Virus record (IMG/VR): IMGVR_UViG_3300025133_000045
Location: 1 to 64,000 of that record
From: a virus
Strand: one strand, 5' to 3'
DNA: 64,000 nt
Part shown: piece by piece, positions 1 through 64,000 of the stretch
Position numbering within the stretch: the stretch's first letter is position 1
Layout of the letters: every line of letters starts with the position of its first letter
Notes under the pieces: generated by a model
Seen by the model: only the letters and a program-made list of their open reading frames with translations
What the model was told of the DNA's origin: nothing
The model's database searches: none
Program-made: the position numbers and the translations under genes

Positions 1-1926
1 CGGATTGGCAAAGAACATCAACGCTGCGCCCAAAGCCACAAAAGCCACGCCCAAGCCTATAATACCCACAGCAACGCCCAAAAGTCTATCGGGAGGAATC
101 TCCCCCAAGGCTGTTGCTAAAGAAGCAACCCCCAATGCAGCCACCCCTATGCCAACTCCAACCATAAGAGCAGAAGCAGCCAACGAGAGCAAGCTTGGAC
201 CGGCAGGCTTGGCAGCTTTATCAACTGCTTTGATTCCCGCCGCTGCGGGGAGTCCCCCTGCGGCTGCGGCTGCCAATGTAGTGTTCAAAGCCCCCAGGCT
301 GGCAGCCAAGGCCAGCGGAGGTGCTATCGCTGCCGTTACCGTCATCATTAAGCCCGTAAACGCAATACCCATCAGGCCCACCCCAGCAATCACAGCAACC
401 GTAGCTGCCCCATTCTCGCCAACATTTGTATTAAGCCATTCCGCAAGCCCCTGCAAGCCATCCAACAAAGGTATTATAACATTCTGAATAATGGGGGCAA
501 ACGCAACCGTAAACGCTACCCGCGTTGCTTCAAGTTCTTCAGCGAGTGACTGAGTTACTTTGGTGGCCTTTTTAAGCTCCTCCATATCTTTTGCAGACTT
601 CTTTGATGCCAGCCCCAAAGAATCCAGATCACCGGCCATAAGGGATGCCAATTGTCCTGCGTCCTCAAGGCCAGCCGCTTCTGCAACCGCCCTTCTCATG
701 GCGGGACTCATATCGTCAAAAGACATTCCAGCATCAAGGACGGCATCTCGGACCATCAGCATGGCTTCTGCGGGATCTTCCAGGCTGGCATTGACCATAT
801 CGATGGTATTCAGGAAGGGACCACCCAGCATGGCATTTAATCTTCCAACATGTTCAGCCGCCCCGCTAAAAGTTGTAAATTTCTCTGTGATGCTCAAAAG
901 ACTTTGTAACTCTATGCCTGTCTTCTTTGCCATCTCCCTAAGTTCGATGAATGCATCAACAGCATTCTCGCCAAACGAGGCAAACTGTTTACCAGCCGCT
1001 GCAAACTCCGATGCCATCTCGCCTGGAGCAACGCCCATGGCCTCGGCTGCTGTAAGCAACCTTCTGGAAGTCTCCTCAGCCTGGGTTGCATTCATATTCA
1101 AGCTGGTGGTCATGATGTTTAAGTTTTGAGCGCTCACGCTGGTATCGACACCCAGTTCTCCCATGACTGCTGCGGTCTCTATGAGAGAAGTTTGAGTTGC
1201 TTTCGACATATCAGTAAATTTGGCAGTTTGTGTAAAAAGAGCCTGTGTTGTGTTCGCCAACTCAGCATATGACACGCCAGCCTGAGTTGTTGCCCTGAAC
1301 GACGTGAACATCTGATCGTTAAATGCTCCCTGTGCTCCCGTGGCTTTGTTGAATTCAGCGTTAAGAGATTGAACACTTATGCTGAGTTGTACTGCCGACA
1401 TAATCATGGCAGCCATAAGCTCTTCTGAGGCTGCCATGACATTCGCCGCGAGTTGCTGGGGTTTTAAATTTGCAAAAAGACTCTTCCCCACATCTCCCAA
1501 TCCCCCTGCAAGGCCATCTGCATTCTTGGCTGCCTGGGCTAGTTGCCCACCGAACGAACCCAATATATCTTTATTGCCACCAAAGATGGGGATTAAGCCC
1601 GCTAATTGTTTGCCCAGCCCCTCGGCAGCTTTTCCTAGTTCTCGTTGTCGCTTAGTGGCTTCGGCTAATTCATCCTTAAGAGCTTTTACTTCTGGCCTAA
1701 GCTCTTCAATCTTCTTAATCTGGTCAGCGAGGGCGGCGGCGGTGCCCTTTGTAACAATTATTCTCTCTTTCTGTACTTCTAATAATTCTAAATCTACTTC
1801 TTTTTGGCGTATAGTCCTCTCTACGCTTTCTTCTTTCCCTTTATTAAGCTTCTTTAGCGCGTCTTTTTCGAGCGTGAGAGCCGCAATATGTTCATCAATT
1901 TCAGCCTTAGACCTTTGTTTTGCCAT
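1..1926 (-). CDS. Tail tape measure protein, N-terminal 642 codons (cut by window edge)
   Basis: The minus frame stays open from ATG at 1926 to the first base of the window, so the gene continues beyond the left edge. The first ~100 residues are Lys/Glu/Gln-rich and look like coiled coil. A mixed helical domain follows, and from about residue 450 there are long Ala/Gly/Val/Leu hydrophobic stretches such as VAVIAGVGLMGIAFTGLMM, typical of tape measure proteins, which set tail length and thread into the cell. A GAGG ribosome site lies about 9 bases before the ATG. It follows the tail tube and gp26-type chaperone genes, the usual place for a tape measure. The T4 counterpart is gp29, but I cannot show homology to it specifically. 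The Ala-rich open frames on the other strand here are shadows. Confidence 0.85.
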   Translation of the reverse strand, partial: MAKQRSKAEIDEHIAALTLEKDALKKLNKGKEESVERTIRQKEVDLELLEVQKERIIVTKGTAAALADQIKKIEELRPEVKALKDELAEATKRQRELGKAAEGLGKQLAGLIPIFGGNKDILGSFGGQLAQAAKNADGLAGGLGDVGKSLFANLKPQQLAANVMAASEELMAAMIMSAVQLSISVQSLNAEFNKATGAQGAFNDQMFTSFRATTQAGVSYAELANTTQALFTQTAKFTDMSKATQTSLIETAAVMGELGVDTSVSAQNLNIMTTSLNMNATQAEETSRRLLTAAEAMGVAPGEMASEFAAAGKQFASFGENAVDAFIELREMAKKTGIELQSLLSITEKFTTFSGAAEHVGRLNAMLGGPFLNTIDMVNASLEDPAEAMLMVRDAVLDAGMSFDDMSPAMRRAVAEAAGLEDAGQLASLMAGDLDSLGLASKKSAKDMEELKKATKVTQSLAEELEATRVAFTVAFAPIIQNVIIPLLDGLQGLAEWLNTNVGENGAATVAVIAGVGLMGIAFTGLMMTVTAAIAPPLALAASLGALNTTLAAAAAGGLPAAAGIKAVDKAAKPAGPSLLSLAASALMVGVGIGVAALGVASLATALGEIPPDRLLGVAVGIIGLGVAFVALGAALMFFANP

Positions 1927-1937
1927 CTATCAAACCC

Positions 1938-2285
1938 TCACTTGAATGGCCATTTGATGCCGGTTTCCCGTTCAAATGAGGCCACCGCCTTCTTCAGATT
2001 GGCTTTGTTGGAAATTGTTCGAGGATCGTCAAGACCATACTTCTTGGCAATATCAATGTATTTCTTTTCATTGCCCAGAGCCCTTGCAAAAGCCCTCACC
2101 TCAGTTGGCGTCCCTCGAACCTTTACGCCACCATACCTGGATCCCACACCAGGATTATCAAACATTCTCTGGGTGATGAGCTTGATCCAGTTACCGAAAG
2201 CACCCAAAAACGACTCATCAAGCTTGTTCTGACGTATCTCCGTAAAATCAATAACAATGGGGTCGAGTTGTTCTTCGTTTATCAT
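1938..2285 (-). CDS. Conserved phage protein of unknown function, 115 aa
   Basis: A small soluble protein between the gp26-type chaperone and the tape measure. I chose ATG at 2285 because a CGGAG ribosome site lies 8-10 bases upstream; the in-frame TTG at 2303 overlaps that site. It begins MINEEQLDPIVIDFTEIRQ and ends ASFERETGIKWPFK. It contains a Gly-rich loop (NPGVGSRYGG) and the segment KYGLDDPRTISNK. I recall similar proteins at the same position in other marine T4-like phages, so it is probably a tail assembly or tail structural factor, but no function can be assigned. It has no membrane segment or signal peptide. It ends 11 bases before the tape measure start, so the two are probably cotranscribed. 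Confidence 0.8.
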   Translation of the reverse strand: MINEEQLDPIVIDFTEIRQNKLDESFLGAFGNWIKLITQRMFDNPGVGSRYGGVKVRGTPTEVRAFARALGNEKKYIDIAKKYGLDDPRTISNKANLKKAVASFERETGIKWPFK

Positions 2286-2313
2286 ATTTACAAATCTCCG
2301 CAAGGACTACTCT

Positions 2314-2323
2314 TATAAATAGT
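2314..2323 (-). promoter_or_regulatory. Intergenic ACTATTTATA element (candidate late promoter)
   Basis: On the coding strand this reads ACTATTTATA, 28 bases before the ATG at 2285 and just after the terminator that ends the chaperone gene. It is one of at least twelve similar elements in intergenic gaps of this window. A transcript restart after a terminator would need a promoter here. The other strand reads TATAAATAGT, which contains the T4 late promoter box TATAAATA pointing the opposite way, so the functional direction is uncertain. Confidence 0.4.
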
Positions 2324-2330
2324 CTCTTAA

Positions 2331-2364
2331 AAAAGAAAGACCGGAGGCTTTCACCTCCGGTCTT
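2331..2364 (-). terminator. Intrinsic terminator after the tail chaperone gene
   Basis: The minus strand forms a nine-base-pair GC-rich stem (GACCGGAGG with CCTCCGGTC, arms 2354-2362 and 2339-2347) with a six-base loop, followed by the T-rich tract TTTCTTTTTT. It lies 14 bases after the stop codon of the frameshifted reading frame (2378). The other strand also has a partly T-rich exit (TTATTTT), so weak bidirectional action is possible. Confidence 0.88.
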
Positions 2365-2377
2365 ATTTTGGAGGCAC

Positions 2378-2584
2378 TTAGGGGGGACGGCCTCCTGAGC
2401 GGCCCTTTTTCTGAGCCGCCTTTATCTGTTCTTGTTCTGACTTTAACTGTTTTTCTAACCTCTTTAGGAACCACATGCGAACTTGCACTGGGAGATTGTA
2501 GGCTTCATAGAAGCTCCATCCTCCGTGATACTTGAGAAGGAAAAACATCTCATATACGCTCTCAATATATTTATCACTTAGTCC
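2378..2584 (-). CDS. Frameshifted C-terminal extension of the gp26-type tail assembly chaperone
   Basis: This 68-codon frame lies one base off the preceding gp26-type gene and overlaps its end. It opens GLSDKYIESVYEMFF and continues KYHGGWSFYEAYNLP, ending SGGRPP with stop TAA at 2378. The first ATG in the frame is at 2548, but it has no good ribosome site, and the 12 codons before it look like normal helical protein sequence. I therefore infer expression mainly as a gp26-extension fusion made by slippage on the seven-T run at 2585-2591. I recall similar short proteins beside gp26 in marine T4-like phages. Tail assembly chaperones of many phages are made as short and frameshifted long forms. 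Independent initiation at 2548 (56 aa product) is the alternative. Confidence 0.7.
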   Translation of the reverse strand, partial: GLSDKYIESVYEMFFLLKYHGGWSFYEAYNLPVQVRMWFLKRLEKQLKSEQEQIKAAQKKGRSGGRPP

Positions 2585-3425
2585 AAAAAAATTTGACTGT
2601 CAGGGGCACCTCCATTTCGGTCTCAAACCCGCATGAGGAGCAGGAGAAAGCCTGCGTCAAATCAATATTTGGCATAATCTTTCGATAAGCCTGACGAATA
2701 TACCGTGTATCCAGCGCTGGAGCGTTGGAAATGAATGCTTCTCGCATATGGGAATTGGTATCGCCGTTGACAGAGAGAATCAGTCTCTTCAACTGGTCTG
2801 TAAGGGCCGTTTCGGAAAGATTCTTGCGCCTTCGGTTGGCTGTAAGTTGTGCGAGATACCTTTCATCAATACCGTACATCGGTCGTATTTCTACATCGAC
2901 CCCTAATCTGGGGGTTTTGATAATAAATGTCCCATCAGTGGTCTTGGTAACATCAAAGTCCCCATGATCCTCCCCGTGGTTAATCGTGCCCTTCTCCAAG
3001 TCAAAGGAATAGTTCACATTAGCAGCGCAACTGGGACAGTTTACGCCAACTTCATAATCCTTGCCATATCCACTGATACGTGCTGCAACGATTACGGCGT
3101 TCTTGTCTCCCACCACCAACTCATCAACCTTGATCTTGGGATCAAGAATGATGCTCTGAAGCATCCTATCAATTGCAATTCCTTTCTTCAGAAGGGACTG
3201 AGAGGTTAGGATATCCTCTTCTTTCGCCGTCATAAAACGAATTTCAAGTTGCTCACACCCATGCAAAGGGTGATTCTCTGGATACAGAGTCCCCTTGGAT
3301 GGCAATTCCACAAACATGGTTGGTGTTGCAAACGCCAACATGGGATTGGGAGGAGCCTCACTGATAGGAGGGCTCGCTGCCTGCGCGGTTGGAGCCCCCA
3401 AGCGGTCTCCACTATTTCTAGCCAT
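2574..3425 (-). CDS. 26: gp26-type baseplate hub assembly / tail chaperone protein
   Basis: 283 aa, close in layout to the T4 baseplate hub assembly protein family (Pfam T4_baseplate, PF12322) as I recall it. The N-terminal 30 residues are Ala/Pro-rich. Then comes LPSKGTLYPENHPL, a hallmark of the family, followed by EIRFMTAKEEDILTS. There are two Cys pairs: CPSC near residue 135 and CSSC close to the C terminus, followed by GFETEMEVPL, so metal binding is likely. The ATG at 3425 has an AGAGG site five bases upstream. The gene lies between the tail tube and tape measure genes. In T4, gp26 is needed for hub assembly and is not abundant in the virion, which fits a chaperone. The 3' end carries the slippery T run described separately. 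Confidence 0.85.
   Translation of the reverse strand: MARNSGDRLGAPTAQAASPPISEAPPNPMLAFATPTMFVELPSKGTLYPENHPLHGCEQLEIRFMTAKEEDILTSQSLLKKGIAIDRMLQSIILDPKIKVDELVVGDKNAVIVAARISGYGKDYEVGVNCPSCAANVNYSFDLEKGTINHGEDHGDFDVTKTTDGTFIIKTPRLGVDVEIRPMYGIDERYLAQLTANRRRKNLSETALTDQLKRLILSVNGDTNSHMREAFISNAPALDTRYIRQAYRKIMPNIDLTQAFSCSSCGFETEMEVPLTVKFFWTK
2585..2594 (-). promoter_or_regulatory. Putative programmed frameshift site, AAA followed by seven T
   Basis: In the zero frame the codons read AAA-TTT-TTT-TGG, with seven consecutive T, and a TGA stop follows three codons later at 2574. The downstream frame is entered if the ribosome moves +1 (TTT-TTT, skip T, GGA) or -2 (one extra Phe). A tRNA-Phe in the P site can re-pair fully with TTT after either move. 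The downstream frame has a TGA just upstream, so it is open only across this short overlap, which is the classic geometry of a recoding site. Confidence 0.55.
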
Positions 3426-3474
3426 TCACACCTCTAATTAAAAAAATCTTTATCTCTCAAGCCCTGAATCGCTT

Positions 3475-4089
3475 TCAGGGGGATTCCTCATCGCCCGGCT
3501 TAAAGTAAGTATTGTTATCCATGGTCGCATTTTCTCCAACAATTTCATTGGAGATAGGACCGACCATACTCGAAACCACAGTGTTAAGATAAGCCCAATC
3601 GTAACGGAGTGTCAACTCAACTGTTGACATATCATCGCTATCATAAGACAGTTCAGAAAACTTAGCGCCTGTAATGAAAGCATTCCAAAGGGTCCAAGTC
3701 TCAATCGGGTCACTCAAAGAATCAATCTGTTCAATAATACAGCCACCCAATGCAGAAACTGCTGCTGCCTTTGACGTGGTGGTCCCATAATCTGCCGAGG
3801 TCAGTTTAGATGGATCATAGCCAGATGCAGCAATAATCGCCAAAGTCTGGTTGGCTGCGTCTGGAGAAACAGGATCGACCAAAGTTAGAGTTACCTCGTC
3901 CCACTCTGTACCAGTGGGATAATGGAAGGTGTGATTTAAAAACTTGTGCTCAGTTGTACCGATGGTAAAACTTGGCTTTGTAACGCTCTTAGCATACCAT
4001 TGTGCTCCATTCTCCATCGTTCCGATGGTGACCAAAAACCTATATGCTCTCTTTGGGTCTTGCATGGTTGCATCTGTCCAAAATCCCAT
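3475..4089 (-). CDS. 19: Tail tube protein gp19
   Basis: 204 aa, T4 gp19-type tube protein that stacks in hexameric rings to form the inner tail tube. The N terminus GFWTDATMQDPKRAYRFLV and the segment WYAKSVTKPSFTIG followed by HKFLNHTFHYPG-like residues match the tube fold (beta barrel with a loop after the first strand). The segment WDEVTLTLVDPVSPD is also typical. Length is near that of T4 gp19 (163) with a modest extension. It follows the sheath gene directly, as in all T4-like phages. GGGAG ahead of the ATG is the ribosome site. Confidence 0.93.
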   Translation of the reverse strand: MGFWTDATMQDPKRAYRFLVTIGTMENGAQWYAKSVTKPSFTIGTTEHKFLNHTFHYPTGTEWDEVTLTLVDPVSPDAANQTLAIIAASGYDPSKLTSADYGTTTSKAAAVSALGGCIIEQIDSLSDPIETWTLWNAFITGAKFSELSYDSDDMSTVELTLRYDWAYLNTVVSSMVGPISNEIVGENATMDNNTYFKPGDEESP

Positions 4090-4111
4090 CTGTTTAATTC
4101 TCCCTTCTGTT

Positions 4112-4121
4112 TATAAGTAGT
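4112..4121 (-). promoter_or_regulatory. Intergenic ACTACTTATA element before gp19
   Basis: The coding strand reads ACTACTTATA, 22 bases before the tail tube ATG and just upstream of its GGGAG ribosome site. It differs by one base from the copies at 2314, 22573 and 31405. A separate promoter for the very abundant tube protein would make sense, but this is inferred from recurrence only. Confidence 0.35.
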
Positions 4122-4122
4122 A

Positions 4123-4147
4123 GAAGCGAAATAAATCGCCTCTTTTT
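4123..4147 (+). terminator. Hairpin with T tract on the plus strand after the sheath gene
   Basis: Arms 4123-4129 (gaagcga) and 4136-4142 (tcgcctc) pair over seven positions with one G-T wobble and a six-base loop. Five T follow on the plus strand. On the minus strand the same hairpin lacks a T tract, so it would stop antisense transcription rather than the sheath transcript. It could still stall or stabilise the sheath mRNA end. Confidence 0.35.
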
Positions 4148-7100
4148 AATCTTCGAATGAAGCCCCAGTCCTCGTAATATTAAAGTCAATTGCAATGAAC
4201 TCAATCGCCCTTGCAGGCTTAAGGAAAATCTTAGCATACAAGATGTTGCGATCAATTAAGTCTGGGGTCGTAGTTGTTTCGTCAAGAACAACCTTAAACT
4301 CCGTAAGACCCATTCGAGCTTTAACACTCGCCAACAGCGGATTAACCTGTCCCGTAAAACGCTGCCATGTAGCCCGAACATTCTGGTCAAACAAGATACC
4401 AGCAGAAATCCTTGAAATCTTCTTCTTAATGAAAATCATCAAGCGCCGCACATTAATCCGATCCAAAGCAGAAGGCGTAACTTGAAGAGTCTTCTGGCCG
4501 AAGACCACAATGCCTTCGCTCGGGAAAGAAGCAATGGGGTTGATGTTCGCCTCATAGAGGGTGTCACGATCCGAAGAAGAGAGCTTTTGCGTAACAGCCG
4601 TAACTGGAATACCAGCCGCCCTTCCCTTGCTTAAGCCGCCCCTGTTGAAGCCAGCAGGAGCAAACCATACTTCAGACTTCCTCTCAGAACTCGCCAGTGT
4701 CCCCATGACAGCAACCGAAGGGGGTGCCCATAAGAATTGGCCAGTCATCGTATCCTGAATCTGAACCCACGGGTAGTGAGCACAAGCATAGCTCGAATTG
4801 ATGCTTCGATCTCGGAGAGCAGTCACAACGCCAGCAAGCGACGTAGCGTCAACCCTGGTCTGGAAGCTGTCAGCATTCTCAGTGAACGGTTGGTAGATAC
4901 CACGTAGATCAATGACTGCCAAAGCATCTGCCCTGTCTTCACAAGTATTAATGATGGCTTGTGTGAGGTTCTGGTTAACGATACCCGGAGCACTCAACAT
5001 GTTCATTTCAACAAACTCTGGATTCTTAACGGTATCGATAGCCTTCTTAACAGTGTTAAAAGCGTAGTTGTTTCTTATTGTCGCAGCAGAAGTTACAAAT
5101 CCATCTCGGAAAGGATCCTTCTCCGTGATGTCGAAACCATCAAAACCGCCATACAGAGGACTAGTGAAGCGGTTAAAGCCAGAATCAAGCACTGCGGTAT
5201 AAGAAGCCGAAGTGACTGAATCGCCCGCCGAAACCGTATTGATATTGCTTATGCCATTTCTCGAACCCGACATCCAATATGTCTTCACAGCAACGCCACC
5301 TGGTACAACAATATCATCCAAGGTGAAAATCCAAGAATACTCGTTGTTCGCGGGAGGTCCGCTTATAGTGTCGAACCCCGAAGTGCCAAGCGGCAAGCCA
5401 CGCAGATAGTCCCGATAACCCGGATCGAATTTTGTGGATTGCCTGTTCGCAGACCACTCGTTCGTTTGAAGGCCCCAATAAGCATCTTTCGGACTTGCCA
5501 TACCGTGGTCGGTACCCGAAAGTCGCGTAAGAGTCGATGGGAAGAAATACGATCCCGTAAATCGATAGTCTGCACTATCCTGAATAGAAGTTTGAACTGC
5601 CATTCCCGTCAGCCACGGCGCTTCACCCGGAGCCTTCGGAGCCATTCCAAGCCAGGAGCCCGCACAAGAACTCGTACCCTCAACATAAGAATAATTAGCA
5701 GTTGAATCGTAGTCCGCTGAAGCAGAACAGATCACAGACACACCGGCATCGCCAAGAAGGGGCAGGATGTTACGATAACCGGCTGTTTGAGGCCCAGATC
5801 CAGAAATAAGATTGAAACCAGGTGGGCGGGGAGGCCCGAACACACCGAACGGAAGCAGTCGAGTGTCCGCTGCATTGAGATTTGGATTCACTTCGATGCG
5901 GACAATTTCAGATTTATTGGCAAATTCGCCATACTCCCTCATCCGTGCATCCTCATAATCCCACACCAAGTACCTATCACCAATCTTTCTGGCAACATAA
6001 TTCGGCGATTGTGGATCAAGGTTACATTCTGAATACCTTTCAATGATTACAGGCTTTGCATCCGAATCCCAAGCTGCTCGAATAACAACCGTAAAGGATC
6101 CATAATTATTAAAATCATTGGTGGAAGCCTTGATATCCTGAATAGAAACCTTGTATTGTTCTTGGGCAGACTCTCCTTGATCCCTGGCATGTAAACAAAA
6201 TAGCTTAGTCATATTGGTTGCGTCGTAAGATGCAGTGTCGGTTGTCAAGTCTTGAGAGAAGAACCATCCAGTTCTTGGATTAATGTACTTCGTCTGTCGA
6301 TCTGCCCATTGATTGGAACCAGCGCTCGTGGAGGAGAGACTACCAGAGTTAACAGCCGCAATGAATCCATAAACTGTTCCGCTATTGCTGCCGAGCTTTT
6401 CAAAAAGGTGAGATTCATAAGTCTCTCCGAGCCAGTAGAGGTTTTGCGCCTCAGAAAGATTACTCTGATCGGTAATGACACTGTTTGTAAATGTTGGGTT
6501 TGTATTAAATGCCGTTCGAATGTACTGCCCACTATTACGATTAAAGTTAAATGTGGTTCTACGAGCTTTAGCCCCTAAGCTATCAAGCACTATGGCAGTA
6601 AAGCCGAGCGATGAATCTGACTCAACCACAAGACAAGAGCCCGAAGCCGGTAAGGGCGTATTGCCACCAGCGCTGTTACCAGAACTCCGTGCATTGCCAG
6701 AAAGAATCATAGATGATCCACTATTACAATACCAAATGGCTGCCAACGAGCCAGTTCCCATTGCAGCACCCGTAGATGCAGAGGGACAAATAAAGAGGCC
6801 GTAAGCGCCGCCTTTTTGAAACTTAAGAGCTTGGCCGCCTTGTGTAAATTCCACCTCTGTATTCCAGCCACCCATACCAGCCGTAGTGGCATCATTATTA
6901 GGGTGTGCATCACCGAGCATGCGGACATATGTTACAGGTCCAACCTGAGCATCCAGATAGGCTTGAGCCGCATAAGCGCCATAGGTGGGAGCAGAAATGT
7001 TGCCATCACGGAAGTAATCTCCACCACCACCGCCAGCAAGAGGGGCTCCAAAAACATCCACAAACTCGCTGAAAGATTGTACTGTATGGGGGCGCATTGC

Positions 7101-7229
7101 CGGTCCCTGTCGCGCCTTACCGATAACAACAGGTCCAACTTCGGGGGCTACAGCAGGAAGCTGTGAGTTGTCTACTTCGCGCAAAAAGATACCTGGCGAA
7201 ACGAACTTAAATTTTCTTACGTCTGACAT
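4146..7229 (-). CDS. 18: Tail sheath protein gp18, enlarged
   Basis: 1027 aa against 659 in T4. The N terminus (VSPGIFLREVDNS, then VGPVVIGKARQGPA) and the C terminus (VKARMGLTEFKVVLDETT and KPARAIEFIAIDFNITRTG) are the conserved sheath core that wraps the tube and contracts at infection. The segment INPIASFPSEGIVVFGQKTL, followed by INVRRLMIFIKKKI, is a strong sheath signature. The extra length lies in the middle, as Gly/Ser/Asn-rich, beta-strand-like surface domains. A clear GGAG site precedes the ATG. It follows the neck genes and precedes the tube gene, as expected. Confidence 0.96.
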   Translation of the reverse strand: MSDVRKFKFVSPGIFLREVDNSQLPAVAPEVGPVVIGKARQGPAMRPHTVQSFSEFVDVFGAPLAGGGGGDYFRDGNISAPTYGAYAAQAYLDAQVGPVTYVRMLGDAHPNNDATTAGMGGWNTEVEFTQGGQALKFQKGGAYGLFICPSASTGAAMGTGSLAAIWYCNSGSSMILSGNARSSGNSAGGNTPLPASGSCLVVESDSSLGFTAIVLDSLGAKARRTTFNFNRNSGQYIRTAFNTNPTFTNSVITDQSNLSEAQNLYWLGETYESHLFEKLGSNSGTVYGFIAAVNSGSLSSTSAGSNQWADRQTKYINPRTGWFFSQDLTTDTASYDATNMTKLFCLHARDQGESAQEQYKVSIQDIKASTNDFNNYGSFTVVIRAAWDSDAKPVIIERYSECNLDPQSPNYVARKIGDRYLVWDYEDARMREYGEFANKSEIVRIEVNPNLNAADTRLLPFGVFGPPRPPGFNLISGSGPQTAGYRNILPLLGDAGVSVICSASADYDSTANYSYVEGTSSCAGSWLGMAPKAPGEAPWLTGMAVQTSIQDSADYRFTGSYFFPSTLTRLSGTDHGMASPKDAYWGLQTNEWSANRQSTKFDPGYRDYLRGLPLGTSGFDTISGPPANNEYSWIFTLDDIVVPGGVAVKTYWMSGSRNGISNINTVSAGDSVTSASYTAVLDSGFNRFTSPLYGGFDGFDITEKDPFRDGFVTSAATIRNNYAFNTVKKAIDTVKNPEFVEMNMLSAPGIVNQNLTQAIINTCEDRADALAVIDLRGIYQPFTENADSFQTRVDATSLAGVVTALRDRSINSSYACAHYPWVQIQDTMTGQFLWAPPSVAVMGTLASSERKSEVWFAPAGFNRGGLSKGRAAGIPVTAVTQKLSSSDRDTLYEANINPIASFPSEGIVVFGQKTLQVTPSALDRINVRRLMIFIKKKISRISAGILFDQNVRATWQRFTGQVNPLLASVKARMGLTEFKVVLDETTTTPDLIDRNILYAKIFLKPARAIEFIAIDFNITRTGASFED

Positions 7230-7276
7230 ACTTGTTAGTCTCCTGTAAATCGTTTTGAAGATTTATATTTTACGAT

Positions 7277-7286
7277 AATAAATAGT
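7277..7286 (-). promoter_or_regulatory. Intergenic ACTATTTATT element before gp18
   Basis: The coding strand reads ACTATTTATT in the 78-base gap between gp15 and gp18, 47 bases before the sheath ATG. The gap also holds ATATAAATC closer to the gene (near 7259-7267), which resembles the T4 late box in the sense direction. Either could be the sheath promoter. Confidence 0.4.
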
Positions 7287-7307
7287 GTATTGAAAAGCGA
7301 AACTCTC

Positions 7308-8174
7308 TTAGTCTCTATAAAAACCCTTCTTTAAATACTCGTTGATGTCACCAAAGATCACACGTTCACGAGGAATTCTGACCTCAACAGCATTTTCTCT
7401 AATTGTAACTCTAGGCTTCTCGTCATTCTTACCTCCACCGATGAGATAACCAAGAACCTTGATATCAAAAGTGTTGAGATAGTATCTACTGTCATCGCCC
7501 ATATTAACAGCGTTGCTGTTGTCAGATAAATCATTCTGAATGAACCCCTCAAATCGGTGTCCATCTCGCAGCATAAAGAAGTTGTTAATTTGGCCTGTGC
7601 GTGTCAAGAACGGTTGCACAATTTCATTCATCTGTTGCACGTATTCGGTTCGTATTGAAATGGTGTAATTGGCGACCACATATACCGGTATCGAAAAAGT
7701 CTTGGTCTGATAGACCACCCGTTTATTGTCGAAAGGAAAGGTTTGTTGCTTATAGAGTCGGCTTGCTGTGGCATTCGCAAATTTGGCTGTCTTCACAGGC
7801 TCAATTCTTCGGGAGACGGTCAACGTTCTTGCACCACCTTTAGCATCACTGTCTGAAGGGATGTGAGCCCAGGCAACCCCCTTCATTGACGGGTCTTTCT
7901 GCATCCCTGTCCTGTGCATTGTAATCATGGGCAGAATAATCCGACTGCTATTGTCTCTGATATCTCTGTCGGCCTTTACCTGCCAGCTTCTCTCGCCACT
8001 AACCCACCGAATATCCACTTTTTCCCAACCGCCATTGGTGGTTGCAAACGGATTCACTTCTTCGTTAAGCCAGTCATGGAGCGAATGATCAATTGTCTCA
8101 ATGGTTGAGGGCATCATCGTCATTTCACGAACAGCGGAGTTCTTTTCTCCAACCTTGGTACTATCACCTGGCAT
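7308..8174 (-). CDS. 15: Probable gp15-type tail sheath stabiliser / tail completion protein
   Basis: 288 aa. The pattern fits T4 gp15, the protein that caps the tail: an N-terminal segment with WLNEEVNPF, a strand leading to IILPMITMHRTG, then PVYVVANYTISIRTEY and the helix QQMNEIVQPFLTR, matching the IVEQILPYFQP helix of T4 gp15. It then has NTFDIKVLGYLIGG near the C terminus. Position after gp14 and before gp18 is the same as in T4. It overlaps gp14 by 11 bases, so the two are translated together. The similarity is by pattern and synteny and is not strong residue for residue. Confidence 0.65.
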   Translation of the reverse strand: MPGDSTKVGEKNSAVREMTMMPSTIETIDHSLHDWLNEEVNPFATTNGGWEKVDIRWVSGERSWQVKADRDIRDNSSRIILPMITMHRTGMQKDPSMKGVAWAHIPSDSDAKGGARTLTVSRRIEPVKTAKFANATASRLYKQQTFPFDNKRVVYQTKTFSIPVYVVANYTISIRTEYVQQMNEIVQPFLTRTGQINNFFMLRDGHRFEGFIQNDLSDNSNAVNMGDDSRYYLNTFDIKVLGYLIGGGKNDEKPRVTIRENAVEVRIPRERVIFGDINEYLKKGFYRD

Positions 8175-8655
8175 TGAATGTTCCCTCCCTCACTGCTGTG
8201 CAACGAGCCGCTATCTCCATCCGATGTTCTATTTGACCAAAGAGCCGAGATTCAGATAAATTGGCGATCTCATAGTAAATATCGCCATAAAGCACAAAGT
8301 CCCCTTGACGGACAAATAAATCTTGATCTTCTGTTAAACGTCTACGATGGAAGTGAATCGTAATATTTGCATCGAAATCAACGCCAACGTTGTCGGTATA
8401 GATGGTCTCATAGTCCACCATTTCCACAAGAGCCATCACCCTGATAGGGGGGAGAAACGTCTTTACGATGGCCTCACCATAAAGAGGGTGAAAGTTTGTT
8501 CTGCCCACATCGATGGGATAATAAATTATACTTTGCCCTATTACCCTCTCGATTAATTCATCGTTAACCTGCTTAACAAGGTCTCTTTCCTTCTTGCCTG
8601 TAAAGAGGGGAGGAGGAGGCTGCGCTGGTTGTTGCCATTTGTTGTCGGTAGACAT
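8164..8655 (-). CDS. 14: Probable neck protein gp14 (head-to-tail connector)
   Basis: 163 aa, shorter than T4 gp14 (256). The segment GQSIIYYPIDVGRTNFHPLY, followed by GEAIVKTF, matches the gp14-type core in which a tyrosine-rich strand is followed by a conserved LYGEA motif. The N terminus is Pro/Gln-rich (QQPAQPPPPLF). gp14 closes the connector below the portal after DNA packaging. It sits between the gp13-like and gp15-like genes, 6 bases after gp13, in T4 order. No membrane segments or cysteine motifs are seen. Confidence 0.65.
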   Translation of the reverse strand: MSTDNKWQQPAQPPPPLFTGKKERDLVKQVNDELIERVIGQSIIYYPIDVGRTNFHPLYGEAIVKTFLPPIRVMALVEMVDYETIYTDNVGVDFDANITIHFHRRRLTEDQDLFVRQGDFVLYGDIYYEIANLSESRLFGQIEHRMEIAARCTAVREGTFNAR

Positions 8656-8661
8656 TTTTCA

Positions 8662-9939
8662 TTACCCCTGATAAATTAGTAATGGCACAAATTTCTGAGC
8701 CGTGTTGACATTACTCATTACTCCTGCATCCTGTTCTGCCAACTTGGAGTAAGTCAATTCATCAAGCACCGTTTTGAGTTCTTCTCTCAGCTTTTCTTGC
8801 TCATCCTTGGCTTGTGTGATCAGGTCTGCTCCATTTAAGTTTACCGTTTCACCTGGGATGGGGATGCTCCCAAATTTACTGCGTACTTGTCCCAGCGTCT
8901 CCTTGGTCAGGGCCAGTGCAAATCGCCGGATCCACTGCTTGCCTATGGAGTTAATGGAACTATAAGGAATATTTGTAAAAGGCAGTGTATTCATATTATT
9001 GATACCCTTTGAACCGATATCCTTATCACTATATTCTTCCCAATTGTTCAATTCGTTTTCAATCGTGAATGTAACCCAAAGATTTTTCACGATTTGGGCA
9101 TCAGGCTCAGGAAACAACCTGAGTTTGTTGTTGTGGATTTCATAGGAATAGTGTGAGAGCCGCGTATACAAGTGGTCTTCATAAGCCATAGCTTGCATCT
9201 TGTTCTGCCACACCGGAACAATCTCAAAAGTGGAGTCATCAGTATATTGGCCATACCCATAAATGGAACCATTACCAACGACGTTCAGGCCACCGTAATA
9301 TCCAAAGAATCTCCACATTGATTGAGGAGTCTTATAAAAGACCCTGGTGATATTTAATTTTTTATTGCCCACCTCAAGCTGGTAGGAATAGCCGGAATCT
9401 GATATGGCAGAGGAGCCTGAAATAATGCTTTGAAGGTCATAATCCTGAACGCCTGCGGTGAGTGCCACGGAAGCAGAATATTGGTTTTGATTGCCTCCAA
9501 ATCCAGCTTCCAGTGACGCCCCGTCACCAACCCGATGTCCATATCGAAGCTCAAAACGAGGATATTTCAACTCAACCTGGCTACCACTTAAAGTTTCGCC
9601 CCCAGTCATGATGCCGTTATGGTCGAAGCTGGCTGTAGCCTGTCCAAGGACGCTTCCAAGCATGTTTTTGGCCTGGTGTGTGTTTAAAATATATGAGTAT
9701 TCCAGACAAGCCTCTTCATAATTGGCATAAACCGAGCCAGAGGTTACTTCAAGGTCTAAGACATCCCCACCGAATTTCTGATAGGTGTAAGATACTTGAT
9801 CAGAAGCTCCTGACAAAAAGTCATTGGAGCCTGTATAAATACCCAAAGGGCATGCAGAGGGCACATCGAGGGTGGAACCCGTCGATGGCAGAACAATTGC
9901 GCTAGTCTGACTAGCTGGGCTTAACTTTGGAATAGCCAT
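8662..9939 (-). CDS. 13: Probable neck protein gp13 (head completion adaptor)
   Basis: 425 aa. The central region NYEEACLEYSYILNTHQAK and the C-terminal segment WIRRFALALTKETLGQVRSK, followed by FGSIPIPGETVNLNGADL, are typical of phage adaptor proteins of the gp13 type. That domain binds the portal from below and joins it to the next neck ring. The C terminus is helical and charged (KDEQEKLREELKTVLDEL). A Ser/Gly-rich beta section (residues ~130-260) could be an added surface domain, as T4 gp13 is only 309 aa. It comes just before gp14 and gp15 candidates, supporting the neck assignment. Confidence 0.68.
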   Translation of the reverse strand: MAIPKLSPASQTSAIVLPSTGSTLDVPSACPLGIYTGSNDFLSGASDQVSYTYQKFGGDVLDLEVTSGSVYANYEEACLEYSYILNTHQAKNMLGSVLGQATASFDHNGIMTGGETLSGSQVELKYPRFELRYGHRVGDGASLEAGFGGNQNQYSASVALTAGVQDYDLQSIISGSSAISDSGYSYQLEVGNKKLNITRVFYKTPQSMWRFFGYYGGLNVVGNGSIYGYGQYTDDSTFEIVPVWQNKMQAMAYEDHLYTRLSHYSYEIHNNKLRLFPEPDAQIVKNLWVTFTIENELNNWEEYSDKDIGSKGINNMNTLPFTNIPYSSINSIGKQWIRRFALALTKETLGQVRSKFGSIPIPGETVNLNGADLITQAKDEQEKLREELKTVLDELTYSKLAEQDAGVMSNVNTAQKFVPLLIYQG

Positions 9940-9958
9940 ACATGGGATCTCCTATCAA

Positions 9959-9968
9959 TGTAATTAGT
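9959..9968 (-). promoter_or_regulatory. Intergenic ACTAATTACA element before gp13
   Basis: The coding strand reads ACTAATTACA, 19 bases before the gp13 ATG and just upstream of its AGGAG site. An identical ten-mer occurs at 31421-31430, in an unrelated gap. Exact recurrence of the ten bases ahead of two gene groups supports a shared signal. Confidence 0.4.
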
Positions 9969-9989
9969 CTCCCATGAGACAAAAGTGCT

Positions 9990-10262
9990 TCACTTCTTAG
10001 AAGTTGTCTTTCGTGGCTTCGATACCTTTTTGGCTGGTGCCTTTTTGGCTGTAGCCTTTTTGGCTGTAGCCTTTTTCTTTGCGGCTTTGGGCTTCTCAAT
10101 AGCCTCCTCGGCCAACTTTAAGACAGGTGTTTCAACAACTGGATCGACCTTTGGTTGTACAGCAGGCGTCTCTTCCTCAGAGGCACCACTCAGTGCCGGA
10201 TGCTTGGCATATTTTGCCCCATACTTTTGGGGACGTGCTATCATTCTTCGCTTCTTTCCCAT
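9990..10262 (-). CDS. Small basic protein with histone-H1-like Lys/Ala tail, 90 aa
   Basis: The N terminus MGKKRRMIARPQKYGAKYAK is basic and I recall similar starts in small proteins near gp23 of marine T4-like phages. A Pro/Glu/Val-rich linker follows (residues ~30-57). The C-terminal third is low-complexity Lys/Ala repeats, KKATAKKATAKKA and similar, like the tail of histone H1 or bacterial H1-like proteins. It lies between the major capsid terminator and the neck genes and has its own ribosome site (AAAGGAG). It may bind packaged or replicating DNA or be a minor virion protein; neither is proven by the sequence. Confidence 0.8.
   Translation of the reverse strand: MGKKRRMIARPQKYGAKYAKHPALSGASEEETPAVQPKVDPVVETPVLKLAEEAIEKPKAAKKKATAKKATAKKAPAKKVSKPRKTTSKK
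10026..10076 (-). repeat. 15-base tandem repeat encoding KKATA units
   Basis: About three imperfect copies of a 15-base unit (ctttttggctgtagc on the plus strand) in the basic protein gene. It encodes the Lys-Lys-Ala-Thr-Ala repeats, so the repeat is within coding sequence and could vary in copy number by replication slippage. Confidence 0.8.
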
Positions 10263-10278
10263 TTAGAAACTCCTTTAC

Positions 10279-10288
10279 AGTAAATAGT
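10279..10288 (-). promoter_or_regulatory. Intergenic ACTATTTACT element after the gp23 terminator
   Basis: The coding strand reads ACTATTTACT, directly after the gp23 terminator and 16 bases before the ATG at 10262. The same ten-mer is found at 27989-27998 ahead of the HNH gene. Its position after a strong terminator argues that it restarts transcription. Confidence 0.42.
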
Positions 10289-10299
10289 TCTCTTAAAGC

Positions 10300-10329
10300 A
10301 AAAAGCCCCGCCTTCTGAAGAAGGCGGGG
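10300..10329 (-). terminator. Intrinsic terminator after the major capsid gene
   Basis: A ten-base-pair GC-rich stem (CCCCGCCTTC with GAAGGCGGGG, arms 10320-10329 and 10306-10315) with a TTCA loop, followed on the minus strand by C then TTTTT. It starts 36 bases after the gp23 stop. It would end the capsid transcript, as in T4, where gp23 is followed by a strong terminator. Confidence 0.93.
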
Positions 10330-10364
10330 GCGTATTTGTCATTGCTTAAGAATGAATGCTATTA

Positions 10365-12179
10365 TCAGCCTCCAGACTCACCCAACAGACCGCGAACGAC
10401 AACCAGTCCATACATATCAGGACGGACCATCTTCTTGGCATATCGAGTCATGACTCCCTTCCGGGGCACGAAGTCTTCGACGCCAAAGATGGTCGGCGTG
10501 ACCTGTAGCGGGACGTAAGGAGCATAAACGTATCCGCTCTCAAGGAAGCTAGAACCCTTACGACCGATGAGAATAAGATTCCGCATGAAGTAAGGATCGA
10601 CGAATACGTCGAACTTCTTGGAGAGAGAACCAACGTTCACAGCCCCGATGGTACCCTTGTCTTGATCGCCCGTAACGCTTGCACGGAATCCAGCGGTAAA
10701 CTCAAGGATGTTTGCAACTTCGGGTCCGCAGACGACGAAGTTGGCCCCACCACGCAGAGTCTTGCGATGAATCTGAGCGCTTACGTCGTTGATGGTCTCA
10801 ATAAGAGTCTCATACCATTCGCTGACCGTACCGGTGAAGTCGGGGGCAGATGCCGAAGCACCAATTTCCGAACCAGTAGTACGATTTACGAACAGACCAG
10901 GGGAGCGTGACCAGTATTGCGTACCAGCCGTTGCACCCTTGACAAGATCCTCAAGAATCTCACGATCAATTTCGAGAGCGATCTGCTCACTCAAGATACT
11001 CGTAAGCTCAACTTCAGCATCCAAGTTGTGATAGGCATTCAAATCCTGTCCCAACTCAGGCGTCCACTTAGCCTTAAGCTTCTTGGTGATAGCGGTCACG
11101 CTAACGGAGTCAACCTTGATGTCGATCTCTGGGATCGCGGCGGTATCCTCAAGGCCCCAGTTCGTGGTTGCACGAACGGCACCAATAGCTTCACCGGAAC
11201 CAGCAGATGGGGTACCACCGAAGTTGTCGGAGATAGCGAATCCAATTCCATAATCCGAGCCCGTAACAAGGCTCAAAAGGCCAACGCCGCCTACTGCGCC
11301 ACCGTCGTCCAAAACCTGCGAACCAGTAGTTTCGAATACCATGGTAATCTTATAGCTGGCATTGCTTGGATCCGCACCAACAGAACCAGAAGAGATCTTG
11401 GTGAGATGACGAGTAAGACGACCAACCTTGGTTGCCGAGGGTGCTGTCAGCGACATAGCAACAAAATCACGAGTATTAAGTTGCGCAAGGCCCGAACTAC
11501 CAGTGTATTCAGCCACAACAACAGTCGATCCCGAAAGATCAGGGTCATAATTAATAAGCTTATTGAGTGCATCTCCAGCCGCTACCGTAATAGGCCAATC
11601 TGTTATGGTGGAGGAGCCTTGACGGCTCAAGCCAATAGTACCAGAGGCAACGACAACTGGGCCGCCAGCCGCTCCACCAACGGTTACAGAACCGGTTGGG
11701 GATGCAAACCCGTTATTCAAGTTATACGGACCCTTGTCGATGCTATCACCAACAAGAGAGACGCCACCGGTCAATTCCTGACCCACAACGCCTCCACCAT
11801 ACAACGATTCCCCGATATCGGCACCAAGCTTGGTATCACCAAACGTGAAATCGAGGAAAAAGATAAGACCAGATGGCAAGCTCATAGGCTGCACACTGAC
11901 CAAATCATTAGCAATTAGGCCACCAAAGACCCGGCGAACGATTGGGAACGCCACGGCAGCGAAACCCTCAACGTCGCCCTGGGCCATTGAAGACCCCGCA
12001 GCTTCGCGAAGAAGTTCCCTTGCCTGGTTTTCCAGCAAGCGCGCCATCGTTTCTTTTTTTCGGTCATTGCGGAGACCTTCCAGAAGTCCTGTTCTTTCCC
12101 ACTTGGAGAGAAGAGCAGCACCTTCTTTACGGAGATCTCGATTAACAATACCTTCTGTTAATTTTTCTAAAATAGACAT
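10365..12179 (-). CDS. 23: Major capsid protein gp23
   Basis: 604 aa from ATG at 12179, which has the strongest ribosome site in the region (AAAGGAGG, nine bases away). The T4-type shell protein is recognised from FPIVRRVFGGLIANDLVSVQ, followed by PMSLPSGLIF, and from EIDIKVDSVSVTAITKKLKA, KWTPELGQDL and the C-terminal YAKKMVRPDMYGLVVVRGL. The N-terminal ~59 residues form a Lys/Glu-rich helix, expected to be cut off during maturation; LLRE-AAG at residue 56-62 matches the gp21-type cut after Glu. It is longer than T4 gp23 (521). Ser/Gly/Val-rich insertions around residues 130-260 may be the outward insertion domain. It follows gp22 with one base between. Confidence 0.97.
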   Translation of the reverse strand: MSILEKLTEGIVNRDLRKEGAALLSKWERTGLLEGLRNDRKKETMARLLENQARELLREAAGSSMAQGDVEGFAAVAFPIVRRVFGGLIANDLVSVQPMSLPSGLIFFLDFTFGDTKLGADIGESLYGGGVVGQELTGGVSLVGDSIDKGPYNLNNGFASPTGSVTVGGAAGGPVVVASGTIGLSRQGSSTITDWPITVAAGDALNKLINYDPDLSGSTVVVAEYTGSSGLAQLNTRDFVAMSLTAPSATKVGRLTRHLTKISSGSVGADPSNASYKITMVFETTGSQVLDDGGAVGGVGLLSLVTGSDYGIGFAISDNFGGTPSAGSGEAIGAVRATTNWGLEDTAAIPEIDIKVDSVSVTAITKKLKAKWTPELGQDLNAYHNLDAEVELTSILSEQIALEIDREILEDLVKGATAGTQYWSRSPGLFVNRTTGSEIGASASAPDFTGTVSEWYETLIETINDVSAQIHRKTLRGGANFVVCGPEVANILEFTAGFRASVTGDQDKGTIGAVNVGSLSKKFDVFVDPYFMRNLILIGRKGSSFLESGYVYAPYVPLQVTPTIFGVEDFVPRKGVMTRYAKKMVRPDMYGLVVVRGLLGESGG

Positions 12180-12180
12180 T

Positions 12181-13356
12181 TTAATAGTCCTCCTTTGTGT
12201 GTTTATTAGAAATGCCTGCAAGTCTTTGCATACGCTTGACCGCAGACGTATCAGCACTGCTTGACGACTCTCTGCGAGCCATCATGGGCGAGGTTCGATT
12301 TACGGCTTCACTCAGTGATTTTGGCCCACTCTTGCGAGAAGAGCCCACTGCGTTTTGAAGTGTCTCATAAATGACCTTCGCCTCATTTACAGAACGAGAA
12401 TCCGAAATAGCTTCAGCAATTTTTGACTTCTGCCGCTCATTCAGGGAGCTACTATTCAGTACACGGTTCGTGTAAAATAATCTAGCATTGGAAAGGTTTA
12501 CTTCTTCAAGTTTGCTTTTCATGCTAGAAAGTGTTGCAACAAGCTTCTTGTTCTTGGATTTTGCTGCTTTGAGATTCTCACTCATCTGAGCATAGTCCTT
12601 CTTGATATTGCCAAGAGCTTGTTTCATAATTTTAATTTCTTCCTGAGCCTCAGTTGACGCCATCTGCGCCAGCTTTAACTCAGTATAGTGATTCGAGATG
12701 GTCTCGGGCGTTCCAGCCCAGCCACTCTTTTGAGGGCGAATATCCACAATCAACTCTTCAAGGATTGCATCGAGACTCTCTTCCGTTAACTCGATTTGTT
12801 CGCCAGCCGACATCCCCTCGTCGTCATCTTCTTCAAAAGCATTTTCAAGTCGTTTTCCGCTCGGCTCCTTAACTCGTGCCTTTCCGGGGGCGCGGTCCAC
12901 TGCTGGGCGAGATACAGATTCCAATTCAATTTCTTCATCGGACTCAAGGGCTTCCAAAATAGCTTGGGTAATATTGAAGTCCTCTTGGAGTGCAAATATA
13001 TCCTCTTCCTCTTCTTCGCCCTCGGCACCAAATTCAGCAGCCAGCATCTCATCCGATTCTGGCTCGCCCTCAGTCAATTCGTCGGCCATTTTTTGAAGCT
13101 GGTCGAAGTCTATCTCGATCTCCTCACCCTCTTCTGGGCACGGACACAACGGAGCCTCTTCAGCCGCTGCCAATGAAATATTATTTACTATAGCTGGCCC
13201 GTCCCCCAAGAATCCTTCATCCTGCTCAAGCAACGAAGCTACTGCCTCCTTGATCTCCGGGGCGTACTTATCGAGTATGGCGCTTTCTGCATTCTTAAGA
13301 GCCGCTTCTTTAAGTGCGGAGGCATCTACAATAGCCTGTTCTAACAAAGCTGACAT
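12181..13356 (-). CDS. 22: Prohead core scaffold protein gp22
   Basis: 391 aa, highly acidic in its first half (runs such as GEEEEEDIF and EEDDDEG) and helical coiled coil in its second half (EEIKIMKQALGNIKKDYAQ, then MSENLKAAKSKNKKL). This fits the internal scaffold on which gp23 assembles and which gp21 later degrades to peptides. Several Leu/Ile-x-Glu sites are present for gp21 cutting. T4 gp22 is 269 aa, so this is longer. Its stop is one base from the gp23 ATG and its 3' end carries the gp23 ribosome site, so translation of the two is linked. The N terminus MSALLEQAIVDASALKEAAL is typical of marine gp22. Confidence 0.88.
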   Translation of the reverse strand: MSALLEQAIVDASALKEAALKNAESAILDKYAPEIKEAVASLLEQDEGFLGDGPAIVNNISLAAAEEAPLCPCPEEGEEIEIDFDQLQKMADELTEGEPESDEMLAAEFGAEGEEEEEDIFALQEDFNITQAILEALESDEEIELESVSRPAVDRAPGKARVKEPSGKRLENAFEEDDDEGMSAGEQIELTEESLDAILEELIVDIRPQKSGWAGTPETISNHYTELKLAQMASTEAQEEIKIMKQALGNIKKDYAQMSENLKAAKSKNKKLVATLSSMKSKLEEVNLSNARLFYTNRVLNSSSLNERQKSKIAEAISDSRSVNEAKVIYETLQNAVGSSRKSGPKSLSEAVNRTSPMMARRESSSSADTSAVKRMQRLAGISNKHTKEDY

Positions 13357-13388
13357 TCTAATGGTTCTCCAATTGAAGATTTTTCACA

Positions 13389-13398
13389 AATAAGTAGT
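13389..13398 (-). promoter_or_regulatory. Intergenic ACTACTTATT element before gp22
   Basis: The coding strand reads ACTACTTATT, 32 bases before the gp22 ATG, within the 93-base gap after bS21. A late promoter here would drive gp22 and gp23. The rest of the gap holds a perfect T/A palindrome at 13433-13445 of unknown role. Confidence 0.38.
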
Positions 13399-13449
13399 AT
13401 GTAAAAATCATAAATTACCCTATTAAGATGCCGTTTTTGAAAAACACCG

Positions 13450-13680
13450 TCACTTATTCTCATTTTGCTCTAACTTCTTCAAAGTTCTTTCTCTTTTCAG
13501 TCGTTTTTTGCGTCTTTTTACGGAAGGTTTTTCAAAAAACCTCCCTTCTCGGGCCTGTTCGACGATCCGCTGTTTCTTAACTTTCCGAAGAAACCTTCTT
13601 ATTAGTCGGTCTGGAGACTCGTTTTTTCGTGTAACGACCGAAACACGAGCGGGTCGCTTGCCCGTAGCTCTTCTAAACAT
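13450..13680 (-). CDS. rpsU: Phage-encoded ribosomal protein bS21
   Basis: 76 aa. The core NESPDRLIRRFLRKVKKQRI and the following RRGRFF-like motif (EGRFFEKPSVKRRKK) align with bacterial bS21: N-E-P-F-D..LRRFKR, then EFYEKPT..RKR. bS21 sits on the 30S subunit near the anti-Shine-Dalgarno end of 16S rRNA and takes part in initiation. The ATG at 13680 is preceded by AAGAGG with 5 bases between. The C-terminal tail is Lys/Arg-rich, as in cellular forms, with a longer N-terminal basic lead (MFRRATGKRPARVS). It lies between scaffold gp22 and a structural candidate. Viral bS21 is known from other phages, so the call is firm, while its effect on host ribosomes is inferred. Confidence 0.93.
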   Translation of the reverse strand: MFRRATGKRPARVSVVTRKNESPDRLIRRFLRKVKKQRIVEQAREGRFFEKPSVKRRKKRLKRERTLKKLEQNENK

Positions 13681-13714
13681 TAGCACCTCTTGTTAAACAA
13701 AGACAGCTTATACA

Positions 13715-14161
13715 TTAATCCACCGGACCAACACCAGCGGTATGTTCCCAACTGTTGACAAAAAGGCTGGCTGTGATGTTCGTGAGGCCAGCAATTACAG
13801 TAGCTTTACCAATTCGACCCGGATAAGCTGTCGTATCATTATCACCCATCAAATATAGTCTTGTAACTCGGAAGTCAGCAGAAAAAGAACTTGACGCTGG
13901 GAGCACAACATAATTATATGTTTCACCAAGTCCACCGGATGCAAAAGCAAAGCGCATAGCACACGGCTCTGCAACAGCGGGATTCCCATCGTTCTTAATC
14001 ACGACAAACTTTGTAACTTGTGGAAACTTAACCTCGAAAGCCAGAGCCATATTGGTGCCAGATGCAGGATAATCGCACCCACCCGTAAGAAAGGGTCTAG
14101 CGCTCGCCTGATAGGAGCCAACATTGTTAAAGCCAACCGAATAACGTTCAAATACTGCCAT
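13715..14161 (-). CDS. Probable capsid or minor virion protein, 148 aa
   Basis: A small beta-rich protein starting MAVFERYSVGFNNVGSYQAS, then ARPFLTGG. It has many Val/Thr/Ser/Phe strands, one Cys pair far apart, and no membrane segment. I recall proteins with this start in structural regions of other phages. Its place between gp21 and gp22, in the head operon, suggests a capsid decoration or minor head protein, but no known Hoc- or Soc-like motif is seen. It is preceded by an ACTATTTAAT element and a Gly/Glu-rich ribosome site, AGGAG. Confidence 0.75.
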   Translation of the reverse strand: MAVFERYSVGFNNVGSYQASARPFLTGGCDYPASGTNMALAFEVKFPQVTKFVVIKNDGNPAVAEPCAMRFAFASGGLGETYNYVVLPASSSFSADFRVTRLYLMGDNDTTAYPGRIGKATVIAGLTNITASLFVNSWEHTAGVGPVD

Positions 14162-14178
14162 TTTCTTCCTCTTCTCCT

Positions 14179-14188
14179 ATTAAATAGT
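14179..14188 (-). promoter_or_regulatory. Intergenic ACTATTTAAT element
   Basis: The coding strand reads ACTATTTAAT, immediately after the stop codon of the gene ending at 14191 and 18 bases before the next ATG (14161). It is directly followed by AGGAG. It belongs to the recurrent ACTA-TTA family of elements. Confidence 0.37.
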
Positions 14189-14190
14189 CT

Positions 14191-14619
14191 CTAACTTAGT
14201 AAAGCTTTCCATTTATTTCCCCCAAGAGCCATGATACCTGAAATATCTACACCAGCATCACCGGGATCCATATCCCCAAGGGGACTGGAAGCGGCTGCCT
14301 CTGGCGACCTCTGCGGAGATGTTGGCTTGATGCCTTCAAAAACATTAACTCCACCATATGAGTCCTTTCCGATGGCACTCATCAACTTTTTTCTTTGCTC
14401 TTTGAGAATTTCCCTGTTGTTGCGAACAGGATCTGTTAAAATAGATGATTGAACTGGTTTAGGCTTAGGCGGCTTTACGTTTTCATGAATTACGTTGCCG
14501 TTTAAGCCCTTCACCACTTCCGAAACAACACCAGATAGCAAGCCTTCTTCATAAAGGCATTCTTTGATGCATTCCTTAACCATTGGCTTCAAAAGCCTTT
14601 TTAAATCTGACTTTTTCAT
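14191..14619 (-). CDS. Conserved head-region protein of unknown function, 142 aa
   Basis: Starts MKKSDLKRLLKPMVKECIKE, an amphipathic helix, continues with a Pro/Lys linker, a basic helix (NNREILKEQRKKLMSAIGK), and ends GVDISGIMALGGNKWKALLS. I recall similar proteins beside gp21 in marine T4-like phages. In T4 the matching position holds gp67 and gp68, small prohead core proteins, so a core role is possible, but I see no residue-level match. The middle is Pro/Ser/Ala-rich and likely disordered. Confidence 0.78.
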   Translation of the reverse strand: MKKSDLKRLLKPMVKECIKECLYEEGLLSGVVSEVVKGLNGNVIHENVKPPKPKPVQSSILTDPVRNNREILKEQRKKLMSAIGKDSYGGVNVFEGIKPTSPQRSPEAAASSPLGDMDPGDAGVDISGIMALGGNKWKALLS

Positions 14620-14666
14620 TTCAGCCCCTTTCTTTTAGCTTCTTCAATGATCTCGGCCCCGATTCA

Positions 14667-15275
14667 TTATTCGAAGTCTCCGACAATGCTATTCAAAATT
14701 CTATTGATCTTGTCGGCCTTTGTGAAAATATTGGGCTCTCTCTTTGATTCTTGCAAAGCCATAAAAGCCCCATTTGTAGAGGGCTCTGAAACGAAATCAA
14801 AACAGATCAATTGAAAATCGTCCTCGACAATTGTCCGTCCCTTTGACTCAGCTACAGACCCAAGACCACGAGAAGAAATGCCCAACTTAACGCCACCATT
14901 GACAAGTTCTTGAAGAATTTTGCCAGACGGAGTGTTTAAGACTTTAACCTTACCCATGACTGACGGGCCGTCCCACCACACCTTTGTCATCTTATGGCAA
15001 GCGTTAGCAAGATTTACCACTTCGCCATCTGGATGGTCTAGTTCGCCGATGGCGCGGCCCTCTTGTACAAGTTTCTGATAGTTTTTAATTTCCCTCTCAA
15101 GAATAGCTTGTGGATATACTCGACCATTACCATTTTTAGCATCGCACTCTTGCAGTTTGCCAGACAAGATCATGCCGCCATTTGCAACATACTTCTTCTC
15201 GTCTTCAGTGAGAAGGTCTTGGCAAACGCCGCCCTCACACAAAGCATAATATTCTCTCAACAATACTTTAGACAT
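14667..15275 (-). CDS. 21: Prohead maturation protease gp21
   Basis: 202 aa from ATG at 15275, chosen because AAGGAAGG lies six bases upstream; the ATG two codons earlier overlaps it. The T4-type prohead protease is a serine protease with a herpesvirus-assemblin-like fold. The conserved motifs are NGNGRVYP near the N terminus, IGELDHPDGEVV with the catalytic His, and KLGISSRGLGSV with the catalytic Ser, then DFQLICFDFVSEPSTNGAFM near the C terminus. It cuts gp22, gp23 and itself after Glu. Length matches T4 gp21 (212). It precedes gp22 and gp23 by three small genes, whereas in T4 they are adjacent. Confidence 0.95.
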   Translation of the reverse strand: MSKVLLREYYALCEGGVCQDLLTEDEKKYVANGGMILSGKLQECDAKNGNGRVYPQAILEREIKNYQKLVQEGRAIGELDHPDGEVVNLANACHKMTKVWWDGPSVMGKVKVLNTPSGKILQELVNGGVKLGISSRGLGSVAESKGRTIVEDDFQLICFDFVSEPSTNGAFMALQESKREPNIFTKADKINRILNSIVGDFE

Positions 15276-15277
15276 TT

Positions 15278-15385
15278 TCATCCTTCCTTAAGAGCGGGCG
15301 CAACCCGCCCGAATCTTGCTCCCTTGCAACAACGAGCAACCGGACGAAGATACCAACTCTTTGCAGCAATTCTAGTGTGTGTCAT
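15278..15385 (-). CDS. Possible 35-residue Arg-rich protein between DUF1360 gene and gp21
   Basis: A short frame starting MTHTRIAAKSWYLRPVARCC and ending APALKEG. Its ATG overlaps the stop of the membrane protein gene (ATGA) and its stop overlaps the first ATG upstream of gp21 (ATGA), with GGAG eight bases before its start. It thus fills the gap exactly, as a coupled gene would. It has a CC pair and seven Arg or Lys-rich positions. The gap also holds a GC-rich hairpin (GCGGG/CCCGC, about 15297-15311). I know no homologue; it could be a leader peptide or chance. Confidence 0.45.
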   Translation of the reverse strand: MTHTRIAAKSWYLRPVARCCKGARFGRVAPALKEG

Positions 15386-15699
15386 TTTTCCATCTCCAGT
15401 TTTTGAATTTTAATCCCACAGTCACCAACAATCACGCTTAACACGTATGAGGTGCCCGAACTTAAGCATCCCAAAATAAAATAATTTACAGCAGTATGCT
15501 CAAAAGTAAATAGTTCTGTGAAACCGTTTATCCCGCATAAAAAGACACCAACCCAAAACCCCATACACATGGGACAATGAAATAAATCACCAAATCCTCT
15601 CAACCACTCTTTGGATGGCCGGATCTTGTTGAAAATCGATGCATACACCAGAAGCTGTGTCATTCCGAATGCCACCAATATGAAATAAAGCAGTTCCAT
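15382..15699 (-). CDS. Small membrane protein, DUF1360-like
   Basis: 105 aa from ATG at 15699, which overlaps the previous stop (TGATG). It has three likely membrane segments: LLYFILVAFGMTQLLVY near the start, the segment around CPMCMGFWVGVFLCG, and VNYFILGCLSSGTSYVLSVI near the end. The FHCPMCMGFWVG motif is the hallmark of DUF1360 proteins, found in bacilli and in many T4-like phages. The function is unknown. Its place in the head operon, just before gp21, suggests a link between prohead assembly and the membrane, since T4 proheads assemble on the inner membrane, but this is an inference. Confidence 0.82.
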   Translation of the reverse strand: MELLYFILVAFGMTQLLVYASIFNKIRPSKEWLRGFGDLFHCPMCMGFWVGVFLCGINGFTELFTFEHTAVNYFILGCLSSGTSYVLSVIVGDCGIKIQKLEMEK

Positions 15700-16265
15700 C
15701 AAAGAATGTAGCTCAAGAAATAAGGACTAACTCGACCATATCCAGGCCGGATACCACCCTTCTGGGCAGCTTGTGGGACTTCGCCAAGTTCTGTCGAATC
15801 AGCAGCATCGGGATCCAACATCTCATCTTCTTCCATCTGCTTATACTTCTCAATGTACTCGAAATAGGGTCTTTCTTCCTCGATAAACTTAGAAATGTTC
15901 ATGACCACCAAGGGCAAAAAGTTTTCTTGATCCTCGACTCCAATAAATACCCCTTCCATTGACCCATATACGTTGCCTGCACGGATTGTTTCGGGGTTTA
16001 TGATGCCTTTCCTTCTCATGAATCGAAAGAATCGGTCCTGTATATCATATACGATGTCGTTTATAACTTCCTTGGGGAACACAACGATCTTTTTATCCCT
16101 CATCGACAAAACTATATCAACATCAGGGTGATCATAAATCATGATGTTGTTGTCCATGCTTCGACGCATGTTCATTTTAAAAGTAATCGGAACTGAAGGC
16201 GCTTCCTGAACTTCAGGCGCTTCCTCTTCCTCTGCTGCTGCGCCGATTTTGACTGTGATGGCCAT
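15699..16265 (-). CDS. Conserved T4-like phage protein of unknown function, 188 aa
   Basis: Starts MAITVKIGAAAEEEEAPEVQ, an acidic flexible lead, then a folded core with NIMIYDHPDVDIVLSMRDKK, FPKEVINDIVYDIQDRFF and RFMRRKG. I recall this core in marine T4-like genomes next to the portal gene. The C terminus is GYGRVSPYFLSYIL. It contains no metal site or membrane segment. It overlaps its upstream neighbour at 16265 (TAATG-type junction), so they are translationally coupled. A head assembly role is likely from context only. Confidence 0.8.
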   Translation of the reverse strand: MAITVKIGAAAEEEEAPEVQEAPSVPITFKMNMRRSMDNNIMIYDHPDVDIVLSMRDKKIVVFPKEVINDIVYDIQDRFFRFMRRKGIINPETIRAGNVYGSMEGVFIGVEDQENFLPLVVMNISKFIEEERPYFEYIEKYKQMEEDEMLDPDAADSTELGEVPQAAQKGGIRPGYGRVSPYFLSYIL

Positions 16266-17083
16266 TAGCTATCAAGCTCCTGCACCAGGTGTTGAATTTT
16301 GAGAACACTCTTTATCATGCTCTCGTTGATCTCTTCTTTGCCATAGCTTTCAAGCTTCTCCAAAACCATATCAGCGTTCTTCAGCATGGAATCATCGGCA
16401 TCAAACATCTTCTGTGCTTCCTTGGCTTCGGTTATTTTATTTTTAAGTCTTCCGATCTCTTCGTTCAAGAACATCTTTAACTCCAAGCCATTATCAGCAA
16501 ACGATGAAATATATTTGCTCAAGAGGCTCTTTTGGCTCTCCGTCAATGTTTCACTGTACTTGGAGTTAAACTTCTCAACAAAGGTTTTGTAAACGAGATT
16601 GTCCACAGGAACCATTTTATTTTCTTTCTTCTCTTCGGACTTTGTTAAAGCTTCTGCGACCTTGGATTCCAATAGGACACGATCCTTAACCGAGATACCC
16701 ATATTAAAAAGCTGAGAGATGGAGGCGATATTCTTATAGTTCGGGACAAAATTCATAAACACGCTCTTCGTGTATTCCTTATTCATATCGCCTATCAACT
16801 CTGACTGCTCTTCAAAAACATCAGAATCCATAATGCATCGACGAGATGCACGAACCTCAAATATCAATTTCTCAGCCACATACCTATCCAAGCCACGAGT
16901 TTCAAGAAGAGCCCTATAAAGCTGCAACTCCTTATAGAGGCTGCTTTCTTTTTGAAAGTGTTTTGACAGTAGACGCAAAGTCTTCTCTTTCTTGCTTTCA
17001 TTCTTGTAAACGATTGATTTCGTCAACTCGCCCACCAAGACCTCAAATAAAAAAGCTGTATTTCTTTTCTTATTGTGTTTCAT
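16265..17083 (-). CDS. Conserved helical protein downstream of the portal, 272 aa
   Basis: I chose ATG at 17083, giving MKHNKKRNTAFLFEVLVGEL, because that start is the one I recall in related phages; an in-frame ATG at 17101 would add six residues. It is Lys/Glu/Leu-rich and almost wholly alpha-helical, with RYVAEKLIFEVRASRRCIMD in the centre and a C-terminal helix ending KIQHLVQELDS. It overlaps the portal gene's 3' end by 14 bases. It may act in prohead core or connector assembly, but no function is known to me. Confidence 0.78.
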   Translation of the reverse strand: MKHNKKRNTAFLFEVLVGELTKSIVYKNESKKEKTLRLLSKHFQKESSLYKELQLYRALLETRGLDRYVAEKLIFEVRASRRCIMDSDVFEEQSELIGDMNKEYTKSVFMNFVPNYKNIASISQLFNMGISVKDRVLLESKVAEALTKSEEKKENKMVPVDNLVYKTFVEKFNSKYSETLTESQKSLLSKYISSFADNGLELKMFLNEEIGRLKNKITEAKEAQKMFDADDSMLKNADMVLEKLESYGKEEINESMIKSVLKIQHLVQELDS

Positions 17084-19043
17084 TTTCGTTTTCACTTTCA
17101 TTTATTTTTGACTCCAAGCCCTTAAGCAATTTCTGGATCTCATAATTTGTTTCAAAAAGCTGCTCTTCTTGAAGTAGCTGTTTCCTCTCATAAGTAGACT
17201 CCTTATTCTCCAACATCCCGGCAGCCACCCGGTCAAGTCCACCAGGGCCACTTTTACCGGGGAAATAAGTTCGAGGGCTACTCTCTAGCCCCACTAAGCT
17301 TCTATAATTTTTTCCTCTGCCTGCGGAACTACGCCTATCTCGTTTGGCTGGCTTATAGCGCTTTCCATTAGAGCCAGGGGTAATGTATGATCCGTCTTTC
17401 CGAACGTCTCGTTTGGCTGGCGGCTCTGCCAACAAGATTCCTTCTTCCTCTTCTCCACCAATTTCTTCTCCACCAATTTCTTCTCCACCTTCTTCGCCTT
17501 CTTCACCAAAATCTTCGCCAAACTCTTCACCAAAATCTTCGCCTTCCAATCCACCGCCCAGAGCACCACCCAGAGCAGCCTCAGCCTCGCCCGCAGCTTC
17601 AGCGGCTGCATTGAGTTGGGCGTCATATTTGCGATCATAGAACATCTCACGTTGATTACGAAGGAATTCCTCCTCCGACAGACTGAATAGGTGTTCAGCA
17701 ACCCAGCGACGGCTGAAGAAGCCATCAGTTGCCGAGGATGCAATATCAAACTTCAGCTTCCAGTGCTCTAGTTCTTGAAGTTCTGCTATCTTGGACGGAT
17801 TGTTTAAGGACAGCGAGAAATTCAAAAGGTCATCGCCCCTGAAGCCGAGAGTATAAAGGTGAATGATGCCCACCTTCTCCAATTCAGAGATCACTGCACG
17901 TTGCAAGCGCTGGATGGTCCTTGCGAAACGGACATCCTTTTGTGCGAGAGTTGTCTTATCTTCCGATCCATCTTCGCCCTGCGTTAGATAGGAGGCGGGA
18001 ACCTTTAATGCGGAGAACAGTTTATCTCGGAGATACTTTACATCATCGATATCCTTTGTGTTCTGCCCACCAGCCAGGTTTTCAACCTTCGATGAAGTAT
18101 CGCCACGCACAGGGATAAAATAATCTTCTTCCACACTCATCGGGTTATAGCGGAGGTCCACACGACCAGATTCAGCGTTAACCAGTCGGTTACGCTTCAT
18201 AGAAGTCATGACCTTCTGCATATACTGCTCGACATCAGATGGTGGAATGTTGCCCACGTCCACATAAAAGACCCTTCTCTCGGGAGCGCGGACAATACGA
18301 TATGCCATCATGGCATCTTCCATCAAAACCAACTGACGCCAGATACGTCTTGCTGCCTCCAGCACAGAGGTTCCATATGGAGCGTATTTATCATTGCCCA
18401 AAATACGAAAATGAGCAACCTGCCAGTTTTCAAATGTTAGAGCGGCTGAATTCCACTGAAACTGAACATAGCTGGGGTTTGTTTTGTCTTCGCCTTCTAG
18501 TCGCTCAACTTCACCCGGAGGCATCCCGATTATGGTCTTGATCCCCAAGTGTTCATCGATGTCGAGATACAAAAAGAAGTCACCATATTTGCACATGGTG
18601 CGACACCAGCCAAAAAGGTTGTATTCAACGTTTAAAGTGTTCTGGTATAGCGTTCCAAGAACCGCCTTAATCTCTTCATTCGGACACTTAATCGTAAGCA
18701 TCGATCGCAATGAAGAGTGAGTGGTCATTTCGTCAGCGTAAATGTCCAGAGCAGAAGCAATCTCAGGTGTATACTCCATTTGATCAAAATCAGTGTAGCG
18801 TTCCGAACGACGCTGATTTGCCATTGCGGAGGTATTAATCTGAGCAAAGGGATTATAAGCGCTGCGTTTAAACTGTTGTCCACTCGCACTCTTGAACCTA
18901 GTTGCAAAATAATCCAACTGTGTTCGTTTATAATTCCTCGTCATCTGAGAGCGGTAGCTCGTGATCGGTCCAGAAAATAGACGGGTTAAGCGCCTAAATA
19001 AAGTCGATTCGGGATTACGAGGGTTTTTATCTTGTTCTGCCAT
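17070..19043 (-). CDS. 20: Portal protein gp20
   Basis: 657 aa (T4 gp20: 524). T4-type portal features are present: MEYTPEIASALDIYADEMTT near residue 90, the segment WQVAHFRILGNDKYAPYGTS, APERRVFYVDVGNIPPSDVE, NPMSVEEDYFIPVRGDTSSK and DKLFSALKVPASYLT. The portal is a dodecamer at one vertex, through which gp17 pumps DNA. The C-terminal region after about residue 480 is Gly/Glu-rich (GEDFGEEFGEDFGEE) and followed by a basic segment, probably disordered and absent from T4. The gene follows gp17 with six bases between. It ends inside the next gene. Confidence 0.96.
   Translation of the reverse strand: MAEQDKNPRNPESTLFRRLTRLFSGPITSYRSQMTRNYKRTQLDYFATRFKSASGQQFKRSAYNPFAQINTSAMANQRRSERYTDFDQMEYTPEIASALDIYADEMTTHSSLRSMLTIKCPNEEIKAVLGTLYQNTLNVEYNLFGWCRTMCKYGDFFLYLDIDEHLGIKTIIGMPPGEVERLEGEDKTNPSYVQFQWNSAALTFENWQVAHFRILGNDKYAPYGTSVLEAARRIWRQLVLMEDAMMAYRIVRAPERRVFYVDVGNIPPSDVEQYMQKVMTSMKRNRLVNAESGRVDLRYNPMSVEEDYFIPVRGDTSSKVENLAGGQNTKDIDDVKYLRDKLFSALKVPASYLTQGEDGSEDKTTLAQKDVRFARTIQRLQRAVISELEKVGIIHLYTLGFRGDDLLNFSLSLNNPSKIAELQELEHWKLKFDIASSATDGFFSRRWVAEHLFSLSEEEFLRNQREMFYDRKYDAQLNAAAEAAGEAEAALGGALGGGLEGEDFGEEFGEDFGEEGEEGGEEIGGEEIGGEEEEGILLAEPPAKRDVRKDGSYITPGSNGKRYKPAKRDRRSSAGRGKNYRSLVGLESSPRTYFPGKSGPGGLDRVAAGMLENKESTYERKQLLQEEQLFETNYEIQKLLKGLESKINESENENETQ
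17451..17545 (-). repeat. Tandem repeats encoding the acidic Gly/Glu tail of the portal
   Basis: A 15-base unit (ttctccaccaatttc on the plus strand) occurs about two and a half times from 17451, encoding GGEEI. Next to it a 24-base unit encoding GEDFGEEF occurs nearly twice. Both lie within the portal coding frame. Expansion by slippage is the likely origin. Confidence 0.75.
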
Positions 19044-19049
19044 CTCTGC

Positions 19050-20633
19050 CTATCCTTTTAAAAGCCATGAATATTCTTCGTATTCTTTTTTCTGTTCGCT
19101 CGCCTTCTGAACATAATCTTTATCGTAGCCGAGTTGCCCCGGTATTTGGGTGCTTATTTTCGAAGTTGTAAATATCATTGAATCCAAACAAGCCTTTTGA
19201 TACTGCGCATTACGATGATTAACCGTTAAAGCTGTGTCTCTCACCCAACACCCGATAGCCAAAGACATTACTAAATCATCATGATAACTGCGCATAGCTT
19301 GTGGTTTCCCATTGTTCCAGACAAAAGTTTTGAACTCATTAAATAGCCTGCCGGAATATAAAGTAATTAGTTTGTTTCTGATGAATTCTTCCAGCTTAGC
19401 CACAATTAGTGGCCTGGTCTTAGAGGACGTTGTAAAGCCAGCAACGGAATTTCGCGAAGATTCGGCCAGGGTAGCATTTACAAATTCATGTGTCCCCTTG
19501 ATCGAGTAATAAATATTTGGATATTCAAGCTCAATCAACTTTTCCAAAACTGAGATGCCGATTCCAACGTTTTCAACGACAAGCAGCGCACCGCCATACT
19601 CTCCACCTATCTGATTAAGGATATTAGCATACATATCAAGGCTTGGCTTCCCCTGATACTCTGCTATAGCCTCCATTGTTTCCAGCTTGATGATATGGAA
19701 AACAGAATAATCTGCACCGTCTCCACGAGCCACGTCTGCCACGACCAAATAGGTGAATTCGGGTTTGTATTCTTCCCAGATCCAATAGTTTCGATCAAAG
19801 CCAGTTCGATATTTTGGCTCTCTAGTCGCTAGTTGAAGGCGCTCTAGGTCATCAGGGTGTATAACTGTTTCGCCTGACGTGTTGAAATTGCATTCTAGTT
19901 CTTGGGCGATTTGGCGTTGGGACATATTCTTGGTTTCTTTTTCAAACCACGCCTGATCCCTTTCCGGGTGAGCGTCCCACCTGAGAGCTACGGGTTTAAA
20001 ATCATTTTCTTCCAACTCTGCTTCGGTGTATGTTTTGTGAAACCAATTTCCCACTCCGTTAGGTGTCGACAAGGCGATACAACGGCCACCCGTGGACAAC
20101 GTGGGATACAGGCCGGTCCAAAGCTCACTTAAGCCCTCGACGTGGGCAGCTTCGTCAATAACCAACAGAGACAAAGCCTCTGAACGTCCAGCGTCTCCAG
20201 AAGTCGAGATTGCTTTAATCTCGGAACCATTCGACAGCACAAAGCTAGTGCGATTGTCGACAACAATATCTGAAATGCGAATCCAAGGAGGCAAATTTCG
20301 CATAACATTCTTGACCTTCTTGACTAAGTTGGCAGCCGTGCTGAACTTGGTCGCCATCACAAGAATGTTTTTGTCTCGATGAAACAACATAAGCCAAACA
20401 ACATAGGCAGCAACAATCGTTGAGATGCCTAGCTGTCGAGCCTTTAGAATGACTGTAAAACGATAGTCATTAAACTCTTTTAGAAGATCGTCTTGATAAC
20501 CATACGTCTTAAACGGAATCAAACCCCTCATAGGGTGAGAGATCCGACAATAACTGTTTATGAAATAGGCCGGGTCTTTACCCGATTTAACTATCTCTTT
20601 AACAATTTCCTTCTTGGATAGCTCATAAGCCAT
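19050..20633 (-). CDS. 17: Terminase large subunit gp17
   Basis: 527 aa. The ATPase domain has a Walker A variant at residues 65-72 (ARQLGIST) and a Walker B at 156-161 (LLVIDE). The coupling motif is STPNGVGNWF. The nuclease domain has VVADVARGDGADYSVFHII with its acidic residues near position 300, and SYHDDLVMSLAIG near the end. It cuts concatemeric DNA and pumps it into the prohead. T4 gp17 is 610 aa, with an extra N-terminal part not found here. The start overlaps the upstream stop (TAATG). A gp16 small subunit was not recognised with confidence. Confidence 0.97.
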   Translation of the reverse strand: MAYELSKKEIVKEIVKSGKDPAYFINSYCRISHPMRGLIPFKTYGYQDDLLKEFNDYRFTVILKARQLGISTIVAAYVVWLMLFHRDKNILVMATKFSTAANLVKKVKNVMRNLPPWIRISDIVVDNRTSFVLSNGSEIKAISTSGDAGRSEALSLLVIDEAAHVEGLSELWTGLYPTLSTGGRCIALSTPNGVGNWFHKTYTEAELEENDFKPVALRWDAHPERDQAWFEKETKNMSQRQIAQELECNFNTSGETVIHPDDLERLQLATREPKYRTGFDRNYWIWEEYKPEFTYLVVADVARGDGADYSVFHIIKLETMEAIAEYQGKPSLDMYANILNQIGGEYGGALLVVENVGIGISVLEKLIELEYPNIYYSIKGTHEFVNATLAESSRNSVAGFTTSSKTRPLIVAKLEEFIRNKLITLYSGRLFNEFKTFVWNNGKPQAMRSYHDDLVMSLAIGCWVRDTALTVNHRNAQYQKACLDSMIFTTSKISTQIPGQLGYDKDYVQKASEQKKEYEEYSWLLKG

Positions 20634-21175
20634 TATACATTTTTTCTGGTGTCGTTGTCGGGTCGCTTATCGCCATCCCAACCTCCTTGATCCAAAAACT
20701 TCTGAAAACCATCTTGTAGTGTATCGGTGCTAGGCTGTTTGATCTCATCGACACCACTTAGGTTACCGATATTATACGTTCGATGTGCTTGGACCCAGGT
20801 TCTTACTCGGCTCGTATTCTGAACGATTGCGAATAGTTCTCCATCGGATTTTAGAGAAACGCTCTCGCCAGTAATCTTCTTGTATTCTTTCTTGAGGTAT
20901 GAAGCAATGTCTTCAATGCGTTGTTCGACTTCGCTCTCAAACCCGCCTTTATAAACTTCTTTAAGCTGAATGTCAGCTTGATAATTGATAATCATCTGAG
21001 GCCCACGAAACTTAACTTTGAAGCCATCAAGTGTACGAGAATCATATATTGGATGACCTTCCTCTCTTTTCAGGCCAATTTCAAGGAGGTTACCGTCCTT
21101 GTCATAGGCTCCATCATATGCATTCGCGGCTGCTTGTGCAAGTCCTTGATAAATTTTTAGTGTTTCTGCTGACAT
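20633..21175 (-). CDS. Conserved phage protein upstream of terminase, 180 aa
   Basis: I recall this family in marine T4-like phages: KREEGHPIYDSRTLDGFKVK, then QADIQLKEVY, RIEDIASYLKKEYKKITGES and IVQNTSRVRTWVQAHRTYN. It is a soluble alpha/beta protein with a Gly/Asp-rich C terminus. Its stop overlaps the gp17 ATG. T4 gp16, the terminase small subunit, is of similar size (164) and has the same position, but gp16 is mostly coiled coil and this protein is not, so I do not call it gp16. A packaging, head or tail assembly role would fit the context. Confidence 0.8.
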   Translation of the reverse strand: MSAETLKIYQGLAQAAANAYDGAYDKDGNLLEIGLKREEGHPIYDSRTLDGFKVKFRGPQMIINYQADIQLKEVYKGGFESEVEQRIEDIASYLKKEYKKITGESVSLKSDGELFAIVQNTSRVRTWVQAHRTYNIGNLSGVDEIKQPSTDTLQDGFQKFLDQGGWDGDKRPDNDTRKNV

Positions 21176-21562
21176 TTATTTGTTCTCCTTACTGGGTCGC
21201 CACCCAGTTTCCCACCGTTCTTCTCTCCCATCAACCCAACGAATATAGCAATTTTTACAACAATTATATTTGGTCATGTATACACTATCGTGCAGATTAA
21301 AGGAAAAGATATCACAAACGGGACATATTCTGTCATGTTCTTTATTAAGTAGTTTTTTGGTTACAAAAACGCCATTGACTTCTATCTTCTCTGTCTTTTC
21401 CCTGAAACGATCCTCCTTGTCGTTGAGCTTTTTTATTTGTTCTTTGTATTCTTCTTCCTTTTCATCCGTCCAATACTTGCGCGGATTCTGAATTGCTTCC
21501 TCGCCATACTTCTTTGCAATCGCTTTCTCGATACTGGCGATCTTGTTCAAATTCTTTTTCAT
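21176..21562 (-). CDS. Conserved zinc-finger-like phage protein, 128 aa
   Basis: The N-terminal half is a charged helix (NLNKIASIEKAIAKKYGEEA). The C-terminal half holds CPVCDIFSF and CCKNCYIRWV, two Cys pairs about 22 residues apart, likely a treble-clef or ribbon zinc site, followed by EGREERWETGWRP-like residues. I recall this as a conserved marine T4-like protein near the terminase. It starts and stops directly next to its neighbours, with no gap. The function is unknown; DNA or protein binding is suggested by the zinc site. Confidence 0.8.
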   Translation of the reverse strand: MKKNLNKIASIEKAIAKKYGEEAIQNPRKYWTDEKEEEYKEQIKKLNDKEDRFREKTEKIEVNGVFVTKKLLNKEHDRICPVCDIFSFNLHDSVYMTKYNCCKNCYIRWVDGREERWETGWRPSKENK

Positions 21563-22000
21563 TTACTTCTCTAAAGCATAGGCAGTTCCAAAACCAATAG
21601 CGATTCCAGCTACCACCGAGCCACCTATGACGAATGGCAAGTTTATTTTCTTTTTCGTCTTGATGATGTCTCTCAAAGATTCTATTTCTTCATCTCTGAG
21701 TGTTAAGCCCTCTTCGCACCTGAAGTTCGCTTCCTCCATCTCTATTTTTAAATTGTCGATCTCGTATCTAAATAGCTCCGTTTGATATTCAAGTGCAAAA
21801 TCAAACTCCTCTCTCACCTCTTGTTCCAAAAACTCTTTCCAAGTCAAGAGGTGGGCTGTGGCAACAGTATCAAAACACGTTGCCTCAAACGGCACAGTAG
21901 CCCCTTTGGGCAACAAAGTAAATTTGCCAACATCTTGAGCATATGCGGACTGGCACAAACCTAAACTCAGAGTTAATGTTTGTGCAACCTTACTCCACAT
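21563..22000 (-). CDS. Secreted or anchored protein of the lysis cassette (possible outer spanin-like partner)
   Basis: 145 aa from ATG at 22000. It has a signal peptide (MWSKVAQTLTLSLGLCQSAY, cut after AYA before QD), a periplasmic charged coiled-coil part (EEFDFALEYQTELFRYEIDN, IEMEEANF, RDEEIESLRDIIK) and a C-terminal membrane segment (PFVIGGSVVAGIAIGFGTAY). The gene overlaps the inner-spanin-like gene by 11 bases. Outer spanins are normally short lipoproteins; no lipobox is seen here, since LGLC lacks the small residue before Cys. It could be a second membrane-anchored spanin or an unrelated periplasmic protein. Membrane-bound coiled coils next to a holin point to host lysis. Confidence 0.6.
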   Translation of the reverse strand: MWSKVAQTLTLSLGLCQSAYAQDVGKFTLLPKGATVPFEATCFDTVATAHLLTWKEFLEQEVREEFDFALEYQTELFRYEIDNLKIEMEEANFRCEEGLTLRDEEIESLRDIIKTKKKINLPFVIGGSVVAGIAIGFGTAYALEK

Positions 22001-22367
22001 ATTCAAACCCAAAGGCTTTTTCTATCTGTTCTGCAAGTGCAGAAGGGTCTTCGGACCTTAAGGCGGTTACTTCTTTTACTCTGTCCGACTTCAGAGACTC
22101 TATTCTCTCTTTGGTCTCTTCATAATTTCTTTGAAGAACTTGAAGGGCCTTCTCGTGCTCCTCGATTAAATCCTTCTTCTTTTGCAGTTCGCGAGCATGA
22201 CTCTCTTTGAGAACGACCATTTCCTGCTCGTAACGAGTAGAAGCAGCATCAAATGCCTTTACCAGCGAAGAGTGATCATTGTACCAAAAAGTTCCAACTA
22301 CCAGAATCAAGAACCCAATAAGGATCCCTTTCCAATACTTGGCGACGAAAGACAATATAAACTGCAC
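21990..22367 (-). CDS. Inner-membrane spanin-like protein (Rz type)
   Basis: 125 aa starting at GTG 22367, which shares a base with the stop of the holin-like gene (TAGTG). It has one N-terminal membrane segment (GILIGFLILVVGTFWY) followed by a long Lys/Glu coiled coil (RELQKKKDLIEEHEKALQVL, NYEETKERIESL) in the periplasm. This is the usual build of Rz-type inner spanins, which with an outer partner fuse the inner and outer membranes in the last step of lysis of Gram-negative cells. The overlap with the next secreted protein gene resembles Rz/Rz1 pairs. No sequence-specific homology is claimed. Confidence 0.65.
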   Translation of the reverse strand: MQFILSFVAKYWKGILIGFLILVVGTFWYNDHSSLVKAFDAASTRYEQEMVVLKESHARELQKKKDLIEEHEKALQVLQRNYEETKERIESLKSDRVKEVTALRSEDPSALAEQIEKAFGFEYVE

Positions 22368-22558
22368 TAAGCACTCTTCAGTTTCACGATAGCATCAATA
22401 ACACTCTGACCGCCCAAATATAGAGCAGAAATCATCACCCAATCGCCGCTAGTCAGAAAGCCATATGCTGCAAGACCGGTGGCCGTCACCCATACCAAAA
22501 GCTTACGAGAAACCGCTTTCTCTAACGCTCTATCTACAACACCTTTAACCATAACCAT
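22367..22558 (-). CDS. Holin-like small membrane protein, 63 aa
   Basis: Two membrane segments (LLVWVTATGLAAYGFL and WVMISALYLGGQSVIDAIV) joined by a short turn (TSGD), with charged ends, as in class II holins. Holins open the inner membrane at a set time. The AGGAGG site is 4 bases from ATG 22558 and 10 from a second ATG at 22552; the reading frame begins M-V-M-V-K, so two starts are possible, a layout known from dual-start holins. It lies ahead of the spanin-like genes. No endolysin is found beside it. Confidence 0.62.
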   Translation of the reverse strand: MVMVKGVVDRALEKAVSRKLLVWVTATGLAAYGFLTSGDWVMISALYLGGQSVIDAIVKLKSA

Positions 22559-22572
22559 GTTACCTCCTACAC

Positions 22573-22582
22573 TATAAATAGT
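22573..22582 (-). promoter_or_regulatory. ACTATTTATA element before the lysis cassette
   Basis: The coding strand reads ACTATTTATA, overlapping the stop of the recombination nuclease gene (TGA) and 15 bases before the holin-like start, just upstream of AGGAGG. It is identical to the copies at 2314 and 31405. This would give late expression of lysis genes independently of the upstream early-type genes. Confidence 0.42.
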
Positions 22583-25500
22583 CACTGATTCACGAAAGCG
22601 TATCCATTTATCTTTGCGATGTCTATGGTCGTATCCACCGCATCCTTAAGTGAATCAAGGTGGGTAATGAGCAAGACAGTCCTAAAATAAGACTTGACGA
22701 CATCCAGAATCCTAATGAAGCCTTCCATGTTTTCTGCATCGAGAGCCGTTCCTGGCTCATCAAGGATAAAGATATCCCCCTTCGGCAGGCTAGACACCGA
22801 CAACAGAGAAAGACGAATAGCCATGGCTGCTATGGTCTTCTCGGCACCCGAACCCATCACCAAAGGTCTTTCTTCGTGACTGGGGTGCTTAATAAAAATG
22901 TTTAATCTCTTGCCATCGTCTTCAAAGAAGACCTCAAAATCAACTATATTGGCAAGAACTTTAGCGATTTCTTCATTGATCGCTGGAAGCCTTTTCTTGA
23001 TAACATCATAGGCAATTCCATTGCTATGCATACACCGCATAAATAAATCATAAGCTGAATACTCCTGCCTTAGCTCGTCTAGCTCTTCTTGTAAACTAAC
23101 AAGATTGTTTAACTTCTCTTCGTAAGAACCATGAACCTTATAGAGGTTTAAAATAGATTCCTGACATTTGTCGAGGCGACCTTGATTCAACTTAAGGTCA
23201 ATCTCCTTCTTGCTCTTCTCGGCAAGAAAGTTTTCTAAATTCTCTATAGCTTCTTTGTTCTCTTGATATTGCTCCTTCTGAGCATGCAAGTCTTGCAATT
23301 CTCTTTTGAGATTTTCAATTGCGTTCTTGTTACGTTCAATAAATAGGTTCAACTTGACTATTCGTTCCGATAAAGTGCTTCTCCTTTCACAAAGTTGACT
23401 GTATTTTTCAATGTAATCTTCCACATCGTCCGGTCTCAGCGATGTCAATTCTTGGCTCGTTCCGTTCAAAAAATCGACTTTATCCCCTTTTTCCAAAAGT
23501 GCCTTATTGGCATCGCAAACAAACTTACAATTTGGAAAACTGTTTCCACACGGTATCCCTTCAAGAAGCTTCTCCTTCTTTTCAATCCGAAGAAGCTCTT
23601 GCTCTAAGGTCTTAATCTCATCCCTTAGACCTGTGATGATTTCTTTTTTACCCATTGCGTCTTCGATATCAAACTCACTCAGAAACTTATTAATCTTATC
23701 ATGGACCTCGATCTTTTTCCTAAGCTCCGTTTCATTTTTGTGCAAGTCGGTCGTCATGTATACCTGCTCTTTGGTCTTTTGATCTATCTGTCCAAGAACA
23801 TGGGCAATATCAACTATAGCGACGGGCATCGATTCTATCTTCTGTGTTACTTCACCCACCTCTTCAACGATCTTGGCGATGAGGGTTTTGAGATTATCAC
23901 AAGTCTCTTGTTGTTCTTCAAGTTGTCTTTCACTATCATCAACTGCTTCTCTTGCTTCTCTCACCTCTTCAACAAAATCCCGACCATCAAGCCGCTTAAT
24001 CGCCCCTCGCAAGTCCGCTGCATCATCCTTTGAAAATCTAAACTTCTTTTCAAATATCTCAAGATCCAAGAACTTGGCGAGTATCTCCTTACGCTTTGTT
24101 GACCCTTCCCTCAAGAAAGACAGGGCATCAAGCTGAGAGGACATCGAGGAGGTCAAGAAGTCGTCCAGGGAGCCGAACACCTTGCGGATATTCTTGTCTG
24201 TCTCGTTTCGAGTCAAGCCATTTAAGTTCGTTGTCTCTTCAGTAACCCGATCAAAACAGGAAAAATCAATCCCTGTCTTGGCCTCAAGACTCTCATTCCC
24301 CTGGTACTTTTTAATATACTTCTCTGAGTTGCGAGCAATCGTATACACCTTGTCTCCGATAGAAATCTTGACAGTGCCGGAACCACACTCCTTGTTCTGG
24401 TTAATGATGTTGAGGTTCTTTCTCTCGTTCTTCGAAGTAGAGTTAAAGACGGTGTATAAGATGCTGTCGATCACAGACGATTTTCCAGAATAGTTCTTTC
24501 CAAATATTCCTACGGTTCCATTAAGCTTGGAGAAATCGATAGAGTTGTTCTCGCCATAATTGAAGAGATTGTCCCACTTTGCACTCTGTAGGCTCCAATT
24601 AATGTTGCGTGAAACTTCTTCCTTGTCCTCGGCTATCTTATTGTACTTGAGGTTCAGTTCATAGATTTTGTCTAAAACCTTCTCGGGAACCTCATAGTCC
24701 TTGAGATACTGCGCTATCAGCCTTTCTTGTACAGCTATGTCTCGGAGGTTTTCTTTTTTTAAGCTCTCGGCAAGACTGCTAACATCGCCCCTCTTTCCAG
24801 CAGCACGGTTCAAGAATGTGATTGCTTCTGGCTTGAAGAGGTGTTTGGCCACCTCAATGGCTCGCCTCATCTTCACCAACGACAAGCTGTTGTTGGAAAT
24901 AATTCGAAGTCGAGCACCCGATGGGACCACAGCATTCTTTGGAATCTTGCCAGCCTTTGTCAGTTCGACGGTTACAAATGGCTTGGGGTTTAAGAGCTTG
25001 TGATGCTTACAGGTAAAGTTTTCTTTATCTGTGATGTCCCAAATCAAGAATCCTTTATCATTGGTATCGCCATGATTCTGTTGGACTGTGGAACCAGGAT
25101 ACCTTACGCGCCCTTCCATATCAACGATTTGATTGGTCTTATGGATGTCGCCAAGAAACGCAAAATCATGATTCCTGAAGATTTCGGGTGCATGGTCTCC
25201 ATATTCCATGATCCATCCAGTGTCTGTCTCAACGCCAGCAATGGATCCATGATACAAAGCAATGTTCACATTCTCTTCGCTTGAGGGATCAACCCAATTG
25301 TCCTCGTCAAACACTGAAAGCACGTTCAGGCTGAAGCCATTCTCCAAATCAACTTCGCCTGACTTCTTCAGCAAGTGCAAGTTGGGAAGGTTCAAAGCTT
25401 CAACGATAGGGGTCAAGGCGTCTTGGCGGCTAGTGTTCTTTAAATTGCCGTCGTGATTCCCCAAAATGATATATGTCGGCGCGATGGCTTCCAAGTTTCG

Positions 25501-25692
25501 AAAGAAGTCAGAGCAAAGCTCGACGAACTCTGGTGAGATCTGTGTCTTTGTGTGAGCAATATCCCCACAATGTACGATGCATTCTACCTCCTCTTTCTTG
25601 AGAATTTCATACAACTTTTCAAAAACGACACGATATTCTTTCTGATGCTTCAGATTGCGAATATGAGTATCCGCTATATGTGCGAACTTCAA
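22582..25692 (-). CDS. Fused Mre11-Rad50 (SbcD-SbcC, gp47-gp46 type) recombination nuclease
   Basis: About 1036 aa in one chain. Using residue numbers from the GTG at 25698, the N-terminal part has the metallophosphatase motifs HIADTH (9-12), CGDIAH (D46), GNHD (80-83), YHGS (H150) and GDIHK (H186), as in Mre11/gp47. A Rad50/gp46 ATPase follows, with Walker A GKNYSGKSS near 400-408, long coiled coils, a Cys-containing hook (CGNSFPNCKFVC), signature region VMGSGAEKTIA and Walker B IFILDEPGTALD. T4 and cells encode these as two proteins; here there is no stop between. The start is probably TTG at 25692 (five bases after AAGAGG), giving MKFAHIADTH; a GTG at 25698 overlaps the ribosome site. It prepares DNA ends for recombination-dependent replication. 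Confidence 0.95.
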   Translation of the reverse strand: MKFAHIADTHIRNLKHQKEYRVVFEKLYEILKKEEVECIVHCGDIAHTKTQISPEFVELCSDFFRNLEAIAPTYIILGNHDGNLKNTSRQDALTPIVEALNLPNLHLLKKSGEVDLENGFSLNVLSVFDEDNWVDPSSEENVNIALYHGSIAGVETDTGWIMEYGDHAPEIFRNHDFAFLGDIHKTNQIVDMEGRVRYPGSTVQQNHGDTNDKGFLIWDITDKENFTCKHHKLLNPKPFVTVELTKAGKIPKNAVVPSGARLRIISNNSLSLVKMRRAIEVAKHLFKPEAITFLNRAAGKRGDVSSLAESLKKENLRDIAVQERLIAQYLKDYEVPEKVLDKIYELNLKYNKIAEDKEEVSRNINWSLQSAKWDNLFNYGENNSIDFSKLNGTVGIFGKNYSGKSSVIDSILYTVFNSTSKNERKNLNIINQNKECGSGTVKISIGDKVYTIARNSEKYIKKYQGNESLEAKTGIDFSCFDRVTEETTNLNGLTRNETDKNIRKVFGSLDDFLTSSMSSQLDALSFLREGSTKRKEILAKFLDLEIFEKKFRFSKDDAADLRGAIKRLDGRDFVEEVREAREAVDDSERQLEEQQETCDNLKTLIAKIVEEVGEVTQKIESMPVAIVDIAHVLGQIDQKTKEQVYMTTDLHKNETELRKKIEVHDKINKFLSEFDIEDAMGKKEIITGLRDEIKTLEQELLRIEKKEKLLEGIPCGNSFPNCKFVCDANKALLEKGDKVDFLNGTSQELTSLRPDDVEDYIEKYSQLCERRSTLSERIVKLNLFIERNKNAIENLKRELQDLHAQKEQYQENKEAIENLENFLAEKSKKEIDLKLNQGRLDKCQESILNLYKVHGSYEEKLNNLVSLQEELDELRQEYSAYDLFMRCMHSNGIAYDVIKKRLPAINEEIAKVLANIVDFEVFFEDDGKRLNIFIKHPSHEERPLVMGSGAEKTIAAMAIRLSLLSVSSLPKGDIFILDEPGTALDAENMEGFIRILDVVKSYFRTVLLITHLDSLKDAVDTTIDIAKINGYAFVNQ

Positions 25693-25715
25693 ATGCACCT
25701 CTTGGTTTCTAAACT

Positions 25716-25744
25716 AATGTAACCCCCTCGGGTGCAAAAGTCAA
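25716..25744 (-). promoter_or_regulatory. Sigma70-like promoter P2 of the Mre11-Rad50 gene
   Basis: On the coding strand TTGACT (25739-25744) is followed after 17 bases by TACATT (25716-25721), close to the host consensus TTGACA and TATAAT. It lies 24 bases before the start codon, giving a very short leader. Its spacer shares TTTGCACCCGAGGGGG with the copy upstream. Confidence 0.65.
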
Positions 25745-25756
25745 GTTTTTATCAAT

Positions 25757-25784
25757 TTCATACCCTCTCGGGCGTAAAAGTCAA
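25757..25784 (-). promoter_or_regulatory. Sigma70-like promoter P1 of the Mre11-Rad50 gene
   Basis: On the coding strand TTGACT (25779-25784) is followed after 16 bases by TATGAA (25757-25762). The sequence AACTTGACTTTT, then a CCCGAG core, is repeated forty bases further on in P2. The pair forms a direct repeat with sequence identity extending into the spacers. Confidence 0.62.
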
Positions 25785-25798
25785 GTTTTGTTCTTCGA

Positions 25799-26731
25799 TC
25801 AAACAGCAGCCAATCTCTCCCTCAGATGGCTGTCAGGGGTCATAAAGACAGCATTCTTTTTCCTCTCCTCAAACACCTCTGGCGACATCTCTGCAATGTC
25901 ATCATAGCCAGACGTATCAATCTTGGACACCTCAACACCATAAGATATAAGACTGTGGATTATTTTATTCGTTTTGGCCTCGGCATCTTCATCAAGGGCC
26001 AAGAAGACTTTGACCCCGCTTTTGACGAGAGCCTTAAAGAGCTTGCTTCCCTCACGGAGCGTTGATCCAAGAATGGGAATTCCATTGCAGGCTCTTATTG
26101 CATCGAAGATACCCTCCACCACGACCACATCTTCATCCCAATCAACATAGAGTTCGTTGAAAATGATGTCCTTACTCACCGGAGGGTTCTTATATTTCTT
26201 TTGATAGTCGACGATGGATCGAGCCACGAAATAATTTACAAATCCATCCTTGTTGAATGACGGAATGATAATCCGATTTGCATACTCGCCCTCGAAACAG
26301 AATCCAATTTTCCATTTGAAAACGTCTTTCTTCGTCAACTGACGCTTCGCCAAATAGCTGAGAAATGGCATCGCTGCTCTAGGCAAGCCTTTGTTGGCGA
26401 GGGATATATACTCTTCAGGCAGCTTCAGGATCATCTCCTGCTCTTCCTCTTTTGTGTTGCCGAACAAATTGTCAAACTCTCCGAGATCGACCTTCCCAAC
26501 AAGCTCTTGCCACTCACGAAAGCTTGTGAGTGTCCCAAACCTGCGAATTGGGTGTCCGATATTCCTGCCACGCTTGTCACAGATCCAACACTTGTAATAG
26601 TCCTTTTCAACGTTGACTGAAAACTTGTGCTTATAATGACGGCAATATGGGCACTTGAAGAGCAACTCAGGGCCACGCTCATGGCACGAGCCAAACACCG
26701 TCTTTAGGATTCTAACTTTTTCACTTCGCAT
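25799..26731 (-). CDS. 61: DNA primase gp61 (DnaG type)
   Basis: 310 aa. The N-terminal zinc-binding domain has CPYC and CWIC (about residues 26-51) flanked by KHKFSVN. The TOPRIM core has VVVVEGIFDAIRA with its Glu and the later LALDEDAEAKTN with the DxD-type metal site. It makes RNA primers for lagging-strand replication with a gp41-type helicase, not present in the window. T4 gp61 is 342 aa. The start ATG at 26731 overlaps the resolvase gene by 28 bases, so translation is coupled. No DnaB-binding or helicase domain is attached. Confidence 0.93.
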   Translation of the reverse strand: MRSEKVRILKTVFGSCHERGPELLFKCPYCRHYKHKFSVNVEKDYYKCWICDKRGRNIGHPIRRFGTLTSFREWQELVGKVDLGEFDNLFGNTKEEEQEMILKLPEEYISLANKGLPRAAMPFLSYLAKRQLTKKDVFKWKIGFCFEGEYANRIIIPSFNKDGFVNYFVARSIVDYQKKYKNPPVSKDIIFNELYVDWDEDVVVVEGIFDAIRACNGIPILGSTLREGSKLFKALVKSGVKVFLALDEDAEAKTNKIIHSLISYGVEVSKIDTSGYDDIAEMSPEVFEERKKNAVFMTPDSHLRERLAAV

Positions 26732-27237
26732 ATAGCCCCCGCTTTTGCGATTATTAAAGAGTCGGCCCTGTCATAGGACTCAGGCTTTGGATTTCCAAAG
26801 CGCGTATAACCTATCACGAAACCTGGTTCGTTGTCAAGCAGATGCCTTAAAACAACTTGTTTTGCCTTTTCTCCTCTAGGAATTTTAATGCCGCATAGTT
26901 TGCGAGCGCTTGTTGCCGCGAGATATTCTGGCTTAATCTGAAATAAATCGTAAATAAGCCAAGACACAATCCCATTAAAGCGAGACAAGCTTGAAAGAGT
27001 CTTTGCAGATGAAAAACCTGAACGGAATGACTGTAGTGACTGTTCAATATAAACGTGTTCAATCTGCTTACCATATCGTTTGCGTATCTCTGTAACACCT
27101 TTTCTCACCACCTCCGCTTTGTCAAAGAAATCTTTATACTTCCTTGTATCCCAGACATCATTCTCGATTATGTTCCCCTGAAGATCGAGGAGAGTATAGC
27201 CAGTTATGCTCGAACTCACATCCAGGCCGAGAATCAT
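26704..27237 (-). CDS. ruvC: RuvC-type Holliday junction resolvase
   Basis: 177 aa with the RNase H fold motifs of RuvC: GLDVSSSITGY near the N terminus (first catalytic Asp), VYIEQSLQSF with the second acid, and SYDRADSLIIAKAG near the C terminus with the last Asp. It cuts four-way junctions to debranch DNA before packaging. T4 uses endonuclease VII (gp49) for this, which is unrelated, so this phage has replaced it. It starts in an ATGA overlap with the HNH gene stop and overlaps the primase start. RuvC-like resolvases occur in several other phages; the direct family was judged from the motifs. Confidence 0.92.
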   Translation of the reverse strand: MILGLDVSSSITGYTLLDLQGNIIENDVWDTRKYKDFFDKAEVVRKGVTEIRKRYGKQIEHVYIEQSLQSFRSGFSSAKTLSSLSRFNGIVSWLIYDLFQIKPEYLAATSARKLCGIKIPRGEKAKQVVLRHLLDNEPGFVIGYTRFGNPKPESYDRADSLIIAKAGAICEVKKLES

Positions 27238-27965
27238 TTGCTTCTCCCTCCATATGTCTCTGTTTCTCTATGACACGGAACACATAAGGTTCTTCCGTTC
27301 TCTATGTCCCACAACTCGTCGCAGTTTTTTGCTTCTTCTCTGCTTTGTATGTTGTTTTCTCTCATAATGAAGCTGAAAGGTTTTATGTGATCCACGTTCA
27401 TTGAGCCTTTCGCACCACAGGAACAGCAGGCCCAGTTGTCTTGCATAAATACTTTGTTTCGCCACTCTATGTATTCGGGCATTTTTCGCACACTTTGATT
27501 TATTGTAGTTATGCCGCCTCTCCAATTGTGGTGCCTTTCACCTCGTGGTGTGTTTTCCAGTTGTTTTCTTCTGGCCTCGGGGGTGTGTTTTCTGCCTCTA
27601 TTCTTTTGTCCGATCTTTTCTTTCACTTCTTGCGACCAGGACATACCGTAGTTCCAGGGCTTTGTACCCTTTTTGCTTTCGCTGATCTTCTTTTTTGTCG
27701 CATCGTCCCAGGGGGTGCCAGTGTTCCAGGCTTTGAAGCCATTTTCATATCTTTCTTTTGCGGCTTTTGAGATCTTTTCGCTGTGTCTTTTTGACCTCGG
27801 CTTTCCTTTCCTTGTAAGACCTAACTTTTTCCACAAAGTTCTAACTCGCATTTCCGTAAGTTCAAACATTTCGGCCATATCTTTGCGCGAATAATCTTCT
27901 TCAAAAGCCAAAATAAACTTCTCTATGTCTATGTTGTACTTGTCTATTTCCTTGCGAGGCGGCAT
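27234..27965 (-). CDS. Free-standing HNH homing endonuclease with NUMOD repeats
   Basis: 243 aa. The N-terminal part (DYSRKDMAEMFELTEMRVRT) looks like a helix-turn-helix. Two or three NUMOD3-like DNA-binding units follow: RHSEKISKAAKERYENG, KKKISESKKGTKPW, VKEKIGQKNRGRKH. The HNH nuclease part has CCSCGAKGSMNVDHIKPF and a second Cys pair in RTLCVPCHRE, so ββα-metal fold with a structural zinc. Such genes spread by cutting alleles that lack them. The gene ends in an ATGA overlap with ruvC. It may instead be a diversifying nuclease with no active mobility. Confidence 0.93.
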   Translation of the reverse strand: MPPRKEIDKYNIDIEKFILAFEEDYSRKDMAEMFELTEMRVRTLWKKLGLTRKGKPRSKRHSEKISKAAKERYENGFKAWNTGTPWDDATKKKISESKKGTKPWNYGMSWSQEVKEKIGQKNRGRKHTPEARRKQLENTPRGERHHNWRGGITTINQSVRKMPEYIEWRNKVFMQDNWACCSCGAKGSMNVDHIKPFSFIMRENNIQSREEAKNCDELWDIENGRTLCVPCHRETETYGGRSK

Positions 27966-27988
27966 AGGGCATCACCCCTTCAATACAT

Positions 27989-27998
27989 AGTAAATAGT
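27989..27998 (-). promoter_or_regulatory. Intergenic ACTATTTACT element before the HNH gene
   Basis: The coding strand reads ACTATTTACT, 24 bases before the HNH ATG in the roughly 100-base gap after the structural gene ending at 28068. Same ten bases as at 10279. The rest of this gap shows no terminator. Confidence 0.37.
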
Positions 27999-28067
27999 AT
28001 CGAGGAACCCAAATAGCCAGTAATAGAGGTAGAAAATGAACTTTCTCTCTAGATGTCTAGACGAAGT

Positions 28068-29297
28068 TTAAAAGTCAACTTTTAGTTTGAATGTGAATTC
28101 GCGTCCCTCTGTTTTTTTGACTGGTGTTGCGAGGCTGGCAATGCCAATCATGTTCCTGTTTTCATCATAAATGGCGACCTTCGTTATGTATGTCTCCTTC
28201 TGAAAGCTTGCTGTCGGAAAAGCGAAGGAAGAACTCGCCATATTTCGAATCGTAAGCTGATTCTCTTCGAACAAGTGCGTTCCCGTTATAGCAGAAGTAA
28301 TCGATTGACTCTGTTCATATTCGATATAAGTGGGATTCGGAGAATAGTTCAACTGTCCCTTCTTTGCGTGAGCCAGCATTGTAAGTGTCGGCACTTCTTG
28401 AATGCCCTCAAAGCTCAAAGAATAGCTTGAAGAGGGTATAATAGAAGACGGATTACCATCGTTCGCCCCCACCCCGTAGTACAGCCATGAGCCAGTCTGA
28501 GGGTTGGTGACATCGTTGATATAGTCGTCAGCAAATTCAGTCATGCCCCAACTGCCAGTCAGAAGCAAGAAGCCCTCTTTGTAAAGGACCACACCAGCCA
28601 CTGACCCACTTCCATTTGCCTGCGAAAAAGCCGACCCACTAACTTGGATCAAATCACCGTTTTGTCTTTTGTCCTGTAACTCGCCAACAAGAGTACCTGA
28701 GACATAGAACTTTAGCTTGACTGTGCCCTTCTTGATCTCGGACCCATAAAAGATCGAGGGTATAGAAATGAGATTCAGAGGCTGCGTACTCTTGTCCCAT
28801 GCTTCTCCAGTTATGGTGGAAACATAAGAATAATTTTGGCTTATTGGCTTGTACTCATTAAGAGTGTTTCTAAGTGCCACTATACGAGGGCGTGTGGCAT
28901 TTTCTATGTAGAAGTTCCTCGTAATGCTCGCAGACAACGGATAGCTGCCAGAGAGAACATCGCCATACGAAAAATCAGAATTAAACTGAGTTGTGGAGAT
29001 GGTCTTAAAAGACGTAAGACTTCCCTGTTTTGTGACAAAGGGGTAGATTATAGCCTTGTCAGCAACATTATCGGATCCAATCAGTCTCCCTGTTGCCTCT
29101 TCAAGCCTGTCAACATTAAGCTCATAGAGGTTTAGGTTGCCAACAGGAACATTTGGAACACTGCTGGCAAACGCTCCCGACTGCTCAGATTTGTTATTGA
29201 GATAGATTTGACCATCATAAATTACAAATTCTGTCTTTGGGGAGGTCTTTAGAACATTGAAAAACTTGTCAGATTCCTCAAACTTATAAAGAGGCAT
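28068..29297 (-). CDS. Virion structural protein candidate, paralogue of the next gene, 409 aa
   Basis: Starts MPLYKFEESDKFFNVLKTSP. The rest is a Ser/Gly/Thr-rich, beta-structured protein with repeated segments such as SGTLVGELQDKRQNGDLIQV and NPQTGSWLYYGVG. The C-terminal 100 residues (LNYSPNPTYIE, YITKVAIYDENRNMIGIASL, PVKKTEGREFTFKLKVDF) align with those of the gene at 29310-30434. These ends probably form an attachment or polymerisation module used in both. I recall similar proteins as tail or baseplate structural proteins in marine phages, but the part is unknown. It has no enzymatic motif. Confidence 0.8.
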   Translation of the reverse strand: MPLYKFEESDKFFNVLKTSPKTEFVIYDGQIYLNNKSEQSGAFASSVPNVPVGNLNLYELNVDRLEEATGRLIGSDNVADKAIIYPFVTKQGSLTSFKTISTTQFNSDFSYGDVLSGSYPLSASITRNFYIENATRPRIVALRNTLNEYKPISQNYSYVSTITGEAWDKSTQPLNLISIPSIFYGSEIKKGTVKLKFYVSGTLVGELQDKRQNGDLIQVSGSAFSQANGSGSVAGVVLYKEGFLLLTGSWGMTEFADDYINDVTNPQTGSWLYYGVGANDGNPSSIIPSSSYSLSFEGIQEVPTLTMLAHAKKGQLNYSPNPTYIEYEQSQSITSAITGTHLFEENQLTIRNMASSSFAFPTASFQKETYITKVAIYDENRNMIGIASLATPVKKTEGREFTFKLKVDF

Positions 29298-29309
29298 CTC
29301 AAACCCCCC

Positions 29310-30434
29310 TTAGTAATCAAGACGAACACGCAACGTCAACTCGTTTGTCGGAGTCTTCTTCAAGGGTTCAGAAATTTTAGCAACCGCCAACAGTTCATTA
29401 TCGGCTGAATATAGACCGACTGCCGTAATATAAGAAACTGGCATGTCTGTGCTCTTGTTCTTTGTAACGATCTTGCTCGCACTCAAATAAGTGGGGTTAG
29501 AAGAATAGTTGAAGTCGGTATGATTCGCCCGACAGAAGTAAATCGTAGAATTCAATTCAGTCGTGTTGTTGAAAGATAAGGTCTGGAGACAATTCCTGAA
29601 TCCATCTGCGGCTCCAGAAATAGAGGCACCTGTTAAATAAGATTGAACCGAAGCGCTGTGTGCTGCAAAATCATAAGATCCTGAACCTGGAGGTCCGAAT
29701 CCTCCATTACCGTAAGTTAGAGTTTGGCCTGGCAATTCACTGCCCGTGGCAAAGACCGAGGCTGTCAGAACCACAATGCCAGCCTGGTAATAGATCAGGC
29801 CAACCTTGGCACCCCCATCGGGAGATGAATCAGCCGCATACAAAAATCCATACTCGCCAGCGGGAGAATTTACTCTATAATCTGTGAGCGACCCACTATC
29901 ATTAATGACCGTAGGAACGGTTGTTGCTTCACGCATCGGAGGCCCATGCCCACCAGTTAACAGTGTCATCGAGAAAGAACCTTTCTTAATTTCGTCTTTC
30001 CCAAGAAGGCGTGCAAAGTTGATGAAAAAGGCAGCGGTATTAAGGCCCGAAGCTACAGTACCACCACTAAAATCACCGTCTTGATCGAAGTTTCGAATGC
30101 TTCCTGCCGCATCATATCCAACGAGCGTTTGAGCCATTTGATTGTAAACGTTAATCTTCTTGGCTTGCTGTGAATGGACTGCTGGAGCGGACTTTGAAAG
30201 GTCAGTATTGTCGGCTGAAAACCCACAGGTGATGTCGAGAATATGATTTGCCGAAGAACTCAAATAGGGGTAGTCATAAACGCTCTGGAACATGCCGTGA
30301 GCATAATTTTTAATATTACCCTCGTTAACATACGTCCCTGAAACGATTGTTCCAGTTACTGGGACTGCTTCATGAAGAAGAGTGCGCGTTGTCGCAACAT
30401 CATTATTCAAAAAGTTCTTAAATATTGTAGCCAT
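29310..30434 (-). CDS. Virion structural protein candidate, paralogue of the downstream gene, 374 aa
   Basis: Starts MATIFKNFLNNDVATTRTLL. The C-terminal segment NYSSNPTYLSASKIVTKNKS, ITAVGLYSADNELLAVAK, then EPLKKTPTNELTLRVRLDY, aligns with the protein from 28068. The central part, with GGHGPPMREATTVPTVIND and GLIYYQAGIVVLTASVFA, is also matched by LYKEGFLLLTGS in the partner. It is beta-rich with no membrane segment. The two genes are 12 bases apart. A role in the tail or its fibres is likely from position among the baseplate genes, but is not shown. Confidence 0.8.
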   Translation of the reverse strand: MATIFKNFLNNDVATTRTLLHEAVPVTGTIVSGTYVNEGNIKNYAHGMFQSVYDYPYLSSSANHILDITCGFSADNTDLSKSAPAVHSQQAKKINVYNQMAQTLVGYDAAGSIRNFDQDGDFSGGTVASGLNTAAFFINFARLLGKDEIKKGSFSMTLLTGGHGPPMREATTVPTVINDSGSLTDYRVNSPAGEYGFLYAADSSPDGGAKVGLIYYQAGIVVLTASVFATGSELPGQTLTYGNGGFGPPGSGSYDFAAHSASVQSYLTGASISGAADGFRNCLQTLSFNNTTELNSTIYFCRANHTDFNYSSNPTYLSASKIVTKNKSTDMPVSYITAVGLYSADNELLAVAKISEPLKKTPTNELTLRVRLDY

Positions 30435-30454
30435 TTTTTATCCTTTCCTCAAGA

Positions 30455-31387
30455 TTAGCTCAACCATTTGACATAACGAATAGGGATATCAATTCGATAT
30501 CCAGTAGTCGCCCCCGTCACACGGATAGTAGTATCAATATAGTAGTAGGTGCTGGTAACCGGTGTAAACGTCGACCCCAACTCTGTAAATAGGAAGGTGC
30601 TCGAATTTAAGTCAATGGAAGCCTGTACCTGAAATCGTAACATGGTCCCCCTTGGTCCAGCAATAGACTGATTGGTAGCGCCCGCGCCAGCATCATTCTG
30701 TGTGACAAACTGTGAATCTGTCCCTAAAGATAAATAATAACTTGCTATACTATCATCGTCGATAAAAGAAACCGATGCTGCTGTTTCGCCGCCTTTCGAT
30801 ACCAAACTTCCAAACCTGTTGTCCATTTCCACAATGTATTGTGTTTCCAACAAATCAGCATCAAGCAAGTTGTCCGCAGAAATCTCTGTCGTGTCTAGCC
30901 CCTGATCGACTCGTATATAAGTGCCACCAGAAGTAGGGTTAGCTCCATCAATGAAGCCAGACAAGCCTTCAGCGCCCGCCGCTGAGACGAGATCTCCACC
31001 ACTGCCAACATATTGTTCAGTTCTTTTGTCAACGGCGACCCCAAAATACCCACCCGAATATCTTTTATGAGCAGTGCCAGTTGCCTCATTTAGCTCCAGA
31101 ACCGGGAGGTAGAGCAGATTCGTTCTCGAAATGGACAGCAACTTTGTTTTCATCGAAGAGGTGTTGTTGGTAAAAGCTTCCAAGATTGGCGTTTGAAGGA
31201 TTTCTAAATCGTAGTAAGCAGAGCCACTAGCATGATTCTTGTTGTAATTATCATAGTCGATCTCGTCATCGGCAAAAGCAAACTTTGCAATCTTGAAGCT
31301 TCCGTCACCTCGGGCAAGCCTCATCCTTCCTGTGTCTGTCAGGACCGCATCTAAAATAATGTCTCCGCTATTATCTAAAAAAGCCAT
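30455..31387 (-). CDS. Virion structural protein candidate, 310 aa
   Basis: Starts MAFLDNSGDIILDAVLTDTG, then RMRLARGDGSFKIAKFAFAD and DEIDYDNYN; I recall this start in structural proteins of other marine T4-like phages. The rest is strand-rich and ends VTGATTGYRIDIPIRYVKWL. The N-terminal pattern is shared with the protein from 38309, see the findings. It has a clear AGGAG-type ribosome site preceded by ACTATTTATA, so it may head its own transcript. Confidence 0.82.
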   Translation of the reverse strand: MAFLDNSGDIILDAVLTDTGRMRLARGDGSFKIAKFAFADDEIDYDNYNKNHASGSAYYDLEILQTPILEAFTNNTSSMKTKLLSISRTNLLYLPVLELNEATGTAHKRYSGGYFGVAVDKRTEQYVGSGGDLVSAAGAEGLSGFIDGANPTSGGTYIRVDQGLDTTEISADNLLDADLLETQYIVEMDNRFGSLVSKGGETAASVSFIDDDSIASYYLSLGTDSQFVTQNDAGAGATNQSIAGPRGTMLRFQVQASIDLNSSTFLFTELGSTFTPVTSTYYYIDTTIRVTGATTGYRIDIPIRYVKWLS

Positions 31388-31404
31388 TGTTATTCCTCTA
31401 CTCC

Positions 31405-31414
31405 TATAAATAGT
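31405..31414 (-). promoter_or_regulatory. ACTATTTATA element
   Basis: The coding strand reads ACTATTTATA directly followed by GGAGTAGAGG and then the ATG 18 bases away at 31387. It is identical to the copies at 2314 and 22573 and would drive the small structural genes downstream. Confidence 0.45.
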
Positions 31415-31420
31415 GTTTAA

Positions 31421-31430
31421 TGTAATTAGT
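31421..31430 (-). promoter_or_regulatory. ACTAATTACA element upstream of the ACTATTTATA copy
   Basis: The coding strand reads ACTAATTACA, the same ten bases as before gp13 (9959). Two members of the family are thus arranged in tandem in one 84-base gap, 6 bases apart. Confidence 0.35.
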
Positions 31431-31471
31431 TTCCAAAATTCAAATAATACTTAGTTTATGCTTGTCTCTTT

Positions 31472-34400
31472 TTATATAATGCCCCTCAGAGCAGAGCCTC
31501 TACCCACACCTGGCTCATCCACTCCTTCAGGTATCGTGCCTACTCCTGTTACAATAAGGGTAGCACCAGTGGTATCATCAGGGTCTCCATCGGATGCCGA
31601 TCCCATAACGGTACCGCCCGTCATAGTCGCCAATGCCCCAGTAGAAAGTGCCGCCCCTATAGTAACGGGAGTGGTAACCGTTGTTGGGCCTAACTTTCTA
31701 AGCTCTATTTCTTCTGGCGATACAACGTGCTCCTTGCTATAAGTAACATTTAGATCTATTTTTCTACCAGTTGACTTAGAAATAAACCGAATTTTATACT
31801 TTTTCCCCCAAATACTTTCATCTTCCACGCCCAGAGCATATTGTGTACCCTTCGTCAACGCCGATGGTGCCGCGCCCAGCCCAGACCTCTCTTTATTAAA
31901 GATCCCCTGAGTTATTCTCGGAACAATATTAATATAACGCTTTGCTACCTTGGTTGTGTCGAATGGTGGCGGCTTCTCCTCTAGAGGAATAATATTCGTC
32001 ACCATAAATATCGCGCCATCATTGTCAACCAACTCAACTTCATAAACCTCTGTTGGATTGGACTTGTGGTTGTGTATATCAACTGCCCTGAACATATAAT
32101 AATATTTTGTATTAGGAGTCACTGTATCAACGTAGGATGCGGAAGAGGATCTTTGTAAAGAATCATCCTTAATCAGTGTCGACAAAAAAGCTCGACGGCT
32201 ATTTGCAAAATCTTGATATATTTCTGGCTTTTCTGTGAGCCTAAAAATCTCAAACGCGCTTGCAATATCATCCGACCTATAGCGGATAGGCTCAGAATTG
32301 CTCAAATAATTTGTCCTTCTTATCTTGTTGATTTCTGTTTTCTCGCTCTGGCTTAGAGGAATGGGATATGCCTCATAATCACCCACACTGGAGTTGAGCC
32401 AAATTAAGATTTTCCCATTGTCTCCGCGATAAGGGGTGATGACTGTGTTTGGCGGTACGGGAGGACTATCCACCACAAAACCAGAATGGGAGAAGAATGG
32501 AACCTCGACCACATTAACAAGCGGATAGGTCATAACATTTACTTTCGCTGTCGGCCCCTGTGGCATAGATCGCTGTTGCTCAACCGGAGGAACTGATATA
32601 GAGTCGATCTCTCCTGTTCCATAATTTACAATAGCTACTGCGAGGGCGTCCAAGAAATTAGTGCTTTCAAAGCCATAATCCGATGAAACCTCATTGGCAA
32701 GGGCTGCCACATACTCTGACCACGCTAAAGCATCTAAGCTTCCTGAAAATACATAAATGGTAACGATATCCTGCGCAAGAGCATTAATGTTTGCTGTATC
32801 GGTTCCGAGCAACTTAAAAGTAGGCACCACTTTTAAATAATCAGCCTTGACACAAGTTAAATCAATATCGCCCCGTCTATTACACTTCATGCCCGAAAGT
32901 CTTGGGAACGTAATTTCGGGACACACTTCTACCGTTCGTGTGCGCTGCTGTAAGGGCTGGAAGCTTACTGGCCCATAATGGTATTCAGTGCCTACAACTA
33001 GCTGATATGCGTACACGATGTACGTGTATCGCTTATTGTATTTAACCTGTGTGTCTACAAAATTAATGATCTCGATATTATTTGAGTTTGGAAACCAGTA
33101 ATTCTGTATGGGCTCACTATTCTCGGGAGATCCAGAATATTTTGCGATCCGATATAAAACCGTTTCCGTGTGACACGGAACCCCTTCCATCACCTCTTCG
33201 AAAGAACGAAGATTATCTTTAACTATGTCACGTAGCTTGCCAGAGAAAACCAACAAGTTCAATGCTTGAGCAAGATTGTTGTTTTGTACCCCTGAACTGA
33301 TATAAGCTGAATATGTGTCTGGTCCGACAAAAGTCTGATTTTTGTAAACCGTGGGGACCAAACCTTTTAAATATTGTTTCCACCATGTTAAAAGATCAAG
33401 CGTCTTATAGCTTCCTCGGCCAGCAATAATCCGTCCCACCCCACCTGGTGACTGAGAAGAATTTTGTTTTACGGCATAGAGATTCTCCATAGAACCACCG
33501 ATTTGTTTCAAGAGGGTTAAATTGGTGCCGCCACAAGCAGCAGCTACCTGCCTCTGAAAAGAAGTGGATAGGCTCGCATCCTCTAAAATCTGAGCTATTT
33601 CAGTTGCACTGTCGGTTGAGAAATCAACTTCCACATACATCGGGAATGACTCTTTCTTCGTTACATCACTCAACAAACTAAGATTCTCAAAAGGGAAAAT
33701 AAAGTTTTGATATCTCACAGAGAAATTATTCATAAATTCTCTTTTTGCTTTTTTGTAAGCAGCCGATACCAAATTAAAATAAACTAGCTCCCCATAGTTC
33801 ACTGGAAGTGCCATGGTTGGCGATGCACTCTCAACAGCCCTTTGGGCTTCAGAAGCCGATGTTCTCCGTATCGATGCCTTCTGATCAGCTATCATGCCCT
33901 TCATGGTGCGCAGGTAATACATGTTCCTTGAAATATCTTCTGAGAGGAAGGCATAGAGATTGGGCAAAAGCTCTTCACGAACACTTCTAATCGTCTTCTC
34001 AAAACCAGAGACATAGAAATTATAGTTGAAATCAACGTTAGCATATCCAATATTCGATACATCCCCAAACTTTTTCCGCTCCCTTTGATCCAGCGGAGTA
34101 TCAATTCTAAAAGAGTAATCCTTAAATCTTTTTGTCTTGGTGAGGGTTCCAAGATTCGTCTGCATAGAAAGGTTTTGCGGGACCAGCGTATTTATCAGCT
34201 TTTTCCAATCCCTAAGAGGCTCCTCTTTCTTCTGAGGGTGCCAAAACGACTCGTGACCATAAAAATAAACTTCCTGCTCTTTTGAGCAAAATGGTGGGTT
34301 CTTTAACAAACGAGTTATCACCTGGCCATAAGAAAGGTCCAGATGGTAAGTGTTGCTAAACTTGTTTGCCTTTTGCTCATTGCCATATTTTAAGCTTGAT

Positions 34401-34513
34401 TTTCCAACAACCCAATATTTCCCCATTGCATCCCGAAGAGTATCAGGAAGAGAGGTTTTCCGAACCTTGGCATTGTCTTTAAAAATATATGTATTTTTTT
34501 TGCCTATCTGCAT
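31472..34513 (-). CDS. Large virion structural protein with fibronectin-like segments, 1013 aa
   Basis: The N-terminal part is Lys/Arg-rich and helical (YFYGHESFWHPQKKEE and later QRAVESASPTMALPV). From about residue 480 there are segments NKRYTYIVYAYQLVVGTEYH and NTKYYYMFRAVDIHNHKSNP, each typical of fibronectin type III-like strands. The C terminus is Gly/Thr/Ala-rich and low complexity (GAALSTGALATMTGG, GSALRGII). Such proteins form tail or baseplate structures. It starts one base after the stop of the next-larger protein (TGA-G-ATG), with the ribosome site AGGGG in the 3' end of that gene. Exact part unknown. Confidence 0.78.
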   Translation of the reverse strand: MQIGKKNTYIFKDNAKVRKTSLPDTLRDAMGKYWVVGKSSLKYGNEQKANKFSNTYHLDLSYGQVITRLLKNPPFCSKEQEVYFYGHESFWHPQKKEEPLRDWKKLINTLVPQNLSMQTNLGTLTKTKRFKDYSFRIDTPLDQRERKKFGDVSNIGYANVDFNYNFYVSGFEKTIRSVREELLPNLYAFLSEDISRNMYYLRTMKGMIADQKASIRRTSASEAQRAVESASPTMALPVNYGELVYFNLVSAAYKKAKREFMNNFSVRYQNFIFPFENLSLLSDVTKKESFPMYVEVDFSTDSATEIAQILEDASLSTSFQRQVAAACGGTNLTLLKQIGGSMENLYAVKQNSSQSPGGVGRIIAGRGSYKTLDLLTWWKQYLKGLVPTVYKNQTFVGPDTYSAYISSGVQNNNLAQALNLLVFSGKLRDIVKDNLRSFEEVMEGVPCHTETVLYRIAKYSGSPENSEPIQNYWFPNSNNIEIINFVDTQVKYNKRYTYIVYAYQLVVGTEYHYGPVSFQPLQQRTRTVEVCPEITFPRLSGMKCNRRGDIDLTCVKADYLKVVPTFKLLGTDTANINALAQDIVTIYVFSGSLDALAWSEYVAALANEVSSDYGFESTNFLDALAVAIVNYGTGEIDSISVPPVEQQRSMPQGPTAKVNVMTYPLVNVVEVPFFSHSGFVVDSPPVPPNTVITPYRGDNGKILIWLNSSVGDYEAYPIPLSQSEKTEINKIRRTNYLSNSEPIRYRSDDIASAFEIFRLTEKPEIYQDFANSRRAFLSTLIKDDSLQRSSSASYVDTVTPNTKYYYMFRAVDIHNHKSNPTEVYEVELVDNDGAIFMVTNIIPLEEKPPPFDTTKVAKRYINIVPRITQGIFNKERSGLGAAPSALTKGTQYALGVEDESIWGKKYKIRFISKSTGRKIDLNVTYSKEHVVSPEEIELRKLGPTTVTTPVTIGAALSTGALATMTGGTVMGSASDGDPDDTTGATLIVTGVGTIPEGVDEPGVGRGSALRGII

Positions 34514-34514
34514 C

Positions 34515-37500
34515 TCAATAACCCCTCATAGTGGAGGAGCCCCTCATAGTGGAGGAACCCCCAAAGGCACTTGGAGCCGCTGTATCTGGCTCGTCCATGG
34601 CCCCTCCTCCCAGCACAGAATCTGTTTTACCAGTGATGCCATCCAACATTGCAGGCTGTGCCAGATCGAGCGTTAAACTGTCCCACTGCGAGGCCAAATC
34701 TGACAATAGTTCCATATCTGTCGGTGTCGCCTGTGTCTGCGGTGTCGCCTGTGTCGGTGATGCCTGTGTCGGTGATGTCCCAGCAACGGCCTGCATATAT
34801 GAGTCCACGTAATCAAAAGTTTGTATCGGCTCCTTCCCGCTAGTCTCAAGAGGTGCTCCAATAAAATCCAGATTATAAGAAAACGTATCATCTTCTACCG
34901 CATTCGAAGCTGCCACCTCTTGTGTCGGGCCTGCTACATGTGGACGTGTCTCTGGAATCAAGATCTTTCCTACACAGAGACAACTTACCTCGTCCATCAA
35001 AGTGGAAACAATGTTATCCAAACTACCATTATCCTTATATGGATCGTGATAAGACTGTGGGTTCTTTGCCTTCTCTTGTCTGATCACCGTTCTCATATTT
35101 GTCGAAGAACCAGACTTCGACAGTTCATTGCTCAATCTAGAACCAAGGCCCGACAAGGTTGAAGCCAAAGACCTAGACGATCTCGCCCTTGGCTTTGGCG
35201 ATGCCGCTGCTTTGTTGTCCGAGGCCAAAAGAAAATAAGAATTGTAATAAGGCATCTGTGCAAATTGGGACATTCCAATTTTGTAAACCGGATCGCTATA
35301 CATAACCAGCCTACACAAGATAACACTAGACTCTCTGGCCAAGGTATTTAAAATATTAAACTTAAGAGGAGCCCAAACCGGTGCTGATACTTGTATCCCT
35401 TCGGTTGATGTGTGCTTATAAGAAACCAGATATTCAACTTGTGCTATATTTTGATAGTTCCACATAAACATGGCGGCAGTACGAGTATCGTTGGCTACAT
35501 CATAATCCTTTGCAAACCAACTTTCTTTAACCATATCATCGGTACTCATTATCACAGATTTAATTTGATTGGGGATGGCGCGCATAGCTTCTGTATCATA
35601 GGTGCCTGGGCTATCTGGAACCGAATAGTTCTCTAAAATGGCACCGTTATTTGCCAAATTGAGATCACCAATTTTAATCTGCTCAACCTTAGTACCTCCT
35701 TTGAATGAAGCGTCGGGAGAAAATCTCTGATTCCTCATAAAGTTCAGATTTGAAGAGAACATGTTTGCAATTTGTTTCATATCTATGTCAGGAACTGGAG
35801 GGGCGAATGCGCTATTCATCAGCAACGCATCACTTACAAACTTATCACCAACTCCCAACATGCCCACAGAACTTACAGTAGCATCAATAGACGCTGCCGA
35901 AGTGGCTGCTGAAGTCGACAAATCTTTGGATTCGAAAGGGCTTTGAACCGTCACCCCAAGCTGGCCAAGAAAGTTAGCTCTTTCATTATTATTCTCCGTA
36001 GATGCAGGGGCTGGCTCCACATTGTTCCCATGCTTCTGTATCTCTCTGGTCAACACTGAAACGCTAAAATCGGAAAACCCTTCCGTATTTGCCAGCATAT
36101 CTCCCGACTTCCCAGACATAGATAAGGTTAAAGATCCATTTCTGGCGGCTTCTGGAGTTAAGTAAGTCGCTCCATAAGTCTCTAAATCTTTCAATCCAGA
36201 GAAGGGATCTGAATCAGCTACTGGCAGAGCAACACCGAGCACCTGTTGAGAAAGCTTGGCTCCTTTGGGAACAAAATATTTACTGTTCTCTTCTACAAGC
36301 CTGTTCTTATAATCTCGGATAGTAAACGTATGCGGACCCGAATATGAATTCCTGTTTCTCAAATTCATAAACTCCAGACCATATTGGTCAGGCACTTCGC
36401 TGTCGAACAAATGCGAGAACAACTGGGCGTCTTTTAAAATAAACTTTTCAAAGGATTGCGACGTGCCCGTTTTCGCAACCCTGTTAACGTTGACGGATTT
36501 CTTATCTCCCAAGCGCTCGACCAGAATGGCCTCCAGCTTTTGAATTAAGCCAAGAATACCATATATGCCTGCTGGAGTTCCTGACCTGGGGTTGCACAGC
36601 GTGAATAACCGCTTGTACAACCTCGTATTTTCTGCTGTACCCATATCGGTTAAGACGCTTAAGGCTTGACAAAACTGAGCTATCGCATCAACCCACGGCT
36701 TTACTGGGGGGCGCTTGTTATCATAGTAGTCCATAAACTCGGGCTTAAACTGACCTGTGCTTTCGTCATAAAAACTAGGAGACGTACTCAGGTTGTAATA
36801 CAAAGAAAAACCACCGAGGGACTTTGATAGCTTGCTCAGAATGTCATTCATATATGTGATGGTCCCATCCTCTACTTCTACTTCCACGCTATACTGATAA
36901 AGCCCATCTGTTTCCTTGTCTATGGTATAATCACTCACAGCATAAGTTCTTATATCCCCAGTGTTGCGCAAATAAATTTCTCTAATTGACCCCTCTGTTT
37001 CCTTTTTCTCTTTCTTCAGGCTACCATTTATATCACCAGATTCCACAACCAAAACCGGAGCTTTGCCAAATGCGTTGTAAGGGTGTATCCTCAAGTTGCC
37101 TCCCTTTACGGGAGACCCCACTTTATTAAACGTGATCTGCGGATTGGCTCTGTGTCTAAAAATCTTGAGGGTTATGACCCTGGAAAGCTTGAGCATTCTT
37201 TTCTTTGCTTCGGCGTTACGTGAAAAAGTGAAAAGACTTCCAAATTGACTTTGTTGCTTTATAAGTTCCATAAAATCGAATGAAAAAACAAAATTAGAAA
37301 TGGTCCCGCCCGCTTCTAAGCCCCTCGTTACAAAGGCATCAGAAAAATAAGCTGATCGATCTTCGACCGTCACTTTGCTGGCTGCGTAGTTCTCGCCAAC
37401 CCTATCCAAATACGACTCTATTGGCTTTAAATTAATCTCCTTTGCTAGTGGCGCATCGATGTCTCTAAAATCTTGCACTGTCGTATTAATAACCTTCTCA

Positions 37501-38309
37501 AGCGTTAAGATAGAATGAGAATGGGAGCCATGTTTAGCACCCGCCATATAAACGCCGCCCTGCTGATGAACAGCGCCATTCCATATTTCGCCTTCGGGCG
37601 TGTAGAATACATACGATTCAGAAACAACAGAACCATTGTCTATGACGATCTCTGAAGTTATCTGTTCCGATATAACTCCCTGATTCATATTATAGCCATA
37701 CATGTTCAAATTATAGTCTTGAGACATTTGAGTTATGTCGAAATAGCAGAACACAAAATAAGCCAGATGATTTGGCTGTGAGTCGTTTAGGCTAAAGGTG
37801 GCCTTATATGGTATATCAGCGCCAAGGTCTCTTCCAGTTTCATCCGTCGAATAGAAGCTCTTGGTGTCCTCTCCCTCTTTCGAGAGTGATATAATTTTTT
37901 CTTTATATGTTCCCCTATTGGCCTCGTCTAAAGCAATAACTTCTCCATTTATAAGCCTGTCTGTTAACGACTTGTCCACACTTTGGATTACTTTGATTTT
38001 CATATATTTCAAGAGTTCTGCATCATAAAACCAAGAGCTTAACTCAGAACTCTCGATGACATCTTTAACAATCAGATCAACCGTGATTAGCAAAGCTTTG
38101 GGAGAGGTTGTTGGTGGTTGAGATTTTGAATAAGCGACATTCCCATTTTTATCAAGCTTAACAGCATACTCTTGAATGTGGGGATTTTCCACCTCAATAA
38201 AAGCCGAGTTATTTTCCAACGTTATCTTGTTCACGAACACAGTTGGCATCAGTCTTTTTTCATAAGTGTCGTTACCAAAAACTCCAGCGTTATCAACTCT
38301 AGTCACCAT
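34515..38309 (-). CDS. Large virion structural protein, 1264 aa
   Basis: Starts MVTRVDNAGVFGNDTYEKRL. Its strands and helices show no catalytic motif. There is a segment AKHGSHSHSILTLEKVINTT with a His cluster, and TKVEQIKIGDLNLANNGAIL near residue 880. The C terminus is a Pro/Gln/Thr/Ser-rich stretch with TQA repeats, then MRGSSTMRGY, likely flexible. It is adjacent to the gene from 38309 in a TAATG overlap. I place it with the baseplate or tail-fibre proteins by position and size. Confidence 0.75.
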   Translation of the reverse strand: MVTRVDNAGVFGNDTYEKRLMPTVFVNKITLENNSAFIEVENPHIQEYAVKLDKNGNVAYSKSQPPTTSPKALLITVDLIVKDVIESSELSSWFYDAELLKYMKIKVIQSVDKSLTDRLINGEVIALDEANRGTYKEKIISLSKEGEDTKSFYSTDETGRDLGADIPYKATFSLNDSQPNHLAYFVFCYFDITQMSQDYNLNMYGYNMNQGVISEQITSEIVIDNGSVVSESYVFYTPEGEIWNGAVHQQGGVYMAGAKHGSHSHSILTLEKVINTTVQDFRDIDAPLAKEINLKPIESYLDRVGENYAASKVTVEDRSAYFSDAFVTRGLEAGGTISNFVFSFDFMELIKQQSQFGSLFTFSRNAEAKKRMLKLSRVITLKIFRHRANPQITFNKVGSPVKGGNLRIHPYNAFGKAPVLVVESGDINGSLKKEKKETEGSIREIYLRNTGDIRTYAVSDYTIDKETDGLYQYSVEVEVEDGTITYMNDILSKLSKSLGGFSLYYNLSTSPSFYDESTGQFKPEFMDYYDNKRPPVKPWVDAIAQFCQALSVLTDMGTAENTRLYKRLFTLCNPRSGTPAGIYGILGLIQKLEAILVERLGDKKSVNVNRVAKTGTSQSFEKFILKDAQLFSHLFDSEVPDQYGLEFMNLRNRNSYSGPHTFTIRDYKNRLVEENSKYFVPKGAKLSQQVLGVALPVADSDPFSGLKDLETYGATYLTPEAARNGSLTLSMSGKSGDMLANTEGFSDFSVSVLTREIQKHGNNVEPAPASTENNNERANFLGQLGVTVQSPFESKDLSTSAATSAASIDATVSSVGMLGVGDKFVSDALLMNSAFAPPVPDIDMKQIANMFSSNLNFMRNQRFSPDASFKGGTKVEQIKIGDLNLANNGAILENYSVPDSPGTYDTEAMRAIPNQIKSVIMSTDDMVKESWFAKDYDVANDTRTAAMFMWNYQNIAQVEYLVSYKHTSTEGIQVSAPVWAPLKFNILNTLARESSVILCRLVMYSDPVYKIGMSQFAQMPYYNSYFLLASDNKAAASPKPRARSSRSLASTLSGLGSRLSNELSKSGSSTNMRTVIRQEKAKNPQSYHDPYKDNGSLDNIVSTLMDEVSCLCVGKILIPETRPHVAGPTQEVAASNAVEDDTFSYNLDFIGAPLETSGKEPIQTFDYVDSYMQAVAGTSPTQASPTQATPQTQATPTDMELLSDLASQWDSLTLDLAQPAMLDGITGKTDSVLGGGAMDEPDTAAPSAFGGSSTMRGSSTMRGY
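34719..34779 (-). repeat. Short tandem repeats encoding TSPTQA units
   Basis: Several copies of a 12-15-base unit (ctgtgtcggtgatg and variants on the plus strand) inside the gene above, giving PTQASPTQATPQTQAT. The His/Arg-rich shadow frame on the same strand is produced by this repeat and is not a gene. Confidence 0.75.
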
Positions 38310-39373
38310 TAAGCCACTCCACTGTCTATCTCACACTTTTCACTTTCAATGTCTTCATCGGGATATATGTTCCCGGCAGTCAAAGAGGTGGCAAGATCAG
38401 GACATTTGAATTCTGTTTCGATATAGACACCTTGTGCTTTCAAATTCGATAAGGAGCTACAAATGGTGGCTTCATCAATTTCACTATCAACGAACACATC
38501 AAAAAAATACTCTGTAAAACTGGAGTCCAACTCCACATTAACATCATCAGTTTCAACTAAAATGTTGTTTACAATCTCTTGCTTTTTCTTTCTGAAGTTC
38601 ATCGGAATGAGATTTTCTCTGGAACCTCCATTAGAGAGCGTTTCGGTTTTAATCTCGTAGATTTCAATATCAAAATTCTCTCTCTCATAACGAGAATTTA
38701 TTTCCTCTAAGTCTAGCAGAATGTGGTCTGCTTGAACCGATACAAAAGTCCCGTCTGGAAAAATGCCCTCTTGCAGCGCCGGGTCAGACTCAACCGGCTG
38801 GTATGGGTCAGCCACTACAGGAGTTTCCTCACTACCTTCAGGCGACTCTGGCTTCATGTTGATGCTTTTAATGCGTGTTTTATATTTTATCGTTGCCTCT
38901 ACTTGAGGGATTTTTTGAAGGGAGTGGCTCCCCGTATAGACCATCGTAGAGCCCCTTATCTCGTTGTTGTAGAACCTCATCTTCCATGCAGGGGCCTTAT
39001 CAGCCGAGATATCAGAGTGCCCCAGAGGAGCATTTAAAGCCGTAAAGTGTTTATCCACCGTGGATGGAAACCTAATCTTTTGATCTTCCCTCAATCTAGG
39101 GTTGTCTGCCACAATCAAATTGTAAGATAAGACCTGTTCGCCTCGACCTTCAAATGAGTGCTGAGTCTTTGAAGAAGGCGTTTCGCTCTGAATCCGAGTT
39201 TCATAATCATTTTGAGAGCCCGAATATCCGGCATAACGTGGATCGTACAACACATTGTTGTCAAAAAACGAATAGTAGACCGGCTTAAACTTCCCCAGCG
39301 AAAGCAAATATTCCCCATATTTGGTAAGCTCTATATCGATTACATCTTGTTTCTGGTTAAAAAATGTCGTCAT
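38309..39373 (-). CDS. Virion structural protein with shared N-terminal domain, 354 aa
   Basis: Starts MTTFFNQKQDVIDIELTKYG, then EYLLSLGKFKPVYYSFFDNN and VLYDPRYAG. I recall this start in structural proteins of marine phages. It contains Ser/Thr/Asn-rich surface strands, an acidic C-terminal part (PDEDIESEKCEIDSG) and no membrane region. It lies between the 3079-residue protein and the 1264-residue protein, and overlaps the latter's start. The ribosome site is weak; only GAGAG at some distance. Confidence 0.82.
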   Translation of the reverse strand: MTTFFNQKQDVIDIELTKYGEYLLSLGKFKPVYYSFFDNNVLYDPRYAGYSGSQNDYETRIQSETPSSKTQHSFEGRGEQVLSYNLIVADNPRLREDQKIRFPSTVDKHFTALNAPLGHSDISADKAPAWKMRFYNNEIRGSTMVYTGSHSLQKIPQVEATIKYKTRIKSINMKPESPEGSEETPVVADPYQPVESDPALQEGIFPDGTFVSVQADHILLDLEEINSRYERENFDIEIYEIKTETLSNGGSRENLIPMNFRKKKQEIVNNILVETDDVNVELDSSFTEYFFDVFVDSEIDEATICSSLSNLKAQGVYIETEFKCPDLATSLTAGNIYPDEDIESEKCEIDSGVA

Positions 39374-39421
39374 TGTATTAATTAGCTCTCATATCGAAAT
39401 ATTAATGAGTTTAATCAGGCA

Positions 39422-42400
39422 TCACTCTTCTGGCAAAAAGTCTGAATTCAAGACGGGGGGCGTATCTTCGATGTCGACTTGAGCTTCGATATTGGCAAAT
39501 TCAACCAAAGAGAAGAAGTCATACGGCCAGTTATATGAATATTTAACATTCGATACCTCTGTATCAGCGCCGCCCATCTTAAAGTTGAAAGAGAAATCTG
39601 TATCACCGCCAACACGCGACAACACTTTGCTATAGTAATTCCAATTCGCCCTCTGCTTAACCTTAAAGACCATCCATTTCACTTCACTCTGAAGGGCTCT
39701 TCCGGTGGCTCTTCCGGTGGCCCCCATAAGCTCGTTCGTAAGAAGGGGATGACTTATCGTACTTTCTGAGATTTCTATTTTGGAAGCGGCCTTGGGCGGC
39801 AGATTCTGCCACATATAGGTCAAATCATCCCGATCAAAGGTATGCTTAAACTCAAATATGTACATGGCTATCGGATCTACGCTGTCAAATTCCATAAAAT
39901 TAAACTTCGGAGGAATAACATATTTTTTCATGAGATCCAATTGATTTTTGATTGACTCTCCGACAACAAGTGCCGGGTCTGTGGTTACAGGCAACTCTAT
40001 CATTGAGGCACGATCAGGATCTTTTTCATTTAATCGATAAGCCTCTACGGTCACTTTTGGAATCTCAAAAAATGTTCGAACCCCACCATCCTCAATAAAC
40101 GGAATAGCAACAATAGCTTCGCTCACCTCAAATGATTCTGCTATTTGTCCTAACTTGATCCCGGTTTTATTAAACTTCATCTGGTCGGCCAAGCTGAGGT
40201 ACGATTTCCCCTGAGTAAGAAGCTCTGTCTGATAGTAATCAGTTGCCAGGCCGCCTGCAAAGGTTGGAACTTTATTTCTGACCCAATCGCTCCCAATGTC
40301 TGAGATTTCCATAAAAATTCCCTTATCATCAACATCGGGAGGCAACCCAAATTGATGCCACATGCCACGAGGAACAGTTGTCTTGCCATTGGCAGGCATC
40401 GTTAAGTTCCCCTGTGCCTCGGTTATCGGCCTTAAAGATCCAGACGTAGAGGTAAAATTCAACATTGGTGTTTCAAATTTTGGCTGAATGACCCATACGT
40501 TTTGTGTCGAGGCTGGATCATCCACCACCATAACCGGGGAACCATCAGGTCTATATTGTACAGAATTGACCTTGGCTTTGCCACTAACATTAATGGAAGC
40601 TGTTATTTGCATAGCATATTGATCCACATTGCTGCTATTGTAGGGCTTCGTGGCGTCTTGAACGCCATTACCTGCTTTTGTCCACTCAGAACCATCTACC
40701 CGCATACTGAGGATCTTTGCATCGCTCAAGATTTCATCCAAAGTGTGTCTGGGGTATGATGCTTTGAAAAGAATGTCACACCAGGCTTCTCCATCATAAT
40801 AGGGAGGAGTATAAGCCGGATTATACCCTTGCAAGGAATCCATCTTTGGTACAGCAGTTAAAACGGTTGCGAAGTCTCTTCCGGCAAGAGGAGGCCCAAA
40901 AGCTGTGGGACGGCTATACATTGTAAAAGTTTCTCTCAAACCATTTGCTTTTTCTTCCGGCGTAACTTGCGGAATAGGATAAGTTGTTTTTCCTGAAGAA
41001 GCCTCATAAGTTCTTTCTTGATTATAGCTCTTACGGAGCCTGATCCTCATAGCATAAACCTTGTTTGGCTGGAAGTTTTTAAAATCATTCTCCTTGGCTG
41101 AAATTATTGTTGACATTTGTCCATTGGGCAAAAACATATTGACACTCTCGGCCAAGAAGTTGTTGATCATCATTTCATAAAGCGGATCGCCTGACCCATC
41201 CCAGGAAGCGGTCATATTCATAGAGGCACTAGGATGAGGTTCCATATCCACAAAAGTCATATTTGAAATATAATCTGCTGGGCTAACCAGCGCCTCAAAA
41301 GGAACTCGATTATCAAAACCACTGGCGACTCCACCAGGGCCTCTGCCCCCACCATCAATGGAAGTTGGACGACCAATCATAAATATTTCAGCAGCACCAC
41401 CACTACCACTATTATTTACAACCTCATATGAGCCGCTGTACATTCCATAATCCACAGCTATGCCGGATTTAATTGTGTTATACATGATTCCTGGCGAATA
41501 GAACGGCTGTAAGAATGGCCTCAAAGCCGCTTTCGGGTAAGTGACACCATCGGTTACTGGACTGGCAAAATCTATACCACCCTTCACATTTACAAAGCGC
41601 GCATAAGACTGAGAGAACTGCGATGCCAAGTCCAAAGTCCTCTGTGCCGGATAGAATCCGTCATACGGAAGGAATTTTTTAATTGCCTTGCATCGCAAAG
41701 TAATCTTGGCTGGGCTCTTGAACCCTACGTGATCCGTGTATATCGTCTCAAAGCGCCTCATAAAATCTGAATTGCTGAAGATCTTGTAGAAATCGCTTCC
41801 ACTACTGTTTTGTGGTAACGTACCGGAAGCCCCAAAAATCTCAAACATTCTGGGATTGTCGGCAAGCCAATCGCCCACACCATTCTTAAGATATTTGTCG
41901 ATGTGCTCACTGATTCTAAATTCCGGTATGATAGAATACTCTTGGCTTTTCAGAATAGCATCTTTCATGTTGCTTTCATAATCAGGATCAATAGGCTCCC
42001 TTACACCAGAGACAAAAGAAGTAACGGCTGTCGTAATCGTGTTGCCTGCTTCGTCCACTGAATTCTCAATAGTTGTTTTAATTGTGCCCGCTAACCTGTT
42101 GGCTTCCCAGAGTGCATCGCCACTATAAATCTGAACATCCCCTTGGCGACGACTTGGATCAACTGTATTCGTAACACTGCCCGTTTGTGGGTTATCCAGC
42201 GTTATGCAAGTCGTAGACATCGTTGCAAAAAGCATATGCTTTCGCGCATATAAGGCTGAAGCGGTGATAAACTGTTTTGCCCCATTATGGACCATCAGAT
42301 AATCATTTTGCAATTCTCCTCCTGCACTTGAAGAAGCATTAGAGGCTGTACAGATGACCCCATCTGAGAAAATCTGAGAAGCATCGAGAGCCCAAGCACT

Positions 42401-45400
42401 TTGCGTTAACTGGTTGAACCGCCCATTGTATGGAGCCCCCATGCTGCTGCTCTTTTCAAAACCAAGAGTTGTTCTTTTAGCTCTCGTAGTGTCCCAAAAC
42501 TTAACTTTAAAATTCTGCCTCTCTCGGATCATTTCCATGCCAGCGTTATAAGACGCAGGATAAACTACTTGCCCGTACCTTAGAGATACAAATTCCTTTA
42601 CAGGCGTAGTTGGGTCGTTAAGAGCCCCGTTAAGATAAGCCTCTTTGATCCTATCATAAGCTGTATAAATGGTGTTCGGATTGACAGATACCAACTCTTC
42701 TAAAGCTCTATTCGAAAACCTTACAGTTTCGTTTCCATAAGAGGCATCAACAACAACTTGTTTTACCTCCATTCTCGGAGTGCCATCAGTTTCTATACCC
42801 ACTTGAGACTGGATGCCCAGCACAAATTGCAATGGCTTTGATGATTTATCAACAGGTGGCTCGGTAAATGTCTGTAGAGGCCCAAACCGATCCACCACGG
42901 GGGGTATCAGTAAACTGCCGAAGGTCATTAAAGTCCCAGGCACGCTCGCTGCTGTAGGCGCACCCGTGTAATATCGCATTATCCCAGGCGTATGGTTGAT
43001 CGTGATCGTATTATTTTTCCGATAATATCTTACAAGCTGGTGCTCTGCTGTTCTTGTCTGCTTCCAAGATGGATAGCCATAATAGCCATCACGATGGATA
43101 AGAACATCATGAAGAACGGAAGCAGTAACTGGTTGCACACCAACATTGACCTGTTGGATAAAAGAATCAGTGATCGTAGTGGTATCGGGAGCCGTATCGA
43201 TGTCGCCATAGTTCACATAGTAGCCGACTGGAGTAGTGCTTCCCGCAGAAGAAGTTACAATTTGATGCCCCAAGATAGCCTCTGAAGCGGTCATGGGTTC
43301 CACAATATTTGTATTCAAGTGCCTTGTCTGGGGAACTGATGAATCTGCTGCTGCTGCCAGATTGATGTAATCTCCACCATAATCTCGGACTCCAGAATCG
43401 TTATAACTCACAAAATCCGATGAGGAAACAAAGTTGATAGAACTTACAATTCCAGCAGAAGTTGACAGTAGGCCGTCTGGGGAACCATGACCATAGCTCA
43501 AAGACCCAGTATACGAAGCAGTGATCCAAGCGTAGCTTAGCTCCATCTGTGGGATTTCGTGTGTCACATATCCATTGTCGTAAACGCTGGCTGTAAGAGT
43601 TACCGCATCACCGGACGGCAATCCAGCCAATGGTCCCCAGGTCGTCGTTCCACTAAGCTCTGGTCGCTTAAGGGTATTTCTGTTTACTTTCTGGTAACTT
43701 CCGGTCCCACTATAATTGGCCGCATTTACAGTCGAAGCTCCAGAGCCTCCCCTATCCTGTACATTGCTGAAGAAACCAAACTGGTTAGCATGGTTGACCA
43801 ACAAGATCCTTTCAAGAGGAGTTCTAACTGTCAGATTCCGGTACGGCAATGCATTGTAAGGCGAATATTGACCAGATTCAAGATCAAGGCAATAGCCTCC
43901 ATTTGCATCGCCTGCGGTTTCAGGACCACCTGGTGCCGAGAACCTCTCCACGAAAACCCAATCATGCTTGCCTCTATCGGGCCTAGCATAGTCCACAATG
44001 CCTGTCACATAAGTTGAAGGGATGGCTGTCGATGACACGCCCTCGTTGTCAACAAAATAAACATTGTTAATGTCTCGACCAGAAGTTTGCACAATGTCAT
44101 AGAAATGTTCAAAGTTGCCGATATTAGAGCGTAACGACCCAGAAATAAATTCTGTCTGTGCTGGTCCGATGTCAGTGGAAGTTCCAGCGGGCAATGTTGT
44201 TTTATAAGCCCCCACGTCACTAGCAGTCATCTGAATATTGCGAATATTTACAGGGCGTTTGGCCACTTCATCACGGAGCAAAGAAGCTTCAGGGCGTCGT
44301 GAATTCGCATATGTCGTTGTCATTCTACGCGACTGAAGTGTTAAAACGCCGCCTGCTGTGATTCCTAAATTCCAAGCTTCTGGCCTTGTTGCAGAGCTTG
44401 TCAAGGTCGGGTCAGCAACCAAGCCAATGTGGCGATACTGATTTCCTCCGACATACTTTTCAGTGAACGGGCCTTGCATCGGGACTTCCATGTCCCCGCC
44501 ATAGACATCGTGATGATAGTTGTCCAGGCCCACACTGCCAATGTGCTGCATGGTTCCGGCACCATCTGGAACATCAGCCTGATATCCTGTTGTCACCGAC
44601 GAACTATAGAGGCTAAACGGAGCATAAATTTCCCCTATTCCCTCGGCTGTATAATCGTCGCCCCGCAGCCCAGCATCTCCAGATTGGAAAAGATATTTTG
44701 AACTGACCTCTTTCTTATCTATTTCAGGGGGGACTAGCGCATCATTACAGCTTTTTTCAGACTCAATCGACCCAATCATTGCGAGCGAGTCACTCGCAAA
44801 CGGAGACAAAGCTCCCCGCGTAAAACCAAAACGTTTACGTTGAGTAAAACTAGGTCCGCTCTTTACACTCTTCTCCTCGTCTACATTAAAATTATAAATT
44901 TCATCAAACCTTCTCAACGCAAAGGCTGAGCCTTGATAAGTCGTAGTTGGAAGAGTCCTTGTGGACTTGGCCAATGTAGGGCCAGGCGAACCTGTTCTGT
45001 AAGTCTCTATGACTTCTCGGTATTTCTCCCTATCTGAGTCTATCGCAGAGCCTGCGAAGTCATCAAATTTAATATTTGTTCTCTCGGCCCTGTCTTGCCA
45101 CCAAAGACAATTCGTATTCTCGTTGTCGTTAATGGGCGCATGACCATATTTCCAATCGTATTTAAGCTCCGTGATGCCGCGAACAGCGGCTTCTGGATCT
45201 GTAACCTTCATTTCGAGTGTCGGGAACTTATTCCAATATTTGTTTCTTTCGAGAGCGTGGCTCTCAACCATTGTTCGAATACCGTCCGAGAAATCAGCAG
45301 TAGCAGGAACCAGTTGCTGAAGCATCACTGACAGGGAGTTGTCGATCCATTTGTAATATTCGATATATTTGTCAAGATCGGGAGTGTTTCCAACACGCTC

Positions 45401-48400
45401 AAAGAAAAGCTCTCGGAGTTTCTCCAACTCTTTGTAATCTTGTCTGTAACGATTCTTGGGATCCCCGATGAGATTGTTGAACTCTACCACCGTCCCAAAG
45501 AAATTCATAATTTCTTGAGTGATGGTCCCATACATGCTCTTCTCAAAGGAGAAATAATAATTTATTGGCCTGGTGTCTCTCGTAAATTCTATGTCATCCT
45601 GTCGACTAAGAATGCTAATTGTATCCTGGCTGCTAAGTGTTTCCGGTGCGTTCTGGCGAAGACTATCGATATATGCCCGATCTACAGCACCAGTGCTTGA
45701 AGTCCGCATATTGTATGCTTGACCAGGATATTGATATCCGATTGTCCGAGCGAACTGAGGATTATTTTCATTATCGTGATAGCGATCGAATCTACCTGTC
45801 GAGCCGGAAGAGAAATCGTCAACTAAAAACTCTCCGCTTGAGTCAGAGCCCGTAACATTATCAAAGTCCCAATGGAGAGCCAGAGTCTCCATTTCTGGCA
45901 CCCAAGTGCCTGTTAGGGCTGTCTGCAACAAGAATGTACTTCGATAAGGACGGAGCGAACCAAAATTCCTTGGATCTTTCGCATGGGCTCTAATTGCTTC
46001 ATTCTCCAAGTAGCTTTCCCAATGTCGGAGCGAGGAAGCTCTAACATCAGACTGTTCAACAACAGAGCCTGTCCAGTTTGTTCTTGCAGCGCCCACGTAA
46101 TATCGATGATCTGCCGTCAAATAAGCACTTGCGGTCAGAGCCGAAGAGGTGAGGAGAAACTCATTCTTCAGGAGGCCAGACTCATAATTCACACCATATA
46201 ATTCAAGTTTAAGATAAGTGTCGTCAATGTCATAGTCTGTGGCGCTGCCAGCAGTTGAACCGGAAGCTCCATCAGCTACAGGATATTTTACATTCCTTGT
46301 TCGAACAGCGAAATTCCACCTTTGATTATCGTAGAGATTTGGATAGGCACTGGTTGTCAGATAAAATTCGGGAGTGGCTCCCTGATTCGATTTAAAGACC
46401 AAATAAGCATCTGAGGATTCTAAATCTGGCCGAACTGCGTAGAGGCTCCAACTATAGTCATCAGCCGTTGCAGCCTGCACATAACAAGTTTCATCGCCTG
46501 CCGTCTTGAGTCTGTGCGTTCCGAAAATAGAGGAAGACAGAAACGACGTTGAAAACCAGGATAGACTGCCTCGATCTCCCACCTTCTTGGGGAAAATTAC
46601 ATCTATCTCGGCGGTGGTCGGAATATAGGGTCCAACCGTTCCAGAAACAAAGGTAACATTGCTTGCGTGCGGATTCGAACTACGAGACTGTTGCGTTACA
46701 ACGCCCGAAAAACTGTCGGGGTGATTGAAGTTGGCATAGTTTTTACGAGAAACCACAGGATCATAATTGTCTCTGACTTTATAAGTTGCGTTGTTGCCGT
46801 ATAGATTGAGTCTAACAACCTCATCCCCAACACCAAAGCAACGAATAAGGTTCCTGAAAGACTTTAACGTTCCCTTGGACTTGTAGATGTAGATCAGATT
46901 GTTGTAAATATTTTTATAGATCCTGTTTTTAACCTCGCCTAAGTCGAGATTAAAATTCCTCTTCTCATCTCGACTCATAAACTCGGCTAATATACTGGCG
47001 TCGGCAAAAATTTCAGGAGCTTGCATTCCATAGTTTGCAACAAGGCGATTAGCAATCGGGATGGTCTTGTTTGAGCTACTTGCATAAGTGGCGTCCTTCA
47101 GGCGAGGAAACTCTTCCAACTGAAGGTGTAGGGAATCCGCATAGCTGCCCACAATTTGCAACATTTGCTTAAGAGTCCCTGGATCTTCATCAACAATCCA
47201 AGCCGGTATCCTGTTATAGAGTGTCGAGTTGTTCGTATAATCAAATACACTTCCTGATTGTATGAAGTCACTTCTCCTCGTTTTGAGCGTTGGATATTCT
47301 GGTCGAATAATGGGATCTTCAAACTCAGCGGCCAAGGCCGAAGCGGACACCATAGCAGAGCCCGTATTTCTCGCCAAAGAGCCTGGATAATTGACCCAGT
47401 TACCGTTTGATATCCTTCCACTGTAATCGAGCACAATGGAATCTAACGAATCCGTACCCGTAGCCCCTTCATTAAATTTATAATATACGCCCAGACCAGC
47501 ATTGGATACATCGGAATTAGAGCCTCCACGAACTTGCCTGAAGAAGTTTAAACCGATGTCCTCTGCGGTTCGATAATCCTTCCAATATCTGAATTCATCG
47601 AGTGAAGCAGAAAGCCTTGCGGAGCCCTCCATGCTTAAGCTATCATAAGCGTTACCAGAAGGAGTCGTCCTCAAGCCACCAATAAAGCTCTGTAAAGACC
47701 CCGTTACTTCCCCAAAAGTCATATCTGAAGAGGCTGTACTCTCTATGTATGCCCCACTATGGAAGAATTTCGCCTTAAGCTCTGCGTCGGCTGAACTGGA
47801 TTGAAACGAGAATCCAACATGATTCCAATTACCATCCAAAGAAGAAGTGGTGATGCTCTCGCCAAACTGCATATCCCAGACGCTAGAGCCAGAAGCCATA
47901 TGAACCCTGAAAGGATATTTACCCTCATCACCATGGCCACTCGCTGTAAGGTAGACGAGCAGTCTACCATAGCCTGCACTAGAAGATGCTTCACCATTCC
48001 AGAGATCAAAAACTGTTTCCTTCTCCGTGAGTGATGTGTCCCACCCGTTCTTCTTTATCCAGAACTCTACCGAAACGCCAGTCTCTAAATGGAAACGAAG
48101 ATTGGATGCCCTAGTTCCGTATCTTAGACCTTGGTATTCCCTGTCTGTATTATAAATATCCGTATCATAGTAGTTGGCACCCGCAAACTGAGTGCCGAGC
48201 GAACCAGCCGCCATTCCACCAGAAGCTGTATGTGGGCCTCCCTTAGTTACGATATATTCTGCACTGCTGGGTGTTCCCCACCCGTTAACTACACTGGCCT
48301 GAGTATAGGTGCCGTGACCTAAAGTGACATACCCGGTTGTACGAGGATATTGTTTCTCAAAGATATACAGATCAAAATATGAAGAACTATTGAAATATTC

Positions 48401-48661
48401 GGTTATTTCCGCTTCAGAACCATCATACGGAAAAGTGTCTGTAATTCGATCAAAAGCGTCTTCATAATATTTCTCGGCAGACCCAAAACGAACAAAATTG
48501 TTGGGATCACTATAGTCTATACGAGGTATAAACCTCTCTCTTTCTTCGACTTTGGCCCTTACATTTCTGCCAGACTCAACCTTCTCCGTAACTTTTTGAA
48601 GATCAGAGCTTTTTAAGATTTTATAGGGTGTTCCTTTATCGAATAAGTCTCTAGTTCCCAT
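39422..48661 (-). CDS. Giant virion structural protein with LamG-like domain, 3079 aa
   Basis: Starts MGTRDLFDKGTPYKILKSSD, and the first 110 residues (EKYYEDAFDRI, SSSYFDLYIFEKQYPRTTGY) resemble large structural proteins of marine T4-like phages as I recall them. Residues ~190-370 form a LamG/concanavalin-like lectin domain: VSVEFWIKKNGWD, WNHVGFSFQSS, SFIGGLRTTPS and LDEFRYWKDYRTAEDIG. The rest is Ser/Thr/Tyr-rich beta structure with few hydrophobic runs; a helical section (residues ~480-640) precedes. A large peripheral baseplate or tail-fibre component that binds sugars at the cell surface is the best guess. The open frame of over 9 kb with no stop rules out chance. Confidence 0.88.
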   Translation of the reverse strand: MGTRDLFDKGTPYKILKSSDLQKVTEKVESGRNVRAKVEERERFIPRIDYSDPNNFVRFGSAEKYYEDAFDRITDTFPYDGSEAEITEYFNSSSYFDLYIFEKQYPRTTGYVTLGHGTYTQASVVNGWGTPSSAEYIVTKGGPHTASGGMAAGSLGTQFAGANYYDTDIYNTDREYQGLRYGTRASNLRFHLETGVSVEFWIKKNGWDTSLTEKETVFDLWNGEASSSAGYGRLLVYLTASGHGDEGKYPFRVHMASGSSVWDMQFGESITTSSLDGNWNHVGFSFQSSSADAELKAKFFHSGAYIESTASSDMTFGEVTGSLQSFIGGLRTTPSGNAYDSLSMEGSARLSASLDEFRYWKDYRTAEDIGLNFFRQVRGGSNSDVSNAGLGVYYKFNEGATGTDSLDSIVLDYSGRISNGNWVNYPGSLARNTGSAMVSASALAAEFEDPIIRPEYPTLKTRRSDFIQSGSVFDYTNNSTLYNRIPAWIVDEDPGTLKQMLQIVGSYADSLHLQLEEFPRLKDATYASSSNKTIPIANRLVANYGMQAPEIFADASILAEFMSRDEKRNFNLDLGEVKNRIYKNIYNNLIYIYKSKGTLKSFRNLIRCFGVGDEVVRLNLYGNNATYKVRDNYDPVVSRKNYANFNHPDSFSGVVTQQSRSSNPHASNVTFVSGTVGPYIPTTAEIDVIFPKKVGDRGSLSWFSTSFLSSSIFGTHRLKTAGDETCYVQAATADDYSWSLYAVRPDLESSDAYLVFKSNQGATPEFYLTTSAYPNLYDNQRWNFAVRTRNVKYPVADGASGSTAGSATDYDIDDTYLKLELYGVNYESGLLKNEFLLTSSALTASAYLTADHRYYVGAARTNWTGSVVEQSDVRASSLRHWESYLENEAIRAHAKDPRNFGSLRPYRSTFLLQTALTGTWVPEMETLALHWDFDNVTGSDSSGEFLVDDFSSGSTGRFDRYHDNENNPQFARTIGYQYPGQAYNMRTSSTGAVDRAYIDSLRQNAPETLSSQDTISILSRQDDIEFTRDTRPINYYFSFEKSMYGTITQEIMNFFGTVVEFNNLIGDPKNRYRQDYKELEKLRELFFERVGNTPDLDKYIEYYKWIDNSLSVMLQQLVPATADFSDGIRTMVESHALERNKYWNKFPTLEMKVTDPEAAVRGITELKYDWKYGHAPINDNENTNCLWWQDRAERTNIKFDDFAGSAIDSDREKYREVIETYRTGSPGPTLAKSTRTLPTTTYQGSAFALRRFDEIYNFNVDEEKSVKSGPSFTQRKRFGFTRGALSPFASDSLAMIGSIESEKSCNDALVPPEIDKKEVSSKYLFQSGDAGLRGDDYTAEGIGEIYAPFSLYSSSVTTGYQADVPDGAGTMQHIGSVGLDNYHHDVYGGDMEVPMQGPFTEKYVGGNQYRHIGLVADPTLTSSATRPEAWNLGITAGGVLTLQSRRMTTTYANSRRPEASLLRDEVAKRPVNIRNIQMTASDVGAYKTTLPAGTSTDIGPAQTEFISGSLRSNIGNFEHFYDIVQTSGRDINNVYFVDNEGVSSTAIPSTYVTGIVDYARPDRGKHDWVFVERFSAPGGPETAGDANGGYCLDLESGQYSPYNALPYRNLTVRTPLERILLVNHANQFGFFSNVQDRGGSGASTVNAANYSGTGSYQKVNRNTLKRPELSGTTTWGPLAGLPSGDAVTLTASVYDNGYVTHEIPQMELSYAWITASYTGSLSYGHGSPDGLLSTSAGIVSSINFVSSSDFVSYNDSGVRDYGGDYINLAAAADSSVPQTRHLNTNIVEPMTASEAILGHQIVTSSAGSTTPVGYYVNYGDIDTAPDTTTITDSFIQQVNVGVQPVTASVLHDVLIHRDGYYGYPSWKQTRTAEHQLVRYYRKNNTITINHTPGIMRYYTGAPTAASVPGTLMTFGSLLIPPVVDRFGPLQTFTEPPVDKSSKPLQFVLGIQSQVGIETDGTPRMEVKQVVVDASYGNETVRFSNRALEELVSVNPNTIYTAYDRIKEAYLNGALNDPTTPVKEFVSLRYGQVVYPASYNAGMEMIRERQNFKVKFWDTTRAKRTTLGFEKSSSMGAPYNGRFNQLTQSAWALDASQIFSDGVICTASNASSSAGGELQNDYLMVHNGAKQFITASALYARKHMLFATMSTTCITLDNPQTGSVTNTVDPSRRQGDVQIYSGDALWEANRLAGTIKTTIENSVDEAGNTITTAVTSFVSGVREPIDPDYESNMKDAILKSQEYSIIPEFRISEHIDKYLKNGVGDWLADNPRMFEIFGASGTLPQNSSGSDFYKIFSNSDFMRRFETIYTDHVGFKSPAKITLRCKAIKKFLPYDGFYPAQRTLDLASQFSQSYARFVNVKGGIDFASPVTDGVTYPKAALRPFLQPFYSPGIMYNTIKSGIAVDYGMYSGSYEVVNNSGSGGAAEIFMIGRPTSIDGGGRGPGGVASGFDNRVPFEALVSPADYISNMTFVDMEPHPSASMNMTASWDGSGDPLYEMMINNFLAESVNMFLPNGQMSTIISAKENDFKNFQPNKVYAMRIRLRKSYNQERTYEASSGKTTYPIPQVTPEEKANGLRETFTMYSRPTAFGPPLAGRDFATVLTAVPKMDSLQGYNPAYTPPYYDGEAWCDILFKASYPRHTLDEILSDAKILSMRVDGSEWTKAGNGVQDATKPYNSSNVDQYAMQITASINVSGKAKVNSVQYRPDGSPVMVVDDPASTQNVWVIQPKFETPMLNFTSTSGSLRPITEAQGNLTMPANGKTTVPRGMWHQFGLPPDVDDKGIFMEISDIGSDWVRNKVPTFAGGLATDYYQTELLTQGKSYLSLADQMKFNKTGIKLGQIAESFEVSEAIVAIPFIEDGGVRTFFEIPKVTVEAYRLNEKDPDRASMIELPVTTDPALVVGESIKNQLDLMKKYVIPPKFNFMEFDSVDPIAMYIFEFKHTFDRDDLTYMWQNLPPKAASKIEISESTISHPLLTNELMGATGRATGRALQSEVKWMVFKVKQRANWNYYSKVLSRVGGDTDFSFNFKMGGADTEVSNVKYSYNWPYDFFSLVEFANIEAQVDIEDTPPVLNSDFLPEE

Positions 48662-48672
48662 TATTAATAATC

Positions 48673-50268
48673 CTAAATTTGCTGTTCTTCAACTCTAAAC
48701 TTGAACATATCTGGCTGTTCGACCCAAGTCCCAATGGCTCCGTTGTAAAAAGCAAATTTAACCCCATAAGCATAATCACCGTCCAGCATCCCCATATCTA
48801 AGTCAAAGTAGCTTCCGCTCACATCAAAGGAAAGCTGTGTATGTAAGTTGCTTCCTGTCCCATAGGGCACTACCTCCAAATCATCAGCTATTCTATAAAC
48901 CATGTAAGACGCACTTTGAATAATCGTACCTTCGATAGCTGTTGTAGCCTTGGTGTAAATAGTTGGATTCCAATCTTTTTTACGAACATACAATCTAAAG
49001 CGAGCTTTCTCTTTTCTGCTATAGATGGGTTTCAAGTTAGTAATCGCTAGAGCATAATTTGTTGATGGATTGATATTAGACGAGTCCTGCATTTTTGGTT
49101 TAATCGAGCCGGTGTGAAACCTCGTCTTCATGTGATCGCCGTCTACAATCGAACCCGTTGACCACACATCATAAAGGGTAGAAATAGGGGTTGCTGCGGA
49201 AGTTATGGCGACAGAACACGTATAAACGCCCGTTGAATACCATCCACCTGTCGCAAATGTTTCGGCTGCAATCGTAACACCGCCACCAATACTTAACTCC
49301 AACGCCGATGCTGAGGGGGTTGTGTCAGCCGCTGACCCCGAATAAAGACTGACCATAACGGAGCCGGTCTCGCCTACCTCTGGAATATTTTTAAGTTGCC
49401 CTCGGACGTAATTGTATAAAAATAGGGTATTTAAATTGTCAACTCCAGGTGCCAACGAACTACTGTAAGCGAAATCGCCTCGATTGTCCTTCTTGCTGGA
49501 ATCCCACCTGGCTTCTATGATTGGCCTCCGAAAGAAGAATTCAGAACTCCTGCTAAAGAATTTCTTGGTGTAATATGATTTCACTGCTCCTGAAAGATTG
49601 GGAACGGCATATGTGGCGTAGCTCTCATTGTACGCCTCTTGTGTCCCTGTAAGCTTAAGGATCAAGCCATAGTTCAACAAATCTCCATTAACATTACCGT
49701 GATCATTGGCCCACATTTCAACTAATGGCGTAATGTCCTTTTCAAGGTCTTCCGTACCATTGGGAAAATAGATTTTAAAAACCTTGTTTGGGCTGCTATC
49801 ATCGTTGACAAAATCTCCACCTTTATGTTGCCAAGAGCCTGTTAAGCCTCCTCCGTCCCACGTTGCTCCTTGCTTGCCATATGTAAGATCTGTATACTGC
49901 TCCATATCCAGACCAGTCCCTTCCCCCCAACTGCGCGTAACGGCCTGCGCCATCAGATACATATCTCTCGGCACAGTTTGGCTATGCGGAGCGCTAAACA
50001 TTCTCAGATAAAAGCTAACACTGCCACTTCGTGGAATCACGCTCGAACTACGATCCGTCTGAATCTCACTGACTGGGAACTTGATAAGTGCTCGTGTCAA
50101 TTCAGACGACAAGCCTGCCACGGATCCGCTTGCCTCGCCATAGATGGAAAATATTTCCAATACGTCAGCGCCGCCCATGTTTGCGCCCGTTCCACGAGTG
50201 CTTAGATCAGCCTTAAAGGCATTGGTAATCGTAGTATCGGCATTTGCATAATATCTTTTAATGCCCAT
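48673..50268 (-). CDS. Virion structural protein, 531 aa
   Basis: Starts MGIKRYYANADTTITNAFKA, then AFKADLSTRGTGANMGGADV. Middle parts include LKLTGTQEAYNESYATYA and FFSRSSEFFFRRPIIEARW. It ends VKFAFYNGAIGTWVEQPDMF. I recall this as a conserved structural protein next to gp6 in related phages. It is beta-rich, has no catalytic motif, and overlaps the gp6 stop (TAATG). A baseplate or tail-fibre connector role is possible. Confidence 0.82.
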   Translation of the reverse strand: MGIKRYYANADTTITNAFKADLSTRGTGANMGGADVLEIFSIYGEASGSVAGLSSELTRALIKFPVSEIQTDRSSSVIPRSGSVSFYLRMFSAPHSQTVPRDMYLMAQAVTRSWGEGTGLDMEQYTDLTYGKQGATWDGGGLTGSWQHKGGDFVNDDSSPNKVFKIYFPNGTEDLEKDITPLVEMWANDHGNVNGDLLNYGLILKLTGTQEAYNESYATYAVPNLSGAVKSYYTKKFFSRSSEFFFRRPIIEARWDSSKKDNRGDFAYSSSLAPGVDNLNTLFLYNYVRGQLKNIPEVGETGSVMVSLYSGSAADTTPSASALELSIGGGVTIAAETFATGGWYSTGVYTCSVAITSAATPISTLYDVWSTGSIVDGDHMKTRFHTGSIKPKMQDSSNINPSTNYALAITNLKPIYSRKEKARFRLYVRKKDWNPTIYTKATTAIEGTIIQSASYMVYRIADDLEVVPYGTGSNLHTQLSFDVSGSYFDLDMGMLDGDYAYGVKFAFYNGAIGTWVEQPDMFKFRVEEQQI

Positions 50269-52061
50269 TATTTAACCGCCCCTTGAATATCAGTTGCTGG
50301 AAATTTAAGCTCCATGCATACGTTATCTGGAACCGTCAAGTACCTACCGTCAGACGACATATTGCTCTTGAATGAATAAGTGGTAGTCGAATAGCTCCCG
50401 CCCTCTTTCTGAATAAACTCTGCGTCATATGTATCGACGACGCCGCGAATCTTATTCAAAATCGAGTAAATATCGGTAATATAGAGCGGCTCACCAAAAT
50501 AACGTGGCTCGTGATAATAACTCGCCAAGGCTCTAGTACACGCTTCCAAAACTTGATATTTATTGAATTCTGGATCTGCGATGACCGCAAACTTAATTCC
50601 AAAATTAACAAAGAGGCCATCAATAATATCAATTGTATCGTGAATCATCTTCACGTTGCCAAGCCATGTTTTTAAATTATCTTTAAGAGGGGCCGTAGCA
50701 TCTGTCAGTGTCCCATTTCTGTTCTCGGAAAGCACGTACATGTTCAAGTTTCTTTTAAAAGAGTCGTTGTCTCTTGCAATCTTGCACCTCTTTATCGCTC
50801 CAAACTGAGCGGGCATCGCATAAGCCATTGATTCATAATCTTGCTTGGTGACCGCCCTGTTCTGTGTGGCGAAATGATCGATTGCTCGCCTTCTTATATC
50901 TTCCAAGGTCGGCCTCGCAATCCCTCCAACAATAGGAGCCTCATTGCTGCACTCGATGGAACCAATCACCGAGGCCCCTGACTGAGAATTCACCTTCGTA
51001 GCGTCTGGAAATTCTACAATCGGCCTGTTAACACTCGTAACTGTCCGTGCTGCCGCGTTTGAATTGGACGACGTATTGACGCGGTATGCAATAACAAGAT
51101 TTGTATTCGAGGGTCCAACACCAAACTTGTCGGTATCGAGTAACTTAGAAGGGTCGAAGGAAGTATCTTGAATAAATGCTCTTCCAGACCTTTCTAGAAC
51201 CAAATTTGATGGCTCAGCAACCGAACTCGTCGATATTTCAGAATCTGAACCATATCCAAACTGAATGTACGCTCTTCCATTTTCTTGTGTGAGCACAAAC
51301 CGACGAGGAACAACAACTGGCTTCATGACGGAGGTTACCTGGTCATTGGCTGTGGCCCCTCGATTGGCCATTTCTCGATAAACCACGTTCTGAGACAAAT
51401 AATCCACCTGAACATACTCGTGACCTTGATCGTCGAAGACTGACAGAACCTCAGCAACTCGGGAATTCGCAAGCTGAATGCGCTTAAATCTCTCAAACCC
51501 GCCTACATTCTTTCTTTCGACGACTATTTTGCCAGAAACAACTTTCCCAACTGTTCTGACGGCATAGCTGGTGGGTACGCCCGTATCGCTGTTCACCCTA
51601 GCTGCCACAACTGGGTTCGTCGTATTGCCAAAGTTAACGTCTTCCATAAGGATGAAGCCTGCTCCACCTGTCGATGATAGCTCTGACCCTCTCTTTAAAA
51701 TCGGCAAATAATCAGTATTTGGACCCAAACCAGTAGAATTGGCCGGAACGATAATATAGAAGTCACAAAACCCAATCGAAGAAGGGCTTCCCACATATTT
51801 ATAGCCCATCTGGCGGGCCTGTCGAATTACATTCGCTCTTTCTGTCGCCGTATCAAAGAAAGATTCGTTTGCCTGGTAGTCCAAGTAAAAAGATAGGCTA
51901 TCTCCCACATAGGAAACCATATCGAGCATTAGAGCGCCAAAGGACGCCTCATTAAAATCTCGGAAAGTTTCGGGATAATATCTTTTGGCGTATTGAGTTA
52001 GCTCATTTTTAATCGAATCAAAGTCGCGAGCAGTGTAGTTGATAGGCGTAATTCTTTTCAT
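50268..52061 (-). CDS. 6: Baseplate wedge protein gp6
   Basis: 597 aa from ATG at 52061 (AGAGG nine bases upstream); a TTG two codons earlier is less likely. It starts MKRITPINYTARDFDSIKNE, then SFGALMLDMVSYVGDSLSFYLD with YQANESFFDTATERANVIRQA, the hallmark of gp6 and its baseplate J relatives. gp6 subunits with gp25, gp7 and gp53 form the wedge that surrounds the hub; it starts sheath contraction. The C-terminal domain ends VCMELKFPATDIQGAVK. The adjacent gp25 supports the call. Similar in length to T4 gp6 (660). Confidence 0.95.
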   Translation of the reverse strand: MKRITPINYTARDFDSIKNELTQYAKRYYPETFRDFNEASFGALMLDMVSYVGDSLSFYLDYQANESFFDTATERANVIRQARQMGYKYVGSPSSIGFCDFYIIVPANSTGLGPNTDYLPILKRGSELSSTGGAGFILMEDVNFGNTTNPVVAARVNSDTGVPTSYAVRTVGKVVSGKIVVERKNVGGFERFKRIQLANSRVAEVLSVFDDQGHEYVQVDYLSQNVVYREMANRGATANDQVTSVMKPVVVPRRFVLTQENGRAYIQFGYGSDSEISTSSVAEPSNLVLERSGRAFIQDTSFDPSKLLDTDKFGVGPSNTNLVIAYRVNTSSNSNAAARTVTSVNRPIVEFPDATKVNSQSGASVIGSIECSNEAPIVGGIARPTLEDIRRRAIDHFATQNRAVTKQDYESMAYAMPAQFGAIKRCKIARDNDSFKRNLNMYVLSENRNGTLTDATAPLKDNLKTWLGNVKMIHDTIDIIDGLFVNFGIKFAVIADPEFNKYQVLEACTRALASYYHEPRYFGEPLYITDIYSILNKIRGVVDTYDAEFIQKEGGSYSTTTYSFKSNMSSDGRYLTVPDNVCMELKFPATDIQGAVK

Positions 52062-52078
52062 GCGCAAGCACCTCTGGG

Positions 52079-52088
52079 AGTAATTAGT
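52079..52088 (-). promoter_or_regulatory. ACTAATTACT element before gp6
   Basis: The coding strand reads ACTAATTACT in the short gap after gp25, 18 bases before the gp6 ATG and next to its AGAGG site. It is one base from the copies at 9959 and 31421. Confidence 0.35.
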
Positions 52089-52091
52089 ATC

Positions 52092-52493
52092 TTAAAGAGA
52101 AATAGGTATTGTAAGAACCGCACCAATTTCCAGAGGGACAATACTGTATTCGATACGAATTGACAAAAGGCTGTCAGAAAGAATACCTCCAGCAACAACA
52201 TCCTGCCCATTATTAAAAACAATATTGTTTATCTTGATATAAGGTAGATACTTGATCGTTTGCGCCCTTATTCTGCTTTCTATATTTGAGAGGGTCGCGG
52301 GCACGTATTGCCAGAATAAATAATTTCTAATCCCTACACCAAATTTCCCATCCATAATGCGTTCGCCAGGAGAAGTCAAAACAAGCATTTTAAGATTTTG
52401 TGCTCCCACTCCTTCAAGTGTTTTCAAGAGGGCATAAGGCCCATCTTCATTTGTCACATGTAGCGGTAATTCTGGTGCGTATCCTACAGCCAT
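52092..52493 (-). CDS. 25: Baseplate wedge protein gp25
   Basis: 133 aa, the GPW/gp25 family. The conserved segment VLTSPGERIMDGKFGVGIRN (gp25 normally has an EPR motif; here GER) followed by YLFWQYVPATLSNIESRIRA is diagnostic. It ends PLEIGAVLTIPISL. It is the smallest wedge protein and links gp6 rings to the hub and to the sheath start. Same length as T4 gp25 (132). It is placed directly before gp6 as expected. Confidence 0.95.
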   Translation of the reverse strand: MAVGYAPELPLHVTNEDGPYALLKTLEGVGAQNLKMLVLTSPGERIMDGKFGVGIRNYLFWQYVPATLSNIESRIRAQTIKYLPYIKINNIVFNNGQDVVAGGILSDSLLSIRIEYSIVPLEIGAVLTIPISL

Positions 52494-52514
52494 TTTGTTT
52501 CTCCTTCGGACATT

Positions 52515-55500
52515 TTAGGGGCAAAGAACCTCATTCTTATCTGTGGGTTTTGGATATTTTCGACGCCACGCGAACCAACGTAGAAAATTGTTTCTTTGTG
52601 ATTTTGGCCTCTCTCCCTTCGTGAGTTTCTTTTTATCAGCTTTTTGCTCATCACTCTCATAAGTAGGATCATTCGAATTATAAAACTGCATGAAAACTCT
52701 TTTTGCTGCTTTTTTCGATTTCTCAAACGTTTTCTGATCCCACGTCCTAAACCCTTTGGCGAAGCTGTACCACTTGCCTCCATTTACAGTCCACCCATCT
52801 TCAACCCAGCCAATAGAGGGCAAAAAGTTATTTATACTGTAAACGGCAAGCCAGGATACCATTTTTTCAAGCGGAACACATATTCCAAAGAGCAGTTTAT
52901 AGGCGTCTGTATTTGCCAACTCATCCAAGATACAGCTTCTGTTGGTCTCATCAAACCCCTCTATGTCGTCTAAAAATTGCTGCAAGGTCTGGTCACTGTT
53001 GGGGTCAACATCCATTTCGTGGGAGGCCAACGGAACCATGTATAAAGTACCTCCATCGCATGGGACCACGAACGACTTTTCTTCGATGATTGGCATTCCC
53101 GTAACCGCGAGTGCGAGGTTACCAGGCAATCTTGTAGCTGGGTATGAGCCCCACTCCTCATCATCGGTATCCAAAGCCGTCGTAAAAACAAGTCGGTAAC
53201 CCAAAGACACATTTTCGAATAACTCAGAGAGCAACATATCTGCTTTATCTGGCTGATTATTTGCCCAATCTATAAAGCTGTCCAGATTTTCCACATCTTT
53301 TGGCCTAGCAGGGAACATGGGGCTGGGCGTGAGCGTATTCGATAATGGTGTAACCCGCAAATACCTTTCTAATCTAAACGGAACAATTTCACCCTCATCG
53401 GTTTCCGCGTAGCCCTTTGCCAAAGGTTCTGTTTTTTCAGGATCAGCAACAGGATCAACCCCATTCCAGACATCCAAAACGCCCGCTTCCAATGACCCTT
53501 GGATAAAAGATGCTGACCCCAAGAAAAGTGACTGAAGATTTGGCACCGGCATTCCCTCGGGATGCAGATTTTCTTCAAACTGTTTGCTCATGCTCTCCAA
53601 CTCGATGAGAACAATTCTACTCAAAAGAGTCAAAATACCGGGCTCATATGTGGCCTTTTCGTGATCCAGGGCTATTTGAACCATCTCGTCTCTTTCTTTA
53701 TTGTATTTTGATTTGTTGAATAAGCCCTTTGGAGGAACAAAGGTTAGCTGCAATTCATTCAGATAATCCATCGCCTCTTGTTCGGAAGGTGTAGGCTCAA
53801 TCATTCCAAGATCTACCTGGCGTCCATACATTTGAACAATCTGCTCCATGAAGCGATAATAGTATTTCTTGCTGGGGCCAAAAACTCCCATCTGTTGGAC
53901 ATCCTCGTCAATGGACTTTACAACATAGTTCGATATTATTTCCCCGAAACACTTTGATCCAAAGACCGCACACACCGGACCACCCCTCAGAAGAACCTCG
54001 ATGGCATAAATTCGAGCAATCGCCATTATACTCGTATCGATACCTGCTTGGGCACCCCTTGTAAGCGCAATATTAAATGGAATATCCTGAGCGCAATCAG
54101 ATCCTGGCTTCGCAAACAATCTCTTGTCGTCTTGATATTTGTTCATGAGTTCCATATAAACATCTTTTAGATCTTCAAACTTACAAATTGGTTCACGAGG
54201 AGCAGTGCCATCAATGGGGTCGCACGCATCCACTTCAGGAACAAATTTATCCATCATCCCAAGCCAACCCCATCGATCTGGATCTCTCAAATAAAAAGGA
54301 GGGTTGTCCGCATTCCCATTAAATCGATTGTATATTTGTTGGTCAAAGCTTTCATCCGGCTCAGGAGGGAGCTTTCGCCCATTCGCCTTAGCAAATTCTT
54401 TATCAACATTTGGACCAGCCATATACGCCTGTATTTGTGTTTGGCTCTCGTCATAACCAAACTGGAAAGGGTCCGGTGGAGGCTGGTCGTCTCCAGCAGC
54501 ATACCCTTCTCCATTCGAAGCCAGCAAAAGAGCAAACTTTCTCATATATACGTCTTGCAAAAAGGGCAATGCATTCCTTAAATTTGTTTTAACCTCGGCC
54601 ACCGCAGCAGCATCATAGCCGGGATAACTTTCTATTACGCTGGTAATGTAGGAGCTAAACGCTTCTTCATCCAACGGATTGTTAACAAGATCTAAATTTA
54701 AAGTTTCCAGTAAAGCCTCGACATCATCAGGGGTGTCGTGTGTAATCCTAAATCTTTGAACCTGTGTCCAGTCTGCGGATAGTTCTCCCTCGGCTTCACC
54801 ATCAACAGATCCGTCTAGATTAAAGGCTGGCATCCCCGTCTTCTCCCAAAGAATGGTCTCTGTTTTATCAACATCGTTCCACACACCCCCTTCCTTTAAG
54901 GCCGTTGCGGCGGTTAGTTTAAAATGATATTGATCCATCGGCTTTTCCGAATAATCTTGATATTCTAAATCGAACCCTTTATACTCAACTGTTTCAGTTA
55001 TTGGCATCAAATTTGTAAAATCAAATCCAGTAACGAGAGTGTAACTTCCATCCGATTCCCATTTTGAACCCTTACATGGAGCAACTGGTGGGACTGGCCT
55101 CATGGGTCGCGGTTCAAAACCTTCAGCAATTTTCAAACTATCTTCAAACCCTATTACTGTCTCATTATATTGCGTAAAATACTTCTGCAAAAGAATAGCA
55201 ACCGTCATTGGATAGCCGCCCTCAGCAAAGCCACTCTTGTAAGCAACCAACTCTATATCTGTATTTTCTCCCGTGCCCACCGCATCTTCGCGACCAGATA
55301 TCTCTCCCCATTCATCCTTCGGAATAGCTGTGTCCCATCCCTGATCGTCGGCCCAATTATCAGTATAGGAACCGCCCATGCCTAGTTCGCTTGCAAGCTG
55401 TGAGCCTCGTCGTCGAACTTTTCGTTCATGCACCTTTATACCAAGACCATTGGAGTCGCTCAGCACCATATCAAAGAACCCTCTCCTGCCAACCAGGTCT

Positions 55501-58500
55501 CTGATGTGGGCCTTATCAATGCTCTCAAAAGTGTTTTTGGCTGCTTGTTTTGCAATCTCGTTCATGGCTTCCGGTATTTCTGGAAGGATGGAGCCACCTG
55601 GTGCAAAGGGGTCGCCACTATCGGGACAGATTGGGTCACTTCCAAGGATTGGCGGGAACTCTTGGAATGGCCCACCTTGAAGGACGTTAGCAAGGTCTGC
55701 TAGATCTTTCTTGGCCCTGTCCGTCATTGCTTCAATCTGCTCTTCACACTCTTCGGGCGTCAGACCCTTGGATTGCATCATTGAACATCGAATATCATTG
55801 AACATCGCCAACTGTGAAGGCGAGGCACAAATTGAATTACAAACAGGTGTATCCAAGCTGTCTATTTTTTGAGCCTGATCGAGAAGATCTGGATTAACGA
55901 TGGTGCCCAGTGCCTTAAACAGGTTTTCGATATCAGAGGGCTGCATACACGCCAAACTCGGTATCTGATCTGCTGTAACATCAGAAATCATTTGTTTAAC
56001 CTGGCTTGTGGCCTCGCCATTCAAAAGATCGATAACTTCACCATTAGTTAAAACGGCAGCCAGAACTTCTGAAAATGCAGCCGCATCTTCGGGAGTTGGC
56101 ACCTGACCTGGCGTCGTACAACTTCCCACCCCCGTGGCCTCCATCATGGTACGGAGAGCCTCATCGATTTGATCGTCTGTTGCATCGGGACACAATGCAT
56201 CCCCCAACGCATTACGAAAGTCATTGCCACCTGTAATCAGATTGAGCAACGCACCGCCGATTACGCCCAAAAGAGCGCAGAGAGCATCAAAAATGATCTC
56301 AAGCAGCTTCTTGAGGATTAAAATAATCAGCTTAATAACGATATATTCGATAAGCTCTTTTGCTATATTAATAATAATCCTAAAGATGTCCATACTGAAA
56401 AAGTCTTCATTAAGAACCGGCAAGGAAATGGCAAAGTGGCCTCGGCAGAAATCCAACTCCAATGTCTTAAAAAAGTCACCAATAGGAGGAGTAAACAAGG
56501 GAAAAGGTGGGCAATCCATTTGTTGAAGAATACGTGCAACAATCGGAGCACCTGGCAATTCGTTTAGCTGCGCCATCAACATATCAAGATCGATCACATT
56601 ATTGTCAATCATGTTTATAAGAGCTTGCTTGTAGGCTGTCGATACACTATCCATAATACTATCAGCGGCTGTACCAATAGAGCCAGGGTTTCCATATGCT
56701 CTATTGATTGCATGTTCATCAATTGCCACACCAGTTGTTGACCCCTCAAACGTTGGAACCCCAGGCCCCACAACTTCATCGGATGATTGCCACTCCTGAG
56801 CCGTTTCTGGTAGATTTTCCTTATCCACCGACATGGTACGCCCTTGGCCACTGTAGCTTCCGGCTCTATAGCCCGCATCCCACGGAGGAGGAATATTGCT
56901 GACATCCTTTTCAAGATTGTCAAAGACCTCACGCTGTACATCTGGCGGCAAACCGATAAATATTCTTTGGAAATTGGCCTCATCCATGGCATTAAAGGCA
57001 GCCTTGACCATTTCCTTCATGGCATCATCGAAACTAAGACCAGCAAACAAACAAGCAAATGCCGATTCCATTAACGCCAAAAGGCCACAAACGCCAAGCT
57101 TGTCCAAGATCTTGGTCCACAACTCATCTGGATCTGTTGCTATTTCCTTTAAAAGCTCAGGAAGTTGCTCTAAATTTCTATCTCCAGCAAAAAATTCCTT
57201 CAAAGCAGTATCTCGGGCTCTCTCTGCCAATTCGCCCAGATTATCAAGCTTGACATCGTTCTTTCTTTTGCCCTCCAAAGTTGCACACAAATCATTTGCG
57301 AACTTGTCAGCAAACGCATCCTGAAGAGACACAATCTCATCCATGATGTCTTTACCAAGCTCGGCAAATTCATCTCCAAGGTTACCCATAAATGTAGGGT
57401 CATCTTCTACAGAAAGATCTTGTCGACAAAAAAGTGCATCTTCTCCATAAACATCCACCAATATCTCAACCGGAGGGAAAGCCACATACTTTGTCAAAAA
57501 ATCACCAAACTCAAGGGGCTCGGTCGCAGTTACGTCATTCCAAATTTCCGGCAATTTCGAAACAAAATACATTGTCCTTTGAATGGTCTGCGGATCTGAA
57601 TTTTTGAACGCACCCATGGTTTTGGTCATCTTCTCGGGCTTATCACAGCCTATTTCAGTAGCCGTGATGTAGTCCACCCTCATATCAGAATCGAAGCCAA
57701 TTTCTATTTCATCAATTCGCTTCTTTCCTCCAAACGACCTTTTAAACTTAAAATCATTTTCACGCAATAAAGCTCGAAAATCTTTTCGGAAAACTCTTAT
57801 TCTTTCAGCCTCGTCTTTTAAATTTAAGGTGGGCTCACTTATCCTGCCGCCCTCATTAAAAAACCATATAGCTTGCCTGACTGCCAAAATCTCCATGGAC
57901 CTAGCCACTTGCTTGGTCATCAACAGAAAATCGGCTCCTCTTATCTTAACATATGCCGGGTAATCCTCTTTATCCGGCATCTCTTCAGGAGGGCCTAGCT
58001 CCTCTATTGAATTAAAAGTTGTCCATGGCACAACAATCAGAGCCTTCATTTTTACAAATGATCTTGTCGATACACAAGTCTCTTTAATGGTGCCAGCATC
58101 CACACACAGTTGAACAGGATCTACTTCGGCTCCCTCTGAACCGTCTTCAAGAGTCTGGCTGTAGGGCTCTGTCTTCTTGCCATAAAATTCAAGCAGCTTT
58201 ATAACGCCCTCGGTCAAATAATCTGGGTCGTTATAGAGGTTTTCTATCGAGGTTGCTTCGTATTTCGTATTCAGAGTTATAGAATATTCGCATGTCTTGG
58301 CATTTAAAAATGGCTCATTCTCTGTTAGCTTGGTCCAGTTGGGTGTAATGGCATTCGGATCGCCAACACAAGGAGGAGGACACGGTGGTTCTTCTTCAAT
58401 GACTTCGGGCTCGTCACAGGTGACCAGATTGGCAGAAGCCACAGAAGCAGCCGTTCCACCAGGCGCAGAGGCTGCTTCTGCCTCAGCAAAAACCTGCCAA

Positions 58501-59327
58501 TCAACCCCAGCCAAAAGCTGACCAGCACTTAACCCTGTATAGTCTTCAATGGCTGAAAGGACAGCTTTTTGCTCATCGCTTGCAAGAGTGAACCCTTTCG
58601 AAGGTTGTGTCTCCCAAGCCTCAAAGTAATCAAACGGGTCTTGTTCTGCAACATAAACTGTAGCGCCATATAAATATGTAAGATCTGTACTTTCCTCAAT
58701 TGGATATCCAAATTCATCAGAGTAGTCTCCATAAAAAAGACTATACGTGCTGGCAAACCAAGGCAAAGTGAGCGGATTGGGGTGTTCAAAATCAGTTAGG
58801 TCATCCCAAGGATTTCTATCTTTGTAGAAAGTATTTCCTGCAAGATTTACTTTTATAAAAGCAAGAACAGCATCTTGAATAGTTTTAAACTTAGCATCAC
58901 CCGGTGTGGCAGTGCTAGAGTGTATGCACAAAAGCTCAAGGTGAGTCTGCCCTGTATAGTCTTCTACTGTATCCAGAACCGCCTGCCTCGCATCTCGGCA
59001 GTCCTGAACTGCTGGACCTTCAACAAGTTCCCTAGCCTGTAGATAATTTGCGGCTCCATACAAATATGTGAAATCAGTGTCTTCGTCTATGGGATAACCA
59101 TCTCCAGGGATTCCCTCATAAGTGCCATCATCATAGTATAGTGTAAACCATGTATCATGTAGCGTGCCACGACAATCAGTAAAATCACCAAGATTTGAAG
59201 AGCCATCATATAGTTCATTTTCTTTGATTATTTTAATAAAATCAGATATAGCATCCTGAACTGCTTCAAGTTGCGCTTCCTTGTGACGCTGGATTTCGCC
59301 AGCTTGTCCTTCACCTTCCAGAGCCAT
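52515..59327 (-). CDS. Giant baseplate protein with internal repeats, 2270 aa
   Basis: A Glu/Asp-rich soluble protein, MALEGEGQAGEIQRHKEAQ at its start. Residues 24-133 and 151-273 are a tandem repeat (feature below). In the middle, near residues 980-1035, is a hydrophobic run (IIINIAKELIEYIVIKLIIL, ILKKLLEIIF, LCALLGVIGGALLNLI), strong enough to be a membrane-active or tightly packed helical part. Other parts (GRTMSVDKENLPETAQEWQS, LTLLSRIVLIELESMSKQFE) show no known domain. It lies between the hub genes and gp25, so it is a hub or wedge component, perhaps a large fusion of several baseplate proteins. T4 has no baseplate protein near this size. Confidence 0.8.
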   Translation of the reverse strand: MALEGEGQAGEIQRHKEAQLEAVQDAISDFIKIIKENELYDGSSNLGDFTDCRGTLHDTWFTLYYDDGTYEGIPGDGYPIDEDTDFTYLYGAANYLQARELVEGPAVQDCRDARQAVLDTVEDYTGQTHLELLCIHSSTATPGDAKFKTIQDAVLAFIKVNLAGNTFYKDRNPWDDLTDFEHPNPLTLPWFASTYSLFYGDYSDEFGYPIEESTDLTYLYGATVYVAEQDPFDYFEAWETQPSKGFTLASDEQKAVLSAIEDYTGLSAGQLLAGVDWQVFAEAEAASAPGGTAASVASANLVTCDEPEVIEEEPPCPPPCVGDPNAITPNWTKLTENEPFLNAKTCEYSITLNTKYEATSIENLYNDPDYLTEGVIKLLEFYGKKTEPYSQTLEDGSEGAEVDPVQLCVDAGTIKETCVSTRSFVKMKALIVVPWTTFNSIEELGPPEEMPDKEDYPAYVKIRGADFLLMTKQVARSMEILAVRQAIWFFNEGGRISEPTLNLKDEAERIRVFRKDFRALLRENDFKFKRSFGGKKRIDEIEIGFDSDMRVDYITATEIGCDKPEKMTKTMGAFKNSDPQTIQRTMYFVSKLPEIWNDVTATEPLEFGDFLTKYVAFPPVEILVDVYGEDALFCRQDLSVEDDPTFMGNLGDEFAELGKDIMDEIVSLQDAFADKFANDLCATLEGKRKNDVKLDNLGELAERARDTALKEFFAGDRNLEQLPELLKEIATDPDELWTKILDKLGVCGLLALMESAFACLFAGLSFDDAMKEMVKAAFNAMDEANFQRIFIGLPPDVQREVFDNLEKDVSNIPPPWDAGYRAGSYSGQGRTMSVDKENLPETAQEWQSSDEVVGPGVPTFEGSTTGVAIDEHAINRAYGNPGSIGTAADSIMDSVSTAYKQALINMIDNNVIDLDMLMAQLNELPGAPIVARILQQMDCPPFPLFTPPIGDFFKTLELDFCRGHFAISLPVLNEDFFSMDIFRIIINIAKELIEYIVIKLIILILKKLLEIIFDALCALLGVIGGALLNLITGGNDFRNALGDALCPDATDDQIDEALRTMMEATGVGSCTTPGQVPTPEDAAAFSEVLAAVLTNGEVIDLLNGEATSQVKQMISDVTADQIPSLACMQPSDIENLFKALGTIVNPDLLDQAQKIDSLDTPVCNSICASPSQLAMFNDIRCSMMQSKGLTPEECEEQIEAMTDRAKKDLADLANVLQGGPFQEFPPILGSDPICPDSGDPFAPGGSILPEIPEAMNEIAKQAAKNTFESIDKAHIRDLVGRRGFFDMVLSDSNGLGIKVHERKVRRRGSQLASELGMGGSYTDNWADDQGWDTAIPKDEWGEISGREDAVGTGENTDIELVAYKSGFAEGGYPMTVAILLQKYFTQYNETVIGFEDSLKIAEGFEPRPMRPVPPVAPCKGSKWESDGSYTLVTGFDFTNLMPITETVEYKGFDLEYQDYSEKPMDQYHFKLTAATALKEGGVWNDVDKTETILWEKTGMPAFNLDGSVDGEAEGELSADWTQVQRFRITHDTPDDVEALLETLNLDLVNNPLDEEAFSSYITSVIESYPGYDAAAVAEVKTNLRNALPFLQDVYMRKFALLLASNGEGYAAGDDQPPPDPFQFGYDESQTQIQAYMAGPNVDKEFAKANGRKLPPEPDESFDQQIYNRFNGNADNPPFYLRDPDRWGWLGMMDKFVPEVDACDPIDGTAPREPICKFEDLKDVYMELMNKYQDDKRLFAKPGSDCAQDIPFNIALTRGAQAGIDTSIMAIARIYAIEVLLRGGPVCAVFGSKCFGEIISNYVVKSIDEDVQQMGVFGPSKKYYYRFMEQIVQMYGRQVDLGMIEPTPSEQEAMDYLNELQLTFVPPKGLFNKSKYNKERDEMVQIALDHEKATYEPGILTLLSRIVLIELESMSKQFEENLHPEGMPVPNLQSLFLGSASFIQGSLEAGVLDVWNGVDPVADPEKTEPLAKGYAETDEGEIVPFRLERYLRVTPLSNTLTPSPMFPARPKDVENLDSFIDWANNQPDKADMLLSELFENVSLGYRLVFTTALDTDDEEWGSYPATRLPGNLALAVTGMPIIEEKSFVVPCDGGTLYMVPLASHEMDVDPNSDQTLQQFLDDIEGFDETNRSCILDELANTDAYKLLFGICVPLEKMVSWLAVYSINNFLPSIGWVEDGWTVNGGKWYSFAKGFRTWDQKTFEKSKKAAKRVFMQFYNSNDPTYESDEQKADKKKLTKGERPKSQRNNFLRWFAWRRKYPKPTDKNEVLCP
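58509..59258 (-). repeat. Protein-level tandem repeat at the N terminus of the 2270-aa protein
   Basis: Residues 24-133 and 151-273 align: QDAISDFIK with QDAVLAFIK; GYPIDEDTDFTYLYGAANYL with GYPIEESTDLTYLYGATVYV; AVLDTVEDYTG with AVLSAIEDYTG. The DNA copies have diverged, so the duplication is old. The unit is about 115 residues, alpha/beta. Confidence 0.85.
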
Positions 59328-59328
59328 A

Positions 59329-60234
59329 TTAATTCACCCTGTTAAATCGGCTATTAATCCAGTTGCCGCCAAATGGAGTATAATTATTTATTTCATCGAG
59401 CATAAGCTTGACCTTGTTCCCATAAGCTGGCATCATACACTGAACGAGCCCTTGCACAGCAAAGTTTGGGGATGGAGTGGTCGGAATACCCAAAAAGGGA
59501 CTTATATGAATATGACTCATCAAAGCAATTACAAGCGTAGTATACAGTCCGTTTAGTTCGTCGATCCTGCCGTTCATATCTTTTAAGGCATCGACCAGGC
59601 GACCACCCTTTGGGATTGGTTCCAAACCCACTGTTTCGTCGTCATTACCAGCTATGAGGTCAATACCATAATTCGTTTTGAGCTTCTCGCCAGCAGAGTT
59701 TCTTTCTTTCGGTGTCGTTCCGGTGACGAGCTTGATCCCTTCGCGTCCAATAATACGAACAGCGTCTGCCTTAATGCCGATACCAGACCTTGCCACCGAA
59801 AGGCCAACATTGCCTTTCGCCAAACCAAAGTTCTTATCAATGTCGGTCCTCTGGCTGATATAAATTCGAGCAGCGTCACCTTTGAAGTTGGGGTCCACAT
59901 AAGTGTTAGGTTTGGGTCCATCTTTGGTGGCTCCCATCTTACCAACAACCAGATCAATCATTCCTGCCTGGGTTGATCCCATACCCCCATAGCCACTATT
60001 TTTCGGGCCAGGCCGGTCTCGACCAAGAATAATCCAAGCATTATTGTTGTTTTTATAGACTATCTCAGACTTTGCCTGATTATGAAAAGGGATGGGCTCA
60101 GGCATGTTTGAGCAGTTTAAGCCCATACCGTTAGTGCCTTCAGCTTGTGCAGGATTATTTTCTATAGCCTTTTTAAAAGCATCCGGCAGGCTGTCGAGGT
60201 CTTTAATTTTCTTTTTCTTTCCGAATAAACCCAT
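59329..60234 (-). CDS. Baseplate hub-region structural protein, 301 aa
   Basis: Starts MGLFGKKKKIKDLDSLPDAF and has NNAWIILGRDRPGPKNSGYG, YVDPNFKGDAARIYISQRTD and GLSVARSGIGIKADAVRIIG, which I recall from hub or spike-like virion proteins of marine phages. The regular strands with Gly and Asp suggest a beta-solenoid in the middle. The C terminus has a His-rich loop (MSHIHISPFLGI) that may bind metal, as at the tip of tail needles. It overlaps the VanY-type gene stop (TAATG), fitting a joint role at the tail tip. Confidence 0.78.
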   Translation of the reverse strand: MGLFGKKKKIKDLDSLPDAFKKAIENNPAQAEGTNGMGLNCSNMPEPIPFHNQAKSEIVYKNNNNAWIILGRDRPGPKNSGYGGMGSTQAGMIDLVVGKMGATKDGPKPNTYVDPNFKGDAARIYISQRTDIDKNFGLAKGNVGLSVARSGIGIKADAVRIIGREGIKLVTGTTPKERNSAGEKLKTNYGIDLIAGNDDETVGLEPIPKGGRLVDALKDMNGRIDELNGLYTTLVIALMSHIHISPFLGIPTTPSPNFAVQGLVQCMMPAYGNKVKLMLDEINNYTPFGGNWINSRFNRVN

Positions 60235-61448
60235 TATACTGTTGCCGCTCCTTCTCCAGTCGTAAAAAAACTATCCCACGTTGAATGATCTCTTGCTACT
60301 ATCATAAACTGGCTTCCTGCCCCCGCCTGATATTCCCAGTGCCAACGTTCTGAACTAACGCCCCTAACAAATCCATATTTATGTGCATTTAACATCAGCC
60401 ATTTATAGGTGGCGGTTATGGAACCTGGATTTGATACCTGAGATTTTGGCATTCCAGTAACAAGATCAAATGCAATTCCACTTTGATGATTAGATCTGCC
60501 AACAGAGGCTGTCGCGGGGTCGCAAACTCCTGAGCCGCAATTCTGGTCCCACAAAGTCTGCTGTCCAGATTTTACCCCACCACCACACTCTTCGGGAATA
60601 ATCGCATCGTCATTCCCACGAAATGCTGAAACAATTTGTAGAGTGACCCCATCCCTTTCGGCTGCATCTCGCATTGTGAGATAAAACCCAGCAATATCCT
60701 TGGATACCGGACAACCATCAATTATAGCGGTCTCTACGGTGCCACCTCCAAATTTTGACCCCCTCTCCATAACTGGCCCTTCACACAAGTCGTCTATTTC
60801 CGTGTAAGGAGGGGTTACAGTGTCATTTCCAGGTGCCATACCCATGAGATTCCCAACGGCACCAGTAGCGCTATCGAAAGAACCAAGAGCACTCCCCGAA
60901 CTAGATGCAGGGAGTAGGCTTACTCTTTCGGCCACGCCTTTATAGATTCCTCCCCTCTTGTTCGCTCTATCAACATAATCTATCCATACTATATCTCCTG
61001 GCATCGGCAGTGTAGACGCCTCGCCAGCCCCATCCAATGTTCCATAAAAAAGTGAGGTCTGTTTCAAACATAAAGTTAGTATCCGATCATAGAAGCTCAA
61101 GTCGGAACCTGTGCCATCTACAGACACATTTGGCTTGCCTATGAGTGAATCGACAAAATCATCGTAAGCAGTCACAGCTATATATTTAATATTTTCGCCC
61201 TTCAAATGTGTAGAGACAGCAGTAGTGCCATAAAAATTTTCTGCTTCTTCATCAAGCTCCCTAATTTCAATCACTTCCGCTTTTCGAGGATAAAATAATT
61301 TTACGACAGGAGCAATAAATTCACTTATTATCGTTTGAATAACAGTATCTGAATTAAGATTATCTAAACTTAGCCTGAAGCTGTTGAAATCAATAGTATC
61401 ATCATTTTGTGTCCCTGGGACAGCATTTATTCGGACATCCTTACCCAT
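60234..61448 (-). CDS. Tail hub protein with C-terminal VanY/M15 peptidoglycan peptidase domain
   Basis: 404 aa. The N-terminal ~190 residues are an oligonucleotide-binding-like or hub domain with LPMPGDIVWIDYVDRANKRG. The linker is Ser/Gly-rich. The C-terminal part is a peptidase M15 (VanY, D-Ala-D-Ala carboxypeptidase/ L-Ala-D-Glu endopeptidase) domain: VSAFRGNDD, SNHQSGIAFDLVTG with metal-binding His and Asp (about 321 and 328), and ERWHWEYQ with catalytic Glu and last metal His (about 370). It probably cuts peptidoglycan for DNA entry, in place of the lysozyme domain of T4 gp5. No signal peptide is present, so it works as part of the virion, unless also used for lysis. The overlap with the gp33-like gene implies coupled translation. 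Confidence 0.88.
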   Translation of the reverse strand: MGKDVRINAVPGTQNDDTIDFNSFRLSLDNLNSDTVIQTIISEFIAPVVKLFYPRKAEVIEIRELDEEAENFYGTTAVSTHLKGENIKYIAVTAYDDFVDSLIGKPNVSVDGTGSDLSFYDRILTLCLKQTSLFYGTLDGAGEASTLPMPGDIVWIDYVDRANKRGGIYKGVAERVSLLPASSSGSALGSFDSATGAVGNLMGMAPGNDTVTPPYTEIDDLCEGPVMERGSKFGGGTVETAIIDGCPVSKDIAGFYLTMRDAAERDGVTLQIVSAFRGNDDAIIPEECGGGVKSGQQTLWDQNCGSGVCDPATASVGRSNHQSGIAFDLVTGMPKSQVSNPGSITATYKWLMLNAHKYGFVRGVSSERWHWEYQAGAGSQFMIVARDHSTWDSFFTTGEGAATV

Positions 61449-61737
61449 TTACCTTATCCCCCTTCTTGATCATGTCAAAAAGCTCATCTTTATCTTGATC
61501 GGACAACGCAGCGCCACGAGACTCTTTCTTTTGCAGAATGCCAGTTATTTTTACAAGTTGCTCATTGGATCGCTGCAAGGTCTCGACATATTTGGCTGCT
61601 GTAAAACCAACTTCTTTATGACGTTGCTCATCCTTGCTCAAATACCGGATTACATCATCAAGAAGCTCTTTGGTGATTTCCCTATCTTCTTGAATATTGT
61701 CAATTGCCATCTCTAAATAAGAATTGATATCTTTCAT
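61441..61737 (-). CDS. 33: Possible gp33-type late transcription coactivator, 98 aa
   Basis: A helical acidic protein: MKDINSYLEMAIDNIQEDRE, FTAAKYVETLQRSNEQLVKI and DKDELFDMIKKGD. It is the same size as T4 gp33 (112) and directly follows the gp55 gene (ATGA overlap). gp33 joins gp55 to the sliding clamp gp45 and to RNA polymerase for late transcription. The C-terminal LFDMI resembles the short hydrophobic-acidic clamp-binding tail of gp33. I rely on position, size and this tail; no strong alignment is claimed. It could be an unrelated small protein. Confidence 0.5.
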   Translation of the reverse strand: MKDINSYLEMAIDNIQEDREITKELLDDVIRYLSKDEQRHKEVGFTAAKYVETLQRSNEQLVKITGILQKKESRGAALSDQDKDELFDMIKKGDKVNG

Positions 61738-62456
61738 GATTCGTCGCCCTCATCCCATTTAACCTTGAACGCTCGGTACTTTATACGCATTTTGTTCAAA
61801 TTATTCACAATTTGTTTTGTGTTGAGACCTGTTATCTCTCTCATGTATAGATAAATAGCTTTCTTGTTAAAAATTTCTATATTATTGCTCTCGCTTAAAA
61901 GTATACGGATAGCTTCTAAGACTTTCCTTTCATTTGGCTTCAGGTTGGGAATGTCCCAAGAATCAATCTCTTCCCAAAGTAGCTTCCAAAATTCTTCCTT
62001 CTCTCTAATCTCGTCATAGTCGTTGTAAGTGGCCATATATTTCAATTGAACTTCATTGGAGAGCAGGCTGCAATCTACCTCTCGTTTCTTTTGTTTTGAA
62101 GTCTTCTTGACCTGATGAATGAACCAATTTTTGGTGATTACACTGAAATATGAAAAAGCTTTGGATCCCTTACTCTGGTCATACTTGTCCAATATTGTCG
62201 TCAGCCATATCTTGCACTCCTCACGGAGTTCATTAATGTTTGGCAAAGTGGTAAACTTATATGTAAACACAATTTTATCAACCATCTCATCAAAGGCTGG
62301 CTGAATAAAATTCACATATAGTTCGGTTCTTTCTTTGGGATTGTTCGAATTATTAAATCTTACAATCGCGTCTTCATGGGCCTGAGTGAAATACTGTCTT
62401 CCGCTTTTGCCACGTCTACGTCGAATCGGTGTCGTCTTCTTCGTCAAAGTCATCAT
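61734..62456 (-). CDS. 55: Late-transcription sigma factor gp55
   Basis: 240 aa (T4: 185). The sigma region 2-like core is ELREECKIWLTTILDKYDQ, then GSKAFSYFSVITKNWFIHQV, KKTSKQKKREV, as in gp55-type and T4-like late sigma factors. Before it are Arg/Lys-rich residues. The C-terminal half (NERKVLEAIRILLSES, YLYMREITGLNTKQIVNNLN, KMRIKYRAFK) looks like a helix-turn-helix. It directs host RNA polymerase to late promoters. The ATG at 62456 sits only a few bases after GGAGG; ATG 62453 or TTG 62447 are alternative starts, and the gene overlaps its neighbour by about 41 bases. Confidence 0.9.
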   Translation of the reverse strand: MMTLTKKTTPIRRRRGKSGRQYFTQAHEDAIVRFNNSNNPKERTELYVNFIQPAFDEMVDKIVFTYKFTTLPNINELREECKIWLTTILDKYDQSKGSKAFSYFSVITKNWFIHQVKKTSKQKKREVDCSLLSNEVQLKYMATYNDYDEIREKEEFWKLLWEEIDSWDIPNLKPNERKVLEAIRILLSESNNIEIFNKKAIYLYMREITGLNTKQIVNNLNKMRIKYRAFKVKWDEGDES

Positions 62457-62742
62457 CCTCCAAAGGCTCTTTCAAAGAAAACAATATTTCATATCTATCG
62501 AATTCTTTTGATAAGGCACGAGCATGAGAAAGCAAATTTTCTAAAGTCTGATCGCCATAAAACATTTCCAATTCGTAAACACCTTCAAGGTGTTTCTTAA
62601 ACGCCTCAACATCTACAAAGAGATCCTCTAATGTTCCCGAGACGGAGAACAGTTCACGCAAAACTTTTACACAATACCATACCAGAAATATATTTATAAG
62701 GGCTGACACCACAAAGGCCGCGCTTACAACGTAAGGCCACAT
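62416..62742 (-). CDS. Small membrane-anchored protein with acidic tail, 108 aa
   Basis: One N-terminal membrane segment (VVSAAFVVSALINIFLVWYC) and a cytoplasmic charged coiled coil, ending in an Asp/Glu run (LEDDDFDEEDDTDST). I recall similar small proteins before gp55 in marine T4-like phages. It starts in a TAATG overlap with the zinc-ribbon gene, and its 3' part overlaps gp55. The function is unknown. Confidence 0.8.
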   Translation of the reverse strand: MWPYVVSAAFVVSALINIFLVWYCVKVLRELFSVSGTLEDLFVDVEAFKKHLEGVYELEMFYGDQTLENLLSHARALSKEFDRYEILFSLKEPLEDDDFDEEDDTDST

Positions 62743-62990
62743 TATTGTTTGTCCTTGAGTGCTCTCTTTTGCTGTTTAAGATCTTCTTTTGACTCTTCGA
62801 TAAACTTCTTCACTTCCTCTCCCGTTTTTGTTTTTTGTTCTTTCGCAAACCCAGATAGACTAAACCCCACAGACGGAATTCTCTCACAAACAGAGGAATT
62901 ACATGCTGGGCATCGTGCCTTTTCGCTGAATCCGTGAAATGCATCAAACTGATACATACAACCCACACATCTGTAAGCGTATCTAGGCAT
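62742..62990 (-). CDS. Small zinc-ribbon protein (FmdB-like), 82 aa
   Basis: Starts at ATG 62990 (MPRYAYRCVGCMYQFDAFHG), overlapping the end of the upstream gene by eight bases. It has a CVGC pair and CPAC pair 18 residues apart, with FSEKARCPACNSSVCERIPS between and after, as in FmdB-family zinc ribbons (MPxYxYRCxxCxxxF). The C-terminal part is Lys/Glu helix (KFIEESKEDLKQQKRALKDK). It may bind nucleic acid or a protein partner. No function is known in phages. Confidence 0.82.
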   Translation of the reverse strand: MPRYAYRCVGCMYQFDAFHGFSEKARCPACNSSVCERIPSVGFSLSGFAKEQKTKTGEEVKKFIEESKEDLKQQKRALKDKQ

Positions 62991-63219
62991 CCATTTCAGG
63001 CCCTTCTTCGTTTGCTGCGCTACTAAGCCATTCACCATCGGCACCAAATTTAACCAACGGAGGATTCTTAACGTATAACTCTTTGTTCTTAAGAATGAAA
63101 TCAAACCCTTCAAGAACGGGGACGATATCACTTTGCTCAAGCAAAGACTTTTGAAGTGCCATCATAAGAGCGCCTAGCGCCTGCTTAGAAAGCCTCATAT
63201 CACTAACAAGATTACTCAT
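62983..63219 (-). CDS. Conserved phage protein of unknown function, 78 aa
   Basis: I chose ATG at 63219 (AAAGGAG eight bases upstream), giving MSNLVSDMRLSKQALGALMM; earlier in-frame codons lack a site. The core QKSLLEQSDIVPVLEGFDFI and the tail KNPPLVKF I recall from small genes near gp55 of marine T4-like phages. It is helical, soluble and without metal residues. Coupled to the zinc-ribbon gene by an eight-base overlap. Confidence 0.8.
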   Translation of the reverse strand: MSNLVSDMRLSKQALGALMMALQKSLLEQSDIVPVLEGFDFILKNKELYVKNPPLVKFGADGEWLSSAANEEGPEMDA

Positions 63220-63229
63220 TCTTTCTCCT

Positions 63230-63436
63230 TTATTTCGATGATGTATCAGTGCCACCAGTATCGGTGCCTGTATCACCTGTTTCTATTCCAGTCTCAACTA
63301 TTTCGGTCTCAACTATTTCCAAGCCCGTATCACCACGGACAGGGTCATCACTACAACCGACAAACATAAGCATTCGCGGTACCGCGAATGCGCCGAAAAA
63401 AAGGACAATAACGTATATGTCGGTCTCGCTAAGCAT
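63230..63436 (-). CDS. Lipoprotein-like or membrane-anchored small protein with Asp/Thr/Gly tail, 68 aa
   Basis: ATG at 63436 (MLSETDIYVIVLFFGAFAVP) is preceded by AAGGAG at nine bases, better than the in-frame ATG at 63457. A hydrophobic segment leads to FVGCSDDPVRGDTG, where VGC followed by Ser-Asp-Asp may be a lipobox cysteine, though the position -3 is not ideal. The mature part is acidic and low complexity (ETGIETGDTGTDTGGTDTSS). This style of tail is common in surface lipoproteins of Myxococcota and relatives, so it may show where the gene or host belongs. It could act in superinfection exclusion, a known role of phage lipoproteins; that is conjecture. Confidence 0.75.
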   Translation of the reverse strand: MLSETDIYVIVLFFGAFAVPRMLMFVGCSDDPVRGDTGLEIVETEIVETGIETGDTGTDTGGTDTSSK

Positions 63437-63450
63437 AAACTTTTTCTCCT

Positions 63451-64000
63451 TCACCATCTAAAAATGGTTTTATAATGTTTCACAATTTTATCAATCTCTT
63501 CATCAAATTTCTTGACTGGCTCCCAGCCTAGTCCACGAAGCTTTGTGTCGTCAACTGAATATCGGACATCTTGACCCTCTCTAACGAAAGATAGATCAAG
63601 CCACTCTTCATATCCAATGTATTCCTTATCGTAATTTCCATTGAAATATGAATTGATTATTTTTAATACCGTATCTTTATTTTTTTGTTCGAACCCCCCT
63701 GCAACGTTGAAAATTTCGTTTATTACGCCGGATTCAATAATTTTAACCACTGCCTGGGCAGTGTCTTCAGCATGCAGCCAATTCCTAAAAGGTTCCCCCT
63801 TGTTGTGCAAACGAATTTTTCTTTCTCTTTGCAACAATTTGACAGCAAGCGGGATTAACTTCTCTGGATATTGACCAATACCGTAGTTATTAGTTGGGCG
63901 TAAAATTAAATAGTCTATTCCATACGTTCGTGCCCATGCTTTTATCAACATATCGGCTGCGGCCTTAGATGCGGAGTAGGGATTACTTGGTATAAGAGGG
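63451..64000 (-). CDS. dTDP-glucose 4,6-dehydratase-type nucleotide-sugar enzyme, 3' part
   Basis: The C-terminal ~183 residues of an extended short-chain dehydrogenase; the gene continues past the right edge. The catalytic Y-x3-K is at NPYSASKAAADM just inside the window. Further motifs are ILRPTNNYGIGQYPEKLIPL, FRNWLHAEDTA and EGQDVRYSVDDTKLRGLGW, all typical of RmlB. RmlB makes dTDP-4-keto-6-deoxyglucose for rhamnose and other sugars. In a phage it may feed surface or DNA sugar changes in the infected cell. It overlaps the small lipoprotein-like frame by up to 7 bases, depending on the start of the latter. Confidence 0.9.
   Translation of the reverse strand, partial: PLIPSNPYSASKAAADMLIKAWARTYGIDYLILRPTNNYGIGQYPEKLIPLAVKLLQRERKIRLHNKGEPFRNWLHAEDTAQAVVKIIESGVINEIFNVAGGFEQKNKDTVLKIINSYFNGNYDKEYIGYEEWLDLSFVREGQDVRYSVDDTKLRGLGWEPVKKFDEEIDKIVKHYKTIFRW

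Follow-up and report, generated by a model that had tools for sequence, protein, structure and literature searches.

The window analyzed here is the whole 64,000-nucleotide stretch given above (positions 1 to 64,000 of the IMG/VR virus record IMGVR_UViG_3300025133_000045), and the genes described below all lie on its minus strand. The tail sheath gene (7229-4146; 1027 aa) is followed by a gp19-like tail tube gene (4089-3475; phrog_4542, E 2e-20) and then by a gp26-type gene of 283 aa (3425-2574), which would be the short form of a tail assembly chaperone (TAC-N or 'G'; see below). The gp26-type ORF carries two CxxC pairs, and its product matched PF12322 (T4_baseplate) over residues 39-281 (E 1.3e-13, 51.6 bits with a cut-off of 24.5) as well as phrog_150 (E 4e-16). 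Next come one small ORF of 113 residues (2279-1938) and a large ORF (1926-1) that runs off the window. Neither of the two matched any family; the large ORF is assigned to the tape-measure position by its location alone, which is that of the annotated tape measure genes in three relatives (L081, L083 and L084), and in the same three relatives the order sheath, tube, gp26, extension and tape measure was found. A DNA-level search of isolate phages with the window gave no match.

The gp26-type gene ends with the TGA codon at 2576-2574, which is preceded in the zero frame by AAA (2594-2592), TTT (2591-2589), TTT (2588-2586), TGG (2585-2583), ACT (2582-2580) and AAG (2579-2577). A second frame, in +1 relative to the gene, opens just 5' of the T run; it reads TTT GGA CTA AGT GAT AAA and then meets no stop until the TAA at 2380-2378. 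The earliest ATG of this frame is that at 2548. An earlier note on this DNA had described the end of the gp26-type gene at 2574, the overlapping frame reaching 2378 and the position of this ATG, and all of its coordinates were correct. It had also proposed that a +1 or -2 slip on the T run produces a fusion of 350 residues. The predicted shift site is TTT TTT TGG (2591-2583), with TTT at 2588-2586 as the P-site codon, T2585 as the skipped base and decoding resumed at GGA (2584-2582); the +1-frame extension (TAC-C or 'T', gp51-like, see below) comprises 68 aa (2584-2378). A fusion made by a +1 slip would have 348 residues (280 + 68), and one made by a -2 slip 349. The frameshift itself, in the +1 direction, has stood up to the analysis, whereas the -2 option and the length of 350 residues have not.

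Conservation of the extension and of the shift site

Eighty relatives were taken from IMG/VR; after removal of duplicates and of the disrupted L078, 71 distinct gp26-type genes were left, with identities ranging from 43 to 100%. (In L078 the gp26 frame is broken mid-gene and the extension is intact, probably as the result of an assembly error.) In all relatives of this set whose contig reaches the extension, the latter was found in the +1 frame. The part of the extension that lies 3' of the gp26 stop showed a median dN/dS of 0.16, with 0.20 for gp26 itself, and by this measure the extension, too, is under purifying selection; both other frames of the extension DNA contained stops in 65 of the 65 sequences tested. 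The open frame of a single sequence proves little, because one of the two alternative frames stays free of stops for 65 codons in 2.4% of shuffled extension DNAs; it is conservation in relatives that makes the frame real. For a single metagenomic contig with an error-prone homopolymer, one could suspect faulty sequencing or assembly, or a single gene that has been broken. But some 150 distinct metagenomic sequences share the frame relation, as do isolate genomes, and the extension is under selection; this explanation, already refuted by the relatives, deserves practically no credence.

The residues encoded before ATG 2548 (GLSDKYIESVYE), singled out in the earlier note as protein-like, are among the best conserved in the extension, and ATG 2548 itself lies inside the conserved core and is missing from most relatives. 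In the stretch that runs from where the +1 frame opens to 12 codons beyond the site, 22 of the 71 genes lack ATG, GTG and TTG alike, and 49 lack ATG. These figures bear on the possibility that the extension is made alone, as a short protein, by re-initiation or from its own start, in the way that cyanophage gp51 is annotated. ATG 2548 could serve as such a start in the window, and TAATG or TGATG is found at the gp26 stop in five members of the -1 group described below (L178, L179, L182, L184 and L186). However, no start precedes the conserved core in the 22 genes just mentioned, nor is there a start codon for the gp51 frame in 23 of 71 genes of the cyanophage group; moreover, the wobble base of the P-site codon is constrained (see below), although no translation in the +1 frame is expected upstream of that base. 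We regard independent synthesis of the extension as very improbable. Relatives whose second frame has an ATG and a ribosome site of its own had been named in the earlier note among the findings that would speak against a frameshift; instead, many relatives were without any start codon. The note had also suggested comparing the slip run and the 12 codons that precede ATG 2548, and both were conserved among relatives, which favours frameshifting.

All 71 distinct gp26-type genes end in TTY/TTT-YTT-TGG, the site being TTT TTT TGG in 62, TTC TTT TGG in six and TTT CTT TGG in three. At its third position, the P-site codon has T in 71 of 71 genes, as compared with 71% TTT among the Phe codons elsewhere in these genes. 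This constraint points to a shift, because up to the shift the base is decoded in the zero frame alone, in which TTT and TTC both specify Phe. The slip geometry is of the prfB type, a YUU codon in the P site followed by the U of the A-site codon, in all 71 genes. In a second group, related to Flavobacterium phage immuto, only the +1 frame is open in 66 of 67 sequences, and 29 of the 67 have TTT CTT TGG, which corresponds to the prfB slip from CUU to UUU; TTT CTA TGG, also in this group, and TTT CTA TTC, in the jumbo contig LR756508, fit a +1 slip from UUU to UUC. The third group (L280) has TTC TTT TGG in 13 of 16 sequences. In L280-L288, a +1-frame stop is found three codons upstream of the site and a zero-frame stop a few codons downstream; in the interval between these two stops, no codon other than UUU-U is able to re-pair. 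In Streptococcus phage GXN1 the site is TTC TTT CGT.

A -2 slip, in which TTT TTT T would re-pair two bases back, is workable on the window's own site and leads into the same frame, and -2 shifting reportedly occurs in the tail genes of phage Mu. However, TTC TTT TGG (six of the 71 genes and 13 of 16 sequences in the L280 group) and the GXN1 site would require UUU to pair on UCU, and TTT CTA TGG and TTT CTA TTC do not fit either, whereas a +1 slip fits all of the variants; we give the -2 slip only a slight probability. Slippage of the RNA polymerase on the T run, seven residues long in the window, would be another way to reach the extension, but it is hardly credible at all, as groups with three to four consecutive T (TTC TTTTGG, TTTCTTTGG) keep the same frame, and a base other than T is maintained in front of the run (GAC, 96% versus 35%), so that the run is not lengthened. 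As far as can be read from the site variants, which exclude both the -2 slip and transcriptional slippage, the slip direction is +1. The hallmarks of canonical -1 frameshifting (an X XXY YYZ heptamer, a -1 frame and a downstream stem) were not seen in the window group, where the extension is in +1, and the RNA that follows the site in the +1 group showed no structure (mean z near 0).

Upstream of the site, 18 nt before the P-site codon, lies a Shine-Dalgarno-like GGAGGTG (2613-2607, minus strand), which is synonymously constrained in the window's group (GAG codon in 60 of 60, versus 38% elsewhere). This element may stimulate the shift; a spacing of 18 nt is not typical of +1 or -1 stimulators. 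In Escherichia coli prfB, a +1 frameshift takes place at CUU UGA, with a Shine-Dalgarno sequence about 3 nt upstream. The predicted event in the window is like that of prfB in that the peptidyl-tRNA would leave CUU (or UUU) for the UUU one base ahead, the A-site codon beginning with U, and unlike it in that the A-site codon is UGG (Trp), not the stop codon UGA, and in that the Shine-Dalgarno-like element is 18 nt upstream.

The +1 layout, mostly unannotated, was also found in Flavobacterium phage immuto, Microcystis phage Mel-JY01, Listeria phage LIS04, Bacillus phage SP-15, Streptococcus phage GXN1 and the jumbo contig LR756508, as well as in phage-like contigs binned with Flavobacteriales. 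Two members of the LR756508 gp26 group (L290 and L295) have the overlapping open frame in -1, not in +1, with no obvious heptamer.

The extension as a gp51 homologue, its -1 relatives and the T4 genes

When searched as a single sequence, the extension gave a weak match to phrog_634, 'baseplate hub assembly catalyst' (E 0.045), and, in the family search, another weak match to DUF6760 (E 0.087), for which no literature was found. A profile-profile comparison (hhalign) of the extension with the gp51 family gave 92.7% and an E value of 4e-7, and on the strength of this alignment the extension is homologous to gp51. The gp51 of Synechococcus phage S-H9-2 is a 60-residue ORF directly after gp26. In the cyanophage-type genes, of which 71 distinct ones were compared, T TTT TTC is found one codon before the gp26 stop in 71 of 71, and gp51 is in the -1 frame in all that could be tested. 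A hairpin is predicted 3' of the site, with a mean z of about -2.4 in 50-nt windows and values near zero elsewhere; single sequences of the region fold strongly, covariation is weak, and RNAalifold returned no consensus structure for it. The cyanophage relatives thus display the heptamer, the -1 frame and the downstream stem of canonical -1 frameshifting.

The same T TTT TTC is present in Pseudomonas phage Milchi, Stenotrophomonas phage Yut2, Vibrio phages V05 and VH7D, Aeromonas phage AsFcp_1, Agrobacterium phages OLIVR6 and Atu_ph07, Pseudomonas phage Paride, P-HM1 and S-CRM01, and Rhizobium phage P10VF has the variant heptamer T TTT TTG. Together, the sequences with gp51 in -1 (L088, L093-L172 and L177-L186) point to the production of gp51 through a -1 frameshift at T TTT TTC (T TTT TTG in P10VF). 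Where gp51 is annotated in these sequences, it is given as an ORF of its own, in some cases with an internal ATG (P-HM1) or a TAATG start; in the others it has no annotation. In two Ackermannviridae, Kuttervirus FEC14 (L183) and Vibrio phage 1.244.A (L187), a gp51-like frame follows gp26 in -1, with no slippery heptamer; the FEC14 junction is also without a nearby ATG, GTG or TTG.

In T4, both gp26 and gp51 match PF12322 (5e-63 and 4e-52, respectively), and the two match each other (E 2e-6). T4 gp51 alone continues into the extension, its C-terminus matching the gp51 family with 98.1% and an E value of 8e-14. Judged by these matches, T4 gp51 is a gp26 paralogue, that is, a gp26-like domain, with the extension added, and T4 gp26 is the short form; neither this arrangement nor the gp51 homology of the extension had been foreseen in the earlier note. 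PF12322 genes number two in T4 and one in every other phage record with a match. The 3' end of T4 gp26 reads GAG TTC TTT GAG, and the slip site is gone.

Proposed function and relation to known systems

The gene is, very probably, a two-form tail assembly chaperone gene of a T4-related myovirus, the long form of which would be made by +1 frameshifting. The frame, the shift site, the slip direction, selection on the extension, its homology to gp51 and the location of the gene between the tube gene and the tape-measure position can be read from the sequences; that ribosomes shift in infected cells, how often they do so and what the products do is our inference, as follows. The majority of ribosomes would halt at TGA 2576, releasing the 283-residue, gp26-like short form. 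In a minority, with TTT (2588-2586) reached and UGG occupying the A site, the peptidyl-tRNA-Phe (tRNA-Leu in the CUU variants) would slip one base forward onto the overlapping UUU, and resumption at GGA would give the long form of 348 residues, which has a gp51-like three-helix domain at its end. Most likely, the product is a tail assembly chaperone pair equivalent to G/GT of phage lambda, to which it fits in its position between tube and tape measure, its small helical extension and its two-form design. By analogy with lambda, the tape measure protein would be covered by many copies of the short form and a few of the long one, whose extension would bring in tube subunits. In T4, assembly requires gp51, and the particle does not contain it (PMC3004832).

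The gp26 part and the extension were modelled separately with AlphaFold2 (pLDDT 87.8 for each), and three helices were predicted for the extension. Among solved structures, the HK97 tail assembly chaperone (2ob9) was second-ranked for the gp26 model and had the highest probability (0.54), with an E value of 0.76 and a TM of 0.48 on target, a match that has no statistical weight alone. A sequence search of solved structures gave nothing relevant.

Lambda G/GT is produced by a -1 frameshift on GGGAAAG. The lambda gpG/gpGT gene and the gene in the window are alike in lying between tube and tape measure, in a frameshift close to the 3' end and in a short helical extension (Levin 1993; Xu 2004, 2013, as cited in PMC5009743); no similarity to the lambda chaperone was seen in our family searches. 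According to Atkins et al. (2016; PMC5009743), long-tailed phages 'except T4' show wide conservation of G-T frameshifting. The G-T frameshift of the archaeal myovirus HSTV-2 is 'very likely +1' (PMC5009743), and so resembles that of the window in being a +1 shift in a tail chaperone, in a single archaeal virus that is compared here by description. Listeria phage PSA has +1 frameshifts in its capsid and tail-shaft genes (PMC5009743), also structural genes, but at a proline codon, unlike the window. In Bacillus phage 0305phi8-36, gp143 and gp144 are a chaperone pair of two paralogous genes (PMC2147016); compared by description and not by sequence, this is a two-gene form like T4 gp26/gp51, with no frameshift.

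For tail chaperones of T4-like phages, it has been reported that a short gene is accompanied by a fused one in some phages, and that -1 sites of the poly-T type are known (Vladimirov, Gautam and Davidson, 2022, Virology 566:9-15, as cited in PMC10885494 and PMC12846349); the citing papers leave the genes unnamed, and on our reading they are gp26 and gp51. The suggestion of the earlier note that T4-like phages have a two-form chaperone beside the tape measure holds, but had thus already been published, and the idea that T4 gp26 and gp51 as short and long chaperones are a new finding was dropped in view of these citations. Going by the citing papers, the family assignment and the T4 gene pair are known, and the -1 site probably is. 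The T4-like gp26/gp51 genes and those of the window's family have in common PF12322, a gp51-type C-terminal part, and a short and a long form. They differ in the origin of the long form, which comes from a paralogous second gene in T4, from the -1 site T TTT TTC in other T4-like phages and from a +1 shift in the window's family. No report of a +1 form in the gp26/gp51 family was found, with Vladimirov et al. (2022) represented by the papers that cite it, and the conserved +1 form appears to be new.

It is likely, then, that a large, mostly uncultured set of T4-related myoviruses, together with Flavobacterium, Microcystis, Bacillus, Listeria and Streptococcus isolates, makes its gp26/gp51 chaperone through a conserved, prfB-like +1 frameshift, and that one homologous pair exists in three interchangeable forms (+1, -1 with a hairpin, and duplication in T4), the direction of the shift having switched in evolution while the two-product logic was kept. 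To our knowledge, programmed frameshifting in the +1 direction is uncommon in bacteria and phages; that of the window is conserved in many environmental phages and several isolates, almost wholly unannotated. Because close homologues rely on -1 frameshifting or on a duplicated gene, the family offers a natural experiment in how a two-product design persists under changing decoding mechanisms. The essential and poorly understood T4 hub factors gp26 and gp51 would also gain a testable role, as the short and the long tail chaperone.

Minor observations concern the surroundings of the gene. A strong terminator-like hairpin (2329-2363; AGACCGGAGG..CCTCCGGTCT followed by a T-rich run) lies directly 3' of the extension stop and 5' of the 113-residue ORF. 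The tail sheath, at 1027 aa, is about twice as long as the general sheath profile (phrog_23, 496 positions), and so carries large insertions.
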